Assembly: GCF_007748175.1 (NCBI RefSeq)
Contig: NZ_CP037422.1
Location: 5,534,334-5,598,333, forward strand
DNA from: Gimesia aquarii
Lineage (GTDB): Bacteria > Planctomycetota > Planctomycetia > Planctomycetales > Planctomycetaceae
Length of the DNA: 64,000 bases
Direction: 5' to 3'
Position 1 is the stretch's first letter. Each line of letters begins with the position of its first letter. The notes beneath the pieces are model-generated. The model was not told where the DNA came from and searched no databases. It saw only the letters and a list, made by a program, of their open reading frames with translations. Shown here in pieces: positions 1 to 64,000 of this stretch. Position numbers and translations under genes: made by a program.

Positions 1-1052
1 ACAGTGTGGCCGTCGATCAAGTAGGAAACTCGTATGTGACCGGTCATTTTCAGAGCCCTACATTTCAAATCGGGGACAAAACTTTAAGAAACCACGGGGA
101 CTATGATTATTTCATTGCGAAATATGACCCGTCAGGCAAACTGTTGTGGACCCAAAGTGCAGGGGGGGCCGGTTATGATTACGGACACGGAATTGCAGTG
201 ACACCACAGGGAGAATGTTACGTAGCTGGTTCATTTGCGGGAGAGATTACATTTGGAAACTCTCAATCGAAAAACAAAAAGGGTCGTTCGTTGTTTGTTG
301 CCAAATATGACACCGATGGAAAGTTACTTTGGAGTCAATTGGCGGGAAATGGACGCAGTCAAAGTGGTCATCAAATTGCCGTTGATGCGAAAGGGAGCTG
401 TTATGTTTGTGGTTTTATTACAGGCATTGTCGAGTTCGCTGGGAAACAAGTCGGATCTGATACCAGACAACAGGATATCTTTCTCGCCAAATTAACACCG
501 GATGGGAAACTTGTCTGGTCGGCGAATTCCGGTGGTCAGGCGAATGGTTTGAGCACTGGAGTCGCCGTCGACCAGCGGGGGAATTGTTATCTGACAGGAA
601 TGTTTAAAAATAAGGCCGTATTTGGAAAAGCAACACTCGAAAGTGCTGGAGAGTATGATATTTTTGTGGCCCGCATCAATGCAGATGGTACTCCTGCCTG
701 GGCTTATTCCGGTGGCGGAGAAAAAATTGATTATGGGCTGGGGATAGCAATCGATCGCGCGGGGAACTGCTATGTGACCGGAGAATTCACCAATGATGTG
801 ATGTTTATGGGAAAACATCTGACGCATCTTGGAGGGCGAGATCTGTTTATCACTCGGTTTTCTCCAGAAGGCAAACTTGATTGGTTGGAAATGATGGGGG
901 GAAAGCATAGTGACTTGAGTTATGCGATCGCCGTGGATGGTAATAATCATTGTTTCATTTCGGGGGCGTTTTCTCCGGCAACTCAATATCAGAGTCATCA
1001 ACTGAAGAGCCGCGGAAGTAACGACATTTTTTTGATTAAGATGAGTCAATAA
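1..1052 (+). CDS. SBBP-repeat beta-propeller protein (5' truncated by window edge)
   Basis: The reading frame is open to the left edge (codons before the GTG at 6 read on), so the N-terminus and any signal peptide lie outside. What remains is six tandem repeats of about 60 residues. Each starts with a motif like VAVDQxGNxYVTGxF and ends with a DIFVAKYxxDGKLLW-type segment, the pattern of the SBBP (beta-propeller) family. Such proteins are usually exported and act as binding or scaffolding modules; no catalytic residues are visible. Several repeats carry GNCY or GSCY cysteines at the same place. It ends one base before the next gene, so the two are probably co-transcribed. Family confident, role unknown. 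Confidence 0.8.
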   Translation, partial: SVAVDQVGNSYVTGHFQSPTFQIGDKTLRNHGDYDYFIAKYDPSGKLLWTQSAGGAGYDYGHGIAVTPQGECYVAGSFAGEITFGNSQSKNKKGRSLFVAKYDTDGKLLWSQLAGNGRSQSGHQIAVDAKGSCYVCGFITGIVEFAGKQVGSDTRQQDIFLAKLTPDGKLVWSANSGGQANGLSTGVAVDQRGNCYLTGMFKNKAVFGKATLESAGEYDIFVARINADGTPAWAYSGGGEKIDYGLGIAIDRAGNCYVTGEFTNDVMFMGKHLTHLGGRDLFITRFSPEGKLDWLEMMGGKHSDLSYAIAVDGNNHCFISGAFSPATQYQSHQLKSRGSNDIFLIKMSQ

Positions 1053-1053
1053 T

Positions 1054-2115
1054 ATGAGACAACGCTACTGCATCTTACTTTGTATTTTCAGTTCTTACTT
1101 TTCAGCTGCTTATGCGCAATCAGTGGTTGAGAAGCCGGGAGTAAAGCCAGCGCAACTGGGAGGAGCGCCTCTGGCAGAAACGCGTCGCAAAGCGATTAAT
1201 GTGCTACCGTTTCAACGCCAGCTGGATGCCAGTAAAATCAAAAAATGGCTGGAGATCAGCTCGCAGTGTACGATGTCTGAATTTGAATTGTTTTTGTCTC
1301 CGCTTTCTGCTCAAGAAAAAGAGTTGTTGAAAGTCATTGAAAGCAAGCCAGCTCCAATTGTGAACCGACTGAAATTTCAGAATCTACGACATGTTCTAAA
1401 ACAGAAAGCACTCGTTTCTTTACGCGTAGAAGAAGAATCTGCGCATGATCAATTGGCCCATACGACTCCTGCTGTCGAAAATTTGCTCTATGGTGCTTTT
1501 GATGTCGTGTTTGCGAGTGTTGGACCTCCCCATGGTTCACCACGTTATGGCGATGTGATTATCCGCCTCAAAGATTCAGTTCGGGAAAACGGTTGGGCCA
1601 CTCCGTTTAGTGGCATGCATTTCATGTATGCGATTCGTCATAAGAACGCCCGCAAAATGCAAGATATGTTGGCGGCCGGGAAAACCTTACCAAAGTCACC
1701 TTATAATCCACTCAACCTGGGTTTTGATGACCGTTTGCATTTTTCGCATTATGTCGTCACTGAAAAATCCTGGAACAAGGCGCTTGCCTATCAGGCAATC
1801 CTCGTGCATCGTAACTTGGACGATTCTCTCGCCAGTAAAAAAGTCAAGCAGCGTTTTGCAGAAATGTTGTCAGAGAAAAATTCACAAAAATTCTGGAGCC
1901 TGTTTATTCCTCCTCGCCTGAAGAATGGAACGCCACAACAGGATGCCGAAAATGTACCGTTTGGTTATCTGGAAGGCAAATTTGACGGTCAGGTTTCGAG
2001 TGACTTTTTTACTTCGATTGAAGTCCCTGCTGAGAAGCTGTCTGAAGTTCAATCCTGGCCTGAGGCCCAACCATTTCTCCACTTGATTCACCCCAAACCG
2101 GCCGGTCAGCCCTGA
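1054..2115 (+). CDS. secreted protein of unknown function
   Basis: 353 residues. It begins with a clear signal peptide (hydrophobic stretch about 5-20, then AYAQS, likely cleavage after residue 21 or 22), so it is exported. The start ATG follows the stop of the propeller gene by one base, indicating coupled expression with it. The mature part is mixed alpha/beta with a conserved-looking core around residues 150-250, rich in His, Tyr and Phe (for example HFMYAIRHKNARKMQD and FDDRLHFSHYVVTEKSW). I do not recognise a family. It may work with the SBBP propeller upstream, but only gene order supports this. Confidence 0.75.
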   Translation: MRQRYCILLCIFSSYFSAAYAQSVVEKPGVKPAQLGGAPLAETRRKAINVLPFQRQLDASKIKKWLEISSQCTMSEFELFLSPLSAQEKELLKVIESKPAPIVNRLKFQNLRHVLKQKALVSLRVEEESAHDQLAHTTPAVENLLYGAFDVVFASVGPPHGSPRYGDVIIRLKDSVRENGWATPFSGMHFMYAIRHKNARKMQDMLAAGKTLPKSPYNPLNLGFDDRLHFSHYVVTEKSWNKALAYQAILVHRNLDDSLASKKVKQRFAEMLSEKNSQKFWSLFIPPRLKNGTPQQDAENVPFGYLEGKFDGQVSSDFFTSIEVPAEKLSEVQSWPEAQPFLHLIHPKPAGQP

Positions 2116-2206
2116 AAATAACTAGAATATCTTTCAGGTTAATGACTTGTGTACGCTTCGATGATCACTTATTTTCACGCAAGTGATACGCTTTGATCTC
2201 AGTATG

Positions 2207-2237
2207 AACGCCATTTCGTATCAATTGAAATGGCGTT
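2207..2237. repeat. perfect 11-bp inverted repeat (hairpin)
   Basis: AACGCCATTTC at 2207-2217 pairs with GAAATGGCGTT at 2227-2237 around a 9-base loop. No T-tract follows on either strand, so it is not a standard intrinsic terminator, although it lies about 90 bases after the end of the secreted-protein gene. Confidence 0.6.
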
Positions 2238-2523
2238 GAAAGACGTTGATGACGTCGTTTTTGTCGCGATGAACAGAGTGAACTTTTTCGTGTGGCGAAC
2301 ATGACTATACTCTTTGAGTACAAGAAGTTACAAGGCTTTCTTTGGTACAGGTCATTCAAATTAAGCGTAATCAATGTGGCGTGGGGCATTTCGAGATAAC
2401 TAATGCGATCAACTGGAGATAATACAAAAATAAAGCTTTGTTACGCGCGCGACGCAGAATTCAGGATTTTATGTTGCGTCAGCGACGTGTCAAGCTGTCT
2501 ATTTTGAAGTAGAGGGAACGATG

Positions 2524-2585
2524 TTTTTTGACTCTTTATAATGTCCAGTCAGTAATAAGTGAAAAAAGTGACAAGAGTCAAAAAA
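2524..2585. repeat. perfect 12-bp inverted repeat with 38-base spacer
   Basis: TTTTTTGACTCT at 2524-2535 is the exact reverse complement of AGAGTCAAAAAA at 2574-2585. The T-rich arm comes first and the A-rich arm second, the reverse of a rho-independent terminator. A TATAAT sits in the left part of the spacer (2537-2542). Confidence 0.55.
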
Positions 2586-2893
2586 TGAATCGAACAATTC
2601 AATGCAGATATTTGAATCTAAAATAGGCTGAATAAATTGTGACGCGCAAAAATGTTTTGATGTGAATTTTTGGAGAGCTCTCAGGGCATACCAGTCAGGA
2701 GTGTTGACAGAATGACAGGCTTGCTACTAAAAAAGTAAAAGCCGTTCGAAAAGAGTGAGTCTGTCATATCTACAAGAATTGAATTCTGGGTTCAAAGCGG
2801 GATTAAGAATCTCACAACGCGGTCATCTGATTTAATTCTTACTATGATAAAACTTCAGTTCGTATAACAATATGCCAGGGGAGAACTCCGTCC

Positions 2894-5350
2894 ATGCAAT
2901 CCATTCAACCTGCTAGTTCATTTCTAAAAATTATGGGAATGACGTTTTTAACAGCTGTTTGTCTTCTCAACCTGAGCATTGTTTTTTGTGCTGCTTCATT
3001 TGCAGACTGGCCTCAATTACGAGGTGAGAATTGTGATGGCCATGCCAAGGAATCAAGTATCCTCTCTCGCACATCGGATGTGCAATTAAAAATAGGTTGG
3101 AAAAAAGCACTTGGAAGTGGTTATTCGAGTGTGGTCGTCGTAGGAGACCGTATTGTGACAGGTTACTGTGACGACAAAGAGGGATATCTTGTTTGTTTCT
3201 CTGCAGAAGATGGTCGTGAACTTTGGAAGCATCATACCGGGCCCAGATGGAAAGGTTCTAATGGATCATTTGATGGTCCGATTGCAACTCCTGCGGTCGG
3301 TTTTGGTCGCGTTTTTATGATCACTCCTGCGGGCGATCTCTTCGCAGTGAATTCGAAGAGCGGGGAATTAGACTGGAAATTAAATGTTGCAGAAAAATTA
3401 GGGATCAAGCCTATTTTTTATGGGTTTGGTGCTTCCCCCATTATTCATGGCAAGCATCTTTTTATTCAACTGGGACCACCGACGGGAACGCTGTGTGCGC
3501 TGAATCCGACGGACGGGGAAGTGGTCTGGTCTCAAGGAACTGATTCTGTCGGTTATCAGAATCCTGTACCGATTGTTTTTAATGGAAAAACGGTTTTGTT
3601 GTCTGCCGGAAATACACAGATTGCCGGCGTAGATACACAAAGCGGAAAAGCATTATTTGAATTTACACATCAGGGCCAGGGAGCCCGTGGTGCCTGGAGC
3701 CTGATTCCAGTTCCGATGCCTGGCAATCGGGTGTTTCTTGCGCATGATGACACTCGTTCCAAACTGATTGCGCTTAAAACTGGAAATCAAACACAGCCGA
3801 TTGATGTGGAAGAGGTTTGGGAAGAGCGATCGATACGTAACTCCTACAATGTTCCGGTTGCGGTGGGGGAAAATATTTTTGCGTTCAGCTCACGCATTCT
3901 TACATGTGTCGATGATAAGGGAAAATTATTATGGCGTTCACGAAAGCCGGGGGATGGGTTTATTTCAGCAGTTGATAATCATCTGATTCTGTTGACCAAA
4001 GCCGGCACGATGCACATTGCGCGTGCCAGCGTGAGCGGTTATGAAGAGATCACACAGGAAAAAATCTTTGATGATGTGACTTGGTCGCTTCCCGCCATAC
4101 ATAAGAACTCTATTTTTGTACGAAGTATAGGCGAGATTGCGCGTGTTAATATCGTTCCTGGAAAAACATCTCCACAGCGGCTTGTCAAAAGTGAACCTGT
4201 TGGTGAGAAATTCCAGGCATTCCTTGCCCGTGTTGAGAACGCGAAAGCAGCTGACAAAAATAAGGAAGTCGATCAATTTTTCGCTAAAATTTCATCAACA
4301 CCTTATATCGAGAACGGTATTGTGCACTTCCTGTTAAGAGGAAATTATCAAGATACTGCGGTCGCCAGCGATCTTTTTGGAGCGCGACAAGAGCGCCGGA
4401 TGCAACCCGTAAAAGGAACTGATTTATTCTACTTCGCAGCAAAAATCCCGAATGACACACGAGTAAGCTACGTTTTTATCGCTGACTATAAGACGATCCC
4501 TGATCCTTTGAATCCTCGAAAAAATAAGAGTTCATTGTTTGTGGAGGATATTGAGATCGTGCATTTGGTTGGCGGCGAAACACTAACGATGTCATGGTTT
4601 GATATGCCTGGGCGGCCAAAGTCAATTGAGCCCGACAGTAGTCAAGCTCTTATAGGTCAGTTGTCTACAACTCATCTCGTCAGTAAAAATATGAAAGGCG
4701 AGAAGATTCCGCTTACGGTTTATACCCCACCTCATTATCCCCAGTCAGGTAAGTCCTATCCCGTAGTCTTCGTCCATGATGGAGAAGCAGCGATCAAATT
4801 GGGAAAACTGCCACATATTGTTGAAAAACTGATTCAGTCTAAGACCATTCCAGAGGTGGTTGTTGTTTTCATTCACAGGCCATTTAATCCTATGCTGGGG
4901 GCATTCGGTTACGAGCAGATGTTTGGGACTGAGCTGATACCGATGATCGAGCAAAAGTATCAAATTTCGAAAAAACGTAACGATCATAGTTCGTTAGGAG
5001 GTGGTTTCGCTGGTCTGATTGCTCTTACCTCTGCGATGTCGAATCGAGATCAAATTGGTCGTCTCGCAATACAATCTGTTCATGCATTCGAGCTTCATCA
5101 GCCAATGATTGATGGCGCTCTGGCAACCGCGGGGCCTAAAAGCGATATTTTGATGCAGTGGGGAAAATTCGAGGTCACCAACCCCGAAGAAAATTGGGAT
5201 ATGGCGAAAACATCGGACCGCATCAGTAAGCAGCTTTCAAAGTCAGGTCACAATATACAAGCGCGGGTAGTTAACGATGGGAGCGATTGGATCTGCTGGC
5301 GAAGCCATACTGCCGAGATACTTCAATTTCTTTTAGCGGAGTCAAAATGA
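2894..5350 (+). CDS. exported PQQ-like beta-propeller fused to an enterochelin-esterase-like domain
   Basis: 818 residues with an N-terminal signal peptide (hydrophobic 12-33, then AASFADWPQLRG). Residues about 38-430 form a BamB/PQQ-like propeller with repeated GKxLWxxxxxDG blocks. Residues about 470-565 look like the E-set domain that precedes Fes-type esterases (MQPVKGTDLFYF, then DPLNPRKN). Residues 580-818 are an alpha/beta-hydrolase of the esterase D/Fes type: FVHDGE oxyanion region and nucleophile elbow SSLGG with Ser700. The usual C-terminal catalytic His (GGHDWxxWR in the family) reads DGSDWICWR, with Ser797 in its place; the nearest His is 805. The start has GGGGAG about 11 bases upstream. 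It is probably periplasmic, but hydrolase activity is doubtful. Confidence 0.85.
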   Translation: MQSIQPASSFLKIMGMTFLTAVCLLNLSIVFCAASFADWPQLRGENCDGHAKESSILSRTSDVQLKIGWKKALGSGYSSVVVVGDRIVTGYCDDKEGYLVCFSAEDGRELWKHHTGPRWKGSNGSFDGPIATPAVGFGRVFMITPAGDLFAVNSKSGELDWKLNVAEKLGIKPIFYGFGASPIIHGKHLFIQLGPPTGTLCALNPTDGEVVWSQGTDSVGYQNPVPIVFNGKTVLLSAGNTQIAGVDTQSGKALFEFTHQGQGARGAWSLIPVPMPGNRVFLAHDDTRSKLIALKTGNQTQPIDVEEVWEERSIRNSYNVPVAVGENIFAFSSRILTCVDDKGKLLWRSRKPGDGFISAVDNHLILLTKAGTMHIARASVSGYEEITQEKIFDDVTWSLPAIHKNSIFVRSIGEIARVNIVPGKTSPQRLVKSEPVGEKFQAFLARVENAKAADKNKEVDQFFAKISSTPYIENGIVHFLLRGNYQDTAVASDLFGARQERRMQPVKGTDLFYFAAKIPNDTRVSYVFIADYKTIPDPLNPRKNKSSLFVEDIEIVHLVGGETLTMSWFDMPGRPKSIEPDSSQALIGQLSTTHLVSKNMKGEKIPLTVYTPPHYPQSGKSYPVVFVHDGEAAIKLGKLPHIVEKLIQSKTIPEVVVVFIHRPFNPMLGAFGYEQMFGTELIPMIEQKYQISKKRNDHSSLGGGFAGLIALTSAMSNRDQIGRLAIQSVHAFELHQPMIDGALATAGPKSDILMQWGKFEVTNPEENWDMAKTSDRISKQLSKSGHNIQARVVNDGSDWICWRSHTAEILQFLLAESK

Positions 5351-5697
5351 TTACCTCTGTTAGTATCTTATACAAACAGAAAACACTTTTTAAGAAAAAA
5401 GAATTTACTCAGCGAAAGCTTGGAAATTCTACGTTTTCGTTCAGCTTTCAGGATTTCCTAACAGGTGGTTACCAGAGCTGACACGCAGAGAAGTAGAAGT
5501 GATGTGCCTTCAATCTGACTAACAAAATATCTTCGACTAACTAAAGTGTTGAATCCGTTTTGACCCTAAAACTGTGATTGGATTTTTGAAAGTGAGTCGA
5601 TGGCTTGAGTTGAATAAATCAGCGTTTTTAGAAGGTCAAAAACCCAACACGATACAGCTTGGAGTGTTAATTTGCCGGATTTGTAAATCTTGAAAAG
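5351..5697. other. intergenic region between convergent genes
   Basis: 347 bases between the esterase fusion and the WecA-like gene, which converge here. A loose GAAAGCT/AGCTTTC inverted repeat near 5415-5450 is the only structure noted. No gene or clear terminator is visible. Confidence 0.3.
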
Positions 5698-6792
5698 CTA
5701 ACCATACGAGCGTCCATTGGGGGCCAGTTCTTTCTGAGTTCCTGCTCCAAAATAAAACGCAAGGAATACAAGAGGAGCCCAGGCGATTACCAGGATCCAA
5801 GGTCCCCATGTTGTCCAGACCAAAGTGCTTCCAGCTAATGGAAAGAGCCAAAAAATATTAATCAGAACAACATAAAGAGATACTTTTCGATGAGCCACAA
5901 CACGGCCTTTATGCGTGCCATCAAGCAATTCCAGCCAGCGTGATACTTTTTGATACGCATGACTTTTGTGTGCCTGGTACCAGCGTTCTCCATTTAACAT
6001 TCGTCTTAAAAGGGTGGTTGTTGCATCAACAGAGAAAACGCCTGAAAGAATCAACCATGTCCAAATATTTAATGAGTTATTAATAATTGTGGACACCGCT
6101 ATCATTCCTAAAATATATCCCAAAAATGTACTTCCCACATCACCCATAAATATTTGCGCCGGAGCCCAGTTAAAGGCTATAAAGCCGAGCAAACTGACGA
6201 TTAGTAAAAAAATGAGTATCCCTTCATCAGAAAGAAGATTGCGTCCACCAATTAGTGTAATTGCTGACAGGAGGACGCAAATGGACTCGGTTGATGCGAG
6301 GCCATCAATTCCATCCATGAAGTTAAATAAATTGAGCCACCAAACTAAAAGTAAAGTGGTGAAAATCCATGAAAAATAAGGAACATTTAACACAAGGCCT
6401 GGCAATTCAATCGGTGGTAAAGGGGAAAAGGCAAGGAGAGTCGTTGATATGATCAATATTTGAGTGATGAGGCGTGATTTTACTGACAGGTTAAGAGCAT
6501 CGTCGAGAAGGCCAAGCACCGAGATCAAAAAACTGCCAATGCCAATGCTGAGGGCAATATTCGCTGTAATATAGTTCCATGAGAACAAAAGAATTACGAA
6601 AACTAAAAAACTAGCTACAAAAGCCAAGCCACCTCCTTTGGGAGTTGGAGTGACGTGAGCACATCGCTCTGTAGGCTCACAAATTAAACCGACTCTAGAA
6701 GCATTCCTGATAATTAATTTCGTACATCCCATCGATGCAATAAATGCTAAAAAATATAGAATCCCAAGTAGAGTTAAATCCTCTTTTGTCAT
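5698..6792 (-). CDS. WecA/WbpL-like polyprenyl-phosphate sugar-1-phosphate transferase
   Basis: 364 residues, about ten membrane segments, glycosyltransferase family 4 (MraY/WecA/TagO/WbpL). It transfers a HexNAc-1-phosphate from UDP-sugar to undecaprenyl phosphate at the inner membrane, the first step of surface-glycan assembly. Family motifs are intact: LLDDALNL (Asp97-Asp98), NFMDGIDGLA (157-166), FMGDVGS (215-221) and the HKSHAYQK histidine motif (275-282). The PKGGG element near residue 51 is also present. The start overlaps the stop of the upstream SDR gene by 4 bases (ATGA), so the two are translationally coupled. That pairing is typical of the WbpV-WbpL type, suggesting that the first sugar could be QuiNAc-like. 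The substrate cannot be read from sequence. Confidence 0.9.
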   Translation of the reverse strand: MTKEDLTLLGILYFLAFIASMGCTKLIIRNASRVGLICEPTERCAHVTPTPKGGGLAFVASFLVFVILLFSWNYITANIALSIGIGSFLISVLGLLDDALNLSVKSRLITQILIISTTLLAFSPLPPIELPGLVLNVPYFSWIFTTLLLVWWLNLFNFMDGIDGLASTESICVLLSAITLIGGRNLLSDEGILIFLLIVSLLGFIAFNWAPAQIFMGDVGSTFLGYILGMIAVSTIINNSLNIWTWLILSGVFSVDATTTLLRRMLNGERWYQAHKSHAYQKVSRWLELLDGTHKGRVVAHRKVSLYVVLINIFWLFPLAGSTLVWTTWGPWILVIAWAPLVFLAFYFGAGTQKELAPNGRSYG

Positions 6793-7748
6793 TTACCAAC
6801 ATCATCCTTACTTAATTCAAATCCTCTTGGCTCAAATTCAAAATCACGCTTAACATCCTTATTTGAGAAAGTAAGGTCCTGGTTCATTCTTTTAGCCATT
6901 CCGACTGACACTTTTTTAAAGCGTGGAAAGATATGCAAGAATGTTATGATAATGCGAAAAAACATCAGAGGTAAGTGAAAAAAAAATGGTTTTATGCCCA
7001 AAGTGGTAAATATCCTTTCGACCATTTTTTTGTATGACAACGATTCTCCACCTGAAATATTGTATGCTTTGTTGGTAATGTTTTTTTTGAAGAGTGCCAG
7101 GTGGCAAAACTGTGCAACATCATCGACATGGATAGGTTGTCTTAAGCCTTCGGCCTTGCCTAAAAGTGGAACAAAACCAAAGCGTTGAATAAATCGAGAA
7201 ATCATTGTAATGTTTTGGTCACGTCCCCAGCCATAGATCATAGTGGTTCGAACTATAATCCATTCGATTTGATGTTGCTCTGCCCAGCTGATTAATTGGT
7301 GCTCACCATCTGCTAAGCGATTTGCGAGTTTTTGTTCTGTAAGATCGATGGAATGTTCTTTTGTAAAACGGCTGGTTGAACTGAGTGCAACAATGCGGCG
7401 TGCACCACGTGATTTTAACAAGGGAAAATATTCAGGTAAGACCCAAATTGGTGCTAGGCAAATCCAGTATTCTATCTTCTGTTTGTCAGCTGCCAGAGGA
7501 TTATCATTTAGCATACACCAGTGGACCCTGCCGGTCTCTTCATCCGTCAATTTCTGTAAATTTCGACTGAATGCAATCCAGGAGTAATCTCGATCAGAGA
7601 TTTGCGTGAATTCTCGCGCAAAGAGCCGGTTGCCAACGAAGCTCGTGGCTCCCAGAACTCCAACTACTAATTCAGGCTCTGGCACTCGATGTCCATCTAA
7701 AAAACTTAGTGTTAGTGGGGCAGGGGTTGAGGTGAAACGCCTCATCAT
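6789..7748 (-). CDS. NAD-dependent epimerase/dehydratase family (WbpV-like 4-keto-sugar reductase candidate)
   Basis: 319 residues, extended/atypical SDR fold. The nucleotide-binding loop reads GATSFVG (33-39), with Ser where the middle Gly usually stands. The segment SSTSRFTKEHS lacks the YxxxK catalytic pair at its usual place, as in the atypical SDR group found next to WecA-like transferases. The downstream RTTMIYGWGRDQNI and C-terminal RMNQDLTFSN with PRGFE match the pattern of UDP-QuiNAc-type 4-ketoreductases. It is coupled to the transferase gene by a 4-base overlap, so it probably makes or modifies the sugar that the transferase loads. The exact reaction is inferred from family and position. 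Confidence 0.75.
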   Translation of the reverse strand: MMRRFTSTPAPLTLSFLDGHRVPEPELVVGVLGATSFVGNRLFAREFTQISDRDYSWIAFSRNLQKLTDEETGRVHWCMLNDNPLAADKQKIEYWICLAPIWVLPEYFPLLKSRGARRIVALSSTSRFTKEHSIDLTEQKLANRLADGEHQLISWAEQHQIEWIIVRTTMIYGWGRDQNITMISRFIQRFGFVPLLGKAEGLRQPIHVDDVAQFCHLALFKKNITNKAYNISGGESLSYKKMVERIFTTLGIKPFFFHLPLMFFRIIITFLHIFPRFKKVSVGMAKRMNQDLTFSNKDVKRDFEFEPRGFELSKDDVGK

Positions 7749-8179
7749 TTTGAGTCTGTCTTTGTTTGCAGAGGCCTGCCACCAAATGAGTAATCCCGTT
7801 GTACTATTCTTGCAATCAGAGTGTATATATATCAGTTCCCCCCCTTTTCACAAGGCGGGTTTCTGTCGTTATAAAGAACGAGACTTACGGATTTGGTGTG
7901 ACAATGGCTGAATCGATGCAAGATGAGGCAGTTTATGCTGTTAATACAGGAAACAATTTCAATTGCACTATCAAGAACAATTTGATATACATCCCTTGAA
8001 GGCAGGGAATACTTCTATTTTTTATTCAAATATACAGCATCAAAACTAGGGTATCCTGTTATGCGTATTTGGATTTAAATAAGTTATATTGGGTAGTTTT
8101 GTTGATTCTTATATGACAAGGTCTATCTAGAGCAAACCCCTTAGCAAGTAAGCTAAGTGTATCTGTGAAGGAGTACAGA
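7749..8179. other. divergent intergenic region upstream of two polysaccharide operons
   Basis: About 430 bases between the leftward SDR/WecA pair and the rightward operon, so it should carry both promoters, although I see no consensus pair. A perfect 6-base hairpin (CTTAGC 8140-8145, GCTAAG 8152-8157) ends 10 bases before the AAGGAG of the next gene. TCCCT/AGGGA arms occur near 7992-8008. AT-rich, with no supported gene. Confidence 0.35.
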
Positions 8180-9007
8180 GTGGTAGATACTTCTGACGAA
8201 CTGAGAGTGTTGCTCTCAGATAGCAGTCCCTTGGTGGAAGATTCGCGAGTCGATGCTCCTGGAGTTTATTATGGGCAGGGAGTCAGTATCGATAAGTCCG
8301 CAAAAATTGGTCCCAATGCTGTCATTCTTGGTCATGACGAAAACGGAAATCAGGCTGCTGTCATTAAGGAAGAGGCAGAGATCGGCGCGAATGCAACAAT
8401 TCTTTCAGGTGTCACCGTGGGATTTCGTGCCCGCGTCTCTCCTGGCTCTGTAGTGACACGTTCCGTCCCTCCCCTTGCCATTGTTGAGGGGAATCCAGCC
8501 AAAATTATCGGGTATGTCGAAACCCACGAATCTGAAAACCAGACAATTAGCATCAATAACGTCGATTCAACCCCCTTGGGTTTTCGCCAGACTCGCGTAC
8601 GGGGTGTCACCGTTCACCATTTTCATAAGGTTCCTGATCTCCGAGGCAGCCTTTCGGTAGGTGAATTTGAGCATGAGATTCCTTTCGTCCCCAAACGTTA
8701 TTTTCTCGTATACGATGTTCCCACAGCAGAAGTACGCGGAGAACATGCCCACCTTGAGTGTGGACAATTCCTGATTGCTGTAAAAGGGAGTGTGAGCGTC
8801 GTGGTAGACGACGGTAATCTGCGTGATGAAATTTTACTTAATCGGCCTCAAATGGGAGTGTACCTCCCCCCCATGACATGGGGTATTCAATACAACTACT
8901 CAACAGATGCTGTTTTACTTGTTTTTGCGTCTGAGTTTTACGATGCAGAAGATTATATTCGAGACTATTCAAAATTTTTAGACTTAGTGAAGCGGCGTGC
9001 TGCTTAA
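8180..9007 (+). CDS. bifunctional sugar N-acyltransferase / dTDP-4-keto-6-deoxyhexose 3,4-ketoisomerase (FdtD/WxcM-like)
   Basis: I chose the GTG at 8180 because AAGGAG lies 6 bases before it; an in-frame GTG at 8165 has no such site. The 275-residue protein has two domains. Residues about 30-112 are a left-handed beta-helix hexapeptide acyltransferase (IGPNAVILG, IGANATILSGVTVG, PGSVVTRSVPP, EGNPAKIIGY). Residues about 145-270 are a cupin of the FdtA/QdtA/WxcM group with RGEHAH (186-191) and GSVSVVVDDG. Family enzymes isomerise dTDP-4-keto-6-deoxyglucose to the 3-keto sugar and N-acylate the later 3-amino sugar. The matching aminotransferase is at 15194 and RmlA at 21430, which supports a dTDP-Fuc3NAc/Qui3NAc-type pathway. 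First gene of a rightward operon. Confidence 0.87.
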   Translation: MVDTSDELRVLLSDSSPLVEDSRVDAPGVYYGQGVSIDKSAKIGPNAVILGHDENGNQAAVIKEEAEIGANATILSGVTVGFRARVSPGSVVTRSVPPLAIVEGNPAKIIGYVETHESENQTISINNVDSTPLGFRQTRVRGVTVHHFHKVPDLRGSLSVGEFEHEIPFVPKRYFLVYDVPTAEVRGEHAHLECGQFLIAVKGSVSVVVDDGNLRDEILLNRPQMGVYLPPMTWGIQYNYSTDAVLLVFASEFYDAEDYIRDYSKFLDLVKRRAA

Positions 9008-9187
9008 GATACGCACTTGTCCCAGGTCAGAAATGACCTCATTGAACTGGGGATTTATGTGGATTTCTTTTGAAGTAAACACATACTGGCAAGCAAAAAA
9101 ACACCTCTCTCAGTCTAGCAATTTATGAATCCATAACTGGTTGAAGCAATAACCTTTGAATTACTATTACTAAAGACACGATCCATT

Positions 9188-10237
9188 ATGCAGAACAATA
9201 ACATCACAATAGAAAACATCCTGACCCCTGAATTTTTGAGTGATATTGATTCTTGGCATGGACATATTCCATTTGCATTTGAATTAATCAAAAATTTGAA
9301 ACCTAAACGTTTCGTAGAGTTAGGAACACATAAAGGGGATTCTTATCTAGCTTTTTGTCAGGCGGTCAATCACTACCAAACTGAAACGGAGTGTTTTTCA
9401 GTCGATACATGGCAGGGTGATGAACATGCCGGCGAAGCGCCTGAGCTGTATGGCGAAAATATCTATGAGACACTGGCAGCTTATCATGATGAAAAATATC
9501 ACACATTTTCAACTCTTATGAAAATGAAGTTTGATGATGCACTCTCCAGCTTTGAGGATGGTAGCATTGATTTGTTGCACATCGATGGCTTGCACACTTA
9601 TGAGGCAGTAAAGCACGATTTTGAAACCTGGTTGCCAAAACTGTCAAATAGGGGGGTCATCTTATTTCATGATACCATTGTAAATTATGGCAATTTTGGA
9701 GTCTGGAAGTTATGGGATGAATTACTGGAACACTATCCAGGATTTGGATTCTCCCACTCTTATGGGCTGGGTGTATTAGCCGTCGGCAAAGAGACGCCTG
9801 AATGGATTGGCGACATATGCTCCCTCGATAAAACACAATTTGATTTATGGAAAAATAAATTTGAATATTTTGGAAATTCTGTTTTAAGTCACTCATTTAA
9901 GAGACAAATTCACTACTTCAAAAATCTATTTGAACAAAGGGATGAGCAATTAAGAGACTTAAATGAAGAAAAAGATCAGCAATTAAAAGAGCTGGGTGAG
10001 AACAGAGATAGACAATTGGAGAATAAAGATAAACAGTTAAATGATTTGAACGAGAAGCTGGAACAAGCCACAAAAGCTCTCGCTTTTGCGCAGATGATTG
10101 TTAAGAGAAGAGATCAACGATTGGCTGATCTCAATAGCCAGCTGGAACAGATCGGAAAACAATACACTGGTGCTCAACAAATTGCTACTGAGCGAGAGTG
10201 CCAAATTTTAGAACTAACCTCGCAGTTTTCCAAGTAA
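9188..10237 (+). CDS. class I methyltransferase with C-terminal coiled coil
   Basis: 349 residues. Residues about 20-215 are a Methyltransf_24/cephalosporin-hydroxylase-type Rossmann domain: FVELGTHKGDSYLAFC (SAM loop), FSVDTWQGDEH, and DLLHIDGLHTYEAVKHDFETW followed by GVILFHDT. From about 248 to the end the chain becomes a highly charged coiled coil with repeats of the type RDxQLxDLNEExDQQL, which could join it to other polysaccharide enzymes or set chain length. It sits second in the rightward operon, 180 bases after the ketoisomerase and 20 bases before a fused glycosyltransferase. Its acceptor is unknown; glycan methylation is inferred. Confidence 0.82.
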   Translation: MQNNNITIENILTPEFLSDIDSWHGHIPFAFELIKNLKPKRFVELGTHKGDSYLAFCQAVNHYQTETECFSVDTWQGDEHAGEAPELYGENIYETLAAYHDEKYHTFSTLMKMKFDDALSSFEDGSIDLLHIDGLHTYEAVKHDFETWLPKLSNRGVILFHDTIVNYGNFGVWKLWDELLEHYPGFGFSHSYGLGVLAVGKETPEWIGDICSLDKTQFDLWKNKFEYFGNSVLSHSFKRQIHYFKNLFEQRDEQLRDLNEEKDQQLKELGENRDRQLENKDKQLNDLNEKLEQATKALAFAQMIVKRRDQRLADLNSQLEQIGKQYTGAQQIATERECQILELTSQFSK

Positions 10238-10257
10238 CGATAAAGGCTCAATATTAA

Positions 10258-12441
10258 ATGGAATTAATAGATATTATCATTCCCGTTTATGATGGTCTGA
10301 GAGATACCCAGAATTGCTTAATATCCTTAAGTGAGTCGCTAAAACTGAATGACATCCGTTGTAACGTAATTGTCATTAATGATAAAAGTCCAAATCAGGA
10401 CCTTACTGAGTGGCTAAGATCTTATAGTGCACTGAATCAATTCCAGCTTATTGAAAATGAAACAAATCTCGGATTCGTGGCCACAGTGAATAAAGGAATG
10501 GGCTTAAGTAGAAGCAGAGATGTGATCCTACTCAACAGTGATACTGTTGTTGTCAATGATTGGATCGATCGACTGATCGATTGTGCCTACTCTAATCCTA
10601 GAGCGGGTACAGTGACACCCGTTTCTAACAATGCCACGATTTGTAGTTTTCCTAAGTTCTGTCAGGAAAACGTGATTCCGAAAATAGGTGTTTCCAAACT
10701 TGATAACATATTTTCTTCCGTAAATTACGGATGTAGTGTTGAAATCCCGACAGGAGTCGGTTTCTGTATGCTTATCAAACGAGACTGCCTGAATGAAATT
10801 GGATTGTTTAATGAAGAAGCATTTGGTAGAGGGTATGGGGAAGAAAATGATTTTTGTCGCCGTGCGGTAGAAATCGGCTGGGAAAACATTTACTGTCTCG
10901 ATACTTTTGTTGCTCATGTCGGGAGTGTGAGTTTTTCATCCGATAAAAAGCCTTTAGTTGATAAGGCGATGGTCAAGATAGAAGAATTACATCCCGGTTA
11001 CCATCAGCGAGTCGAATCACATATTAGAAAAGACCCAGCAAGATTATTCCGAATTCGTGCTTACCTCGATATGTTTCATCAATCAACTGTTCCCAACATT
11101 TTATTAGTCAGTCATAACCTGGGTGGTGGTGTTGAGACTCATGTTCAAGAATTGATTCAAATCTACGATGATCTGGCGAACTTTTTAGTGCTTAAATGTA
11201 AAGAAGACCAGACTTACGTTTTATCGCTTGGACAGATAGAAGAAGAATTTCATTTTGAAATTCCGAATCAATATGATGAGCTGATTTATCTCTTAAACAT
11301 CATTGGATTATCGAGAGTCCACTTTCACCATATTATGGGATTGCATCCGATTCTTTGGAGGTTGGCCCAAGACCTTAGCATTTTGATGGACTGTACAGTA
11401 CACGATTTTTATTTCATCAATAGCAGTCCTACATTAACGGATAAAGAGGGTTTCTTTTGTTCTGATATAGAAACGCGAGATCAATTATGCTCCGAAGTTT
11501 ACCCTTTACCTAGTGGCTTGAGCCCCGAGGGCTGGCGAGACGCAACCAGGGAGTTTTTAAATCGGTGCAATCGTATTATTTTTCCTTCTCGTAGTGCAGC
11601 GGAAATCTTCAAAACGTACTTTCCAGAATATGATGTCACTGTGGCATATCACCCTGATTCAGAAATGGGAAATTTTCCTGAACCCACAGGATGGAAGCCA
11701 AACAAAAAAGAATTGAATATTCTAACGCTGGGAGCGATTAGCCGGGAAAAAGGAGCCGACTTGTTAGAGCAGACAGCAAAACTTGCTGAAGAGAATAACC
11801 TCTCAATTCATTTTCACTTACTCGGTTACGCCTATCGCCCGTTACATGACAGTGTTTCCGTTTATGGGCCCTACCACTCTGAGAATCTGGCAGAAAAGCT
11901 GGCTAATATAAATCCCGATCTGATCTGGTTACCCGCTTTATGGCCTGAGACTTACAGCTACACTTTAAGTGAATCCTTGTTTTCAGGAGTTCCAGTCATA
12001 GTACCAGATATTGGTGCTTTTCCAGAGCGAATTGCTGGTAGGCCTTGGGCTCAGGTTTATCCCTGGAAGTCATCACCAGAAAAAATGGTGGAATTATTTT
12101 CTATGCTGAAGAGAGAGGGGATCTCTCAGGTATATGAACAAACCAGCAACAAGTTATCAGATAATTTCGATAAATCTTTTTATCGAAATTACTATTTGCC
12201 AGAAGTTGTTACCAATGTAAAACCCGCTGCCTATTACATAAGTAACGAATGGATCGACTCATTTTTGGCTCCTAAAACAGGAGAAAATGATCTGTCACAA
12301 TCTGAAAAAATATTAGTAAAAATGTTCAATTTTAGGGGGACAATGGCTGGCCGCGCACTGAGTCAAATGATTCCGATCCGTTTCCAGAGAAAAATTAAAA
12401 AGTGGTTATCACAGAGACCCATACATGAACTTACTAGTTAA
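10258..12441 (+). CDS. fused GT2-GT4 glycosyltransferase
   Basis: 727 residues, two catalytic units in one chain. Residues 1 to about 260 are a GT-A family 2 domain: DIIIPVYDG, VIVINDKSP, the DXD-like LLNSDTVVV, and an acidic catalytic element GYGEENDFCRRA. Residues about 280-640 are a GT-B domain of the GT4 type: ILLVSHNLGGGVETHV at the start, LGAISREKGADLLEQ, and the nucleotide-sugar site ALWPETYSYTLSESLFSGVPVIV with the E-x7-E spacing of retaining GT4 enzymes. It probably adds two successive sugars in the cytoplasm to the lipid-linked chain. Its 3' end overlaps the next GT gene by 17 bases. Confidence 0.88.
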   Translation: MELIDIIIPVYDGLRDTQNCLISLSESLKLNDIRCNVIVINDKSPNQDLTEWLRSYSALNQFQLIENETNLGFVATVNKGMGLSRSRDVILLNSDTVVVNDWIDRLIDCAYSNPRAGTVTPVSNNATICSFPKFCQENVIPKIGVSKLDNIFSSVNYGCSVEIPTGVGFCMLIKRDCLNEIGLFNEEAFGRGYGEENDFCRRAVEIGWENIYCLDTFVAHVGSVSFSSDKKPLVDKAMVKIEELHPGYHQRVESHIRKDPARLFRIRAYLDMFHQSTVPNILLVSHNLGGGVETHVQELIQIYDDLANFLVLKCKEDQTYVLSLGQIEEEFHFEIPNQYDELIYLLNIIGLSRVHFHHIMGLHPILWRLAQDLSILMDCTVHDFYFINSSPTLTDKEGFFCSDIETRDQLCSEVYPLPSGLSPEGWRDATREFLNRCNRIIFPSRSAAEIFKTYFPEYDVTVAYHPDSEMGNFPEPTGWKPNKKELNILTLGAISREKGADLLEQTAKLAEENNLSIHFHLLGYAYRPLHDSVSVYGPYHSENLAEKLANINPDLIWLPALWPETYSYTLSESLFSGVPVIVPDIGAFPERIAGRPWAQVYPWKSSPEKMVELFSMLKREGISQVYEQTSNKLSDNFDKSFYRNYYLPEVVTNVKPAAYYISNEWIDSFLAPKTGENDLSQSEKILVKMFNFRGTMAGRALSQMIPIRFQRKIKKWLSQRPIHELTS

Positions 12442-13348
12442 AAATAATGATCCAGCTGTTGGAGTGATCATTGTTAACTATAATTCGGGTAACAAGCTTC
12501 TGCTCTGTGTAGAATCACTCTTGAGCGTGGAGTCTGAATTACATATTGTTATCGTTGATAATGCATCGACTGACCAAAGTCTCGCTAAATTGAACTCTAC
12601 TATTTCTAATGACTCGAGAGTTCAACTCATACAAAACCAAGAGAATCTTGGTTTTGCTGTAGCCTGCAATATGGGAGCCCGACTTGCACGAGGCGACTAC
12701 CTCTTATATTTAAATCCTGATTGTAAGATTCATAAAGAAGCCATATCGAAATTGCTAAACTGCCTCGCAAATGACTCCAAGATTGGTATGGCGGGAGGGC
12801 ATTTACTGAATAGCGATGGTTCGGAACAGATTGGTGGCCGACGTGCTGTTCCCACTCCCTGGCGCTCATTAGTACGCGTATTTCATCTTTCTTTTCTCTC
12901 AAATCGCTATCCACGCCTGTTTTCAGACTTCAATCTACATCTTCAACCGTTGCCCAACCATCCCATTGAAGTGGAAGCCATCTCTGGTGCATGCATGATG
13001 GTTTCGCGGACGGCCTATGAAGATGTCGGTGGGCTGGATGAAGGATACTTTCTACATTGCGAAGACTTGGATTGGTGTATGAGTTTTCGGAAGAAGGGCT
13101 GGAAGGTGAAGTTTGTACCTGCTGCGAAAATATCACACTTTCAAGGTGCCTGTAGTCGTTCTCGGCGTGTGTTTGTAGAATGGTACAAACATAAAGGGAT
13201 GATGCGCTTTTATCAGAAGCATTTTCGACATCAATATCCTGGTATTATAATGTGGTTTGTCGTTCTCGGCGTATGGATACGCTTTGGATTGCTCGCATGT
13301 TACTTCTCAGTACGGCGTTTTCTGATAAGTGGCAAACAAATGGGCTGA
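12425..13348 (+). CDS. family 2 glycosyltransferase (rhamnosyltransferase/WbbL-like)
   Basis: 307 residues. N-terminal GT-A fold with VGVIIVNYNSG, IVIVDNASTDQS, ENLGFAVACNMG and the DXD-type LYLNPDC. The central acceptor part has EAISGACMMVSR, then DEGYFLHCEDLDWCMSFRKKGW, the ED motif used as catalytic base, followed by ISHFQGACS. This is the WbbL-like dTDP-rhamnosyl or related inverting transferase group; the donor sugar cannot be fixed from sequence. A hydrophobic segment lies near the C-terminus (WFVVLGVWIRFGLLACYFSV). Last gene of the rightward operon. Its last 42 bases overlap the 3' end of the leftward WecD-like gene. Confidence 0.87.
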   Translation: MNLLVKNNDPAVGVIIVNYNSGNKLLLCVESLLSVESELHIVIVDNASTDQSLAKLNSTISNDSRVQLIQNQENLGFAVACNMGARLARGDYLLYLNPDCKIHKEAISKLLNCLANDSKIGMAGGHLLNSDGSEQIGGRRAVPTPWRSLVRVFHLSFLSNRYPRLFSDFNLHLQPLPNHPIEVEAISGACMMVSRTAYEDVGGLDEGYFLHCEDLDWCMSFRKKGWKVKFVPAAKISHFQGACSRSRRVFVEWYKHKGMMRFYQKHFRHQYPGIIMWFVVLGVWIRFGLLACYFSVRRFLISGKQMG

Positions 13349-14236
13349 TCGACCATATTGGTAACCCATAGATTCGCAAACATGAATCACGGCACGGTTA
13401 GTTGATTGTGTTGTATTGACGATACATGACATTCCCTGTTCCTGCATCCAAAGCATTAATGCACTATTCAACCACCGATACCAACCTCTACGTGCTTCGC
13501 TCACTGCTACTAAAACCAGTCTTCCCACGCGAATTTCTTGCAGAGAATCTACGTTTACAGCGCCGCAAACAAATGCACCCGGTAGTGCTTCATCAACTGC
13601 AGGAACTAACACAATGTCAGTGAGTCCTTTCACACATTGCTCTACATATTCGGCTATAAATTGATCTGCCGTATCTGTCGAGAAAAAAGGATCGGCGTGA
13701 AATCGATCAAAGTCATTTCTTGCATGGATGGCCACCTGTCGAAGATTTGGAATATCTATTTCTGATGCCATTCTCACAGGATGATTCTGAACAAGATTAA
13801 TTTTTTCCGAATAATTATAAAAATAGGTGATCCGCGTTTCAATCAGTCGCATTTTTGCCAATCCGAACGCCTGAAGTACAATAGTATCTTCAGAAGGTAC
13901 TTCTGAAAACAAATAGTAGGACTGATATTTTTCGTATAACTCTGATTGAAAAGCTAGAATTGTTTCAGCAATTTGTATTTCGGGATTCTCAATATTTGTA
14001 TCCCAATCAATATAATCTAGCCTGAATGTAGAGCAATTAAAATAACGACTATCCCATTCCAGTTTTTTAAACCAAAGTTGCACGCCGTCACCAAAACATT
14101 GCAAATCACCATTTGATTTTGAATGAGCATGTTGGTTTAAAACGGAATCGGTAATCTCCGTTTCATGGCCACGCAAAAAACTCAAAGGAGAGTAATAAAA
14201 TGCACGCTGCGGAAACGGCGTGAGCTTCGAATTCAT
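13307..14236 (-). CDS. GNAT-family acetyltransferase (WecD-like)
   Basis: 309 residues with AGGAG 6 bases before the ATG. The stretch LWFKKLEWDSRYFNCSTFRL (about 54-73) is the hallmark opening of WecD/RffC-type dTDP-amino-sugar N-acetyltransferases. A GNAT core follows (IRVGRLVLVAVSEARRGWYRWL for acetyl-CoA binding, then a CIVNTTQSTNRAVIHVCESMGY C-terminal beta-strand and helix). It is longer than E. coli WecD (about 224 residues), mainly through about 50 extra N-terminal residues. It would acetylate an amino sugar of the glycan; the fused acyltransferase at 8180 could be redundant or act on another sugar. Start overlaps the GtrB-like gene by 4 bases, so it is the last gene of the leftward operon. 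Confidence 0.78.
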   Translation of the reverse strand: MNSKLTPFPQRAFYYSPLSFLRGHETEITDSVLNQHAHSKSNGDLQCFGDGVQLWFKKLEWDSRYFNCSTFRLDYIDWDTNIENPEIQIAETILAFQSELYEKYQSYYLFSEVPSEDTIVLQAFGLAKMRLIETRITYFYNYSEKINLVQNHPVRMASEIDIPNLRQVAIHARNDFDRFHADPFFSTDTADQFIAEYVEQCVKGLTDIVLVPAVDEALPGAFVCGAVNVDSLQEIRVGRLVLVAVSEARRGWYRWLNSALMLWMQEQGMSCIVNTTQSTNRAVIHVCESMGYQYGRSAHLFATYQKTPY

Positions 14237-15189
14237 AATTCTCTCCTGGAATGATTGAATTCATGTTGCTGCATTACGATATGCAAAGGTCTCGACTTTG
14301 TATTTTCATAGGTGCGCCAAGCATAAGAGCCAACAATACCTAGAGCGAATATATTGAATGCACCAAAAAAAATAATCGCAATAATAGTGGCGGTGTAACC
14401 TGGAACTTCAATCCAATTCATCATTCGAAATAGGATCACTAACAGTCCAAATAAAGCGGATAAGCCAGAAGTTACCCCACCTACTTGAATTAGTAACCTA
14501 ATCGGTAGATCAGTAAACGCAAATGTACTGTCCATTAAGTAATGAATCTTTTTACTTAGCGTCCATGCAGACTTTCCGTGTTTTCTCTCCTGGCGTTTGT
14601 AGCTGATGAACTTGCGGCGAAACCCGACCCAGAACATTTGAGCGATTAAAGAACTGTGCCTCTCCTCCAGTTGTAGGAGTTGATCTCGAAATTGCTGATT
14701 GCATCCGAATATATCAACGCCACCTGGAGGGACTTCCGGCACTACAAAACGTCGATATAAGCCCCAGAAAATGCTGGAAGGCAATTTTGTTAAAAAAGGA
14801 TCGTTACGCGCCTCACGGACGGCAATGACAACATCGAAAGTATTCTTAGCTAATTCAGACCACATCTGCAAAACCAGTTCTGGTGGTTCTTGGAGATCCG
14901 CCGCCATGACTGCAAAATACTCGCCGATTCCCGCTTGCAGACCAGCACGTATGGCAGAGAATGAACCGAAATTGCGTGATAACAAAATCAATTGAGAAGA
15001 AAATTGATAACTTTTAAGTTCTTTCAAAAGTATTTCATAACAACGATCTGGACTGCCATCAATCACAAAAACCACTTCGAGATCATGTGGCATGTTCTTG
15101 TGCAGAGAAGCCAATGCAGCTAACAGATCCGGAATATTACTCTCATTTTTATATACGGGAATGATGAGAGAGTATGTGGGATTTGCCAA
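14233..15189 (-). CDS. GtrB-like polyprenyl-phosphate glycosyltransferase (GT2, two C-terminal membrane helices)
   Basis: 318 residues, dolichol-phosphate-mannose synthase/GtrB family. YSLIIPVYKNESNI, VVFVIDGSPDRC, LSRNFGSFSAIRAGL and the metal-binding AADLQEPPEL are all standard. Two hydrophobic helices (about 235-258 and 268-292) anchor the C-terminus. Such enzymes load a sugar onto undecaprenyl phosphate in the cytoplasm for use by a periplasmic GtrII-type transferase, and a GtrII-like gene lies two genes upstream. The start is a TTG with AAGGA 8 bases before it. It follows the aminotransferase stop by 4 bases and overlaps the WecD-like gene by 4, so expression is tightly coupled. Confidence 0.88.
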   Translation of the reverse strand: MANPTYSLIIPVYKNESNIPDLLAALASLHKNMPHDLEVVFVIDGSPDRCYEILLKELKSYQFSSQLILLSRNFGSFSAIRAGLQAGIGEYFAVMAADLQEPPELVLQMWSELAKNTFDVVIAVREARNDPFLTKLPSSIFWGLYRRFVVPEVPPGGVDIFGCNQQFRDQLLQLEERHSSLIAQMFWVGFRRKFISYKRQERKHGKSAWTLSKKIHYLMDSTFAFTDLPIRLLIQVGGVTSGLSALFGLLVILFRMMNWIEVPGYTATIIAIIFFGAFNIFALGIVGSYAWRTYENTKSRPLHIVMQQHEFNHSRREL

Positions 15190-15193
15190 TTTA

Positions 15194-16315
15194 TTATTCC
15201 TTTGTGATTACTGAAATTTTCGTCTGGAAAATCTGCCTGATGAAGTCCAGCTCTGCACGAGTGATTCCGGTATAGCAGGGTAAAGAAAAGATTTCTTTAG
15301 TGGCTTGATTCGAATGTTTTAGTTCAAGCGAACGATATGATTTTGCATTCATCGATATTTGATCTATGTCCAGGATTGGATAGTGAATATCCGTGGCAAT
15401 TCCGTTCTCATTAAGTGTCTTGCATATTTCCTCACGATTTTTGTGCCGGACCACAAACAGGTGGCTGACATGATCGTCATTAGGAGTTGTAACAACATCA
15501 ACAATTCCTCGGCATGTTTCGTGGAGATGAGTGCATATAGAACGCCGTTTTTGATTATAGGCGTCAAGTTGCTTTAACTTGACACGAAGAATGGCAGCGT
15601 GAATTTCATCAAGACGACTATTTTGACCATCGGAGACTGTACTGCAATATTTTGAAATCCACCCATACTGTCGTAAACTTTGACATCGCTCAGCTAATTT
15701 TTCACAAGATGTCGTGATCGCTCCCCCATCCCCAAGCGCACCTAAGTTCTTGGTGGGATAAAAACTGAAAGTGGCAATATCACCCAGTGAACCAACCTTT
15801 TCCCCCTCGGAAGTCGCACCATGTGCCTGTGCACAATCTTCAAGAATTTTAACCTCTGTATGCCCGGCGGCATCTAATAATGCTCTTAGTTTTTTTATGT
15901 CGACAACTTGCCCATAGAGATGTGTGGCAATCACACATTTTGTTTTAGGCGAAATAGCTGATGGAACCAGGTCAACGTTCAATAAGAGACGATGTTTATC
16001 GACATCAATGTAAACTGGCGTTGCCCCTACCAGATTACACGCGGTTGTGGAATAACCTCCTGCATTTGCCACTGTGATGACTTCGTCGTTCTTGACAATA
16101 CCTAAGGCACGGAGTGCGATTACCAGTGCATCCGTCCCATTGCCGACGGTGTAACAGTATTTAGTGTTACAGTACTCAGCAAACTCCTCTTCAAAAGTGG
16201 TGACATTATTTCCCAGGATATAAATACCACTTTTGAGCACATTTTTGATGGCAGCGTCGATTTCAAGAGAAAGCTCATCGTTTTCTCTCTTAGGTTGATT
16301 AAAGAGAATTTTCAT
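15194..16315 (-). CDS. DegT/DnrJ/EryC1 sugar aminotransferase (FdtB/QdtB-like)
   Basis: 373 residues, PLP-dependent fold type I. Visible are GNGTDALVIALRALG (58-72), LEDCAQAHGA with Asp160 for the pyridine nitrogen, SFYPTKNLGALGDGGAI with Schiff-base Lys189, and RQYGWISKY. These fit the 3-aminotransferases that convert dTDP-3-keto-6-deoxyhexose to the 3-amino sugar with glutamate as donor. The fused ketoisomerase/acyltransferase at 8180 supplies the flanking steps, so the pathway assignment rests on both genes. Its start overlaps the GtrII-like gene by 17 bases and its stop lies 4 bases before the GtrB-like gene. Confidence 0.88.
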   Translation of the reverse strand: MKILFNQPKRENDELSLEIDAAIKNVLKSGIYILGNNVTTFEEEFAEYCNTKYCYTVGNGTDALVIALRALGIVKNDEVITVANAGGYSTTACNLVGATPVYIDVDKHRLLLNVDLVPSAISPKTKCVIATHLYGQVVDIKKLRALLDAAGHTEVKILEDCAQAHGATSEGEKVGSLGDIATFSFYPTKNLGALGDGGAITTSCEKLAERCQSLRQYGWISKYCSTVSDGQNSRLDEIHAAILRVKLKQLDAYNQKRRSICTHLHETCRGIVDVVTTPNDDHVSHLFVVRHKNREEICKTLNENGIATDIHYPILDIDQISMNAKSYRSLELKHSNQATKEIFSLPCYTGITRAELDFIRQIFQTKISVITKE

Positions 16316-18371
16316 TTGGTTTATACATCTCTAATTTTATGATCTGATAGATTCCGGGTATATTTCCGGGATCAAATCTTAAAGACTCTTCCAGAAGCTG
16401 AACTGGAACAGAAAACAGAAGATTATTAACACCCTTATATAGCTTAACTTGAATCTGGTTGGAACCTGTGTAATCGGTTTCACCAGGATAGCGATAAAAC
16501 AAAAACATCGTAGTGTCCTGGGGCGCATCAAGAACGATGCGCATCAGCACACGATCCACGTTTAATGGTTTGATTTGCGGCAATATGATTTGTGTGCCAG
16601 GCGTTGATGCATTGAGAACGATCTGATCACCTTCGATTTTGTATGTTGCATTGAGAAACTGTGCTTCACTCAAATTATCGTTCAACTGGAATACACGCTC
16701 TCTCTTGTCCTTATCAACCCAAGAGTCTTCGTCAAGAATTCTAATTCCACCTTTACCTGGATTGTATATAATTCGACAAAGTGCACAGGGGAGGGTACCG
16801 GCACAAAGAGGAACCAGTTGCGAATTGGTGTAGTTGCCGAGCTTCACAATCGACACTCCATTCTTGAGAGCAACTGAACCGGCTTGTGGCCAGATGGGCA
16901 TCGTATCAGCAAACTGCATAATTGATCTTTGTTGCTCTAAAGTCGCTGGTTCGTATTCGTCAATTCCCATCGATCGCATCAGTGACAATACTCTATGAAC
17001 GTTGCCTTGATCCCAATTATAAAATGAGGCGCCTATGGTTTGTCTCTCTACAATCAATGAATACTTGGGGCGGGATATGTTTCCCACTAATGCATAAACA
17101 CGTTTACTATTGGTTTTATTTTCCTGCCCGTAATCAAGTTCATCCAACCGATTTAAAATTCGCATGCTTAGCGCACGGTCTGCCTGCCATGAAATATAAT
17201 CAGCGAAAGCAAATCGATTATTGATTGTTATAAATTGAAATGTTGTTGCACAGACAAGCAGAATAATTAAAAATCTCAGAACAATTGAGGAGGCGGAGAG
17301 TGAAAGAAAAACGAACCCACTTAATACCAAGGGAACTGCCAGCAAGGCTCTGGTTGGCATAACTCCAGCACTGATAAGATTTAGGGAAAAAGGAGTCGCC
17401 AAAATTAATAGCACTATCAGGAGTCCCAATAATTTAGTGGATAGAGGTTGCTTTGTTTTAAGAACTTGAAATATCAGTGATAATAAAGTGGTAAAAAACA
17501 GCAAAAGGAGAGATAGTATATTTTGATCGTAAATATCATTTTTTCCCAGATAGTGATTCTTCATTGAATAAAGTGTCTGTTTGAAAGTCTGTAACAAATA
17601 ATCCAGACTCAAATTATATTTGACGAATCCATCAATGTAATCATTCGAGTTCAATTTAAGTGCGAGACGAAAACCTTTCGAAATCAAATAATAGAATACC
17701 AGACCAGAAACCAATAACCCGATAAATGAAATGAATGTCTTTAGTATTTCTTTGAATGTGACTTTTGATTCGAAAATCAATCGAAGTGCTGAAAAGCAAA
17801 ATAGAACTAAGATCCAGGGGAGAAAGGCCTGATAGATTCCTATCGAAAATGCGATTAATATCGCTGGAACAAACCATCTGCTCATTCCTCGGCGAAAGGT
17901 AAATAAATAAATCGCCAGAGCGCCCGCTAAGAACCCAATCCCAATCCCGAAGTTCAATGTATTGAAGCTGTAAACGTAATATAATGTTGGGCAAGCTATA
18001 AACAGAGGGGCAGCCCAAAAATCATTGATTGTCCTGTTGGAAGAAAATAATCGTACAACTATTGAAAAAGCCAACGCTGAACAGACCAGCGTGAAGAAAA
18101 GAGGAGCGAAGGGGACGATCGGATTAATTGGGTATAAATAGCTGAGTAAATACATTGACCAACGCCCCTGCCTTACCCATTCATTATTCAATATGGGGCC
18201 CGATCGCTCAGCATAAAATTCTTCATCTACCGTCAATGTAAAATTAAACAACTCATAAGCAAATGACGTGAAACAGAGAATTAAAAGATAGCTCAACCAG
18301 TAGCGTTCTTTTTTAATCCAACGAATTATATCAGTCTGAGTTTGAGACAAGCGATCGTCTAACTTCTCCAT
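16299..18371 (-). CDS. GtrII-like integral membrane glycosyltransferase
   Basis: I prefer the ATG at 18371 (AGGGG 7 bases upstream) over a TTG at 18416, giving 690 residues. The N-terminal half has about ten membrane helices. The first loop holds the acidic motif LTVDEEF followed by WVRQGRWSMYLL, typical of the GtrII (PF14264) family of periplasmic transferases that use undecaprenyl-phosphate sugars. The C-terminal third is a soluble domain of about 250 residues with a beta-rich end (residues about 560-690). It probably decorates the O-antigen-like chain with the sugar loaded by the GtrB-like protein encoded two genes on. Confidence 0.82.
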   Translation of the reverse strand: MEKLDDRLSQTQTDIIRWIKKERYWLSYLLILCFTSFAYELFNFTLTVDEEFYAERSGPILNNEWVRQGRWSMYLLSYLYPINPIVPFAPLFFTLVCSALAFSIVVRLFSSNRTINDFWAAPLFIACPTLYYVYSFNTLNFGIGIGFLAGALAIYLFTFRRGMSRWFVPAILIAFSIGIYQAFLPWILVLFCFSALRLIFESKVTFKEILKTFISFIGLLVSGLVFYYLISKGFRLALKLNSNDYIDGFVKYNLSLDYLLQTFKQTLYSMKNHYLGKNDIYDQNILSLLLLFFTTLLSLIFQVLKTKQPLSTKLLGLLIVLLILATPFSLNLISAGVMPTRALLAVPLVLSGFVFLSLSASSIVLRFLIILLVCATTFQFITINNRFAFADYISWQADRALSMRILNRLDELDYGQENKTNSKRVYALVGNISRPKYSLIVERQTIGASFYNWDQGNVHRVLSLMRSMGIDEYEPATLEQQRSIMQFADTMPIWPQAGSVALKNGVSIVKLGNYTNSQLVPLCAGTLPCALCRIIYNPGKGGIRILDEDSWVDKDKRERVFQLNDNLSEAQFLNATYKIEGDQIVLNASTPGTQIILPQIKPLNVDRVLMRIVLDAPQDTTMFLFYRYPGETDYTGSNQIQVKLYKGVNNLLFSVPVQLLEESLRFDPGNIPGIYQIIKLEMYKPNENSL

Positions 18372-18437
18372 ATCATCGCCCCTGTGATTTCTTATTACTG
18401 TTAAAATGTCTTGCAAATTGCTTTTCGTTTTCAGTGG

Positions 18438-19046
18438 CTAATTAATACTGAGGCTCATTAATTTGTGTTGCAAGTAACATTTGATTTCGCTTTTCAATTT
18501 AATCCAGGTACTAAAAACGGGTTTACGTGCAACCAGGACGCTGTCCATCCAAAGTTCGCTTCCATCATCGTATCCCTGTGATTCCCAATGTGTCTCGACT
18601 TTCAAGACCTCCAACTGTGCAAACTTGGCCATGGCTGTGAATCCATCAGGATAGAATCTCCAGCAGTCCACCGGATATTTGTGTTCATACCCTCCCGCGG
18701 GCGCGATGATACAGCAAATTCCACCTGGTTTTAATACTCGAAATACTTCAAGTATAGTGATCCAGAAATATTCAATATGTTCAAATGCCTGTCCAGAAAC
18801 TAATACATCGACAGAGTTACTTTTGACCTCCCTCCACGAATACGGTTTTTTGAATACAAGATCGACTCCATTTCCCGGTTCCATATCTGTTCCAATATAG
18901 TTCCAGTTGGGGGAATCTAAGATGCTCCTGTAAGTTCCATTGACATCCATGGAACCAATATCTAGGACTTGAAGTGTTTGATCTCGCTTCGATGCTAAAA
19001 ATTCATCGTGAAAAGATTGCATATTTGCTAGTGAGCTGGCGTGCAT
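18438..19046 (-). CDS. class I SAM-dependent methyltransferase
   Basis: 202 residues, Methyltransf_11-like. VLDIGSMDVNGTY is the SAM-binding loop, YIGTDMEPGNGVDLV the second acidic strand, and SGQAFEHIEYFW with FRVLKPGGICCIIAPAGGY the post-I and motif III region. AGGATC lies 6 bases before the ATG. It is placed 8 bases after Wzt and upstream of the GtrII gene. Methyltransferases next to Wzt often cap the non-reducing end of ABC-exported O-chains and so set length; here that is inference from position. Capping enzymes usually have coiled coils, which this one lacks. Confidence 0.82.
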   Translation of the reverse strand: MHASSLANMQSFHDEFLASKRDQTLQVLDIGSMDVNGTYRSILDSPNWNYIGTDMEPGNGVDLVFKKPYSWREVKSNSVDVLVSGQAFEHIEYFWITILEVFRVLKPGGICCIIAPAGGYEHKYPVDCWRFYPDGFTAMAKFAQLEVLKVETHWESQGYDDGSELWMDSVLVARKPVFSTWIKLKSEIKCYLQHKLMSLSIN

Positions 19047-19054
19047 GATAGATC

Positions 19055-20419
19055 CTATTTTTTGTTTATATTATTAAGCTGGATGTCGAGCATAGGAATT
19101 CCTAAAAGCCCATGCACTATGCTGCTTGCTTCAGATTTGAATATGATCGCGTCATGAATCCAAACATGTTGGATATGATCTGTGTGAGTTCCATCTGCCA
19201 TTGCGACTGAGATCGAATAGTCCCCTACAGGTAATAAAGGGAAACGAAATATAAATTTCGTAAAAAATTGATCATCAGTGGTGACAGAAAGGGCTTTAGT
19301 AAAATAGGTGTTGTCACCAAAAATGGTTTGGCCTAGACGGTCTTTAACAAAAAAACCTACGATTAGTGATCCCAGATTTTCTTTAGCCTTTGCTGTGACA
19401 AGTAAACTTGCCACTTCCCCTCCGACAACCCAGGATAATTTTTCTCCCGACTCGTTGCAGAGAGAAATATCAGTAATCTCTACCCCCCCTGCACCAAAGC
19501 TTTCCGCGTCCGGGTCAAATTGAAAAAGTTTGATATCATTGCGATATTGTGTCGAATTGATAAATGCGAGCCGACCGTCAACAAATTCTTGACTACTGTC
19601 TTTTTTTAATTTCATTTCAGTATTCATAGAACTGAGACTGGGGTTATTTTGTACGTTCTGTTGAGCTGCATATAGTCCTTCAAAATACTTTTCGCATACG
19701 GTTTTGGCGTCAGCGGCAATTCTTACTTTTCCTGTGTCCAACCAGACAGCGCGTTCACACAGGTTTGTGATAGCAGAATTGTCATGGCTGACAAACAGTA
19801 GTGTTCCGTGTTTCATAAATGTACGCAAAAACCGCATACATTTCTGGGTAAAGAACGCATCGCCGACTGATAGCGCTTCATCAATGATTAAAATATCTGC
19901 ATCAACATGAGCAATTACAGCAAAGGCCAACCTGACATACATCCCACTGGAGTAGGTTTTGACTGGCTGGTCAATGAAATCGCCAATTTCTGCAAAGGCT
20001 GCGATTTTATCAAAACGATCTTCAATTTCTGCTTTTGTTAATCCCAGAATCGCCCCGTTCATAAATACGTTTTCACGACCGGTAAATTCAGGGTTAAATC
20101 CAGAACCAAGTTCTAGCAAGGCCGCGATTCGACCATTGATGTTCACGGTTCCGAAAGTGGGACTCATGGTTCCACAAATGATTTGGAGCAGAGTTGATTT
20201 ACCGGCACCGTTACGGCCAATAATTCCAACGGTCTCTCCTTTCTTTATTTCCAGCGAGATGTCTTCTAATGCTTTAAACTCTTTATAAAATTGTTTTTTA
20301 CCACGAAACAGTCCTTGCATCAGCCGGTGATGAGGTTTTTCATAGATCTGGAAATATTTACAGACTCCTTCCAGCTTAATCGCAATATCGTTTTTAAGTG
20401 AATTCCCATCAGAGGACAT
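19055..20419 (-). CDS. wzt: polysaccharide ABC transporter ATPase with glycan-binding C-terminal domain (Wzt)
   Basis: I use the ATG at 20419 (AGGGG 8 bases before it) rather than an in-frame start 54 bases upstream, giving 454 residues. Walker A GRNGAGKST (68-76), ABC signature YSSGMYVRLAFAV, Walker B ILIIDEALSVGD and H-loop FVSHD are complete. The sequence LLELGSGFNPEFTGREN marks the O-antigen/teichoic-acid exporter ATPases (Wzt/TagH). Residues about 290-450 form the beta-sandwich Wzt C-terminal domain (for example FGAGGVEITDISL, then FRFPLLPVGDYSISVAM), which in the family reads the modified chain end before export. The first 11 bases overlap wzm. Confidence 0.93.
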   Translation of the reverse strand: MSSDGNSLKNDIAIKLEGVCKYFQIYEKPHHRLMQGLFRGKKQFYKEFKALEDISLEIKKGETVGIIGRNGAGKSTLLQIICGTMSPTFGTVNINGRIAALLELGSGFNPEFTGRENVFMNGAILGLTKAEIEDRFDKIAAFAEIGDFIDQPVKTYSSGMYVRLAFAVIAHVDADILIIDEALSVGDAFFTQKCMRFLRTFMKHGTLLFVSHDNSAITNLCERAVWLDTGKVRIAADAKTVCEKYFEGLYAAQQNVQNNPSLSSMNTEMKLKKDSSQEFVDGRLAFINSTQYRNDIKLFQFDPDAESFGAGGVEITDISLCNESGEKLSWVVGGEVASLLVTAKAKENLGSLIVGFFVKDRLGQTIFGDNTYFTKALSVTTDDQFFTKFIFRFPLLPVGDYSISVAMADGTHTDHIQHVWIHDAIIFKSEASSIVHGLLGIPMLDIQLNNINKK

Positions 20420-21212
20420 CAGCAAATCCCCTGCGCGTTTTTTGGAATGATGAAAAGCCCAACCAAGCGACAAACAAGCTGATGATGAGGGAGAGGAGCA
20501 ATCCCTCCCAGTTGGGTACTTGCCCCCACATCAAGACGGCCCTTGACTGTTCAATGATGAATGTAAGGGGATTGGCATAAAGATACGGCTGAAAACGTTC
20601 TGGGATATTTGAGATGGGGTAGAAAACAGGGGACATGAATAATAAAACGGTGGTAAAGACACTTGTAACTTGTCCCACGTCTCTCAGGTAAACTCCTAAA
20701 GCAGCCAAAAACCAGGTGAGCCCCAGCGTGAAAAAAATAAGAGGTGCAAAAATGAACGGCAGAAACAGGGCAGTCCATTGGAATGTTTGATTGACTGCAA
20801 TAAAGAACAGTCCCCATACGAACAGACTGACTAATGTATGAAACAAAGTCGCCCCCATGGCGACCCAGGGTAAAATTTCCAGAGGAAACACTACTTTTTT
20901 CACATAGTTGACGTTGTTAAGTATCAGGCTGGGGGCTCGATTTACGCTCTCTGCCAGTAAGCCATGTACAATCATGCCAATGAAGAGTGCCAGGGCAAAT
21001 TCAGATTTACTGTCAGAACCAGTTTGCCAGCGTGCTTTAAACGCGATACTGAATACGAATGTGTAAACAGCCAGCATGATTAAAGGGTTAAAGAAAGACC
21101 AGGTCAGTCCCAAGGTGGAACCTTTATATCTTCCAATGACATCGCGCTTGGTCATTTGCCAGATCAGTTGACGGTTCTTTATTAAACTATGAACCATTTC
21201 TATGGGGTTCAT
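20409..21212 (-). CDS. wzm: polysaccharide ABC transporter permease (Wzm)
   Basis: 267 residues, ABC-2 type permease. The N-terminal LIWQMTKRDVIGRYKGSTLG with SFFNPLIMLAVYTFVFS is the characteristic coupling helix and first membrane segment of O-antigen and teichoic-acid exporters. Six hydrophobic segments follow in the usual order. With Wzt it moves undecaprenyl-linked glycan across the inner membrane, so polymerisation is completed in the cytoplasm and no Wzy/Wzx is needed. It overlaps wzt by 11 bases. A Met five codons downstream is an alternative start; neither has a strong ribosome site. Confidence 0.93.
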   Translation of the reverse strand: MNPIEMVHSLIKNRQLIWQMTKRDVIGRYKGSTLGLTWSFFNPLIMLAVYTFVFSIAFKARWQTGSDSKSEFALALFIGMIVHGLLAESVNRAPSLILNNVNYVKKVVFPLEILPWVAMGATLFHTLVSLFVWGLFFIAVNQTFQWTALFLPFIFAPLIFFTLGLTWFLAALGVYLRDVGQVTSVFTTVLLFMSPVFYPISNIPERFQPYLYANPLTFIIEQSRAVLMWGQVPNWEGLLLSLIISLFVAWLGFSSFQKTRRGFADVL

Positions 21213-21429
21213 TGATAATAAGGAATTTGGATTGATGACATCCCCTCCTTGTAATGTCCTAATTGCATGATCGAGGCTGGTATGGCACTCCTGTGCGTCA
21301 GCCTTGTTTGTCTTGGGACTTGTTTATTCTGAAAAAGATAGTAAACAGAATGTGTTCTTTAAAGCAGTAGTGTGCTATTACTATCGTTATTTACTCTTCA
21401 AATTAGTAATCTCGAATGAGGGCCGAACG

Positions 21430-22317
21430 CTATTCATAAGAAAGTCCCTCCATTACCTTGAGCAAGTATTGGCCATAATTCGTTTTGCTGAGTAGTTCAG
21501 CTTGTTGTGCCATCTGTGCCTTTGTGATCCATCCTGCCTGATAGGCGATTTCTTCTAAACAGGCAATTTTCAGTCCCTGGCGTTTTTCAATCGTTTGGAA
21601 AAAGTGACTCGCATCTTGTAAGCTTTCATGTGTCCCGGTATCAAACCAGGCATGCCCTCGCCCTAATAGTTCGACATTTAAGTTTCCCCGCTGTAAATAG
21701 GCATTATTCACCGACGTAATTTCCAGTTCACCGCGAGCAGAGGGTTTCACATTCTTCGCGATTTCAACGACATCATTATCATAAAAATAGAGCCCTGTGA
21801 CGGCATAATTCGACTTTGGAACTTTAGGTTTCTCTTCGATGGAAATCGCACGTTTTTGGCTATCAAACTCGACGACTCCAAAACGCTCCGGATCATGCAC
21901 TTGGTAACCAAATACAGTCGCCCCAGAGTCACGTTTAGAGGCCGTCAGTAAACTGTCGGTTAATCCATGGCCATAGAATATGTTGTCACCTAAAATGAGG
22001 CAAACTGGATCACTGCCAATGAACTCTTCTCCAATCAGTAAAGCTTGTGCGAGACCATCTGGTGAAGGCTGAGCAGCATATTTAAACTGCATGCCCCACT
22101 GCGCTCCATCTTCTAAGAGATCTTGAAACATGGGTAGATCATGAGGTGTGGAAATGATTAGTGTCTCTTTAATTCCTGCTAACATCAGAGATGAAAGAGG
22201 ATAAAAAATCATTGGTTTGTCATAAATGGGGAGTAACTGTTTTGAAATTACCTTTGTAACAGGATGGAGTCGAGTACCAGACCCTCCCGCCAAAATAATA
22301 CCTTTTCTTGACATCAT
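21430..22317 (-). CDS. rmlA: glucose-1-phosphate thymidylyltransferase
   Basis: 295 residues, full length for Rml[17 protein letters not shown] is the nucleotide-binding signature, followed by [27 protein letters not shown] and FDTGTHESL, all diagnostic. It joins glucose-1-phosphate and dTTP to dTDP-glucose, the entry point to rhamnose and to the 3-amino-6-deoxyhexose suggested by the ketoisomerase and aminotransferase genes in this locus. Two ATGs stand in tandem (22317 and 22314); AGGGA is better spaced for the second. It lies 217 bases upstream of wzm on the same strand. RmlB, needed for the next step, is not in the window. Confidence 0.95.
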
Positions 22318-22878
22318 CTTCCCTAGAATACCTTGAGTGAGAGTACTACCAATTTGCGCAAACGCTTCACCAGCTTCTCTTAAACTTATTTTGATTTAAG
22401 ACTCGTATTTTGACTCGGCTCAAATGGTGACCAATCTTGATAAACGTACTGATCATAAGCATTTAGTATTGAATTACACAAAATAAAGCAACAGGTTTTT
22501 AGGTATTTAGCAAAGAAATTTGCTCAGGTGTCGATATTGGCCTCATCTTGTCCGTCGAATCCAGCAATGGCTTTACTTTTTCCGGGTTTTGGGGGTTGGA
22601 AAAGGCCTGTTAAGCATCATTGATTCGAATGAATTATTAAGTCTTCATTAGGTCTGGGAGAGGTTTTTTGAGTGGATGCGGGATTAAAGAATACAGATGC
22701 ATAACGGCAGGCCGAAGTTTCCTAGGATTAAAGGTGTTAAAAACTTTGTTCTTAAGCTCGTTCTCATCAGAATGATATCTTGCGCGGTTATCCAGTTCTT
22801 GGTGGCCCCAGAAAATCCTAGCGGCAAAAATGTTGACCATGGGCCTGGTGAGGAATTTCACCTCAGCTATCGGAAGGG
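22318..22878. other. intergenic region between rmlA and tRNA-Pro
   Basis: About 560 bases with no supported gene. It should contain the rmlA promoter reading leftward, but I find no clear consensus pair. Open frames here are short and cross the tRNA, so they are not counted. Confidence 0.3.
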
Positions 22879-22894
22879 GCCGTTCTTAAACGGC
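22879..22894 (-). terminator. short hairpin just downstream of tRNA-Pro
   Basis: GCCGTT (22879-22884) and AACGGC (22889-22894) form a perfect 6-base stem with a 4-base loop, starting 8 bases after the tRNA 3' end on the minus strand. There is no T-tract after it, so it may be a processing or weak termination signal. Confidence 0.35.
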
Positions 22895-22901
22895 TTAAAG
22901 G

Positions 22902-22975
22902 TCGGGATGACAAGATTTGAACTTGCGACCTCTGCGTCCCGAACGCAGCACTCTACCAGGCTGAGCTACATCCCG
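22902..22975 (-). tRNA. tRNA-Pro (anticodon CGG)
   Basis: 74 bases read on the minus strand. The acceptor arm CGGGATG pairs with CATCCCG, followed by discriminator A. The D arm contains AGCTCAGCCTGGTAGAGT. The anticodon arm is CTGCG-TTCGGGA-CGCAG, giving CGG, and the T arm contains GTTCAAATC. The CCA end is not encoded. It reads CCG proline codons. It lies between the polysaccharide locus and the TPR lipoprotein gene. Confidence 0.95.
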
Positions 22976-22985
22976 TTGAGGTTCT

Positions 22986-23013
22986 ATTCTATCAGGGGGG
23001 GATGTCGGGTCAA
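22986..23013 (-). promoter_or_regulatory. sigma70-like promoter of tRNA-Pro
   Basis: On the minus strand TTGACC (23013-23008) is followed after 16 bases by TAGAAT (22991-22986). The -10 lies 10 bases before the mature tRNA 5' end, the normal place for a tRNA promoter. Confidence 0.6.
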
Positions 23014-23056
23014 CGCATTGGTTGTAATTCAGAGTGTCAGATCTCTCAGTAGAAAC

Positions 23057-24076
23057 CTAATAAGGTTGTACAACCGGTGGTGTTCCAGCCGTTGATGGTG
23101 CGGTGGGAAAGTGTGCTGGATCGACATTAACTGGTTCGGGTGAATTTGCAACAGTGGGCGGTCCTAGCTGAACTGGTTGACCTGCAATACCAGGGGCAAC
23201 CAGCACCGGTTGTAATGCCATTGTTTCACCGGGTAGTGCCTGCGCCTGGCTCATGTGTGAAGGGCTCGTCATGGCGACTGTTCCCGAAGTCATGCTGCTA
23301 TAGGTGGGCAGGGGGTAAGCATTACTTGCTTGAGCAGTACGAGATTGATAACGAAATCTACTGCCATTGCCAAGGGGGCCATGTGACCAACCTTTGGCTG
23401 CAATGCGATTGGTTCCGGTTGATGTTGAATACGGTTTTTTGATCGAAGCGATACGTGCCTGCACCTGTGGTTGATACCATTCGGAGTGCATTGATTGTTG
23501 GTACATTGCCAGGGCCTCTTCAGAGCGTCCTGTCTGTTGATAAAGCTGACCTAGATGTGCAAGTACTTTGGGATGGTTTGGATCGGCATTTGACGCAGCC
23601 TTTAATGATTGTTCTGCACCGCTTAAGTCACCGGACTGCTGTTGCAACCATGCCATTTCCAAGTGGGATTCAGCAATATAGGGTTGGGTGTCTCTCCAGG
23701 AGGTAACATGCTGTATTGCCTCTTGCTGACGTCCCTGGCTGATCATTAATTCTGCTAACCCGTGATGCGAAGGTTGATGGGAAGGATCTATCATTAACGC
23801 ATTTTTATAGGTTTGTTCTGCTCCTGCCAGATCGCCTTCTTTTTGCATGGTGACAGCGAGATTATGGACATAATCCGGATTCCCCGGATTGTCTGCGATC
23901 GCACGACTGAAAGCAGCTCGCGCATTTGCATAGTCGCCACGTTGATAATAGCCATTTCCCATTTCGTTACTGGCGACTCCGTGCATAGAGTTGCATCCGG
24001 AAAGTGTTAACGTTCCCAATGAGAACGAAATGACCAAGTTACTAATAAATAGAAATTTTATCCGGGTTGAGTGCAT
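23057..24076 (-). CDS. TPR-repeat lipoprotein
   Basis: I start at the ATG at 24076, which has GGAG 9 bases upstream and opens a proper signal sequence; earlier Mets at 24085, 24091 and 24136 would put a non-signal stretch in front. The 339-residue protein has a hydrophobic leader ending in the lipobox LSGC (Cys28), so it is probably lipid-anchored. Residues about 35-200 contain four or five TPR units (GNGYYQRGDYANARAAFSRA, VHNLAVTMQKEGDLAGAEQT, LGQLYQQTGRSEEALAMYQQ). The last 120 residues are low-complexity, rich in Pro, Gln, Ser and Ala. Probably a protein-interaction scaffold in the cell envelope; partner unknown. Confidence 0.82.
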   Translation of the reverse strand: MHSTRIKFLFISNLVISFSLGTLTLSGCNSMHGVASNEMGNGYYQRGDYANARAAFSRAIADNPGNPDYVHNLAVTMQKEGDLAGAEQTYKNALMIDPSHQPSHHGLAELMISQGRQQEAIQHVTSWRDTQPYIAESHLEMAWLQQQSGDLSGAEQSLKAASNADPNHPKVLAHLGQLYQQTGRSEEALAMYQQSMHSEWYQPQVQARIASIKKPYSTSTGTNRIAAKGWSHGPLGNGSRFRYQSRTAQASNAYPLPTYSSMTSGTVAMTSPSHMSQAQALPGETMALQPVLVAPGIAGQPVQLGPPTVANSPEPVNVDPAHFPTAPSTAGTPPVVQPY

Positions 24077-24290
24077 CGTGCACATCTCCATCGTTTGTAA
24101 GTATGAACAAGAATCAATGGCTGATTCCAGTTTCATTCTGTCGGGAAAACGTTTTGGATAGGGGCTTGATATTTGCGATTTCAGCTGTGTGTGATGATAT
24201 GACTATGAGAGAAGTGCGAGAAAGATATCAATCCCTTGAAATTACGGCAAGAGGAATTTGAACAATTTTCGTTGGATTCACGATCCAGAT

Positions 24291-24342
24291 AAAAAAAGAA
24301 TCGAAGACCCTAAATTCTTATTTAAATAGAAGATAGGGTCTT
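24291..24342 (-). terminator. intrinsic terminator of the FecR/HEAT gene
   Basis: AAGACCCTA (24304-24312) and TAGGGTCTT (24334-24342) form a perfect 9-base stem, and inner TTCT/AGAA bases can extend it. On the minus strand a run of seven T (24297-24291) follows about six bases after the stem. It lies about 40 bases after the stop of the gene at 24385. Confidence 0.6.
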
Positions 24343-24384
24343 ATCACCTGGTAGGCATTAACAGTGATCTTCAGCAGGGATATC

Positions 24385-26727
24385 TTATTTTTCTGTGCTT
24401 TCGGGACTAGTTGCAGAAGCGGGTTTCCCCTCTTCATCCGGTGCAACTAGTGATCCATGTTTTTCAAGATGCGAAAACCATCTGCGGGCAGTCGAACGTC
24501 TTTGAGCGGGTGTGGCGATTGCTGAGTAGTCTATGGGCCTGCCTGTCAATTGATGGATTGCATTGAAGGCAAGTTCTCGCACGGTTGCGTTGTCATGTTC
24601 GAGCCATTCCACCAGTCTACCTGATATAAATCGATCCTGAGCATCACTTTTTTGGAATCCCCAGAGTAGGCGTTCCATGATTTCTGCCATTTCAGGTGAA
24701 AATTGTGTATTCAATGCTTTTTTGAGGTGTTCACCATTCTCAGGACTACGAGGTAACCAATTTCGGATTCCATTTATTGCCGCAATACGAGATTCATGGT
24801 GGTCAACCTCACCAAGAACTTTAACCAGCGCCTCATAGCGGTTAGTTAATGCTAGAGACTTGGTTGCCAAATCAGAAATATTAGGCTTTAAGTCTTTGGT
24901 AATGGCGGGCATCGTTAGGGAAATGAGTTGATCATCATCTAATTCTTTGACAAATGCTGCGATAGATCGGCGAGAGAGGTAAGAGTTGTCTTTAAACTCA
25001 GGTTCAACCCAACGCGGGACACGTAAGGGTTTCGGGCGATCAGAAGGATGGATCACACCAGCGGCTCGATCTTTTGCTGACAGCGACATCCATTGACCTG
25101 CATCAACAGTCTTGACCTCGCCTTTACCATCTGAAAAACGAATCATACCAGAATAAGCATATAAAACTCCTGTGTAACCGTTGGAACCGAGTACTTCTCC
25201 GGGTTTGTTTGGTTGAACGGGAGTGATTTCAATACCACAAACACTATCTCGGGTGACGAGTTCAATTCTCCACAGATCACCATTCACTTTGATGGATAAG
25301 ATCGGACCAGCCGCATCATTAGCGTCATTCAAGCCACGGGATGCTTCAATGCGGAGGCGGCCTTCTTGAATTTCAAAACCCATTTCTGCTGCTTTGTTTT
25401 TGCCAACATAAGTAACAGCTGTACCTGGAAGAAGTTCAACTTTGCAATGTGCTTCAGGAATATTGATCCTGGCTGTGAATGGTTCTGGTGATGCCACAGG
25501 GGTGCCAGCTTGGATGGGGCTGACTTTTGAATGAATGACCCAATCATTCTTGTCTGCAATGTCAGGCATATTAGAGACACTCGCCAGAAAGAAGCCATCT
25601 TCTGATTCAATTTGCGCAGCGGGAGCCTTGGCGGGGACATCAGCTAGTTCAATTTTTGGGGTAGCCTTTTTAGCTGTGTTATCAGTTTTGTTGATAGCGA
25701 CTGTTTTGCTGTCCTGACTAGCTGGAGGGGGAGGTGTAGCGGGGGGCGCTGGTGTTTTAGGAGGAAGATTCGTATCAACTGGAGGAGTAGCAGGGACAAC
25801 CTTGGTCACTGTTTCACTCTCTGCATCAGCTGGTGGTGGAGGATCGAATGCAGGCGGTTTTTCTTTAATTGCAGGGGTAGGCTGTTGCGCCTCGTTTACT
25901 GGAGTATTCGACTTATCCACTGTTTTAGAATCAGCTTCGTTTTTGGCAGGAGCTGTTTCGGCTGGTTGATTTTCTCCGGGTATTGGAATTTTAAGTTCCG
26001 GATTTTCAGCCATATTATTTGCTAATTGTGTTGATGAATTGCCCCCAGAAAAAAGTTCTGGGAAAAAAGTGGGGTCGCCAAAGAACAGGCCCGCCCAAAC
26101 AATACCTGCAAGTAGAATCAAGAAATAGGGAGTGAATCGTTTCCACAATGGTTTTGTTTTGAGGTAGTCGGGGATGCGAGAAGAAAATGGTTCAGGGGTA
26201 TCCACAGGAACTGTCTGTTGACTTGCGGGTACATTGTTTTTTTGACTTGGTGATACAGCTTGTGTTGTTGCTGACGGGGAATCGGTTTGTGCTGTTTCAG
26301 ATGCTGTTTCGGAAATCGCAACGTCAAGTTCATCCCCGGTTGAAATGGGGCCCAGAGCATAAATCCGCTCTCTTGTATCTGGATTAATAGTGGCTGGTTC
26401 TCCCAATACCAGCGTCAGTATTTGGTGTGATGCAGCGACTTCAACAAGATTGACATCGGAATTCAAGCAGATCTTTTCAACGTCCGCAACGCTTTCTGGA
26501 GAGAGGGTATTATCCAGGTATTCGGCGACCGTATTAGGGTCTGGATTAGAGCCAGGACCTTCCACTTCTGGTGCGGTGAGTCGGCGTCGGCGTAAAACAT
26601 CTTTGATTCGCTCAACAAGAGAAGAGGCGTAGCCACTTTCATCAAGCTTTTTGCCAATTTCTTTGATTTGAGTTGGTTCGAGAACATCATCTAAATAGGC
26701 GATTAAAGTTCTTAGGGTCAAACGCAT
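24385..26727 (-). CDS. membrane protein with N-terminal helical repeats, FecR-like domain and HEAT-like C-terminus
   Basis: 780 residues. The first 110 residues hold two related blocks (AYLDDVLEPTQIKEI and EYLDNTLSPESVADVEKI), like the anti-sigma-type N-terminal domains common in planctomycetes but without the zinc-binding Cys/His set. One membrane helix follows at about 199-216. Next come a Pro/Ala/Lys-rich linker (about 245-385), a beta-rich FecR-like part (about 400-550, with GRLRIEASRG and GQWMSLS), and helical HEAT-like repeats (about 580-750). The order implies a cytoplasmic N-terminus and an exported sensor part. No sigma factor gene lies beside it, so a signalling role is only inferred. 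A terminator follows. Confidence 0.72.
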   Translation of the reverse strand: MRLTLRTLIAYLDDVLEPTQIKEIGKKLDESGYASSLVERIKDVLRRRRLTAPEVEGPGSNPDPNTVAEYLDNTLSPESVADVEKICLNSDVNLVEVAASHQILTLVLGEPATINPDTRERIYALGPISTGDELDVAISETASETAQTDSPSATTQAVSPSQKNNVPASQQTVPVDTPEPFSSRIPDYLKTKPLWKRFTPYFLILLAGIVWAGLFFGDPTFFPELFSGGNSSTQLANNMAENPELKIPIPGENQPAETAPAKNEADSKTVDKSNTPVNEAQQPTPAIKEKPPAFDPPPPADAESETVTKVVPATPPVDTNLPPKTPAPPATPPPPASQDSKTVAINKTDNTAKKATPKIELADVPAKAPAAQIESEDGFFLASVSNMPDIADKNDWVIHSKVSPIQAGTPVASPEPFTARINIPEAHCKVELLPGTAVTYVGKNKAAEMGFEIQEGRLRIEASRGLNDANDAAGPILSIKVNGDLWRIELVTRDSVCGIEITPVQPNKPGEVLGSNGYTGVLYAYSGMIRFSDGKGEVKTVDAGQWMSLSAKDRAAGVIHPSDRPKPLRVPRWVEPEFKDNSYLSRRSIAAFVKELDDDQLISLTMPAITKDLKPNISDLATKSLALTNRYEALVKVLGEVDHHESRIAAINGIRNWLPRSPENGEHLKKALNTQFSPEMAEIMERLLWGFQKSDAQDRFISGRLVEWLEHDNATVRELAFNAIHQLTGRPIDYSAIATPAQRRSTARRWFSHLEKHGSLVAPDEEGKPASATSPESTEK

Positions 26728-26938
26728 AGGTCACCAATAGTTGTTAGGTTGAAGAAAAGGCGATCTGAGTCTTTACTCTCATTGAGTACTGAACTCAAAT
26801 GTAAACCGGTCTCTACAGTAATTAGTGACCGCGCAGGCCAAATTCCGTACAAAAAAATGGAAGAATTCAAAAGAAAATATAGGAAAATAGCCCATTAGCT
26901 GATTTCCAACTTTGTTACCACTCTCAATTTACGGCGGC

Positions 26939-27748
26939 TTAGTTGGCTTTGGGAGCGGTTGGCTCTTGTTTTTGTGCGGTCTGTGGGTCAGGACCTTGAA
27001 CAATGAGCGGAACATAAAGTTCAGGGAAGTCGGAATCATTTGTTTTGATAACGACCAGCCCATTATGTTTTCCCGGTGGAACTACATTTTCCACAATCAC
27101 ATCTAACTTTTGCTGTCTGAGGCCATCGCTGACTTCCAGTTCTTTAAGTTCCACCTTCGCGTATTTTAGTGTACTTTCCACACTGGTGATTTCAAACTCT
27201 TTCCCTGCTCGGTAATCAGAGACTGTGATGGGGTGCACCGTACGTCCTGGTGTAAACTGGTAAACAACCAGCGCTTTGGGTTTTACAACAAGTCTACGGA
27301 TGGGGAGTTCCAGTTTGAAAGTGAGTCGAGTCGAACGCTCCTTTGTGTCTTCATATTTGAAATCAACAAAGTATTCTTTCTGTCCGGGGGACTCTCCTGC
27401 CGTCTCCATTTTTAGCCGAAATTCGCCGACTTCATTGGGGAGATATACTTTTTTCTCCAGACGCGGTTTCAGGCAACCACAACTTGGGACTAATTCCTTA
27501 ATTGTCACCGTTTGATCGCTGAGATTTTTGAAACGAAAACGGGCTGATACGACGCGAGTGGTTTCTTTGACGCGACCGGTGTCAACGAGGTAAGTTTCGA
27601 AGGCCAATGCTGGTTTTGCTTCACCAGCTATTGCCGTTTGGACGCGTGAACCAGCCCAGAATGCATAACTGGCTATGACAAATGGTGATGTTGCCAGAAC
27701 AAGCAGAACAGGTCTGGTCCATTTTGATTGTAAAATTTGATCACGCAT
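26939..27748 (-). CDS. DUF1573 domain protein, membrane-anchored
   Basis: I start at the ATG at 27748 (AGGGA 7 bases upstream), which puts a single hydrophobic anchor at residues about 9-28; the frame is open 120 bases further upstream but with no signal. The 269-residue protein has the DUF1573 core: FRFKNLSDQTVTIKELVPSC then GCLKP with the SCGC cysteines, and a second Ig-like part ending in IKTNDSDFPELYVPLIVQG. Such domains are ASPM/MSP-like beta sandwiches found in secreted or anchored planctomycete and Bacteroidota proteins. Function is not established. It lies between the FecR/HEAT gene and an MFS transporter on the same strand. Confidence 0.8.
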   Translation of the reverse strand: MRDQILQSKWTRPVLLVLATSPFVIASYAFWAGSRVQTAIAGEAKPALAFETYLVDTGRVKETTRVVSARFRFKNLSDQTVTIKELVPSCGCLKPRLEKKVYLPNEVGEFRLKMETAGESPGQKEYFVDFKYEDTKERSTRLTFKLELPIRRLVVKPKALVVYQFTPGRTVHPITVSDYRAGKEFEITSVESTLKYAKVELKELEVSDGLRQQKLDVIVENVVPPGKHNGLVVIKTNDSDFPELYVPLIVQGPDPQTAQKQEPTAPKAN

Positions 27749-27871
27749 GTCGGCATCCCTGCCTGTCAAAATGTCAATTTCAGAATTCGAAATCCAAACT
27801 GAGCGTATCTTTAACAGAACATAAAAGTTAGGACAAGACCGGGTTTGCAGACTGGCCTTACTGGACAATGT

Positions 27872-29146
27872 TCAAGTTTCAATTGCTGTGTCAGTGGCAT
27901 GCGACTTAAGAAAACCCAACAATAAAAGGCCAAGAACCATGATGACAGCACCAACCCAATAGGGGGATGTAATACTTCCTTGTATAAAACCGTTTTTTGT
28001 TCCTTTAAAAAGAACGATACCTGCTAGTGGACCTAGAATTCGTGCCAGAGCAGAAATGCTCTGGCCGACTCCCAGGATACCTCCTTGCTCATCCTCTGAA
28101 GTGTTGAGAGATAACAGTGACTGTAGAGAAGGGGTTGTCGCTGAAAAACCAATTACAGAGATAGGTAGCACTGCATATAGCAATGTGTAAGAGTCTGATT
28201 TCCCAGCAACTCCGATCAATAAAAGACCCACCACCATCAGTACAATACCAGCCAGTCCCATGCGGTATTCTCCCATTTTGGGAATCAGTCTTCTGACGAG
28301 AATTCCCTGGCTTAGGGTCAAAATCAATCCGATGTAAGCAAAAATATAAAAGTTACTACGGGCAGCGAATCCCAGTTCCTGTGTTAGCAGGGACAGCGTG
28401 GATTCAAATTGTGCAAAAGCGAATGTGGTCAAAAAGATGGTCAGCAGAATGATCCCAATTTTTGGTCGGGCAAGAGCGTGACGAAAACTGGCGACATCAA
28501 ACCAATGATGACGTTTTGAAAGTGAGACAGAGGTTTCTTTATCAAGTGATTCTGGTAATAAGAAGATTGAGAGCAGGGCAGCAATTCCTGATAGTACGCA
28601 AGCGACATATCCAGGGGCGGCACTTGGGGTGGCACCCGTCTCTGCGGAGACGAACGCGGCTCCGATTAAGGGGCCAAAAGTGAAGCCAATTCCGAATGCA
28701 GCACCAATGAGAGCCATTCCTTTTCCACGTTCCTTGGGGCCTGTAATGTCTGCTATATAAGCTTGAGCTGTTGGAATCGTTGCACCCGCAATACCTGCAC
28801 CGATGCGTGTGATGAAAAGCCAGGACAAAGCTCCAATTCCAAGAAAGATACCTTCTTTACCCAGCGATGTTGCAAAGCCGAACATTCCATAAAAAACTGT
28901 TGAGCCTAATAAACCAAGAATCAGGATGGGGCGACGTCCTATGCGGTCTGAGATGCGACCCCAGATAGGAGCGAAGAGAAATTGCATCGCAGAGAACGAT
29001 GCCATTAATAAGCCCAGCGTACCGCCATCTGCTTCAAAGTGTTCTCCGTATCGTGGTAATAATGGTAAGACAATTCCAAAACCGAGCAAATCGATAAAGA
29101 CAGTCACAAAAATGAGTGACAGGCCTGCCTTGCGTCTTTTCGACAC
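27872..29146 (-). CDS. MFS transporter (TetA-like drug:H+ antiporter family)
   Basis: 424 residues, about twelve membrane segments. It opens SLIFVTVFIDLLGFGIVLPL, typical of the TetA/DHA1 group with an Asp in helix 1. Motif A reads GRISDRIGRRPIL, and the helix 5 motif C region is GIGFTFGPLIGAAF. It starts with GTG, with GGGG 7 bases upstream. It probably exports a small molecule with proton exchange; the substrate cannot be predicted. There is a likely separate promoter, since a terminator for the preceding Gfo/Idh gene lies just upstream of its start. Confidence 0.87.
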   Translation of the reverse strand: MSKRRKAGLSLIFVTVFIDLLGFGIVLPLLPRYGEHFEADGGTLGLLMASFSAMQFLFAPIWGRISDRIGRRPILILGLLGSTVFYGMFGFATSLGKEGIFLGIGALSWLFITRIGAGIAGATIPTAQAYIADITGPKERGKGMALIGAAFGIGFTFGPLIGAAFVSAETGATPSAAPGYVACVLSGIAALLSIFLLPESLDKETSVSLSKRHHWFDVASFRHALARPKIGIILLTIFLTTFAFAQFESTLSLLTQELGFAARSNFYIFAYIGLILTLSQGILVRRLIPKMGEYRMGLAGIVLMVVGLLLIGVAGKSDSYTLLYAVLPISVIGFSATTPSLQSLLSLNTSEDEQGGILGVGQSISALARILGPLAGIVLFKGTKNGFIQGSITSPYWVGAVIMVLGLLLLGFLKSHATDTAIET

Positions 29147-29175
29147 GTGGTTCCCCTTTGAACTAAGTAGTTGGG

Positions 29176-29215
29176 TTAAAAAGAAACAATGCCGAGGAGA
29201 GAATTCCTCGACATT
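29176..29215 (-). terminator. intrinsic terminator of the Gfo/Idh gene
   Basis: CGAGGA (29193-29198) pairs with TCCTCG (29205-29210). The stem continues past one mismatch with AATG/CATT (29188-29191, 29212-29215). On the minus strand the stem is followed by GTTTCTTTTT. It lies about 45 bases past the stop at 29260. Confidence 0.55.
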
Positions 29216-29259
29216 GCTGAATCATTATAGAAAATTGGTTTGAATTCAATAGACAACTT

Positions 29260-30807
29260 TTACGCAAGTTTATCTGAGAACTCTGCTTCTGGAGTCGCTG
29301 GATCGTTAGGATCGAACCATTCTGGCTTGAATTCAATGCGAATTTTATGCTTCATTGCAAGATTAGAGGTCAATGCCATGATTGCATCCGCCATTGCAAC
29401 TGTTCCGTTACATTTCAAACCGCCTTCAAAGGGACCTTTGAAATTATTCGTACGGATACAATGGCAGAAATGTTCCATTTCCTCAGTGTAACCACGACTG
29501 ATCTTGTCACCCATTGCTTGTGAGGTATCTGAAGCACCTGCAGAAGGGGCCGTGGTTTCATATGCATCCAACACAGGTCCACTGCCATCGTTTGAGTTAA
29601 TAACCCATAGTCGTTGATCAGGGCCTCCGCCGCCGGTAGATGGACTGGATTCTTTGAAGAGCAAGGCTTCTTTTTCAGTCTTCATGATCAGTGTGCCTCG
29701 ACTACCCAAGACGGTTTCACCATAAGGCTCCCAGCGATTCGTGTTGATTGAGGAATACGTCACAATACAGACATCGCGTGGATTCGTTTCCGCATCATAA
29801 TTGGGGCCGGGAAATTCAAAGGTCACATAGACATGGTCGTCGATTTCTCGATCATCTTCCTGCTTGTCTTTTGAACCGATGCCTTCTACACCGTAGAAGT
29901 TTTTACCGCCATAGCCCTGGACAGCCAATGGATGGACTTTTCCTAGAAAAATACTACAGGCGTCTAATTGATGGCTTCCCAGTTCAGCCATCAAGCCCCC
30001 TCCCGTTTTGTTATAGAGACGCCAGTTAACCAGCTCATCCATGTCGTCATAGCCAAATTCTTTTACTTTATCGGCTAGCGCTTGAGCATCTTCTTTAGGA
30101 ACTTTCTTACGCCAACTGTCACGGCCTGGAAAACTGTTATTGCGATGCCATTGGGCACGAATATGTCTGATATCACCAAGCAGACCCGTTTTGACAAGCT
30201 GGTTTGCGTTGTCATAGAGCACACTATAATGACGCTGATGACCGACGGCGAGGAGGAGTTTTTTCTCTTCCGCTTTTTTTATCAGATCTTTACATTCAGT
30301 GATATTGTGAGCCATCAACTTTTCTGAAAGCACATGCAATCCCGCATCTAAAGCGGCCATTGCAATCGGTGCATGCTGACTGAGCGGTACGGCGATCACA
30401 ACAGCTTCCAGTCCCAACTGATCTTTTGCGGCAATGAGTTGTTTGTGATCTTCGAATTGTTGGATTTGTGATGCTTTTTCTTGCCCCAGTTTATTAATCA
30501 GACCGACACGGTGTTCATTTCCATGCCCGTGAATAGCCTTCTTTCTATTGGAAGGCCTCAGGTCGGCAATCGCTACAATTTCCATGTATTCTGGCGGATG
30601 CTGAGTGATAAGCACGCTACCTTCATCACCAGTCCCAATGAAGCCAACTTTAACAGGTTTCCCCTTGAGCTTCTCATACCCAAAATAGGCGGCACCTAAA
30701 CCGGTTGTTGTCGCAGCGGCAGCAGTGATGAAATCACGTCTTGTTAAAGAGACTGCCTCGTTAAAATTGTCTTTTCCGATTTGTTCTTGTTCGGGAGTTA
30801 AATTCAT
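29260..30807 (-). CDS. Tat-exported Gfo/Idh/MocA family oxidoreductase
   Basis: 515 residues from the ATG at 30807, chosen for AGGAG 7 bases upstream. The N-terminus carries a twin-arginine signal ([20 protein letters not shown]), so it is exported folded with its cofactor. The Rossmann loop [14 protein letters not shown] follows, then ADLRPSNRK, the EKLMAHN lysine region (EKP-like motif) and [17 protein letters not shown] near the active site, the set seen in sugar-oxidising Gfo/Idh enzymes. These families are strongly expanded in planctomycetes and often act on glycan-derived sugars; the substrate here is unknown. A palindrome and a TATAAT precede the gene and suggest regulation. Confidence 0.88.
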
Positions 30808-30819
30808 ATTTTTGCTCCT

Positions 30820-30869
30820 AATACGCAATGCGTATTTTTACCGGTTTAAATGACTTTTTCAGTATTATA
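30820..30869 (-). promoter_or_regulatory. -10 box and 17-bp palindromic operator candidate upstream of the Gfo/Idh gene
   Basis: On the minus strand a perfect TATAAT lies at 30869-30864, without a good -35. Its start point would be near 30857. Between it and the AGGAG (30819-30815) sits the palindrome AATACGCA-A-TGCGTATT (30820-30836), 8-base arms around one centre base. It abuts the ribosome site, so it could be a repressor operator or an RNA hairpin. Confidence 0.5.
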
Positions 30870-30942
30870 TGTGGAATAAAGGTCTTTTGTTAGATGTACC
30901 CGAGTTTCCTACGAATATTTGACTTTTTAAACTAGTTTTGTT

Positions 30943-32169
30943 TTATGAGTTTTTGTTTTTGTTGAAAAAACGATAAAACATACGATCGATGCCAAACCAG
31001 CTTCCTGTTGGCAGACAGGCGATCGCTAGTAACGCAATCACTTCAATCAGGTTTTTATTGACGATAAAACTGTGTTCAGGTCCCGGTGCAGCAGGAACTC
31101 CGGGCCAGGGGGGCATCACAAGATAAAACGACAGTAGCATTCCTGCGGCGGCAATGGCGGCAATTCGGGTTCCCAATCCAATTAAAAGTAAAATCCCCAG
31201 TATTGTCAGAGCAGCAATCGTCATCATGTTAATGCGATGCATTTCGGTGTTTTCTGGAGGAACGGGGCCAGCAGCCAGTTGTTCTGGTGTCAGAAGCTTG
31301 TAGGCTTCCGCTTTCATGTCATCTTCCATCGCACGAATGGGGTTGACCAAACTGGCTCTCATTTCCTGTATTTCAGCCCAGATTTTATCAAGATGATCTC
31401 TTTTAAAATCCTGATCTGCCTCCTTTAGCTTCTTTTCATATCTCTCTAAGGCAATTTGATATTGTTCAAGTTCACCGATGCGCTTGCCATCAATGGTACC
31501 TTCTTGTTTTTTGTCAACATGGCCGGCTACTTCAGGATTTCCACGCAGGGAAGCCTGCATTTTCTCGATATAACTCAGTCGCGCAGAGCGTGCATAAACT
31601 TTTTCAACGGCTGTATAAAAATCCTGATCCAGCTTTGTACCGCCAGACAGTTTCCCATTTGCTTCTTTTGTCACTGGGACCATTGATTGCAGTCGATATT
31701 TTTCAGCAGGTGTTAAATGTTGATCGCCTTTGACAATCAACCGTTTTCGCTTAGGGTCAAACTGAATTGCTTTACCTAGACTACCTCTTATTTCGACTCC
31801 CGGAGGTAGGGCACTCAGTTCTGCCGCAAATGAATCACTGCCACTCACCATTTGATGCAATTTCGATTTTTGGGCGTCTGTGATATTGGGGAAATGGTTC
31901 AGGAACCGTTGTTCCCAGCCAGACCACTTTGCTTTGACCTTATCTGCATCCAGCCAGTTCATATCATTGGGATCGCCCGTCATATTACGGAAATGGTCCC
32001 GAAATGGTCCCTTAGCGTTTTTTAGATATCCTGCAGCAGTCCATGGTCTGTTGGAACTTAAAGTATCAATTTTCCAAAGGCCTTCATAAAGCAGCTGCCA
32101 GCCAATCGAAAGTCGTAGCAACACGATTAGTAGGATGGCAATACCTGAGATTTTTTTTAAATCTTTCAC
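30943..32169 (-). CDS. DoxX-family membrane protein with large soluble insert
   Basis: I use the GTG at 32169 (AAAGGG 7 bases upstream) rather than a TTG at 32229, giving 408 residues. One membrane helix at about 8-26 (IAILLIVLLRLSIGWQLLYE, the DoxX opening) is followed by about 270 mostly helical, charged, soluble residues. Three more helices then complete the four-helix DoxX/DoxD bundle (LTILGILLLIGLGTRIAAIA, then a PPWPG loop and LIEVIALLAIACLP). The insert holds a WSGWEQRFLNHFPN segment and coiled-coil-like stretches. DoxX relatives act in thiosulfate or quinone redox. This architecture recurs in planctomycetes, but the role is not established. Gene order puts it directly after apbE. Confidence 0.75.
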   Translation of the reverse strand: MKDLKKISGIAILLIVLLRLSIGWQLLYEGLWKIDTLSSNRPWTAAGYLKNAKGPFRDHFRNMTGDPNDMNWLDADKVKAKWSGWEQRFLNHFPNITDAQKSKLHQMVSGSDSFAAELSALPPGVEIRGSLGKAIQFDPKRKRLIVKGDQHLTPAEKYRLQSMVPVTKEANGKLSGGTKLDQDFYTAVEKVYARSARLSYIEKMQASLRGNPEVAGHVDKKQEGTIDGKRIGELEQYQIALERYEKKLKEADQDFKRDHLDKIWAEIQEMRASLVNPIRAMEDDMKAEAYKLLTPEQLAAGPVPPENTEMHRINMMTIAALTILGILLLIGLGTRIAAIAAAGMLLSFYLVMPPWPGVPAAPGPEHSFIVNKNLIEVIALLAIACLPTGSWFGIDRMFYRFFNKNKNS

Positions 32170-32337
32170 AAGTAAACCCTTTATTTTTAAGGGGGATTTC
32201 TTAAAGAGAACATCCTTTACTTTCGTCAAAAAGTACAGGGTTCTGGCAAGCTGGCTTGAACACTTTATATAAAGCGAACGTGAATTCTATCTCACAACGA
32301 GCCTGTCTTTTATTATTTCATTTATAACGACTAATCA

Positions 32338-33441
32338 TTATGACAACAATTGGTCGCGATCCAGGAACAGAAACTCATTCGGAATTCCACGAATCACCGG
32401 TGAAAGTTTTCGGCCTTGGGTGGGGGCTGGAATTAAAATCGTACCGACTTCACTATGATTTTCGCAATACTCCAGAGCTTTTTCGATCCCGATTACATAA
32501 AAAGCAGTCGAAAGTGCATCAGCCAGAGCTGCAGAGGGAGCAATAACCGTTACAGACAGCAATTCCGAAACAGGCCATCCGGTTCGAGGATCGAGGATAT
32601 GCCCATAACGTTTTCCTTCATGTCGGAAGTGTTGCACTGAGGATCCACTGGTCGACATTGCATAATTCTTCAATAAGATTGTTCCCAATCGTTGACTGGT
32701 AAAAAGTGGATTTTTGATCCCTACCGGCCAACCTTGGAGCTGATTATGAGAACCTCTGGCAAGAATACTGCTAAATCCCCCATAAAAAAGCCAGTTTTCT
32801 AACTTTTGTTCTTTTAAAAACTGTCCTGCGACATCTAATGCATATCCTTTACCAATTCCACCAAGGTTCAATTCATTCTCGGGAAATCGATAATGTATAG
32901 TCTGATTTGTGTGGTCAAATTCAAATTGATCGATGCCTGTATGAGCGAGGCACGAATCGATTTCTGTTTGGGTTGGAATACGTCCCAGTCTTCTGCGATC
33001 TTGCCAAAGTGCAATGAGAGGGCCGGAAGAAGGGTCGAAACCGCCTTCTGTATCTAAACAGATTTGACGAGACTGGTCGAGTACTTCAAACAGACGAGAA
33101 TCAATTGAAACGGGACCTGCAGCAGCTTCTGCATTGACTCGCGACATCTCGCTGTTGCTTCTGTAGACCGTCATTAACTGCTCCAGTTCATGAAGCATGT
33201 CCAAGGCATCAGAGGCTTGGATTACCTGTTGACTACGGCCGGGATTCATGACCACAGCAAATTCCGTTGCCATAGCACGTGTACTCAATCTAATGGTCGA
33301 ACCACCCGATGGTACTGTTATTTCTTCGGTCGCATTACTCAAGTAATCAGCCAGATTCTCTCCGGCTTGCTCAGCGGCTTGTTTTATAACACGTCCAGTT
33401 AGAAAGTCGCGCCGATTACTTTCCGATTTCTTTTCAGGCAT
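32338..33441 (-). CDS. apbE: FAD:protein FMN transferase (ApbE family)
   Basis: I use the ATG at 33441 (367 residues); a TTG at 33495 overlapping the leuD stop by 4 bases is an alternative. After an NRRDFLTGR segment resembling a twin-arginine motif, the ApbE core is clear: TRAMATEFAVVM, ELEQLMTVYRSNSEMSRVNA, ELNLGGIGKGYALD for FAD binding, and GHILDPRTGWPV with ADALSTAFYVIG for the metal site. The enzyme attaches FMN to a Ser or Thr of target flavoproteins outside the cytoplasm. No Rnf, Nqr or NosR target is nearby; a neighbour could be one, but none shows an obvious flavinylation motif. It lies between leuD and the DoxX gene. Confidence 0.9.
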   Translation of the reverse strand: MPEKKSESNRRDFLTGRVIKQAAEQAGENLADYLSNATEEITVPSGGSTIRLSTRAMATEFAVVMNPGRSQQVIQASDALDMLHELEQLMTVYRSNSEMSRVNAEAAAGPVSIDSRLFEVLDQSRQICLDTEGGFDPSSGPLIALWQDRRRLGRIPTQTEIDSCLAHTGIDQFEFDHTNQTIHYRFPENELNLGGIGKGYALDVAGQFLKEQKLENWLFYGGFSSILARGSHNQLQGWPVGIKNPLFTSQRLGTILLKNYAMSTSGSSVQHFRHEGKRYGHILDPRTGWPVSELLSVTVIAPSAALADALSTAFYVIGIEKALEYCENHSEVGTILIPAPTQGRKLSPVIRGIPNEFLFLDRDQLLS

Positions 33442-33491
33442 AAAAATCACATTAGAAAAGGTGGGTCGGATTTCTGCTTTTCGTAGGAAAT

Positions 33492-34082
33492 TCAAGCAAA
33501 AGATGTAAAGTAAGGCACAGTTGTTGCGCGTTCTTTTATTTCCTCTTTGCTTTTGAGTAATTGTGCCAGAAAGTCATAGGATCCCGAAGTCAGAGCAGTG
33601 CGTGCATTGTCTGGTAAAGTGCAGTCAAATTCTTGATCACCACAACTGATTTTCATCGTGAGCAGGTCAACGGTGATTTCCTGATCTGGTTGATTCTTAA
33701 TCGCTTGATCCAAAGTTTCGAGTGTTTCCTGGCTGGCGCAGACAGCCGGAACTCCCAGTGAAGTACAGTTACCGAAAAAGATTTCGGCATAAGATTCGGC
33801 AATGATCGCTTTAATTCCCCAGCGTATCAATGATTGAGGTGCATGTTCACGAGAAGAGCCGCAGCCAAAGTTACGTCCTCCCACTAAAATGGATGCATCC
33901 TTATAGCTTGGGTCGTCAAAAGGGTGGTTTGGGTCTTGGATGCGGTCATCTTCAAAAGCATGTTCCCCCAAACCTTCAAAAGTGACACAACGCAAAAAAC
34001 GGGCCGGGATAATCCGATCGGTATCAATATCATCTAATAACAATGGGATTCCAGTCCCGGTGATGCTTTCAACTTTTTTCAT
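33492..34082 (-). CDS. leuD: 3-isopropylmalate dehydratase small subunit
   Basis: 196 residues, full length for LeuD. The swivel-domain signatures [15 protein letters not shown] and [20 protein letters not shown] are intact, followed by [13 protein letters not shown]. With LeuC it converts 2-isopropylmalate to 3-isopropylmalate in leucine synthesis. It follows leuC by 52 bases on the same strand, so the two form an operon. Confidence 0.96.
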
Positions 34083-34134
34083 TTGTCGTTCTTTATTCTT
34101 TTATATGTGATTGAAGGAGCGAATTTTTAGTAAA

Positions 34135-35556
34135 TTAAACTGTGACTGGGCTGATTACTTCTCGCACATCAGTCACACAGCCGTTAACGGCGGCGGCGGC
34201 AACCATTGTCGGGCTCATCAGCAGGGTGCGGCCTGTGGGGCTACCCTGTCTACCTTTGAAGTTTCGATTGCTGGACGATGCACAAAGTTCATTACCGACC
34301 AGCTTATCGGGATTCATTGCCAGACACATGGAGCAACCAGCTTCTCTCCATTCAAAGCCCGCGTCAGAAAAGATTTTGTCGAGCCCCTCTTCAATGGCTT
34401 GTTTACGAACCAGTTGTGAGCCAGGAACTACAAGTGCTTTTACATGTTCTGCAACATGACGTCCTTCAACAACTTTCGCTGCTTCTCGCAAGTCAGAAAT
34501 CCTTGAATTCGTGCAAGAGCCAATAAAGGCAACATCGATTTTTTGTCCCTTAATGGGCTGATTTTCTTCCAGTTCCATATAGCGAAACGCCTCTGTAATC
34601 AGCGTTTGCTCATGTTCCGGATAGCTTGAAATGGGTGGCAATGTTTCTGAGACACCGACTGATTGTGCTGGAGTGATACCCCAAGTGACAGTAGGCTCGA
34701 TTTCGGCTGCATCCAACTCAACAACATGATCAAACTTCGCATCAGGCCCAGATGCCAGGCTCAACCACCACTCAGAGGCTTTGTCAAAAGCATCTCCTTG
34801 AGGAGAACAAGGGCGGTCCTTCAGGTAGTCGATCGTAGTTTGATCGGGGTTGATATAGCCACAGCGGGCGCCCCCTTCGATGCTCATATTGCAAACGGTC
34901 ATGCGTTCTTCCATCGACATGCGCTCAAAGACTTCTCCCGCATATTCATAAGCATAGCCAACGCCTCCTTGAACACCTAGTTTTCGGATCACATGCAGGG
35001 TTACATCTTTTGCTGTTACGCCAGGACCAAGCTCACCATTGATTAAAATTTGACGTACTTTAGGACGCTCCAGCGCCATCGTCTGTGTCGCTAATACATG
35101 TGCGACTTGACTTGTTCCAATACCGAGTGCAATTGAGCCGAATGCACCATGTGTACTGGTATGGCTGTCACCACAAACTATCGTCATACCAGGTTGGGTT
35201 AGTCCTTGCTCTGGACCGACAACATGGACGATTCCCTGGCGAATATCATCTACATCTAACAGAGTGACTCCAAATTCAAGACAGTTTTTTTCGATGGCTG
35301 TCATCATTTGTTCAGCGAGATTGTCTGCAAATGGCCGTGCCTGATTCTTTGTGGGAACAATATGATCAACAGTTGCAATTGTTCGTTCGGGAAACAAGAC
35401 TTTCAAACCACGTTCACGGAGCATTTCAAATGCTTGCGGACTGGTCACTTCATGAATCAGGTGTAAGCCGATCAGGAGTTGGTCCTGTCCCGATTCAAGA
35501 GTTTTAATGAAGTGTAAGTCCCAAACTTTGTCGAACAGGTTTTTCGTGTTACTCAT
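34135..35556 (-). CDS. leuC: 3-isopropylmalate dehydratase large subunit
   Basis: 473 residues, aconitase fold. Iron-sulfur cluster ligands are visible in [13 protein letters not shown] and in [12 protein letters not shown], and the substrate-binding Arg-rich end [12 protein letters not shown] is present. [19 protein letters not shown] near the start and [14 protein letters not shown] are LeuC-specific. It isomerises isopropylmalate together with LeuD. It is the first gene of the leftward leuCD operon, with a 640-base gap upstream toward the divergent ffh. Confidence 0.96.
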
Positions 35557-36197
35557 CTTGGTTTTTAACTCAAAATATTTAATGGACAGATGAATTGAAG
35601 TATCAATTACACAATGACAGATTCAGTTTTGGCAGGATTGTTTTCGGTTGGACACCGTAACCAGTAGAACGGTTCCTGTATCTCATCAAGAGAGATCGTT
35701 TTCCCGGTGAAAATGCGTGATCAAGAACCATACACGATTTGAGGCCTGAATATAAGGTTTGCAGACCTGACAAATCTGAAAATCAAAAGCATTTGCTCCG
35801 TAAAATTCAAATATTCAGTATAACTAAAAGATTATAGGTGGGCTTACTATGTCTGAGTGCGTTTTTCTGAAGAATTCTTATAACTCTTATAACATTGTAG
35901 GAATTTTGATGAGCAAATGGGATAAGAATTTTAAAAAGAAGTGCTGCAACCGTTGTGTATTATTCGGTCACCTTTTAAACTCCACAGTTTGATACAAGTT
36001 ATTACCTCATCATAACTTTGCGAATACCAGCATCATCGAGAGAATCGCTTTGACGTTTTAACTCTCTTTCAGTGCATAGGTTATGTGTGAGTTTTGCGCT
36101 CGCATTCTATCGTCAGATACCCTACCAGAGGTAGTACTTCCGTAGTTTTTTGTTTTGTGTTCAGTTGTTTTCATGATTAGCGATTTGGATATCACAG
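35557..36197. other. divergent intergenic region between leuC and ffh
   Basis: About 640 AT-rich bases with no supported gene. It must hold the leuC and ffh promoters. TTGACG at 36050-36055 lacks a good -10 at normal spacing. A small CTACC-AGA-GGTAG hairpin lies at 36122-36134. I could not identify a leucine leader peptide, T-box or SRP RNA here. Confidence 0.35.
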
Positions 36198-37676
36198 GTG
36201 TTTGAAGGATTAACAGGCAATCTGAAAAATGCGCTCAGCGGTCTTGCCCGTGGTGGGAAACTAACCGAAGGCAATATCAAGGATGGTCTGCGCGAAGTCC
36301 GACAGGCGCTGCTGGAAGCTGATGTTAATTATGAAGTTGCCACTAAATTCATCGAACGGGTTACAGAGCAGTCCGTTGGAGAAAAAGTCCTTAAGTCAAT
36401 TCGACCTGATGAGCAGATTGTCGGGATTGTCCATCAGGAATTGATCAACCTGATGGGGCCAGTCGAACCTGATTTGGCTTTCAAACCTTCCGGAATCACG
36501 ATCCTGATGATGTGTGGGCTTCAGGGAAGTGGAAAGACTACTACCTGTGGTAAGCTGGCACGCCTGCTCAAAGAGCAGGGACGAAAGCCAATGTTAGTGG
36601 CGGCGGATTTGCAACGTCCTGCAGCCATTGAACAATTGAAGGTGATTGCCGGGCAAGTTGGAGTTCCTGCGCATACAGAAGCCCCCGAAGGAAACAACGC
36701 GGTTAAGGTTTGCCAAAACGGGCTGAGCCAGGCAAAAAAACTTGGGAATGTTGATACCGTCATCCTCGACACGGCAGGTCGTTTGCACGTTGACGAACAG
36801 TTGATGCAGGAATTGGAGCAGATTGAACGCAAGCTTCAGCCTGATCAAGTGATTTTTGCCTGTGATGCCATGACCGGGCAGGATGCCGTTAACAGTGCGA
36901 AAGCCTTTAACGAAGCTCTGGAACTAGATGGCGTCATTTTAACAAAACTAGACGGTGATACTCGAGGCGGGGCGGCTTTGAGTGTCAAAGAAGTAACCGG
37001 CGTTCCGATCAAGTTTATCGGTGTCGGAGAAGCTCTGGATCGATTGGAGCCATTTCACCCTGATCGGATGGCTGGTCGTATCCTGGGTATGGGAGACGTG
37101 GTCTCTCTGGTCGAGAAAGCACAGCAGCAGTTTGATGAAGAACAAGCTGCTGATCTTCAAAACCGGATGGCTTCAGGAAAATTCAGTCTGAGTGACTTCC
37201 AAAAGCAGATGGCAACCATCCGAAAAATGGGGCCGATGCGGGAAATTATGAAGATGATACCCGGTATGGGAGGACTCCTGGATACAAATCCGGACGTTGA
37301 TCCGGGATCAGAAATGAAACGCATTGATGCGATCATTAGTTCGATGACTCCAGCCGAACGAGAAAATCCTGATCTCATTGATCATAGTCGCCGTCGCCGA
37401 ATTGCGATGGGGAGTGGTACTGATCCTTCCGAAATCAGTCGTCTCGTAAAAGATTTTAATAATATGGCCGGTGTTATGCAAAAAATGGCTGGTATGGGGA
37501 TGCGTGACAAAATGAAAGCCATGAAAGAGTTGTCTTCCGGAGGAATGATGGATCCCATGGGAGGGCTTACAAAGCAGAAAGCACGTAGCAAGCGTGGTGG
37601 TGACCCAGTCAAGTTGCGTGAGAAAAAGAAAAAAGAGAGAAAAGCAAAAAAGAAGCAACGTAAGAAAAATCGTTAG
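36198..37676 (+). CDS. ffh: signal recognition particle GTPase Ffh
   Basis: 492 residues from a GTG start. The N domain begins [17 protein letters not shown]. The G domain has P-loop [39 protein letters not shown] and [14 protein letters not shown]. The Met-rich M domain includes [10 protein letters not shown] and the SRP-RNA binding stretch [13 protein letters not shown] Lys/Arg-rich tail of about 20 residues ends the protein. With 4.5S RNA it targets nascent membrane proteins to FtsY. It heads the translation cluster ffh-rpsP-trmD-rplS-yraN. The SRP RNA gene is not seen in the window. Confidence 0.97.
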
Positions 37677-37776
37677 TGAAACTGACGTGATATGAATCTG
37701 AAGTTGTTTAAAAGTAAATAACGTAAATATTGTATCTTCCATAAGATGAGAGTTAGTATCCAATAAGGAGAATTTA

Positions 37777-38175
37777 GTGGCAGTTCGTATTCGTATGAAA
37801 AGAATGGGGCGTAAGCATCGACCCTTCTATCGGATTTGTGTAATGGATTCACGCAAACAACGTGATGGAGAAGCAATTGAGGAAATCGGTACTTACGATA
37901 CCTCTGTTGCGGATAAATCAAAGCGCGTGGCGATTAACATGGAACGTGTTGATTACTGGATGTCAGTCGGAGCGAAACCTTCTGATAACGTGGCAACACT
38001 GATCAAAAAAGTGAAACAAAACAAGTTTGGAACAGCAGCAGCACCCGCTCCGTTGATTGCTCCTAAAGAACCTGCTCCCGAGCCAGAACCAGAAGCTCAG
38101 GAAGAGAGTGCAGAAGCAACAACTGACGAAAGTGCTACAGCTGAAGAAGCTCCTTCGGAAGAGGCTTCTGAGTGA
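37777..38175 (+). CDS. rpsP: ribosomal protein bS16 with acidic C-terminal extension
   Basis: 132 residues from GTG, with AAGGAG 6 bases upstream. The first 80 residues are a standard bS16: VRIRMKRMGRKHRPFYRICV and EEIGTYDTSV. The family usually ends near residue 85-90. Here about 45 extra residues, rich in Glu, Ala and Pro, follow (PEPEPEAQEESAEATTDE). It is a 30S assembly protein at the 16S 5' domain. Position 100 bases after ffh and 33 before trmD fits the conserved cluster; rimM is missing between rpsP and trmD. Confidence 0.96.
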   Translation: MAVRIRMKRMGRKHRPFYRICVMDSRKQRDGEAIEEIGTYDTSVADKSKRVAINMERVDYWMSVGAKPSDNVATLIKKVKQNKFGTAAAPAPLIAPKEPAPEPEPEAQEESAEATTDESATAEEAPSEEASE

Positions 38176-38208
38176 TTTAGAGAAAAGTTCGCTCCCTGAG
38201 AGAGCACA

Positions 38209-38910
38209 ATGCGATTTGATATCCTGACACTGTTTCCCGAACTGTTTGATAGCTATCTTGAGCAGGGTTTGCTCAAAAGGGCGATCCAAAATCAATTAGT
38301 AGAGATTCAGCGTTGGAATTATAGAGACTGGGCAACAGACAAACATTCCTCAGTTGATGACCGCCCTTATGGTGGGGGCCCGGGAATGTTGATTGGCTGC
38401 GAGACAGTTTTTAAGTGCGTAGAACATGTTCAAGAGGTGATTCCTGAGACTGGTAAGTTGATCATGTTAACCCCGCAAGGGAAAACATTGGATCAAAAAC
38501 TGGCCTTGGAATTATCAAAAGAACAACAACTGACATTATTATGTGGAAGATATGAAGGATTCGACGAACGAATCCGCATTGGACTAAAACCAATGGAAGT
38601 TTCAGCAGGTGACTTCATTACCAATGGAGGGGAAGTGCCTGCGATGTTGATTATTGAGACTGTGATCCGGTTAATTCCGGGAGTATTAGGTGATGAAAGC
38701 AGTGCCAAATATGATTCTTTTTCAGAATCGGGGTTGTTGGAGTACCCACAATACACGCGGCCTCAAAACTTTCGTGGAATGGAAGTTCCGGATGTGTTAT
38801 TAAGTGGGAATCATCAGGAGATTTCACGTTGGCGGCACGAACAGAGTTTAATTCGAACTCGTGAACGACGTGGAGACCTTTTAACTGAGTCGGAATCAAA
38901 TTCAACTTGA
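38209..38910 (+). CDS. trmD: tRNA (guanine-37-N1)-methyltransferase
   Basis: 233 residues, SPOUT-class trefoil-knot enzyme. FDILTLFPELFDSYLEQGLL is the usual start, then DDRPYGGGPGMLI and the knot/SAM motif LLCGRYEGFDERI with FITNGGEVPAM. The catalytic Asp region GLLEYPQYTRPQNF is present. It methylates G37 in tRNAs reading CNN codons such as Pro and Leu, preventing +1 frameshifts. Follows rpsP closely and precedes rplS by 78 bases. Confidence 0.97.
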   Translation: MRFDILTLFPELFDSYLEQGLLKRAIQNQLVEIQRWNYRDWATDKHSSVDDRPYGGGPGMLIGCETVFKCVEHVQEVIPETGKLIMLTPQGKTLDQKLALELSKEQQLTLLCGRYEGFDERIRIGLKPMEVSAGDFITNGGEVPAMLIIETVIRLIPGVLGDESSAKYDSFSESGLLEYPQYTRPQNFRGMEVPDVLLSGNHQEISRWRHEQSLIRTRERRGDLLTESESNST

Positions 38911-38988
38911 ACTAAACTTAATGTAATCAAGTACGTTTTGAGTCTTCATTTCCGAGGGCAGAGAAACGTGCAAAGAGGATTTTGAGTC

Positions 38989-39351
38989 ATGCAGGAATTA
39001 ATGAAAAAAGTAGAGGAATCCAGTCTTCGCGAAGAGCCACTTCAATTTGAAATCGGTGATACAGTAGATGTACATACCCGAATTCAGGAAGGTGACAAAG
39101 AGCGCATTCAGATTTTCAGCGGTGTCATCATTGCACGACGCGGAAGTGGAACGCGTGAAAATTTCACAGTTCGACGTATTGTCGCTGGTGAAGGTGTTGA
39201 GCGAATTTTTCCAGTCAATTCCCCCAAAATCGCCAAGCTAGAAATTAAGCGACATGGTCGTGTTCGCAGGGCAAAACTTTACTACTTGCGTGATCGGGTT
39301 GGAAAATCAACACGTCTTACAGAGCGACGAGCGAAAAAAGGCGAAGAGTAA
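38989..39351 (+). CDS. rplS: ribosomal protein bL19
   Basis: 120 residues, full length. [40 protein letters not shown] and [20 protein letters not shown] are the standard core, followed by [15 protein letters not shown]. It sits at the 30S-50S interface. AAAGAGGA lies about 9 bases upstream of the ATG. It is the usual neighbour of trmD. Confidence 0.97.
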
Positions 39352-39370
39352 GTCATTCTATCTCAGCATT

Positions 39371-39403
39371 GCAGAAGTACTAAGATCAGTTCAGTGCTTC
39401 TGC
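39371..39403. repeat. 10-bp inverted repeat after rplS
   Basis: GCAGAAGTAC (39371-39380) and GTGCTTCTGC (39394-39403) form a 10-pair stem with one G-T wobble and a 13-base loop. No T-tract follows, so it may act as an mRNA-end or attenuator hairpin between rplS and yraN rather than as a strong terminator. Confidence 0.45.
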
Positions 39404-39463
39404 ATCAGGCTGTCAGGAATCTGTTTCGTTTACATCACAACTTCCGTTTATGAGTAGTCACTC

Positions 39464-39871
39464 ATGGCTGGTAAATGGCTCAGCAAGTTGTTGGGAGATC
39501 AGGGCGAACGCGCTGCCATCAAATTTCTAAAGCAAGCCGGTTACTCGATTCTCGCGAAACAGTATCGCACGGGGCAGGGTGAGATTGATGTGATTGCCTT
39601 AGATGGGCAGACAGTCGTATTTGTCGAAGTGAAAACACGGCGGAGTGATTCTAAGGGAAAGCCGTTTGAAGCAATCACGCCACAAAAACAGAGCCAGCTC
39701 ACTCGACTGGCCAGTTCCTTCCTAAAAAAACACAAGCTACTTCAACAGCCCGCTCGGTTTGATGTCATTTCTATTCTATGGCCTCGTGCACGTGCAAATT
39801 CAGCAAAACCCGAAATACAGCATTTTCAAAATGCATTTGCTCCTTCAGGTAAGTTTCAGTTCTTTACTTAA
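39464..39871 (+). CDS. yraN: YraN/UPF0102 family nuclease-fold protein
   Basis: 135 residues. Restriction-endonuclease-like fold: GERAAIKFLKQAGYSILAKQ, GQGEIDVIALDGQTVVFVEV then KTR, giving the E-x-D...E-V-K arrangement of the nuclease core, and ITPQKQSQLTRLASSFL. The cellular role is not settled; homologues are linked to DNA processing or uptake. It lies in its usual position after rplS in the trmD cluster (rplS-rnhB-yraN in many genomes, here without rnhB). Confidence 0.9.
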   Translation: MAGKWLSKLLGDQGERAAIKFLKQAGYSILAKQYRTGQGEIDVIALDGQTVVFVEVKTRRSDSKGKPFEAITPQKQSQLTRLASSFLKKHKLLQQPARFDVISILWPRARANSAKPEIQHFQNAFAPSGKFQFFT

Positions 39872-39962
39872 CAGGACTGGATTATAAATTGTAAGTCTGT
39901 TTGCTTTGGTTTACATTAACAAAAAATTTCGTAACAAAACTTCGTATTTGAAGGAAACGAGT

Positions 39963-40406
39963 ATGTCTGTTGAACAGAAAGCTGCTGAGTTAGGCCTTAC
40001 TTTTGAACCGATTGAACCTGGTTATTTGAATCTCTGCATTAAAACAGGAAACTTGTTGATGACTTCTGGTCATGTCAGTGACCAGAAAGGACGTTTGGGT
40101 GAAAACGTTAGTGTAGAAGAAGGACAGGCAGCTGCTCGTGATTGTGCAGTCAAGATTTTACGATCAGTTCGGCATGAGCATGGAAGTCTTAATGGCTTGA
40201 AAGTCATCAAGTTGCTTGGCTGTGTGAATTCAACTCCCGATTTTACTGATCAGCATCTTGTGATTAATGGAGCATCTGATTTGTTTCATGAGTTGTTTGG
40301 TAAAACCAGTGATGGGTATCATGCACGCAGTGCACTTGGTTTTGCCGCTTTACCGACTGGAGTCGCAGTTGAGATTGAAGCTATTTTTGAAATCGTCGAT
40401 GCATAA
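39963..40406 (+). CDS. RidA/YjgF-like protein
   Basis: 147 residues from the ATG at 39963, with AAGGAAA about 5 bases upstream; the frame is open 57 bases further back without support. The protein belongs to the YjgF-like subgroup with GNLLMTSGHVSDQKGRLGEN and the C-terminal HARSALGFAALPTGVAVEIE, in which the Arg after His is the ligand-binding residue of the family. Canonical RidA hydrolyses reactive enamine/imine intermediates; members of this subgroup have less certain substrates. It ends the rightward translation cluster. Confidence 0.88.
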   Translation: MSVEQKAAELGLTFEPIEPGYLNLCIKTGNLLMTSGHVSDQKGRLGENVSVEEGQAAARDCAVKILRSVRHEHGSLNGLKVIKLLGCVNSTPDFTDQHLVINGASDLFHELFGKTSDGYHARSALGFAALPTGVAVEIEAIFEIVDA

Positions 40407-41004
40407 GTGTCTTTGTGAATAAAATGTGTTCAAAATATCACATCTTTGAGGTGATTTACGGTAATAATGTGAGTCTCAGGCTTTTCTGAGAATTAGCTTG
40501 ACAAAATGGATTACAAAGTGTGTAATGATTATCGATTGGTATCAATTAGGTGCGAGATATGGTTGATGGGGACCTCAATTATATTTATTGGCTTGATTTG
40601 ATTTCACTCGAACCTACGAAAAGGATTTCCAACCTACTAATTTGGGAGTTTAGCTCTCTATCACACCTTTGCTTTTTAAAGCACCTTCCTTTAATTCTGG
40701 CTCATTCTGTGCGAAGCTTTGTCTTTGCAATAGCGTGATCAAAAACAGCGGCAGTGTTATAACCTGTTTGTTTTTGCTCGTTTAAGGATTAAATAGTGTG
40801 GGTTTGAGATCACTCTCAGATTTCTGGTTGTTGTTTTCCGATAATAAACTAAGAGAAGGAACTCAAATAAGAAGTTACTCTCAGAGTGATAACAGATTTT
40901 GTGTTAGTCTGAGGATTCCAACAGTCTTACAACTACAGTTTTAAAGCAATGATGTTAAAGGATTTGCATTGTTTTTCCTGTAGAAGATTTAGGGTCAAGC
41001 TAAG
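40407..41004. other. 598-base gap with an orphan promoter
   Basis: No confident gene. A near-consensus promoter lies at 40498-40526. Just after it begins a 62-codon frame (GTG 40550 to 40738) with no recognisable family. Small stems TCTCAG/CTGAGA (40474-40491) and ATCAC/GTGAT (near 40439-40455) lie before the promoter. The gap may encode a small RNA or peptide, or a long leader of the downstream gene. Confidence 0.4.
40498..40526 (+). promoter_or_regulatory. near-consensus sigma70 promoter
   Basis: TTGACA (40498-40503), 17-base spacer, TGTAAT (40521-40526): a perfect -35, ideal spacing and one mismatch in the -10. It lies about 480 bases before the next annotated start, so either that mRNA has a long leader or a separate short transcript begins near 40533. 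Confidence 0.65.
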
Positions 41005-42294
41005 ATGGCTGGGTCAAATCAAACACGTGTTGTTATTTCCGGTATTGGAGTGGTCTCTCCAATAGGTATCGGTATCGATGCTTTTTGGGGAAGCATGCGT
41101 TCAGGTGACTCGGGGATTGATCGACTCAAAGCAGTTCCTACCGAGAATTTGCCTTCCAAGTTGGCTGCGGAAGTAAAAGACTTTCAACCTGAAGCGCACC
41201 TTTACAACAAAAAGTTCCTGAAGTTTATGTCGCGTGATATCCAGCTTGGGGTTTCTGCGGCTTCAGATGCAGTCCATGATGCGGGAATTTCGAGTGGTGT
41301 CGTCGATCCAGAACGCTTTGGTGTTTCATTCGGAGCCGGACATATTCCGACGAGTCCGGATGAACTTGTCGAGGCAGTCAAACGCTGTGGCGAAGATAAT
41401 TCTTTCGAATTGACACGCTGGGGCGAAGACACAATGGGGCAGATCACTCCCTTATGGATGCTCCGACAACTTCCCAACATGCCAGCTTGCCATATCTCGA
41501 TCGAACACAACGCACAAGGCCCGAATAATACGATTACCAGTCAGGACTCCTCAGCACTGCTGGCTTTGTCTGAGGCTATGCGTTGGATAAAACGTGGTGC
41601 TGTTGATTGTATGGTGGTAGGAGCCTGTACTTCGAACATCAATCCCATTGATCTCTCTCGTAAGAATTTGATGGATCTCTTGTCACGAGACGAAGACCCC
41701 AGGCGCGCTTGCAGGCCATTTGACCGTGATCGAAACGGCACGATTCTGGGTGAAGGTGCTGCGGCATTTGTCGTTGAAAATTATGATCATGCTGTTCGTC
41801 GCGGTGCGGAAATCTATGCGGAAGTCATTGGGCTTGGTGCAGGGTGTGACGGGCATTCCGTTTCCAACAGCAATCAGCAAAATGATACAGGTTTAGTTCG
41901 AGCTATTGAATCAGCAATGCGTCAAGCTGATTTAAAGCCAAGTGAGCTTGGTCACATCAATGCACATGGTAAAAGTACAAAAATTGACGATCAGGTCGAA
42001 GCAAGAGCCTATCATCGTTTGTTTGGTGATGATGCTGCGAAAATCCCAATAACTGCACTCAAGAGTTACTTTGGTCATTTTGATGCGGGGTCCGGTGCCG
42101 TTGAATTGGCTGCAAGTATTCTTTCCATCCGTCATAACGCAACACCTGCCACACTCAATTATGAAACACCAGATCCATTATGTAATCTCGATGTGGTACA
42201 TGGGGAAATTCGTCCGCTCACGATTCCGACCGCTATGACTGTCAGTCGAACTTCATTCGGTCAAAGTGCCGCAGCAATTCTGCGAGCGATTTAA
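41005..42294 (+). CDS. beta-ketoacyl-synthase homologue lacking the catalytic cysteine
   Basis: 429 residues, FabF/KAS II-like thiolase fold. VVISGIGVVSPIGIGIDAFW opens it, and FDRDRNGTILGEGAAAFVVE and SRTSFGQSAAA close to the family pattern. The nucleophile segment, TACxSG in active enzymes, reads TSQDSSALLAL. Ungapped alignment puts Asp181 at the Cys position, with Gln180 beside it. The other active-site residues remain: His321 (NAHGKST), Lys353 and His358 (ALKSYFGHFDAGSGA). Without Cys it should not condense acyl chains. It may act like chain-length factors or KSQ decarboxylases. No partner KS or ACP lies next to it. A strong terminator follows. Confidence 0.85.
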   Translation: MAGSNQTRVVISGIGVVSPIGIGIDAFWGSMRSGDSGIDRLKAVPTENLPSKLAAEVKDFQPEAHLYNKKFLKFMSRDIQLGVSAASDAVHDAGISSGVVDPERFGVSFGAGHIPTSPDELVEAVKRCGEDNSFELTRWGEDTMGQITPLWMLRQLPNMPACHISIEHNAQGPNNTITSQDSSALLALSEAMRWIKRGAVDCMVVGACTSNINPIDLSRKNLMDLLSRDEDPRRACRPFDRDRNGTILGEGAAAFVVENYDHAVRRGAEIYAEVIGLGAGCDGHSVSNSNQQNDTGLVRAIESAMRQADLKPSELGHINAHGKSTKIDDQVEARAYHRLFGDDAAKIPITALKSYFGHFDAGSGAVELAASILSIRHNATPATLNYETPDPLCNLDVVHGEIRPLTIPTAMTVSRTSFGQSAAAILRAI

Positions 42295-42311
42295 GTTTAA
42301 GCATCTTAGCC

Positions 42312-42346
42312 AAACGCTAGAACTTTTTTTGTTTTAGCGTTTTTTT
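42312..42346 (+). terminator. strong intrinsic terminator
   Basis: AAACGCTAGAAC (42312-42323) pairs over 12 positions (one G-T) with GTTTTAGCGTTT (42331-42342) around a seven-T loop, followed by a T-tract to 42346. It lies 17 bases after the ketoacyl-synthase-like stop. Confidence 0.85.
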
Positions 42347-42491
42347 GTGCGCTTCTTGTCTTCCCTCTTGAGAACATGAATGAAACCTATCAGAATATTG
42401 ATAGGGGGACGAGCAGTAGTAGCTCTACTTTTATGAAGCATTTCGTCCTTTGAAATTGATCCCGCTCTTCATTTTCTCAGGAGATTGAGTC

Positions 42492-43970
42492 ATGGCGACA
42501 GACATTCTTGATACCGTAGCAGTTGCTCCTCGCATTCGACAGACTCAGCTACTCATTGACGGAGAGTGGCGAGACGCGGTTAGTGGTAAAACCTTTGAGA
42601 CCGTAAATCCTGCTACGGAAGAAGTGATTGCGAATGTTGCAGAGGGAGATGCTGCTGATATCGATCTAGCGGTCAAAGCCGCTCGAAACGCATTTGAATC
42701 TGGTCCATGGTCAAAAATGGATGCACGTGACCGAGGTCAGTTAATTTATCGTCTGGCTGATTTAGTTGAAAAAAATATCGAAGAACTAGCGGCATTAGAG
42801 TCATTAGACAATGGAAAGCCAATTCGAGATAGTCTTGCTGCAGATTTACCACTCGTAATTGATTGCCTGCGCTACTACGCTGGCTGGTCAGATAAAATAG
42901 AAGGGACCACGATTCCAATTCGTGGCAATCATTTTTGTTATACCCGTCGAGAGCCACTGGGTGTTGCGGGGCAAATCATTCCCTGGAATTTTCCGCTATT
43001 GATGGTGGCCTGGAAGTGGGCACCTGCATTAACCGCGGGTTGTACGATCGTGATGAAACCAGCTGAGCAGACACCACTATCATGCCTGAGGATGGCGGAA
43101 TTGGCGATGGAAGCGGGGATTCCACCTGGTGTAATTAATGTCATTCCAGGCTATGGCCCTACAGCAGGTGCATCTCTGGTGAAACATCCTGATGTAGATA
43201 AAATTGCTTTCACCGGAGAAGATGCAACCGCAAGAATTATTATGGCTGATGCAGCGGCGACTTTGAAACGACTCACATTCGAGCTGGGTGGCAAAAGTCC
43301 GAATATTGTCTTTGCAGACAGTGATCTCGACGCTGCGGTTGCAGGAGCGGAATTTGGTTTGTTCTTTAATCAAGGGCAATGTTGCTGTGCGGGAAGCCGA
43401 CTGTTCGTGGAGGAATCAGTCCATAAGGAATTTGTTGCCAAGCTTGTTGAGAGAGCAGCGTCTCGCAAGTTAGGTGATCCATTAAATCCGGAAACGACTC
43501 AAGGTCCACAGGTTGATCACGCTCAGATGGAGAAAATTCTAAATTACATCCAAAAAGGGAACGCGGCAGGCGCACATTGTGTCACAGGGGGGACACGATT
43601 TGGTGACAAGGGATATTTTGTCGAGCCGACGATTTTTGATTATGTAACCGATGATATGCCCATTGCAACTGATGAAATTTTCGGTCCGGTGCTCAGTATA
43701 TTGCCTTTCAAAAGTATCGATGAAGTCGTGAACCGGGCAAACAATACTCATTTTGGATTAGCTGCGGCAATCTGGACCAGTGATGTCAAAAAAGCGCACC
43801 ATTTGGCTAACCGCATCAAAGCGGGGACAGTTTGGGTGAACTGTTACGATGTATTTGATGCAGCGGCTCCCTTTGGGGGATTTAAACAAAGTGGAATCGG
43901 TCGTGAATTAGGTGCAGCCGGTCTGGAAAATTATACTGAACTAAAAACAGTAACAATGAGTTTGGATTAA
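42492..43970 (+). CDS. aldehyde dehydrogenase
   Basis: 492 residues, ALDH1/2-like, with CAGGAG 8 bases upstream. [33 protein letters not shown] with general base Glu264, and [11 protein letters not shown] with nucleophile Cys298 have the right 34-residue spacing. The C-terminal [15 protein letters not shown] is standard. It oxidises an aldehyde to the acid with NAD(P)+. One oddity: the nucleotide-fold turn, normally FTGSTExG, reads FTGEDATA, so the last Gly of GxxxxG is Ala. Substrate unknown; the gene seems monocistronic, lying between a terminator and the Kef promoter. Confidence 0.92.
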
Positions 43971-44087
43971 GCGGTCCAATAGAGTAAATCGCTGTATGAA
44001 CTGAGGCAGAAAAGGTGAAGCGTTCGAACTTATTGTATCGTAGTAGTTTAGTATGAATATTTTATGAGCCCATTTTTATTGTAAGCA

Positions 44088-44115
44088 TCGACCAGCAAGC
44101 ATTCTTTGCTATAAT
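44088..44115 (+). promoter_or_regulatory. extended -10 promoter of the Kef-type antiporter
   Basis: TGCTATAAT (44107-44115) is a perfect extended -10. TCGACC (44088-44093) gives a partial -35 at 16-base spacing. The start point would be near 44122, leaving a 36-base leader to the ATG at 44158. Confidence 0.6.
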
Positions 44116-44157
44116 CGCCCGCAATTGTATTCAGAACACAGCGAACAGGAAGTTCAA

Positions 44158-45873
44158 ATGGGCTCATGGCATATCATATTTACATTGGGAATCTTTCTGG
44201 CTGCTGGATTGCTATCGGGCACATTGGGAGAATTATTTCGTCTTCCCAAAGTGACTGCCTATTTATTAGTAGGTGTCATTCTTGGGCCAGCAGTCTTTGG
44301 TGTTATTCCACGCGAACACCTTGAAGAGTTAAGCCCGCTTGCCGACTTGGCAATGGCCTTGGTGTTATTTAACTTAGGATGTCACTTCACACTGTCGCGT
44401 CTCAAACGCCTGTTTCATCGTGTGCTTCCGATATCTTTGAGTGAAATACTTGCTACTTTTTTTGCGGTTTATGTAGGACTAATGCTCATTGGCGAATCAG
44501 GAAGTGCTGCCATTTTGCTTGGTACTATGGCAATAGCCACAGCCCCGGCAACAACAATTCTGGTTCTTAAAGAAATGGAATCAGAAGGCCCTATTTCCGA
44601 ATATACGGGCATCATGGTTGCAATCAATAACTTAGTCTCCATTATCGCATTTGAGATTATTTTTGTTGCCGTTTACTTTTTTCAAAGTGATAGTCAGGTA
44701 GCTTCTGCATTCACTCAACTTGGACATCTGAGTCTGGACATCTTTGGCTCCATTTTTATCGGTGTCTTTGGTGGTTTGATGATTAGTTATGGAAACGCAG
44801 TCATCAAAGGTAGTCGTCGGATTATTATGCTCATCGCGTTAATTGCATTAGCGTTGGGACTGTGTCGGACAACAGGCCTGCCTTATATGCTGACTTTTCT
44901 TGCAATGGGTTTTACGGTAGCCAACTCTCTGGTTGAAGAAGATGTTCCGAAAGTAGAAATGGAATTAAACCCACTGACAGGTTTTTTATGTGTGCTGTTT
45001 TTCATTATCCATGGTGCTGAACTAGAGCCCGAACGATTTATACATGCGGGCTTGATTGGAGGCGGCTATATCGTACTTCGATTATTGGGTAAATATTTTG
45101 GTGTCTTTATTTCTGCTAAGGTACGAAAGGAAGAGCCAGAAGTTTCTCAATGGCTGGGAACGGCTCTTTTTGCACAGGCAGGTGCAGCCATTACGCTTTC
45201 AGCTATTGCAGTCAGTCGAGACCCTGTACTGGGCGGCCATTTACAGACAATTATTCTGGGGTCCGTTGTGTTTTTTGAAATTGTCGGGCCAATAATGATT
45301 CGTCAATCTGTATTGCGGGCGGGTGAAGTTCCTTTGATTCATGCCATTCATCATACAGCCGGTGATCCGATCAGTGAATTTCAAGCAATGATTCGACGTT
45401 TTCTGGTATCTTTTGGATTGCTTTCAGAGAATGATCAACCACATGACGAAATTAATGTCGAACAACTCTATCGGAAAAACGTCAAAGGAATATTACAGAC
45501 TGCTACATTTAATGAAGTCATTTCGTTTATTGAGCACAGTCACGATAATACGTTTCCGGTGATTGGTTCCAACGAAGAAGTGGTAGGCGTAATTCGCTAT
45601 CAGGACTTGAGTAACACATTATTTGATCCCAAAATAGGTTCATTAGTGAGAGCGGCGGACTTGGCAAATAATCTCGAAACAGTCGTTTATCCTGATGACT
45701 CTTTAGCGCTTGTCTGGAGTAAATTCCGTGAAGGCTCTTACGATTGTCTACCGGTAGTTTCACGCGAGCAACCACATCGGATGTTAGGTGTGATTAGACG
45801 CTGGGAGATATTGAAGTATTACATTAAAGGACATCGATCAGCGCAAGGTATCGAAACGAAGCAAGGTCACTGA
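44158..45873 (+). CDS. Kef-type monovalent cation:proton antiporter with CBS domains
   Basis: I use the ATG at 44158 (AGGAAG 5 bases upstream and a promoter just before) in place of a TTG at 44125; 571 residues. Residues 1 to about 400 are a CPA2 transporter with about twelve membrane helices (FRLPKVTAYLLVGVILGPAV, ADLAMALVLFNLGCHFTLSR, and the unwound-helix region TMAIATAPATTILVLKEM). From about 440 a pair of CBS domains (TFNEVISFIEHSHDNTFPVI, then SLALVWSKFREGSYDCLPVV) replaces the RCK/TrkA-N unit of KefB/C, suggesting control by adenine nucleotides. Probable role: K+ or Na+ efflux and pH balance. Confidence 0.87.
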   Translation: MGSWHIIFTLGIFLAAGLLSGTLGELFRLPKVTAYLLVGVILGPAVFGVIPREHLEELSPLADLAMALVLFNLGCHFTLSRLKRLFHRVLPISLSEILATFFAVYVGLMLIGESGSAAILLGTMAIATAPATTILVLKEMESEGPISEYTGIMVAINNLVSIIAFEIIFVAVYFFQSDSQVASAFTQLGHLSLDIFGSIFIGVFGGLMISYGNAVIKGSRRIIMLIALIALALGLCRTTGLPYMLTFLAMGFTVANSLVEEDVPKVEMELNPLTGFLCVLFFIIHGAELEPERFIHAGLIGGGYIVLRLLGKYFGVFISAKVRKEEPEVSQWLGTALFAQAGAAITLSAIAVSRDPVLGGHLQTIILGSVVFFEIVGPIMIRQSVLRAGEVPLIHAIHHTAGDPISEFQAMIRRFLVSFGLLSENDQPHDEINVEQLYRKNVKGILQTATFNEVISFIEHSHDNTFPVIGSNEEVVGVIRYQDLSNTLFDPKIGSLVRAADLANNLETVVYPDDSLALVWSKFREGSYDCLPVVSREQPHRMLGVIRRWEILKYYIKGHRSAQGIETKQGH

Positions 45874-45954
45874 ACTTAACACAGTAGGTGACATGGGATA
45901 GATACAGGCAGACTCTTGCGAATCAGCAGAAAACTTCTAAACTGAATAAAGTAG

Positions 45955-45979
45955 TATAATCACAGTTCTAATATTAGAA
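45955..45979 (+). promoter_or_regulatory. -10 box with 14-bp perfect palindrome before gmd
   Basis: TATAAT (45955-45960) is followed 5 bases later by the perfect palindrome TTCTAATATTAGAA (45966-45979), which would cover the transcription start. The placement is what a repressor operator would have. No clear -35 is seen. Confidence 0.5.
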
Positions 45980-46010
45980 TTTCTCACACTTCGATACAGG
46001 ATCTTTTGCG

Positions 46011-49041
<3,031 letters not shown>

Positions 49042-49063
49042 GGTTAGGGCTTCAGCAGAGTGA

Positions 49064-50053
49064 TCATGCTGTCGAAACTTTCTGGAGTAGATTCATCTGT
49101 TGTAATCGTTCCAACCGATCATGCAGATTGATCTCATTTTGATAAAGTCGATCCAGATCCCAAAGGTCCATAAAAACTCTTCCTTGCTTTAAATTCAAGC
49201 AGGCCTCCAATGTTTCTTCAACAGAGGAGAGAAGGGGATGAGAAAACTGCCCTGTCTGTTCCAGTTGTTCGAGAATACCGTTTCCAGAACGTGTCGGAAT
49301 CAGAGAGCAGCAATTTACTCCCAGAGAAAATGCATATTCAACAGAACGTATGGCCCACTCAATTCCCTCTTGCTCATTCATGAATGGTGGCTTCAATAAT
49401 ATAAATGCCCTAATCTGAATGGAGTGGTTTGCCAAGAATTCGACGGCTTTTGAGAAATCTTCTAGAGTCATTTGCTTATTCAGAGCTTGTAAGACATTTT
49501 CGTGGATGATTTCCAGTCCTAATGCGATTTCCAGTTGTCCGCTTATCATTTGTTGAAAGTCCAGGCAGTCCTGATTGCACAACAACGGATGGTTTTCAAC
49601 GATCACTCTTTCAAAATTTTGAACCTGAGAGGCAATACGCGGAATGTCTTTTTCTGGAATCGCTTTGCGATCAAAGAAGTTACCGCTGTTATACAGTTTC
49701 ACTTGTTGAGCCGGTGGCAGTTGCTTAAGGGCATAGTCGATTTGATGTGTGATCATGCCTGGAGTAAGTGTCTCGTCCAATGTGTTTTGCCAGAGATCAC
49801 ACATCAGACATCGAAAAGGACACTCACGGTTTGTAAGAAAGATCGTAGATATTTCAGTCAGGGCTCCATCTGAATCGCACTCTGTTTCATTTAAGAAAGC
49901 ATAAGGCATTTCGGGAGATACCTGATTTTTAGCAGAGCGGGCCGCTTGAATTTGCTGATTCGTAAATGAGGGAAGAATGTGATCCATGCCAGGTTGTGTT
50001 TTGAGCCTCGTTTCTCTATTGGTAAAGCGATAAAAACGTTTGACGATATTCAT
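49064..50053 (-). CDS. radical SAM protein (archaeosine RaSEA/Elp3-related group)
   Basis: 329 residues. The cluster motif NRECPFRCLMCDLWQ gives Cys78, Cys82 and Cys85 in the CX3CX2C order. QQVKLYNSGNFFD and the later RVIVENHPLLC and EIALGLEIIHENVLQALNKQ resemble the group that includes archaeosine synthase RaSEA and TIGR01210-like proteins. IRAFILLKPPFMNEQEGIEWA is the usual middle part. The substrate is unknown. It overlaps the asparagine-synthetase-like gene by 38 bases, so the two are translated together and probably act in one pathway. No precursor-peptide gene or tRNA-guanine transglycosylase is adjacent. Confidence 0.8.
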   Translation of the reverse strand: MNIVKRFYRFTNRETRLKTQPGMDHILPSFTNQQIQAARSAKNQVSPEMPYAFLNETECDSDGALTEISTIFLTNRECPFRCLMCDLWQNTLDETLTPGMITHQIDYALKQLPPAQQVKLYNSGNFFDRKAIPEKDIPRIASQVQNFERVIVENHPLLCNQDCLDFQQMISGQLEIALGLEIIHENVLQALNKQMTLEDFSKAVEFLANHSIQIRAFILLKPPFMNEQEGIEWAIRSVEYAFSLGVNCCSLIPTRSGNGILEQLEQTGQFSHPLLSSVEETLEACLNLKQGRVFMDLWDLDRLYQNEINLHDRLERLQQMNLLQKVSTA

Positions 50054-51344
50054 TTTCTGTATCAGAGAATACCGATTCGAAAGAATCGTGATTTAGAGTT
50101 CCCTCTTGAAAACGACGTTTTGGATAGACTGGCATGGCTAGACCAGTAATCTGCTTGATTCCTCTACATACAATATCACCTTTGAGGGCATATAGTTTGT
50201 TGTGATCCCAATTTGTCAACTCGATAAAAGGGATTCCTTCTGCAACTTCAATGACATTGGGTAATGCATAAGGGCTAAATCCTTGAAATCCAAGACTTCG
50301 AGCAGGTGCATAGGTTCGAACGTGTCCACGGCTCTGGCCCCCTGAATAAGTTAACGAATGCTTAACAGCTTCAACTCCCCAGCCTTCCTGGTAGAGCATC
50401 AAATTATTGAGCACACTGCGTATAGTAAGCTCAGGATTCGCTTCAATAGGGTAGTCTTTCAGATTCTCGTCTCCTCCATCGCCGTCGACCAAATGAGTCC
50501 AACGTGGATAAAGGGTACGGATTTTTTTGCACAAAGCGTAAGTCATCGTCGCAGCTTCAACATCAAGTGATTTATAGTCTTCCAGAACTTTCACTGTTTC
50601 TTCAAAATCCAGGCTTCTGCGAGGGACTTCAAGCACTTCGAGAAACAGATTCAAATTCATCTGTTCCAGAAACTGATATGCTTGTTGGCAATCACTACCT
50701 TCCCCATCTATGGAAAGGGAAAACGCTTTGAGACGGGAAGGCGATTCATTGCGAGTGATCAGTGCATGGTACATGAGCAGAAACAGGGCGCCACTATCAA
50801 CACCACCGGAAAAGAGCACGCCGATAGGCTCAACTGGAGGAATGGAATCTAGCCACTTATGAATTTCCTCAGAGACCGTCCCGATATACTGTTTTCCAAT
50901 TTCATCTAACTGATTTGGAAGAGAGTTTCGAGTGGGAGTAAAGAATCGAGTTGTCTTGGGATTGGGGTCGGGGCAGCCAATTAATTGTAGCTCAAGAATG
51001 TAATGCGCAGGAACCATTCTTGTATAGGAAGGATGAAACTGTGTATCGAGGCCTTCGCTTTTGAGAAACTCATATATTTCGTCAATTCTTTCAGCAACGA
51101 CAAGGCAGGGTCCCTCAGCGCGTTTTGCCAGAAAAAATCTCATTGGTCTACCAATAGACCGGGCCATCCGAATACAAGTACCCTCTTTATGAATCAGAGC
51201 AAATTGACCTTCGATTTCCCTTACAGCCTCTGGTGAACCTGTTCCCACTCGCTCTGTTGCCTCTTCAAAAGTCATATTGAAGAGAAGATTTGCTTGAGGA
51301 TCCAGCAAATTAACAAGTCGTTCCACATATTCTTCATGAATCAT
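50016..51344 (-). CDS. asparagine-synthetase-like ATP-pyrophosphatase without glutaminase cysteine
   Basis: 442 residues, AGGA 9 bases before the ATG. Residues about 160-440 match the AsnB C-terminal synthetase domain: PP-loop LFSGGVDS (177-184), AFSLSIDGEGSDCQQAY, and HLVDGDGGDENLKDYP in place of the usual GEGADELFGGY. The first 100 residues resemble a shortened glutamine amidotransferase domain (IEGQFALIHKEG, GRPMRFFLA). It starts MIHEEY, with no Cys2, so glutamine hydrolysis is not expected. It may adenylate a carboxylate and join it to ammonia or an amine, as beta-lactam synthetases do. It is followed directly by the radical SAM gene. Confidence 0.8.
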   Translation of the reverse strand: MIHEEYVERLVNLLDPQANLLFNMTFEEATERVGTGSPEAVREIEGQFALIHKEGTCIRMARSIGRPMRFFLAKRAEGPCLVVAERIDEIYEFLKSEGLDTQFHPSYTRMVPAHYILELQLIGCPDPNPKTTRFFTPTRNSLPNQLDEIGKQYIGTVSEEIHKWLDSIPPVEPIGVLFSGGVDSGALFLLMYHALITRNESPSRLKAFSLSIDGEGSDCQQAYQFLEQMNLNLFLEVLEVPRRSLDFEETVKVLEDYKSLDVEAATMTYALCKKIRTLYPRWTHLVDGDGGDENLKDYPIEANPELTIRSVLNNLMLYQEGWGVEAVKHSLTYSGGQSRGHVRTYAPARSLGFQGFSPYALPNVIEVAEGIPFIELTNWDHNKLYALKGDIVCRGIKQITGLAMPVYPKRRFQEGTLNHDSFESVFSDTENEYRQTFLSLYQ

Positions 51345-51979
51345 TAAATCTAATCCTGAGATTTAACCAGCTTTTCTCCAGTATTTTGATGACTCAAAAA
51401 TTTTAAGCACCAACATTAGAAATGAAAACTCTTAGTGAGTAAAACCTCCATACATAAATAGAGAAATCAGGCTAAAAGAATGCAATTATTTTATGAGGAA
51501 TATACAATGGTCAAGTTGTTCCTGCTATTAACATGAGCTCTGTTGGCAAGCTATCAGTGAATTTAGATAAAAGAGAACCACATCGAATAGGGCACTCTTA
51601 CAATTAAGGTCGATTCATTTTTTCTGCGACTAAGCATAAATAAATATTTTTCTTATAAGGTTCCGTTTCTCATACATCACGAAAATAGTTTATAAGCGGC
51701 AAAATCAGGATGAAGTCATAATAGCTAATTTATCGGCTTTGCAATGATTTATTTAACGTTATTTGTGGGTGACCTCTTCTGGTGCTTGACCGCTGGAGCT
51801 ATCTAATTCGACCGTTGACGCCTCAGTAATTTCGAATATACTGCAGACATTACTGAAACAGTTTGTCCCGCGCCAGGACATCAGTCAAAAAACCATTCTT
51901 TGTGCGCTCGAGACGCAATCATGTGTTTCCACAGATCTTGCGCAGTGTCTCATTTCATTTTTTCAAAAGACTAGTAATT
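51345..51979. other. divergent intergenic region before the PEP carboxykinase gene
   Basis: About 635 AT-rich bases between two divergent genes. Besides the promoter at 51815-51842, I see only a 9-codon frame at 51507 after a GAGG. That is too short to support, though it sits where a small peptide for the radical SAM pair could be sought. Confidence 0.35.
51815..51842 (+). promoter_or_regulatory. sigma70-like promoter of the PEP carboxykinase gene
   Basis: TTGACG (51815-51820), 16-base spacer, TATACT (51837-51842). The start point near 51849 gives a leader of about 130 bases to the ATG at 51980 and only about 14 to the TTG at 51863, which favours the ATG. Confidence 0.55.
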
Positions 51980-54900
51980 ATGCTCAATCGAGAAGCACCT
52001 CGGCTTTCGCCTCCCAGGTCCCTGAAAGCAAATTCCGCACATTATAGTGAACAATTCCGACAGGCTTTAGGGCTTGATGAAAATGGGAATGCAACCTGTA
52101 ATGAAGATCGGGATGAAATTTTACGATATTTGAATCTTCAACTGATTGCCAACGGATATCCAGCTGCCTTAACAGACGCTGATCGAACATTTATCGATAT
52201 TGCAAAGGGTTTTTTAGATAACCATCGTCAAAAAAATCGATTGTTAGCGAATCATCGCTGCCCCATTGATCAACGGATTGAAAACTTTTTGCAGTCACAC
52301 TTTAGTGATGTTGCAGGTTCAGAAAATCTGAAGTTACCGAATCGGTCTCTAGTATTGGATCGATTCGGACTGGCGCGCGAGCTTTCTCTTCCAATGGATT
52401 GTGATGAATTCACAAGTGAATTGGTGAAATCTTATCGCGTCAAAAATGGAGTGTTGCACAATCCGAAGCATGACCGGCGTACAACCAGTGGGACGTTTCA
52501 TATTGCCGAAGGCGGATTGCCTGTTCCTGGAGATAAGCGCGCGGTTCCGCGTGAGACATTCGTAAAATTATTTCTCAACGCCATGAACCCTCCTGAGAAC
52601 ATGATGTTATTTCCATTTACATCGAAGCTGCCAGAGCCAGCATTAGGTTGGGCTTCATTGATGCTAAGACCGGTTGTCTGTCCTGAGGTGATGGGGGTGA
52701 CACCGGAAAAGCGGATGGAAATACGGTTCTTCGCTCCGGGAACTTTGGTGAGCAATCTGGATTTTGTTGAGTCAATTTTTGGAAATGCAGGGGATCCTTT
52801 TGTTCCGGAAAATGATGCAGGTCTGGATGTCATGCATTGGACAGGGCATACCGGTGCGGTCATTTTAGCACCTCATCTGATTTCCCTTAAAAAACACGAA
52901 GTAGGGTTACCGCGTTGGGACGACGCTACCGAACGTCAACGTGATGATGGCATGTGCTGGAGGGAAAAAGACGAACTCTATAACGATGGTCAGGCTTTCA
53001 AATTGGCTTGTCGTACGGAGGCGGGGGTGGTTGTGACTCTGATCGCCGATAACTATTTTGGTTATTGTAAAAAAGAAGTGAAGACTCAAATCAGTTATTC
53101 TGCCAACTTATTTGGAAATGCTGAAGAAGAGCATGCCGGTGGAACACTTGCATATCCCAGTTACAACCTGGGCGAAGGATTTCAAGTCAATAGTGTTCGC
53201 TATAACGGTCGAACATTTGATGATGTAATGCGCGATTATGGAGAGCATATCGAAGGGCAAGAGGCAGGCTATGGAGTAGATCGGCGCTACCCTGAGTTAA
53301 TTTATATTCCTGAGGACGCTTACGCTAGCCTTCCTGAGCAATGCATCCGCTGGGAACGGGAAGGAGAGAAACATTCGATTCCACTTCTACCGGGGCGCGT
53401 TTATATGGCACCTTCTGGTTATCATTTGCGCATGGAGAAGCATCCCGCTGCACCTTCCTGGAGGATTGTGGGTACTACGGGTGAGGGAATCTTCTGTCAC
53501 AAACCTTGTACGGTTTCAGGTGGTGGTAAGAGTGAAATCAGCAAGTCGCTTTTAGATTACATGCTTTATGGACCCGTGTTTGTATCCGATTATGAAACAG
53601 ACATGGAATATGTGCGAAAAATTATTGAGAAGGATTATTCCGATCGTTGGTTGGAACCATTACCGGAAGGGCATCCTGACCTACGTCCCAGTCGCCGGGT
53701 GCTGGATCAGGATCGCTCGCTGGGTAGTGTGATCAAGTTGCTAACTCCCTCTGCTGCCTACACATCAGAATTTAACGACTGGTTAAATGCAATTCCTGAT
53801 CATATTCGGGCATTGGTCTTTATTATTAAACGAATCTATTGGTCCAGTTGGGGTGACGACTGGGCTGGTCACTTTGGTGTTGATATCGTAAACGGAACGC
53901 ATGGGCATGAATTAAAGTACCGCGAGAGAAAACTTGTGGGAACCTATTTACGAGTTGGTTTGTTTTCTCTACTGGGGTGGCGAACTTTCAAAGTACGACA
54001 AGATTTTATTGCCTCCATGAAAATTCAAACAGAAGACGATATTAGTGCATCCGTTATCGTACCAACACGTGCACTCAATCATTTGGCAGAAGGCGAAAGT
54101 GGGTTTAGTTGTAAATTTGTAATCAACAGTGAGTATCGTTTATTTCAGCGGCCAGATGATGCTATTGTGAGGGGGCTTGATAAACAGACTGAAGCTGATC
54201 TCTCCCGGCCTGGAAATTTTATCTCCAATTTCGAGCCGCTGACTAATCAACAAGTACGTGAAATGAGTAAATACGTCGTTGACTTCGACGCATTCAGTCC
54301 TCCCATGCAGGAGATGTTACGGGCGGCAGAAGAGTCAAACAGCAGTTTTGTAGTTTGTTCTGCTAATCCACGTCAAATCGATGGGAAACCTACAAAAAAT
54401 CCACGATATCTTCAGACACGTTCTGACTTGGTCAAGCCATTTCACACGTATGTGGCCAAGATGGCTACGCGACTGTTCCGGGCTGTTCCTGCAGACGAGC
54501 CAGTACACAATCCTGTGAATGCGATTATGGTAGGACGTCGTAACAACCCACCTGATCGAGAAAAAGGTATTCGCAGTCTTGCAGTGTACTCACCGATTCA
54601 TTATCAGGAACTACCTGAGTTATTTATGGATTTTATCTGTTCGTTGACTGGGAAAAGCCCTTCGACAACCGGGGCAGGCAGTGAAGGTGCTTTGACCAAA
54701 GGGCCATTCAATGCGCTACGTCCCGCTGCTGATCTGAATAGTGCCCTGGTTGGATTCATATTAACAGGATATGCAGGCTTTTCGACAGCCGCCGGTCATA
54801 TTGGTCCCAATGTGCGTGTAGATCATGATATCAGCCTTTTGATTCCTGAAATCTGGTGTCGAATGCAGCCAGAGGAACGTGATCCAAAGTATCTGATCAG

Positions 54901-55531
54901 TGAAGGCTTATTGGAACCAATATTAGACTTTGAATACCATGGCGAATCCATTCCTGCGAGCCGATTAGGGTACCGAATTACTGAGAAATTCCTGACTCGA
55001 TTCTTTGGCCGCGTATTTGATAATCCGGCTTCAGTTTTTGATGAGACAATTTTAAAGCCAGAAAAGCAAGATCTTGAATCTTTTGTAGATGGCATACAGT
55101 ATATTGCCGAGGCTCATCAACGTGTGGCATTACAATACATTGCGGATCATGCTTATGAAGAGGCCTGCCCTCCATTACAGGCCATTCTCTCAATTATGGC
55201 CCACGGTACATGGGAAGGGCATACGATCCATGATTCTGAAGTGCGTACATTGTTCACACGCGAATCGTTACTCAACAGTGATTGGTATCAAGCACGACTT
55301 GTGGCACGACAGAAATGTGAAGTTTCACTGTTAAAACGTCACATGGATTACCTCGATCAGTTTTCCAGGCATCCTGGCTATGAGAGAGAAGTGGAGCGTT
55401 TACACATTTCTGAAAGACGAAAGTGGGTCGAACAACGGCTTTTGCATACTTCAAATTCAGAATATTTGAATGAGCTGGTTGGCACGATTGGAGCCCAACC
55501 AGTGGAAGATTTGAATCGCTCTGCCGAATAA
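51980..55531 (+). CDS. pyrophosphate-dependent phosphoenolpyruvate carboxykinase (PPi-PEPCK)
   Basis: 1183 residues from the ATG at 51980. The size and sequence match the large PPi-type PEPCK known from Propionibacterium and Entamoeba (EC 4.1.1.38), unrelated in size to ATP/GTP enzymes. From memory of the family, matching blocks include [30 protein letters not shown] with [34 protein letters not shown], and the P-loop-like [13 protein letters not shown] with Ser513 and Lys517. [17 protein letters not shown] and FISNFEPLT are also present. It interconverts oxaloacetate plus PPi with PEP, phosphate and CO2 in the cytoplasm. It appears monocistronic, with its own promoter. Many databases would call it hypothetical. 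Confidence 0.9.
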
Positions 55532-55747
55532 AAAGCATGTTGTATGCTGTTTCTCTATTCAGATGATTTGCTAGAATGCCCTTGATATTATTACAAGCAT
55601 GTATAGTACATCGTTGTGATTGATATCGTGCCACTGTTAGCTTGTCTGATCATGTACGAGTCTATTGATTCATAAAGACGATATGAGTCTCACAGCTTTA
55701 AATGTGACGAAACAGATACCATTTTTAAAAGAGTACAGGTTTTATAT

Positions 55748-58700
55748 ATGTCTAATCGCTCTGCTCGAATTGAAGCTCTCTACAATGCGATCCAGGAACG
55801 GATTCTGATTCTGGATGGGGCGATGGGGACGATGATTCAGAATTATAAACTGAAAGAAGAGGATTACAGAGGAAAACGCTTCGCAGATTATCATATGGAT
55901 ATTGCAGGCAATAACGACTTGCTCTCGTTGACTCAGCCACAGATTATCCAGGACATTCACCGCGAATACCTGGAAGCGGGAGCTGATATTCTGGAAACCA
56001 ATACGTTTAACGGGACTCGATTATCGCAAAGCGATTATGAAATGGAGTCACTGGTTCATGAACTAAATCTGGCATCAGCACAACTGGCGCGCACCGCTGC
56101 AGATGAAATGACCGCGAAAACACCAGACAAACCACGCTGGGTTGCTGGTGTTCTGGGTCCCACCAGTCGTACCTGTTCAATTTCACCTGATGTCAATGAT
56201 CCGGGAGCTCGCAACGTTACCTATGACGAACTTGTCGAAAACTATTTAGAATCCATAGATGGACTTGTCAAAGGTGGAGCAGATTTACTTCTGATCGAGA
56301 CGATATTCGATACTCTGAACGCCAAGGCTGCAGTCTATGCGGTGCGCACTTATTTTCAGCGCGAACAAGTCGAGTTACCAATAATGATCTCCGGTACGAT
56401 TACGGATGCATCCGGTCGCACGTTGTCGGGACAGACCACAGAAGCCTTCTCGAACTCTCTGGCACATGCCAAGCCGTTTTCTATTGGACTCAACTGTGCT
56501 TTGGGGGCTCAAGAGCTACGACAATATGTTAAAGAACTATCTCGTGTCGCTGATACCTATGTCTCCGCTCATCCTAATGCTGGCTTACCCAATGAATTTG
56601 GTGAATATGATCAAACGGCTTCCGAAATGGCAAGCATCGTAGATGAATTCGCCAGCAGCGGGTTTGTCAATATTTTGGGAGGATGTTGTGGAACGACTCC
56701 AGCACACATCAAAGCGATTGCAGAATCGATGGCAAATCACCCTCCTCGTAAAGTACCAGAGATTGAACCTGCTTTACGTCTTTCGGGATTAGAACCGTTT
56801 AATGTCACAAAAGATAGTTTGTTTGTGAACGTGGGTGAACGTTGTAATGTAACCGGTTCAGCCCGTTTCAAACGTTTGATTAAAGAAGAGGATTACGACA
56901 CGGCACTGGAAGTAGCTTTACAGCAAGTACAAAACGGTGCAGATGTGATGGATGTCAACATGGATGAGGGCATGCTGGATGCGGTCGCTGCCATGACATC
57001 TTTTCTGAATCTGGTTGCAACGGAACCGGAAATTGCTCGTGTTCCTGTAATGGTAGACTCGTCTAAATGGGACGTCATTGAAGCTGGATTAAAATGCATT
57101 CAGGGCAAGCCAATTGTAAATTCCATTAGTCTTAAAGAAGGAGAAACAGAATTCTTTGAGAGGGCACGGCAGTGTCAACTTTATGGAGCAGCTGTGGTGG
57201 TCATGGCTTTTGACGAAGAAGGACAGGCTGATACCACACAAAGAAAGATTGAAATCTGTGAACGATCTTATCGACTGCTAGTTGAAGAAATAGGATTTGC
57301 TCCACAGGACATTATTTTTGATCCGAATATTTTTGCTGTTGCGACGGGTATTGAAGAACATAATAACTATGCCGTTGATTTTATTGAGGCTACGGATTGG
57401 ATTCGAAAAAACCTGCCATATGCAAGTGTGTCAGGTGGTGTTTCTAATGTATCGTTTTCATTCCGTGGTAATAATCCCGTTCGTGAGGCCATTCATTCGG
57501 TTTTTCTTTATCATGCCATCTGTGCTGGTATGAATATGGGGATTGTCAATGCCAGTCAGTTGGCTGTTTATGATAATCTTCCGAACGAACTGAGAGATAA
57601 AGTCGAAGATGTTATTCTGAATCGCACACCCGAGGGAACCGAAGCGCTGCTGGATATTGCAGAACGTTTTCGTGGAGATGGTTCGGCTGGTTCTACCAAA
57701 ACAGAAGATCTGTCATGGCGCGAGTTGCCAGTTCAAAAACGGATCGAACATGCTCTTGTTAGGGGGATCTCTACATATATTGTTGAAGATGCTGAGGAAG
57801 CACGCCAGGAGTTGAATCGACCTCTCGATGTCATTGAAGGCCCGTTGATGGATGGCATGAACGTGGTGGGCGATTTGTTTGGATCTGGAAAAATGTTTTT
57901 GCCTCAAGTTGTGAAATCGGCCCGGGTGATGAAACAGGCTGTTGCCTACTTACAACCTTTCATTGAAGAAGAGAAAAAAGACGGAGAGGGGCAATCAAAT
58001 GGGCGGATATTAATGGCAACGGTCAAAGGGGATGTTCACGATATCGGTAAAAATATCGTGGGTGTTGTTCTGCAATGTAATAACTTTGAAGTCATCGATT
58101 TGGGTGTTATGGTTCCTTGTGAGACGATTTTACAAACCGCACGTGAAAAGGAATGCGATATTATTGGACTTTCAGGGCTGATCACTCCCTCGCTGGATGA
58201 AATGGTGACGGTGGCCAGCGAGCTCGAGAGGCAAGAGATGAATTTGCCATTATTAATTGGGGGAGCAACAACATCCAAGGCACATACGGCTGTTAAAATC
58301 GATCCTCAATATCATCGGAATCAGGTTGTGTACGTCCCCGATGCATCTCGTGCCGTTGGCGTTGCGGCTTCGTTGATGTCAGATGAATTGCACGATAATT
58401 ATGTGAAGCAGATTCAGGACGAGTACGTGACAGTTCGAGAACGGGTGGCCAACCGCAAGCCTCAGGGAGCACCGGTTTCTTATCACGAAGCGATGAAACA
58501 AGGCTTTCAAATTGATTGGGAGAATTACACACCTCCGGCTCCCACGTTTACAGGGACGAAAGTACTTGACAATTATCCGTTAGAAAAATTGGTGGATTAT
58601 ATTGACTGGACGCCATTTTTTATCAGTTGGGATCTTGTAGGGAAATATCCGAAGATTCTTGATGATGAAGTTGTAGGTGAAGCGGCACGCGAACTCTATG

Positions 58701-59461
58701 CGAACGCACAGACAATGTTGAAGAAAATCATTGATGAGAAACTGCTGACGGCACGTGCGGTGATTGGTTTCTGGCCAGCTAACCGGGTTAATGGGGATGA
58801 CATTGAACTCTATGAGAACCAGAATCACAGTCAAGTGATTGCTCGGTTGCATCATATTCGTCAGCAAGTTCGAAAAAGGGGGCAGGAAGAGAAACCCCTT
58901 ATGTCACTGGCCGATTTTATTGCTCCTAAAGAGAGTAAAAAGACAGACTATGTTGGTGGATTTGTTGTGACTGCTGGTATCGGGGCTGAGGAGTTGGCAA
59001 AATCGTACGAACAGGAACACGATGATTATAGTAGTATCATGGTCAAAGCCTTGGCAGATCGGTTGGCAGAAGCGTTTGCTGAGCATTTGCACGAACGAGT
59101 TCGAAAAGAGTTCTGGGGTTATCATCCGGATGAGTCCCTGGAAAATCAGGATTTGATCAGAGAAGAGTATCGGGGAATCCGTCCTGCACCAGGTTATCCA
59201 GCCTGTCCGGACCATACTGAGAAGGATACGTTGTTTAAGTTGTTGAATACCGAAGAGGAAATCGGAGTTAAACTAACAGAACACTTTGCTATGTACCCGG
59301 CAGCAGCGGTCTCTGGCTGGTATTTTTCTCATCCCGATTCGCGTTATTTCCATACGGGCAAAATTGACGAAGATCAATTGACGTCATTGGCAGAACGCAA
59401 AGGTATGAACATCGAAGAGATGACTCGCTGGTTACGTCCTGTGCTCATGGATGATAAATAA
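55748..59461 (+). CDS. metH: cobalamin-dependent methionine synthase
   Basis: 1237 residues, all four MetH modules. The homocysteine domain begins [20 protein letters not shown] and ends in the zinc site [11 protein letters not shown] (Cys313, Cys314). The pterin-binding domain has [15 protein letters not shown] and [10 protein letters not shown]. The cobalamin domain has [11 protein letters not shown] with lower axial His764, then [13 protein letters not shown]. The activation domain has the [18 protein letters not shown]-binding signature. It transfers methyl from methyltetrahydrofolate through cobalamin to homocysteine. The 216-base region upstream shows no convincing cobalamin riboswitch. 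It converges with the adenosyltransferase-like gene, 11 bases apart. Confidence 0.97.
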
Positions 59462-59472
59462 TTATAAGTTTG

Positions 59473-60129
59473 TTATTTTGTTTCCTGTATCTGAATGCCT
59501 CTTTCATGTTCCTGATTGGGTTCCCATTTTTTTGTGATTTCATTAGTAGTTAGCTGGTCTTCAGATTGAAGTATTCTGCCCAGCACAAACCAGAAATCGG
59601 AAAGTCGATTCAGGTAGAGCGTTACCGCGGGATTGATCGCTTCTTCAATGTCCCATACCAGAGTCTCAGCTTGTCTGATCGTCGTTCGAATATCGTGAGC
59701 CAGTAAAACGCGCAAGCTGCCTTGAGGTAAAATGAAAGAATCCAGCGGTTCCAGAGTCGGAGTGAGTTTTGAGATAAGTTTCGTGATTTCTTCTGCTTTT
59801 TCAACGGGGAAGCGTAAAATGGTCTCTTCTGGTTTGATAGGAGTGCTCAAGTCCGAACCGAGGTCATACATCTCCTGTTGAAATGAATTGGCAAGCTGTT
59901 CCAGATTGAGTACACAGACTCCTTCTTCTGGAAGAGGCAGCTTTAATTGGTCTTGTCTACATTCATGAATGAAAAAACCTAGCTTTACAGATATAGTCTC
60001 AATCAGTGCCAGAGCTTTGATTCGAGTAGAAGCTTTGGATACGCGAGAACTATCGTTTAAATAGGCTTCCCCCTGATCACCAGTTTTTGTTACGATCATA
60101 TTCAAATGAACTTTGCCTCGTTCTGACAT
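59473..60129 (-). CDS. PduO-type cob(I)alamin adenosyltransferase-like protein, divergent
   Basis: 218 residues, GAGGA 8 bases before the ATG. The fold pattern is PduO/MMAB: VTKTGDQGEAYL near the start, FILPQGSLRVLL in the middle and YLNRLSDFWFVLGR near the end. Several usually fixed positions differ. The CRRAER motif reads IRQAET, keeping the first Arg and Glu but losing the second Arg, and the DELNS element reads IETIS. It may still make adenosylcobalamin from cob(I)alamin and ATP, or be a changed relative that binds corrinoid. Its place beside metH supports a link with B12 use. A C-terminal tail of about 20 charged residues is extra. Confidence 0.78.
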   Translation of the reverse strand: MSERGKVHLNMIVTKTGDQGEAYLNDSSRVSKASTRIKALALIETISVKLGFFIHECRQDQLKLPLPEEGVCVLNLEQLANSFQQEMYDLGSDLSTPIKPEETILRFPVEKAEEITKLISKLTPTLEPLDSFILPQGSLRVLLAHDIRTTIRQAETLVWDIEEAINPAVTLYLNRLSDFWFVLGRILQSEDQLTTNEITKKWEPNQEHERGIQIQETK

Positions 60130-60367
60130 TATCTACATCCTCAATTATTTTTTTGAGTTCACCGGCTGAGTGAATCGTAATAAGAATACTGCTTGAACTC
60201 GAATGAGTACCCCATATTTCAAATGATAGTAGAGATCATCTAAAAAAAGAGGGAATTATTTTTTCGATCTTTGATCAATTGTCAAAAAATTTCTTTTGGT
60301 TTGAATTTTCAAGGAAACTATAGGTAAAGACAGCTGTTTTCATTCAAAGTCGAGATCAATATGAGAC
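60130..60367. other. intergenic region before tRNA-Ser
   Basis: About 240 AT-rich bases between the divergent adenosyltransferase-like gene and the tRNA promoter. No gene or clear structure seen. Confidence 0.3.
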
Positions 60368-60396
60368 TTTACAAGCCTGGAAAGAGTCTATATACT
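60368..60396 (+). promoter_or_regulatory. sigma70-like promoter of tRNA-Ser
   Basis: TTTACA (60368-60373), 17-base spacer, TATACT (60391-60396). Both boxes are one mismatch from consensus, and the mature tRNA begins 40 bases after the -10. Confidence 0.65.
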
Positions 60397-60436
60397 TTCG
60401 TCCGAAGCCCTGATTCTTATGGAGTTTCTGGCTTTT

Positions 60437-60521
<85 letters not shown>

Positions 60522-60676
60522 TTTACTTTTACACATGTTTTTTACTTTAAATAAGTGTTGTGAAATAATTTGCGTCTGCGAACCTGATTAGCATAGTTGA
60601 ACTATGGCAATCAAATTTTTAGTGAGAAGAACTTTAGTCACTTTTCTTAGCATTGCTGGGGTTGATGTCTCCAGTT

Positions 60677-61246
60677 TTAGTAAAAAATTTCCCACACTCT
60701 ATATGAGTTGAAACTGCTGCTTCCTGGTTGAGTAATGCGGGCCATTTGTCGTTGTGATTCTCCGTCATGCAGATGGTAATAACGATGCACTAGCTTCTCT
60801 CCAGTGTCTAAGCCACTTCTAAGGATACGTTCTGGGATTCCAGCATTGGCACAGACAGAGCAAAAGTAATATCTAAGTGAGTGCCGCCGACCATCGGTCG
60901 TGTGTGTTAATGTTTCAAGCACATTCCTCAGATCGGCATGACTCAGAAATAATCGGCTATAACCAGACTTGGCAGAACGCCGCTCGCGCGAACTTTGTGG
61001 ACGGCTTGTGCTTTCATCACTCAAAGCGATCATGCCTCTGTTGAGATCAATGTCAGACCAGTGGAGGTCAGCCAACTCGCTGATGCCGAGCCCTGTTGTC
61101 GATAGCGCGAGTACCACTGATCGTAAACAAATTAATTTTGTTGCTTCACAGTCTTTCAAGATTGCCTCAACCTCTTTAGGACGCCAGCAGTAAGTGAAAA
61201 CCGTTTTTCTCGATACTGAATTTTTCTGCGCCTGCGAATCTGAGTA
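60677..61246 (-). pseudogene. tyrosine recombinase/integrase remnant
   Basis: The open frame from 61246 (just after an in-frame TAG at 61249-61247) to the stop at 60677 encodes only the C-terminal catalytic half of a phage-type integrase. It includes RPKEVEAIL, ALSTTGLGISELADLHWSDI, and GRRHSLRYYFCSVCANAGIP, then HRYYHL around the nucleophile Tyr. The N-terminal core-binding domain is missing and no upstream frame supplies it. The first catalytic Arg (TGLRISEL in the family) is Gly, and the usual LGH His is absent, while the HxLR pair remains. So it is inactive. It sits 155 bases from the tRNA-Ser 3' end, pointing back at it, as expected of an element integrated there. Confidence 0.75.
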
Positions 61247-61811
61247 CTATAAAACCTACTGGTTTCAGCAGGATTTCTATTGGCAGCGCAAAAACAACTT
61301 CCCGATCTTCACTGTTTTTTGTACCCAAATTGACCTGATTAGTGACAAAATCAGACCACAATTGGTCACGAATTGACCAACCTTGAGACATTAAGGCGCA
61401 TAAATCAAATTTACCTATTCCACCCCATTTGTAACAGTTGCCGAAACTCAACCAACAAACCATCCACCAACGAGAACACAAACGCAACAACATGAACACC
61501 AAACACCACATCCCCGAACTCCTTTCCCGGACAATCAAAAAAAATCAATGTGCGAACAGAACGAACCATCTTCTTACAGACAAAACAAATCCTGAGCGAA
61601 AAAGATTCTACCCGATATCACCCAACAACGCAGAGATAAAAATCCAGTAGTGGTGTTGAAAGTACAGTGAGCGAAATGGTCGACAACAAGGGTCGCCTAT
61701 AGAGAAAGTCTGCGCAGGGCATCATTTCGCCGAGGGAAAACGGCTCGTCTAGCGTCCGTCGCCGGTTTTTAGCACAAGACGAACAAGAAAAAGGAAAAAA
61801 TGACTGCGTGA
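61247..61811. other. non-coding, strand-skewed region inside the tRNA-Ser-linked segment
   Basis: No supported gene. Bases 61441-61500 are extremely A+C rich on the plus strand (52 of 60). The open frames here (for example 61438-61650 plus, 61618-61848 minus) have no family features and are taken as chance. It probably represents decayed mobile-element DNA. Confidence 0.35.
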
Positions 61812-61839
61812 TTGACACGGCAGGGCGCGACATTATGAT
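61812..61839 (+). promoter_or_regulatory. sigma70-like promoter of the DUF4198-like gene
   Basis: TTGACA (61812-61817), 16-base spacer, TATGAT (61834-61839). A perfect -35 and a -10 with one mismatch. The start near 61846 leaves a leader of about 90 bases to the ATG at 61939. Confidence 0.65.
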
Positions 61840-61938
61840 GGAAAGCAATTCCGGCGTGGAGTGGTTCCAGGCTCAATTCACTTCAACCCAAATAGGAAAT
61901 ATCTGGTTGAATCATTTTTCAATTATGGAGACCCTGCC

Positions 61939-62676
61939 ATGCTTAGAAAAATCTCATTAGCCTGTGCGATCAATCTCGCCATATTATTCTCATCGGCGTC
62001 GGCCCATTATCTTTGGATCAATGTCGATACAAAATCTGGCGATCGAGGAACAACCAACTTGTATTTCGAAGAGGGGCCCAGGCCCGGCGATGGTAAATAT
62101 TTAGATCCTTTCATCGAACGAGGTACCACCTGGATTCACACGGTTAAAAGCAATCAACCCATGCCGTTGAAAATGTCGGTCGTCAAAAAACCTGGCAAAC
62201 GCTGGTTAGCAAACGAGTTGCAAGTTTCTGCCCCGCGAAGCATCGAAAGTTTCTGCAAATGGGGCGTTTACAGCTATGGCAAAACCGAAGTGCTGTTGCA
62301 CTATTACGGCAAGCACATTGAAGCGGATTCGTTAAAAGACAAAAACTCACTGGCGCGGGCCAAGCAATTGGAATTGGATATCGTACCGACGTTTTCAGAT
62401 GACGGCGTAGAAATTCAAGTTCTCTGGAAAGGCAAACCAGCTGCCGGACGTCCGTTTAAATTACGGGGCGTCGGCGGGTTGAATAAGAATCTCACAACCG
62501 ACGAAGAAGGCCGCGTGAGGTTCAAGCCGTTAGCCAGTGGTTTTCATTCGATGAGAACCAGCGTCGATGAACCAGAGCGCAGCGGTACTTTTGAAGGAAA
62601 AGAGCATGACATCGCACGGCATCATAGTTCATTGACAGTGAACTTAACCGTAAAGAATACAGAAAAAGGTTCCTGA
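61939..62676 (+). CDS. secreted DUF4198-like protein
   Basis: 245 residues from the ATG at 61939, which has GGAG 9 bases upstream and opens a clear signal peptide (LACAINLAILFSSASAHYLW, cleavage likely after ASA). The mature protein starts with His, as in many DUF4198 proteins linked to metal or carbohydrate handling. It is mainly beta-strand, with an Ig-like end resembling prealbumin/CNA-B folds (KPAAGRPFKLRGVGG, LTTDEEGRVRFKPLASGFHS). Copper or nickel roles are suggested for relatives but nothing here proves it. It is the only apparently intact gene in the decayed region after tRNA-Ser and has its own promoter. Confidence 0.75.
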   Translation: MLRKISLACAINLAILFSSASAHYLWINVDTKSGDRGTTNLYFEEGPRPGDGKYLDPFIERGTTWIHTVKSNQPMPLKMSVVKKPGKRWLANELQVSAPRSIESFCKWGVYSYGKTEVLLHYYGKHIEADSLKDKNSLARAKQLELDIVPTFSDDGVEIQVLWKGKPAAGRPFKLRGVGGLNKNLTTDEEGRVRFKPLASGFHSMRTSVDEPERSGTFEGKEHDIARHHSSLTVNLTVKNTEKGS

Positions 62677-62687
62677 CCTGCTCTGTA
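62672..62687 (+). repeat. 16-bp direct repeat, copy 1
   Basis: CCTGACCTGCTCTGTA at 62672-62687, preceded by an AAAAAGG run, covers the stop region of the DUF4198-like gene. The identical 16 bases occur at 63462-63477. A related segment lies at 62782-62803 (GGTGTCTGACCCCTTTACTG followed by TA), and an inverted relative sharing CTGCTCTGTAGAAAA is at about 63925-63940. Confidence 0.6.
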
Positions 62688-63179
62688 GAAAAGGTCATGT
62701 TTCGCTACAGGATCATGATATTATGCGTGATGATTCTGAGAACGATCTCTCGACACTGTGACCAATATCGAAAACAGTATAGGTGTCTGACCCCTTTACT
62801 GTATTCCCATGCCGATTGACCACGAAGTGAAACTCAAGTTGGCTGCATGAAATTATTGTTAAAATTATTCGCGAAACTCGTTATTTCCAAGACAGTAATT
62901 GCTAACGAAGGATTTCTCCGATTCTCAAGATAAAGGACGAAATTCATCCAATACTATGGCTGCCTCCGCGAATAGAATATAAGGGAGTGTGGGAAAGTGT
63001 CATTCCCAATTCCATTGGCTAATTCGCTTAGGATTGGTGAGGCGGAATCATTCTTATGGAGGTCGTCATAACAAGGACGAGTGACGATACGACAGTTACT
63101 GGAGCGACAAGGATTACGAGATGTTCTGCTGGTCGATAACACTATGGTGGGAGAATGTGCTCTCAAAGGGGCGATATCA
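62688..63179. other. gap between direct repeats
   Basis: About 490 bases. It contains GGTGTCTGACCCCTTTACTG at 62782-62801 flanked by ACAGTA (62774-62779) and TACTGT (62797-62802) arms, a repeat-like unit. No supported gene; minus-strand frames near 62954-63199 show no features. Confidence 0.3.
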
Positions 63180-63371
63180 ATGATCGACCTGTGCCGCATA
63201 CTCTTATTGTTCTTTGGGCTAGTCCTTATGCCAATTTTGCTTATCTTATCGACGCCCTTTATTCTGCTTTGGCCACGAGCAAAAACCGATGATTCTTACG
63301 GTCGGATAGTGTTGCATCGTTACGGAAAGATCATTCAGGTTCTTAGTCATATCGGGAATGCTATCGGATGA
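63180..63371 (+). CDS. small membrane protein, tentative
   Basis: 63 residues from ATG 63180. One strong membrane helix (LLLFFGLVLMPILLILSTPF) is followed by a positively charged tail with RAKTDDSYGRIVLHRYGKII. There is no clear ribosome site, and the frame continues upstream to 63081. It could be a real small protein or part of a lost longer one; no family recognised. Confidence 0.35.
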   Translation: MIDLCRILLLFFGLVLMPILLILSTPFILLWPRAKTDDSYGRIVLHRYGKIIQVLSHIGNAIG

Positions 63372-63443
63372 ATGTATTGCTAGAACAGCGGTTTGGTATG
63401 GCGTCTTCGTTCGGAGCCTAAGTGAGCGATTCGTCCGAGTGAC

Positions 63444-64000
63444 TCAGCAACAATAAAAGGACCTGACCTGCTCTGTATTAAACTGTGTTGTCATTCGTCG
63501 CCTCCAATATCCTTTGGGTAACTTCTTTGTGGGACGTCCTCATGTCGCAGGAATGATTGTTCGCATGCCGTATTCCTGGGACGCAAACAAGTGAGCTCCT
63601 TCGCTGTCATAGCCGGCGTCTGCGAGAATGGTTTCGACTCTCGCCCGCTTTGCTGCTTGTGCCACTGCCTGCCTGTAGTGCTTGTCATCTGGTTCCGGAC
63701 CACGACCGGGCACCACTGCGAGTATCAGATGACTGGCACAGTCACAGATGATTCCTGCAGACGGATACCGTGTGTATGTTGTCGTTTCATACCCGGTTAT
63801 ACAGGCTCTTTTTCGGCGTTTTACAAAGTTGGCACTAATGTGACGCAACTCGAAACCTGTTCCATCGACGGCTGCTAACTTCACTCGTTTATTACAGGTA
63901 TAGCAATCGGAAGTAGGTTTTCTACAGAGCAGACCTGACACCTTTTTTCTTCGGCAGAGAGTGTAAACCGCAGCCAAGGTGAATATGTTATCTTGGCCTT
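63444..64000 (-). pseudogene. DDE transposase (IS4/IS5-like) with internal stop, 5' end beyond window
   Basis: The minus-strand frame is open to the right edge and encodes a DDE transposase: AAVDGTGFELRHIS (first Asp), ITGYETTTYTRYPSAGIICD, LAVVPGRGPEPDDKHYRQAV, and ILADAGYDSEGAH (second Asp). A TGA at 63542-63540 stops it after RTIIPAT. The same frame then continues with GRPTKKLPKGYWRRRM, the expected family continuation, before it meets the 16-base repeat and ends at 63444. So the gene has a nonsense mutation and has lost its C-terminal part with the catalytic Glu region. It is an IS remnant rather than an active element. Confidence 0.75.
63462..63477 (+). repeat. 16-bp direct repeat, copy 2
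   Basis: Identical to 62672-62687 and again preceded by AAAAGG. It falls at the point where the transposase frame stops resembling its family, so it may mark a recombination or insertion junction. Confidence 0.6.

Follow-up and report, generated by a model that had tools for sequence, protein, structure and literature searches.

A truncated asparagine-synthetase-like protein (AS) and a RaSEA-like radical SAM protein (RS), encoded side by side on the minus strand, are read here as members of a conserved tailoring or biosynthetic pathway of three enzymes, the third being a PltM-type flavin-dependent halogenase; with the chemistry drawn from the enzyme families, we rate the chances of this reading at about even. 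The conserved unit of three genes points to an undescribed biochemical pathway, and no description of the set was found in the open-access full-text literature. The sequence-only reading had presented a system of two genes. The pair itself is real, but the third gene that co-occurs with it lies outside the window, the 64,000-nucleotide stretch of DNA analysed here (G000:C1:5534334-5598333).

The AS/RS pair and its distribution

The window belongs to a genome of 7.22 Mb, and in a search of related loci the nearest named ones were from Gimesia. The pair is flanked by ligA (convergent, 47035-49041) and by a divergent open reading frame of 1222 aa, which had no Pfam match at E 0.001. Both genes had been reported to overlap by 38 bases, a supposed sign of coupled function. 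Both open reading frames are present on the minus strand, but the overlap hinges on taking the first ATG of RS and is probably a start-codon artefact. Other listed members of the genus have an RS of 306-310 aa that begins 3 to ~150 bases past the AS stop, and in the RS alignment their first residue lines up with Met23 of the 329-aa frame; among them the longer frame recurs only in G002, whose AS is 98% identical. In the structure model of RS (pLDDT 92.2), residues 1-16 of the 329-aa frame have a pLDDT below 50. The likely start, judged from alignment and model, is the ATG at 49987, which would separate RS from the AS stop by 28 bases. The evidence for a shared role does not depend on the overlap.

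Table 1. Features of the AS/RS locus and the halogenase gene of the same genome (window positions unless a contig is given).
Feature	Position	Strand	Basis or remark
AS, 442-aa truncated asparagine-synthetase-like protein, inferred amide ligase	50016..51344	-	sequence, Pfam, alignment, structure model
PP-loop SGGVDS, AS residues 179-184	50793..50810	-	sequence; pattern in all AS genes
GDGGDEN motif, AS residues 288-294	50463..50483	-	invariant in 33/33 aligned AS; aligns with the same motif in the genome's own AsnB proteins
RS, RaSEA-like radical SAM protein, likely 307 aa from ATG 49985-49987	49064..49987	-	NCBIfam, alignment, model; listed ORF start 50053
Radical SAM CxxxCxxC motif, CPFRCLMC, in RS	49799..49822	-	sequence; motif in all RS genes
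PltM-type flavin-dependent halogenase, own genome	G000:C1:5275967-5277460		outside the window, ~306 kb from RS

The joint role proposed by the earlier reading is supported by the distribution of the genes. Of 40 relatives, 21 have AS, and exactly these also have RS. In an even sample of 294 genomes from the phylum, a full-length AS was found in 13 and RS (E≤1e-15) in the same 13, which fall in 7 genera and are not 13 independent events. Six further AS matches in this sample (E 1e-4 to 6e-4) cover the PP-loop part only and were counted as absent. At the level of the locus, a set comprising the best 80 of 477 (skewed to close relatives, and including the near-copies L098/L114 and L058/L061) had RS directly downstream of AS in 50 cases and 2.5-3.1 kb away in 3. 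RS was not in the fetched stretch of the remaining 27, six of whose contigs end within 1 kb. When the genomes of 26 of these 27 loci were searched, L053 being left out, RS was found elsewhere in 22; the four AS genomes in which no RS was found (those of L073, L101, L110 and L114) are all metagenome-assembled. Thus the genes are not mostly separate in relatives, the outcome named beforehand as counting against a shared role, and the AS-RS pairing is more than chance. On the AS tree, 3 changes account for the 18 Bacteroidota rows, compared with 16.3 when shuffled. A joint function of AS and RS is well supported, since the genes co-occur even on separate contigs, their order is conserved and the families co-vary.

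A probable flavin-dependent halogenase as third partner

When neighbouring genes were clustered, many loci proved to have a gene for an FAD protein after RS. Of the 80 loci, 43 contain the gene for this PltM-type halogenase, which in 37 cases lies downstream at up to 3 kb with the same orientation. In 38 loci RS adjoins AS and the sequence extends 3 kb or more beyond; 30 of these carry the halogenase and 8 have none in the locus, this being a locus-level search (L054, L055, L077, L082, L086, L087, L104 and L117). Across the 294 genomes of the phylum, matches at E≤1.1e-94 occur in exactly the 13 that have AS and RS; at most five candidates per genome were scored in the AS and halogenase searches, and a halogenase elsewhere could be missed. 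Four other genomes gave weaker matches (8.2e-55 to 1.2e-39) that may be other halogenases. Among the 40 relatives, all AS genomes but one (20 of 21) have the halogenase at E≤6.4e-90, and the 19 without AS give nothing better than 1.5e-14; the exception is G038, which carries AS and RS and gave no halogenase match. In G238 and G106 the three genes lie on three contigs, yet they co-occur, and two genera are divided in the same way for every gene: in one, G157 and G215 carry the full trio and G020 none of it; in the other, G106 carries it and G124 has none. Distance matrices from 40 complete sets correlate at 0.908 for AS-RS, 0.917 for AS-halogenase and 0.886 for RS-halogenase (permutation p 0.001), values that include shared genome descent and are supporting rather than decisive.

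After duplicates were collapsed, the gene sets comprised 97 AS, 91 RS and 67 halogenase genes, and alignments A1, A2 and A3 were built from 33, 30 and 22 hand-picked members. The halogenase profile matched PltM (2.8e-77) and the tetracycline 7-halogenase (5.7e-67). The Ala variant of Lys87 of PltM is inactive (PMC6424973); a Lys aligned with this residue (in G-x-K-R-G-F) is present in 67 of 67 genes. The motif Fx.Px.Sx.G, given for flavin-dependent halogenases in PMC12645471, was found by strict pattern in 61 of the 67, and the failures are one-letter variants except in L129 (FVDPFYSMG) and L181, where the motif was not found. The WxWxIP position reads WxWxLR in 55 of the 67 genes, WxWxIR in 3 and WxWxIP in 2. 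This departure is a point against treating the family as proven halogenases, related flavin monooxygenases sharing the fold, and the partner genes also differ from those of PltM and the tetracycline 7-halogenase. The third partner is likely to be a halogen-adding enzyme.

Protein families of AS and RS

AS scored 40.2 bits (4.3e-10) against Pfam Asn_synthase (PF00733), whose cut-off is 21, placing it in the superfamily, but only 33 bits against the AsnB family TIGR01536, whose curated cut-off is 267.1. The PP-loop, described as complete from the first reading, is intact, and the pattern S[GA]G[IVL]DS occurs in all 97 extracted AS genes. The 33 hand-picked members that were aligned come mostly from Planctomycetota, Rhodothermota and Bacteroidota; they hardly vary in the core around GDGGDENLKDYPIE and LYQEGWG, and the most divergent sequence, that of G038, is 44% identical. 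An amidotransferase domain without Cys2 had also been proposed. The AsnB nucleophile, Cys at residue 2, is indeed found in none of the 97 genes (with start codons modelled), but the loss is larger, as the start of the domain is apparently absent. An AlphaFold2 model of AS (pLDDT 87.1) aligned with beta-lactam synthetase 1mc1 (Z 25.5, rmsd 3.7, 373 residues, 17% identity), human ASNS (Z 25.4, rmsd 3.7, 389 residues) and E. coli AsnB (Z 25.1, rmsd 3.3, 366 residues), which are thus tied as structural neighbours of the modelled protein. On the side of the known structures the match opens only at residue 37-40 (AsnB, human ASNS, beta-lactam synthetase) or, for carbapenam synthetase, at residue 31, so that AS appears to lack the first part of its glutaminase domain, including the strand on which the nucleophile sits. 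PDB searches with the single sequences of AS and RS retrieved nothing; with profiles, AS found AsnB and ASNS weakly, and RS had no match better than E 0.24. AsnB and beta-lactam synthetase have a catalytic Lys, and K409 of AS (MPVYPKRRFQ), a Lys invariant in 33 of 33 aligned members, may be its counterpart; the profile alignment did not place K409.

The Asn_synthase match and the intact PP-loop would also suit a divergent ordinary asparagine synthetase whose neighbour is incidental. We consider this most improbable, given the 33 bits against 267, the apparently missing glutaminase start, the co-occurrence of AS with RS and the halogenase, and the three proteins elsewhere in the genome that do exceed the AsnB cut-off (525.6, 512.0 and 445.4 bits). 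An AsnB function for AS, which the sequence-only reading had named as an outcome that would count against its proposal, was rejected on these scores, the domain start and the three true AsnB proteins. A fusion of AS with another domain, suggested by open reading frames of 861, 891 and 606 codons (stop included) in L075, L088 and L129, was likewise dismissed; the extra length is upstream open frame, because the homologous part begins at the usual Met.

Some proteins with the AsnB fold work independently of glutamine, among them beta-lactam synthetase, carbapenam synthetase and the lasso cyclases. AS resembles these in its AsnB-like two-domain fold, its PP-loop and the lack of Cys2 (lasso cyclases were not in the structure tables compared with AS). 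It probably works without glutamine; direct use of an amine, as first suggested, is a fair inference. AS differs from beta-lactam synthetase in aligning only from residue 40 of 1mc1, at the low identity given above, and from the group as a whole in its partners, here a radical SAM protein and a halogenase, with no lasso-type precursor among the clusters listed.

For RS, the best NCBIfam match was TIGR01210 (RaSEA) at 1.5e-34, the next family following at E 3.5e-4. The resemblance to RaSEA noted at the outset therefore holds, though under the cut-off, with 119.7 bits (119.8 in a second search) against 212.15, or 92 bits short. The CxxxCxxC motif of radical SAM proteins is present in 91 of 91 RS genes, and the score against Pfam radical SAM (26.6) is slightly below its cut-off of 29.5. 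Structural comparison by VIA-align placed queuine lyase first (Z 17.9, rmsd 3.2, 218 residues), followed by Elp3 with tRNA and biotin synthase, tied at 16.8, and the best 50 rows (Z 14.5-17.9) are all radical SAM folds; Foldseek placed Elp3 first, and queuine lyase was not among its first 50 matches listed. RS was the only RaSEA relative found in the genome by family search. By a loose pattern, its C-terminus carries two Cys pairs in 71 of 91 genes, but the 14 extracted sequences from the window's genus have neither pair, which argues from sequence that these cysteines are dispensable to the set.

These likenesses bear on the suggestion that the pair acts on a tRNA base or a small molecule. 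In a pathway to a tRNA base or a 7-deazaguanine, AS would couple an amino acid to the base and RS would trim it; RS is closest to RaSEA by sequence, and its top two fold rows are queuine lyase and Elp3 with tRNA (with biotin synthase level with the second). The third partner, however, is a halogenase, and we know of no halogenated tRNA base. Moreover, RS falls well below the RaSEA cut-off, and the genome's best score against archaeosine Tgt (TIGR00432) is 63.6 bits, the cut-off being 350. The tRNA-base part of the original suggestion is thereby weakened, and we regard such a pathway as decidedly unlikely. The closest precedent is archaeosine itself, in which, according to PMC11298593, a ligation enzyme acts together with a radical SAM enzyme: ArcS adds lysine to preQ0, and RaSEA turns preQ0-lysine into archaeosine in tRNA. 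The likeness lies in RS as a relative of RaSEA. The same paper describes ArcS as an ArcTGT relative, not an AsnB-type ligase like AS, and the present set further differs in the score of RS, the lack of an archaeosine Tgt over the cut-off and the halogenase.

Proposed chemistry and a looser fourth partner

A fourth protein is linked to the set, though not obligately. This TPR/FG-GAP/ASPIC ('ELWE') protein is ~1200 aa long with TPR and FG-GAP repeats, and most members have an ASPIC/UnbV match; the copy in the window's own genome had none at E 0.001. Some members open, by eye, with a lipoprotein-like signal, and the protein is probably secreted. In 14 of 80 loci, 8 from Bacteroidota and 6 from Planctomycetota, an ELWE-type match is found no further than 8 kb from AS; the one in L120 is partial, at 3e-84. 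Among the 40 relatives, strong matches (E≤5.4e-114) occur in all 21 AS genomes and in AS-less G020 and G023; weaker ones (4e-67 to 5e-58) turn up in seven more, and at E≤1e-40 there is one match per genome except for two in G038 and none in ten. In an alignment of 22 sequences near AS or in AS genomes (the G038 gene counted twice, and L112 dropped for lacking the region) with eight other homologues (seven from AS-less genomes and the second copy of G038), 13 columns separate the subfamily, three of which are Trp.

One explanation for this association is that the three enzymes modify the ELWE protein before export, by halogenation or hydroxylation of Trp or Tyr, a radical step and an amide link; formation of QhpG/QhpD-type cofactors is a precedent for such post-translational modification. 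Its proximity to AS in 14 of 80 loci, when most genomes hold a single match, its strong match in every AS genome and the three Trp columns are consistent with this, and models of QhpG, LodB and GoxB match the halogenase family, below their cut-offs. Yet G020 and G023 keep the protein and its marked residues with none of the three enzymes, which speaks against modification of those residues by the set. In addition, the solved structure nearest to the halogenase is PltM, which acts on small phenols, and no peptide-binding domain was noticed in AS (no dedicated search was made). Modification of the ELWE protein is accordingly judged unlikely. In the preferred reading the protein is a likely accessory, serving in binding or transport or as a target.

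Under the preferred reading, a three-enzyme pathway, AS would adenylate a carboxylate with ATP at its PP-loop and condense it with an amine, one not taken from glutamine because the glutaminase domain seems to have lost its beginning. RS would abstract a hydrogen from the AS product and break or rearrange a bond, plausibly C-N, the bond type broken by queuine lyase; this is suggested by RaSEA, the nearest relative by sequence, and less firmly by queuine lyase, first with one structural aligner. The halogenase, whose presence as a partner points to an aromatic, electron-rich substrate, would chlorinate or brominate a ring of this kind in the same compound. A more specific version, in which AS joins a whole amino acid or other amine to an aromatic carboxylate and RS then cuts its C-N bond to leave a primary amide or a new N-substituted group, is put forward as a long shot. 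If true, such a 'borrowed-amine' amidation would amount to a second invention of the ArcS-RaSEA scheme, now built on a ligase of the asparagine-synthetase type and serving a halogenated compound that is conserved across two phyla.

The neighbourhoods offered no other biosynthetic or consistent partner among the clusters listed (the top 22, from 129 loci, some overlapping). A family in 30 of the 129 loci, which we take to be DUF1501-like, was set aside, DUF1501 being very common in Planctomycetes. Among the 15 most shared clusters of short open reading frames (25-110 codons, within 2.5 kb) there was no RiPP precursor peptide; by eye, all 15 fall within larger genes, run antisense to them or are confined to a single synteny group, and they were rejected as precursors. 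In the ammosamide C cluster (amm), as described in PMC12715798, a flavin-dependent halogenase (Amm3) and a putative asparagine synthetase (Amm20) also serve one pathway, as would be the case here. According to that text, however, amm uses a peptide scaffold with PEARLs, whereas no precursor was seen among the present clusters, and Amm20 could not be tested in that study.

The three-enzyme set is kept together in Planctomycetota and Bacteroidota, and AS has a mean identity of 67% over 40 sets, the lowest being 57%. Such conservation suggests that the product is itself conserved and strongly constrained, and not an antibiotic peculiar to one strain. Identification of the product would yield a new halogenated metabolite or modification and, with it, an apparently glutamine-free member of the asparagine-synthetase fold and a non-archaeal function for a RaSEA-like radical enzyme.

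AS and RS in relatives' genomes

Both C-terminal Cys pairs are found in 71 of 91 genes for RS, the RaSEA-like radical SAM protein; the 14 RS sequences extracted from the window's genus are without them. Genome G038 (loci L040, L175 and L224), from a member of another family, has both divergent AS, the truncated asparagine-synthetase-like protein (45% identity), and RS. An ELWE-type protein (TPR/FG-GAP/ASPIC) is encoded close to them, and a search of this genome for the PltM-type halogenase gave no match.

Coordinates of features discussed here (L196 is G000:C1:5267000-5286000 of the source genome)
Feature	Position	Remark
RS C-terminus	window 49064-49150	
1222-aa ORF	window 51863-55531	
Source genome's own halogenase gene	L196 8965-10464	divergent to aldehyde-dehydrogenase-like gene
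Aldehyde-dehydrogenase-like gene (presumed)	L196 7288-8895	adjoins halogenase gene divergently

Genes near the AS-RS pair

A Pfam search of the 1222-aa ORF beside the pair returned no match at E 0.001. A similar gene lies close to AS-RS in the Gimesia-type loci L054, L055, L182 and L183. In L083, L085, L095, L105, L108, L115 and L128, AS-RS-halogenase is preceded by a divergent gene and followed by others, which we take to be HTH-regulator-like and DUF1549-like, DUF1501-like and WD40-like, respectively. In L086 (9317-10297 and the stretch downstream of it), the genes that come after AS and RS have 525, 289 and 521 codons, counting the stop, and none of them is the halogenase.

Surroundings of the halogenase gene

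In L066 and L069 a gene resembling the presumed aldehyde-dehydrogenase-like neighbour in L196 comes after the halogenase. Antisense ORFs are common to L066, L196, L197, L199, L238 and L239, which suggests that these loci share the same aldehyde-dehydrogenase-like neighbour.
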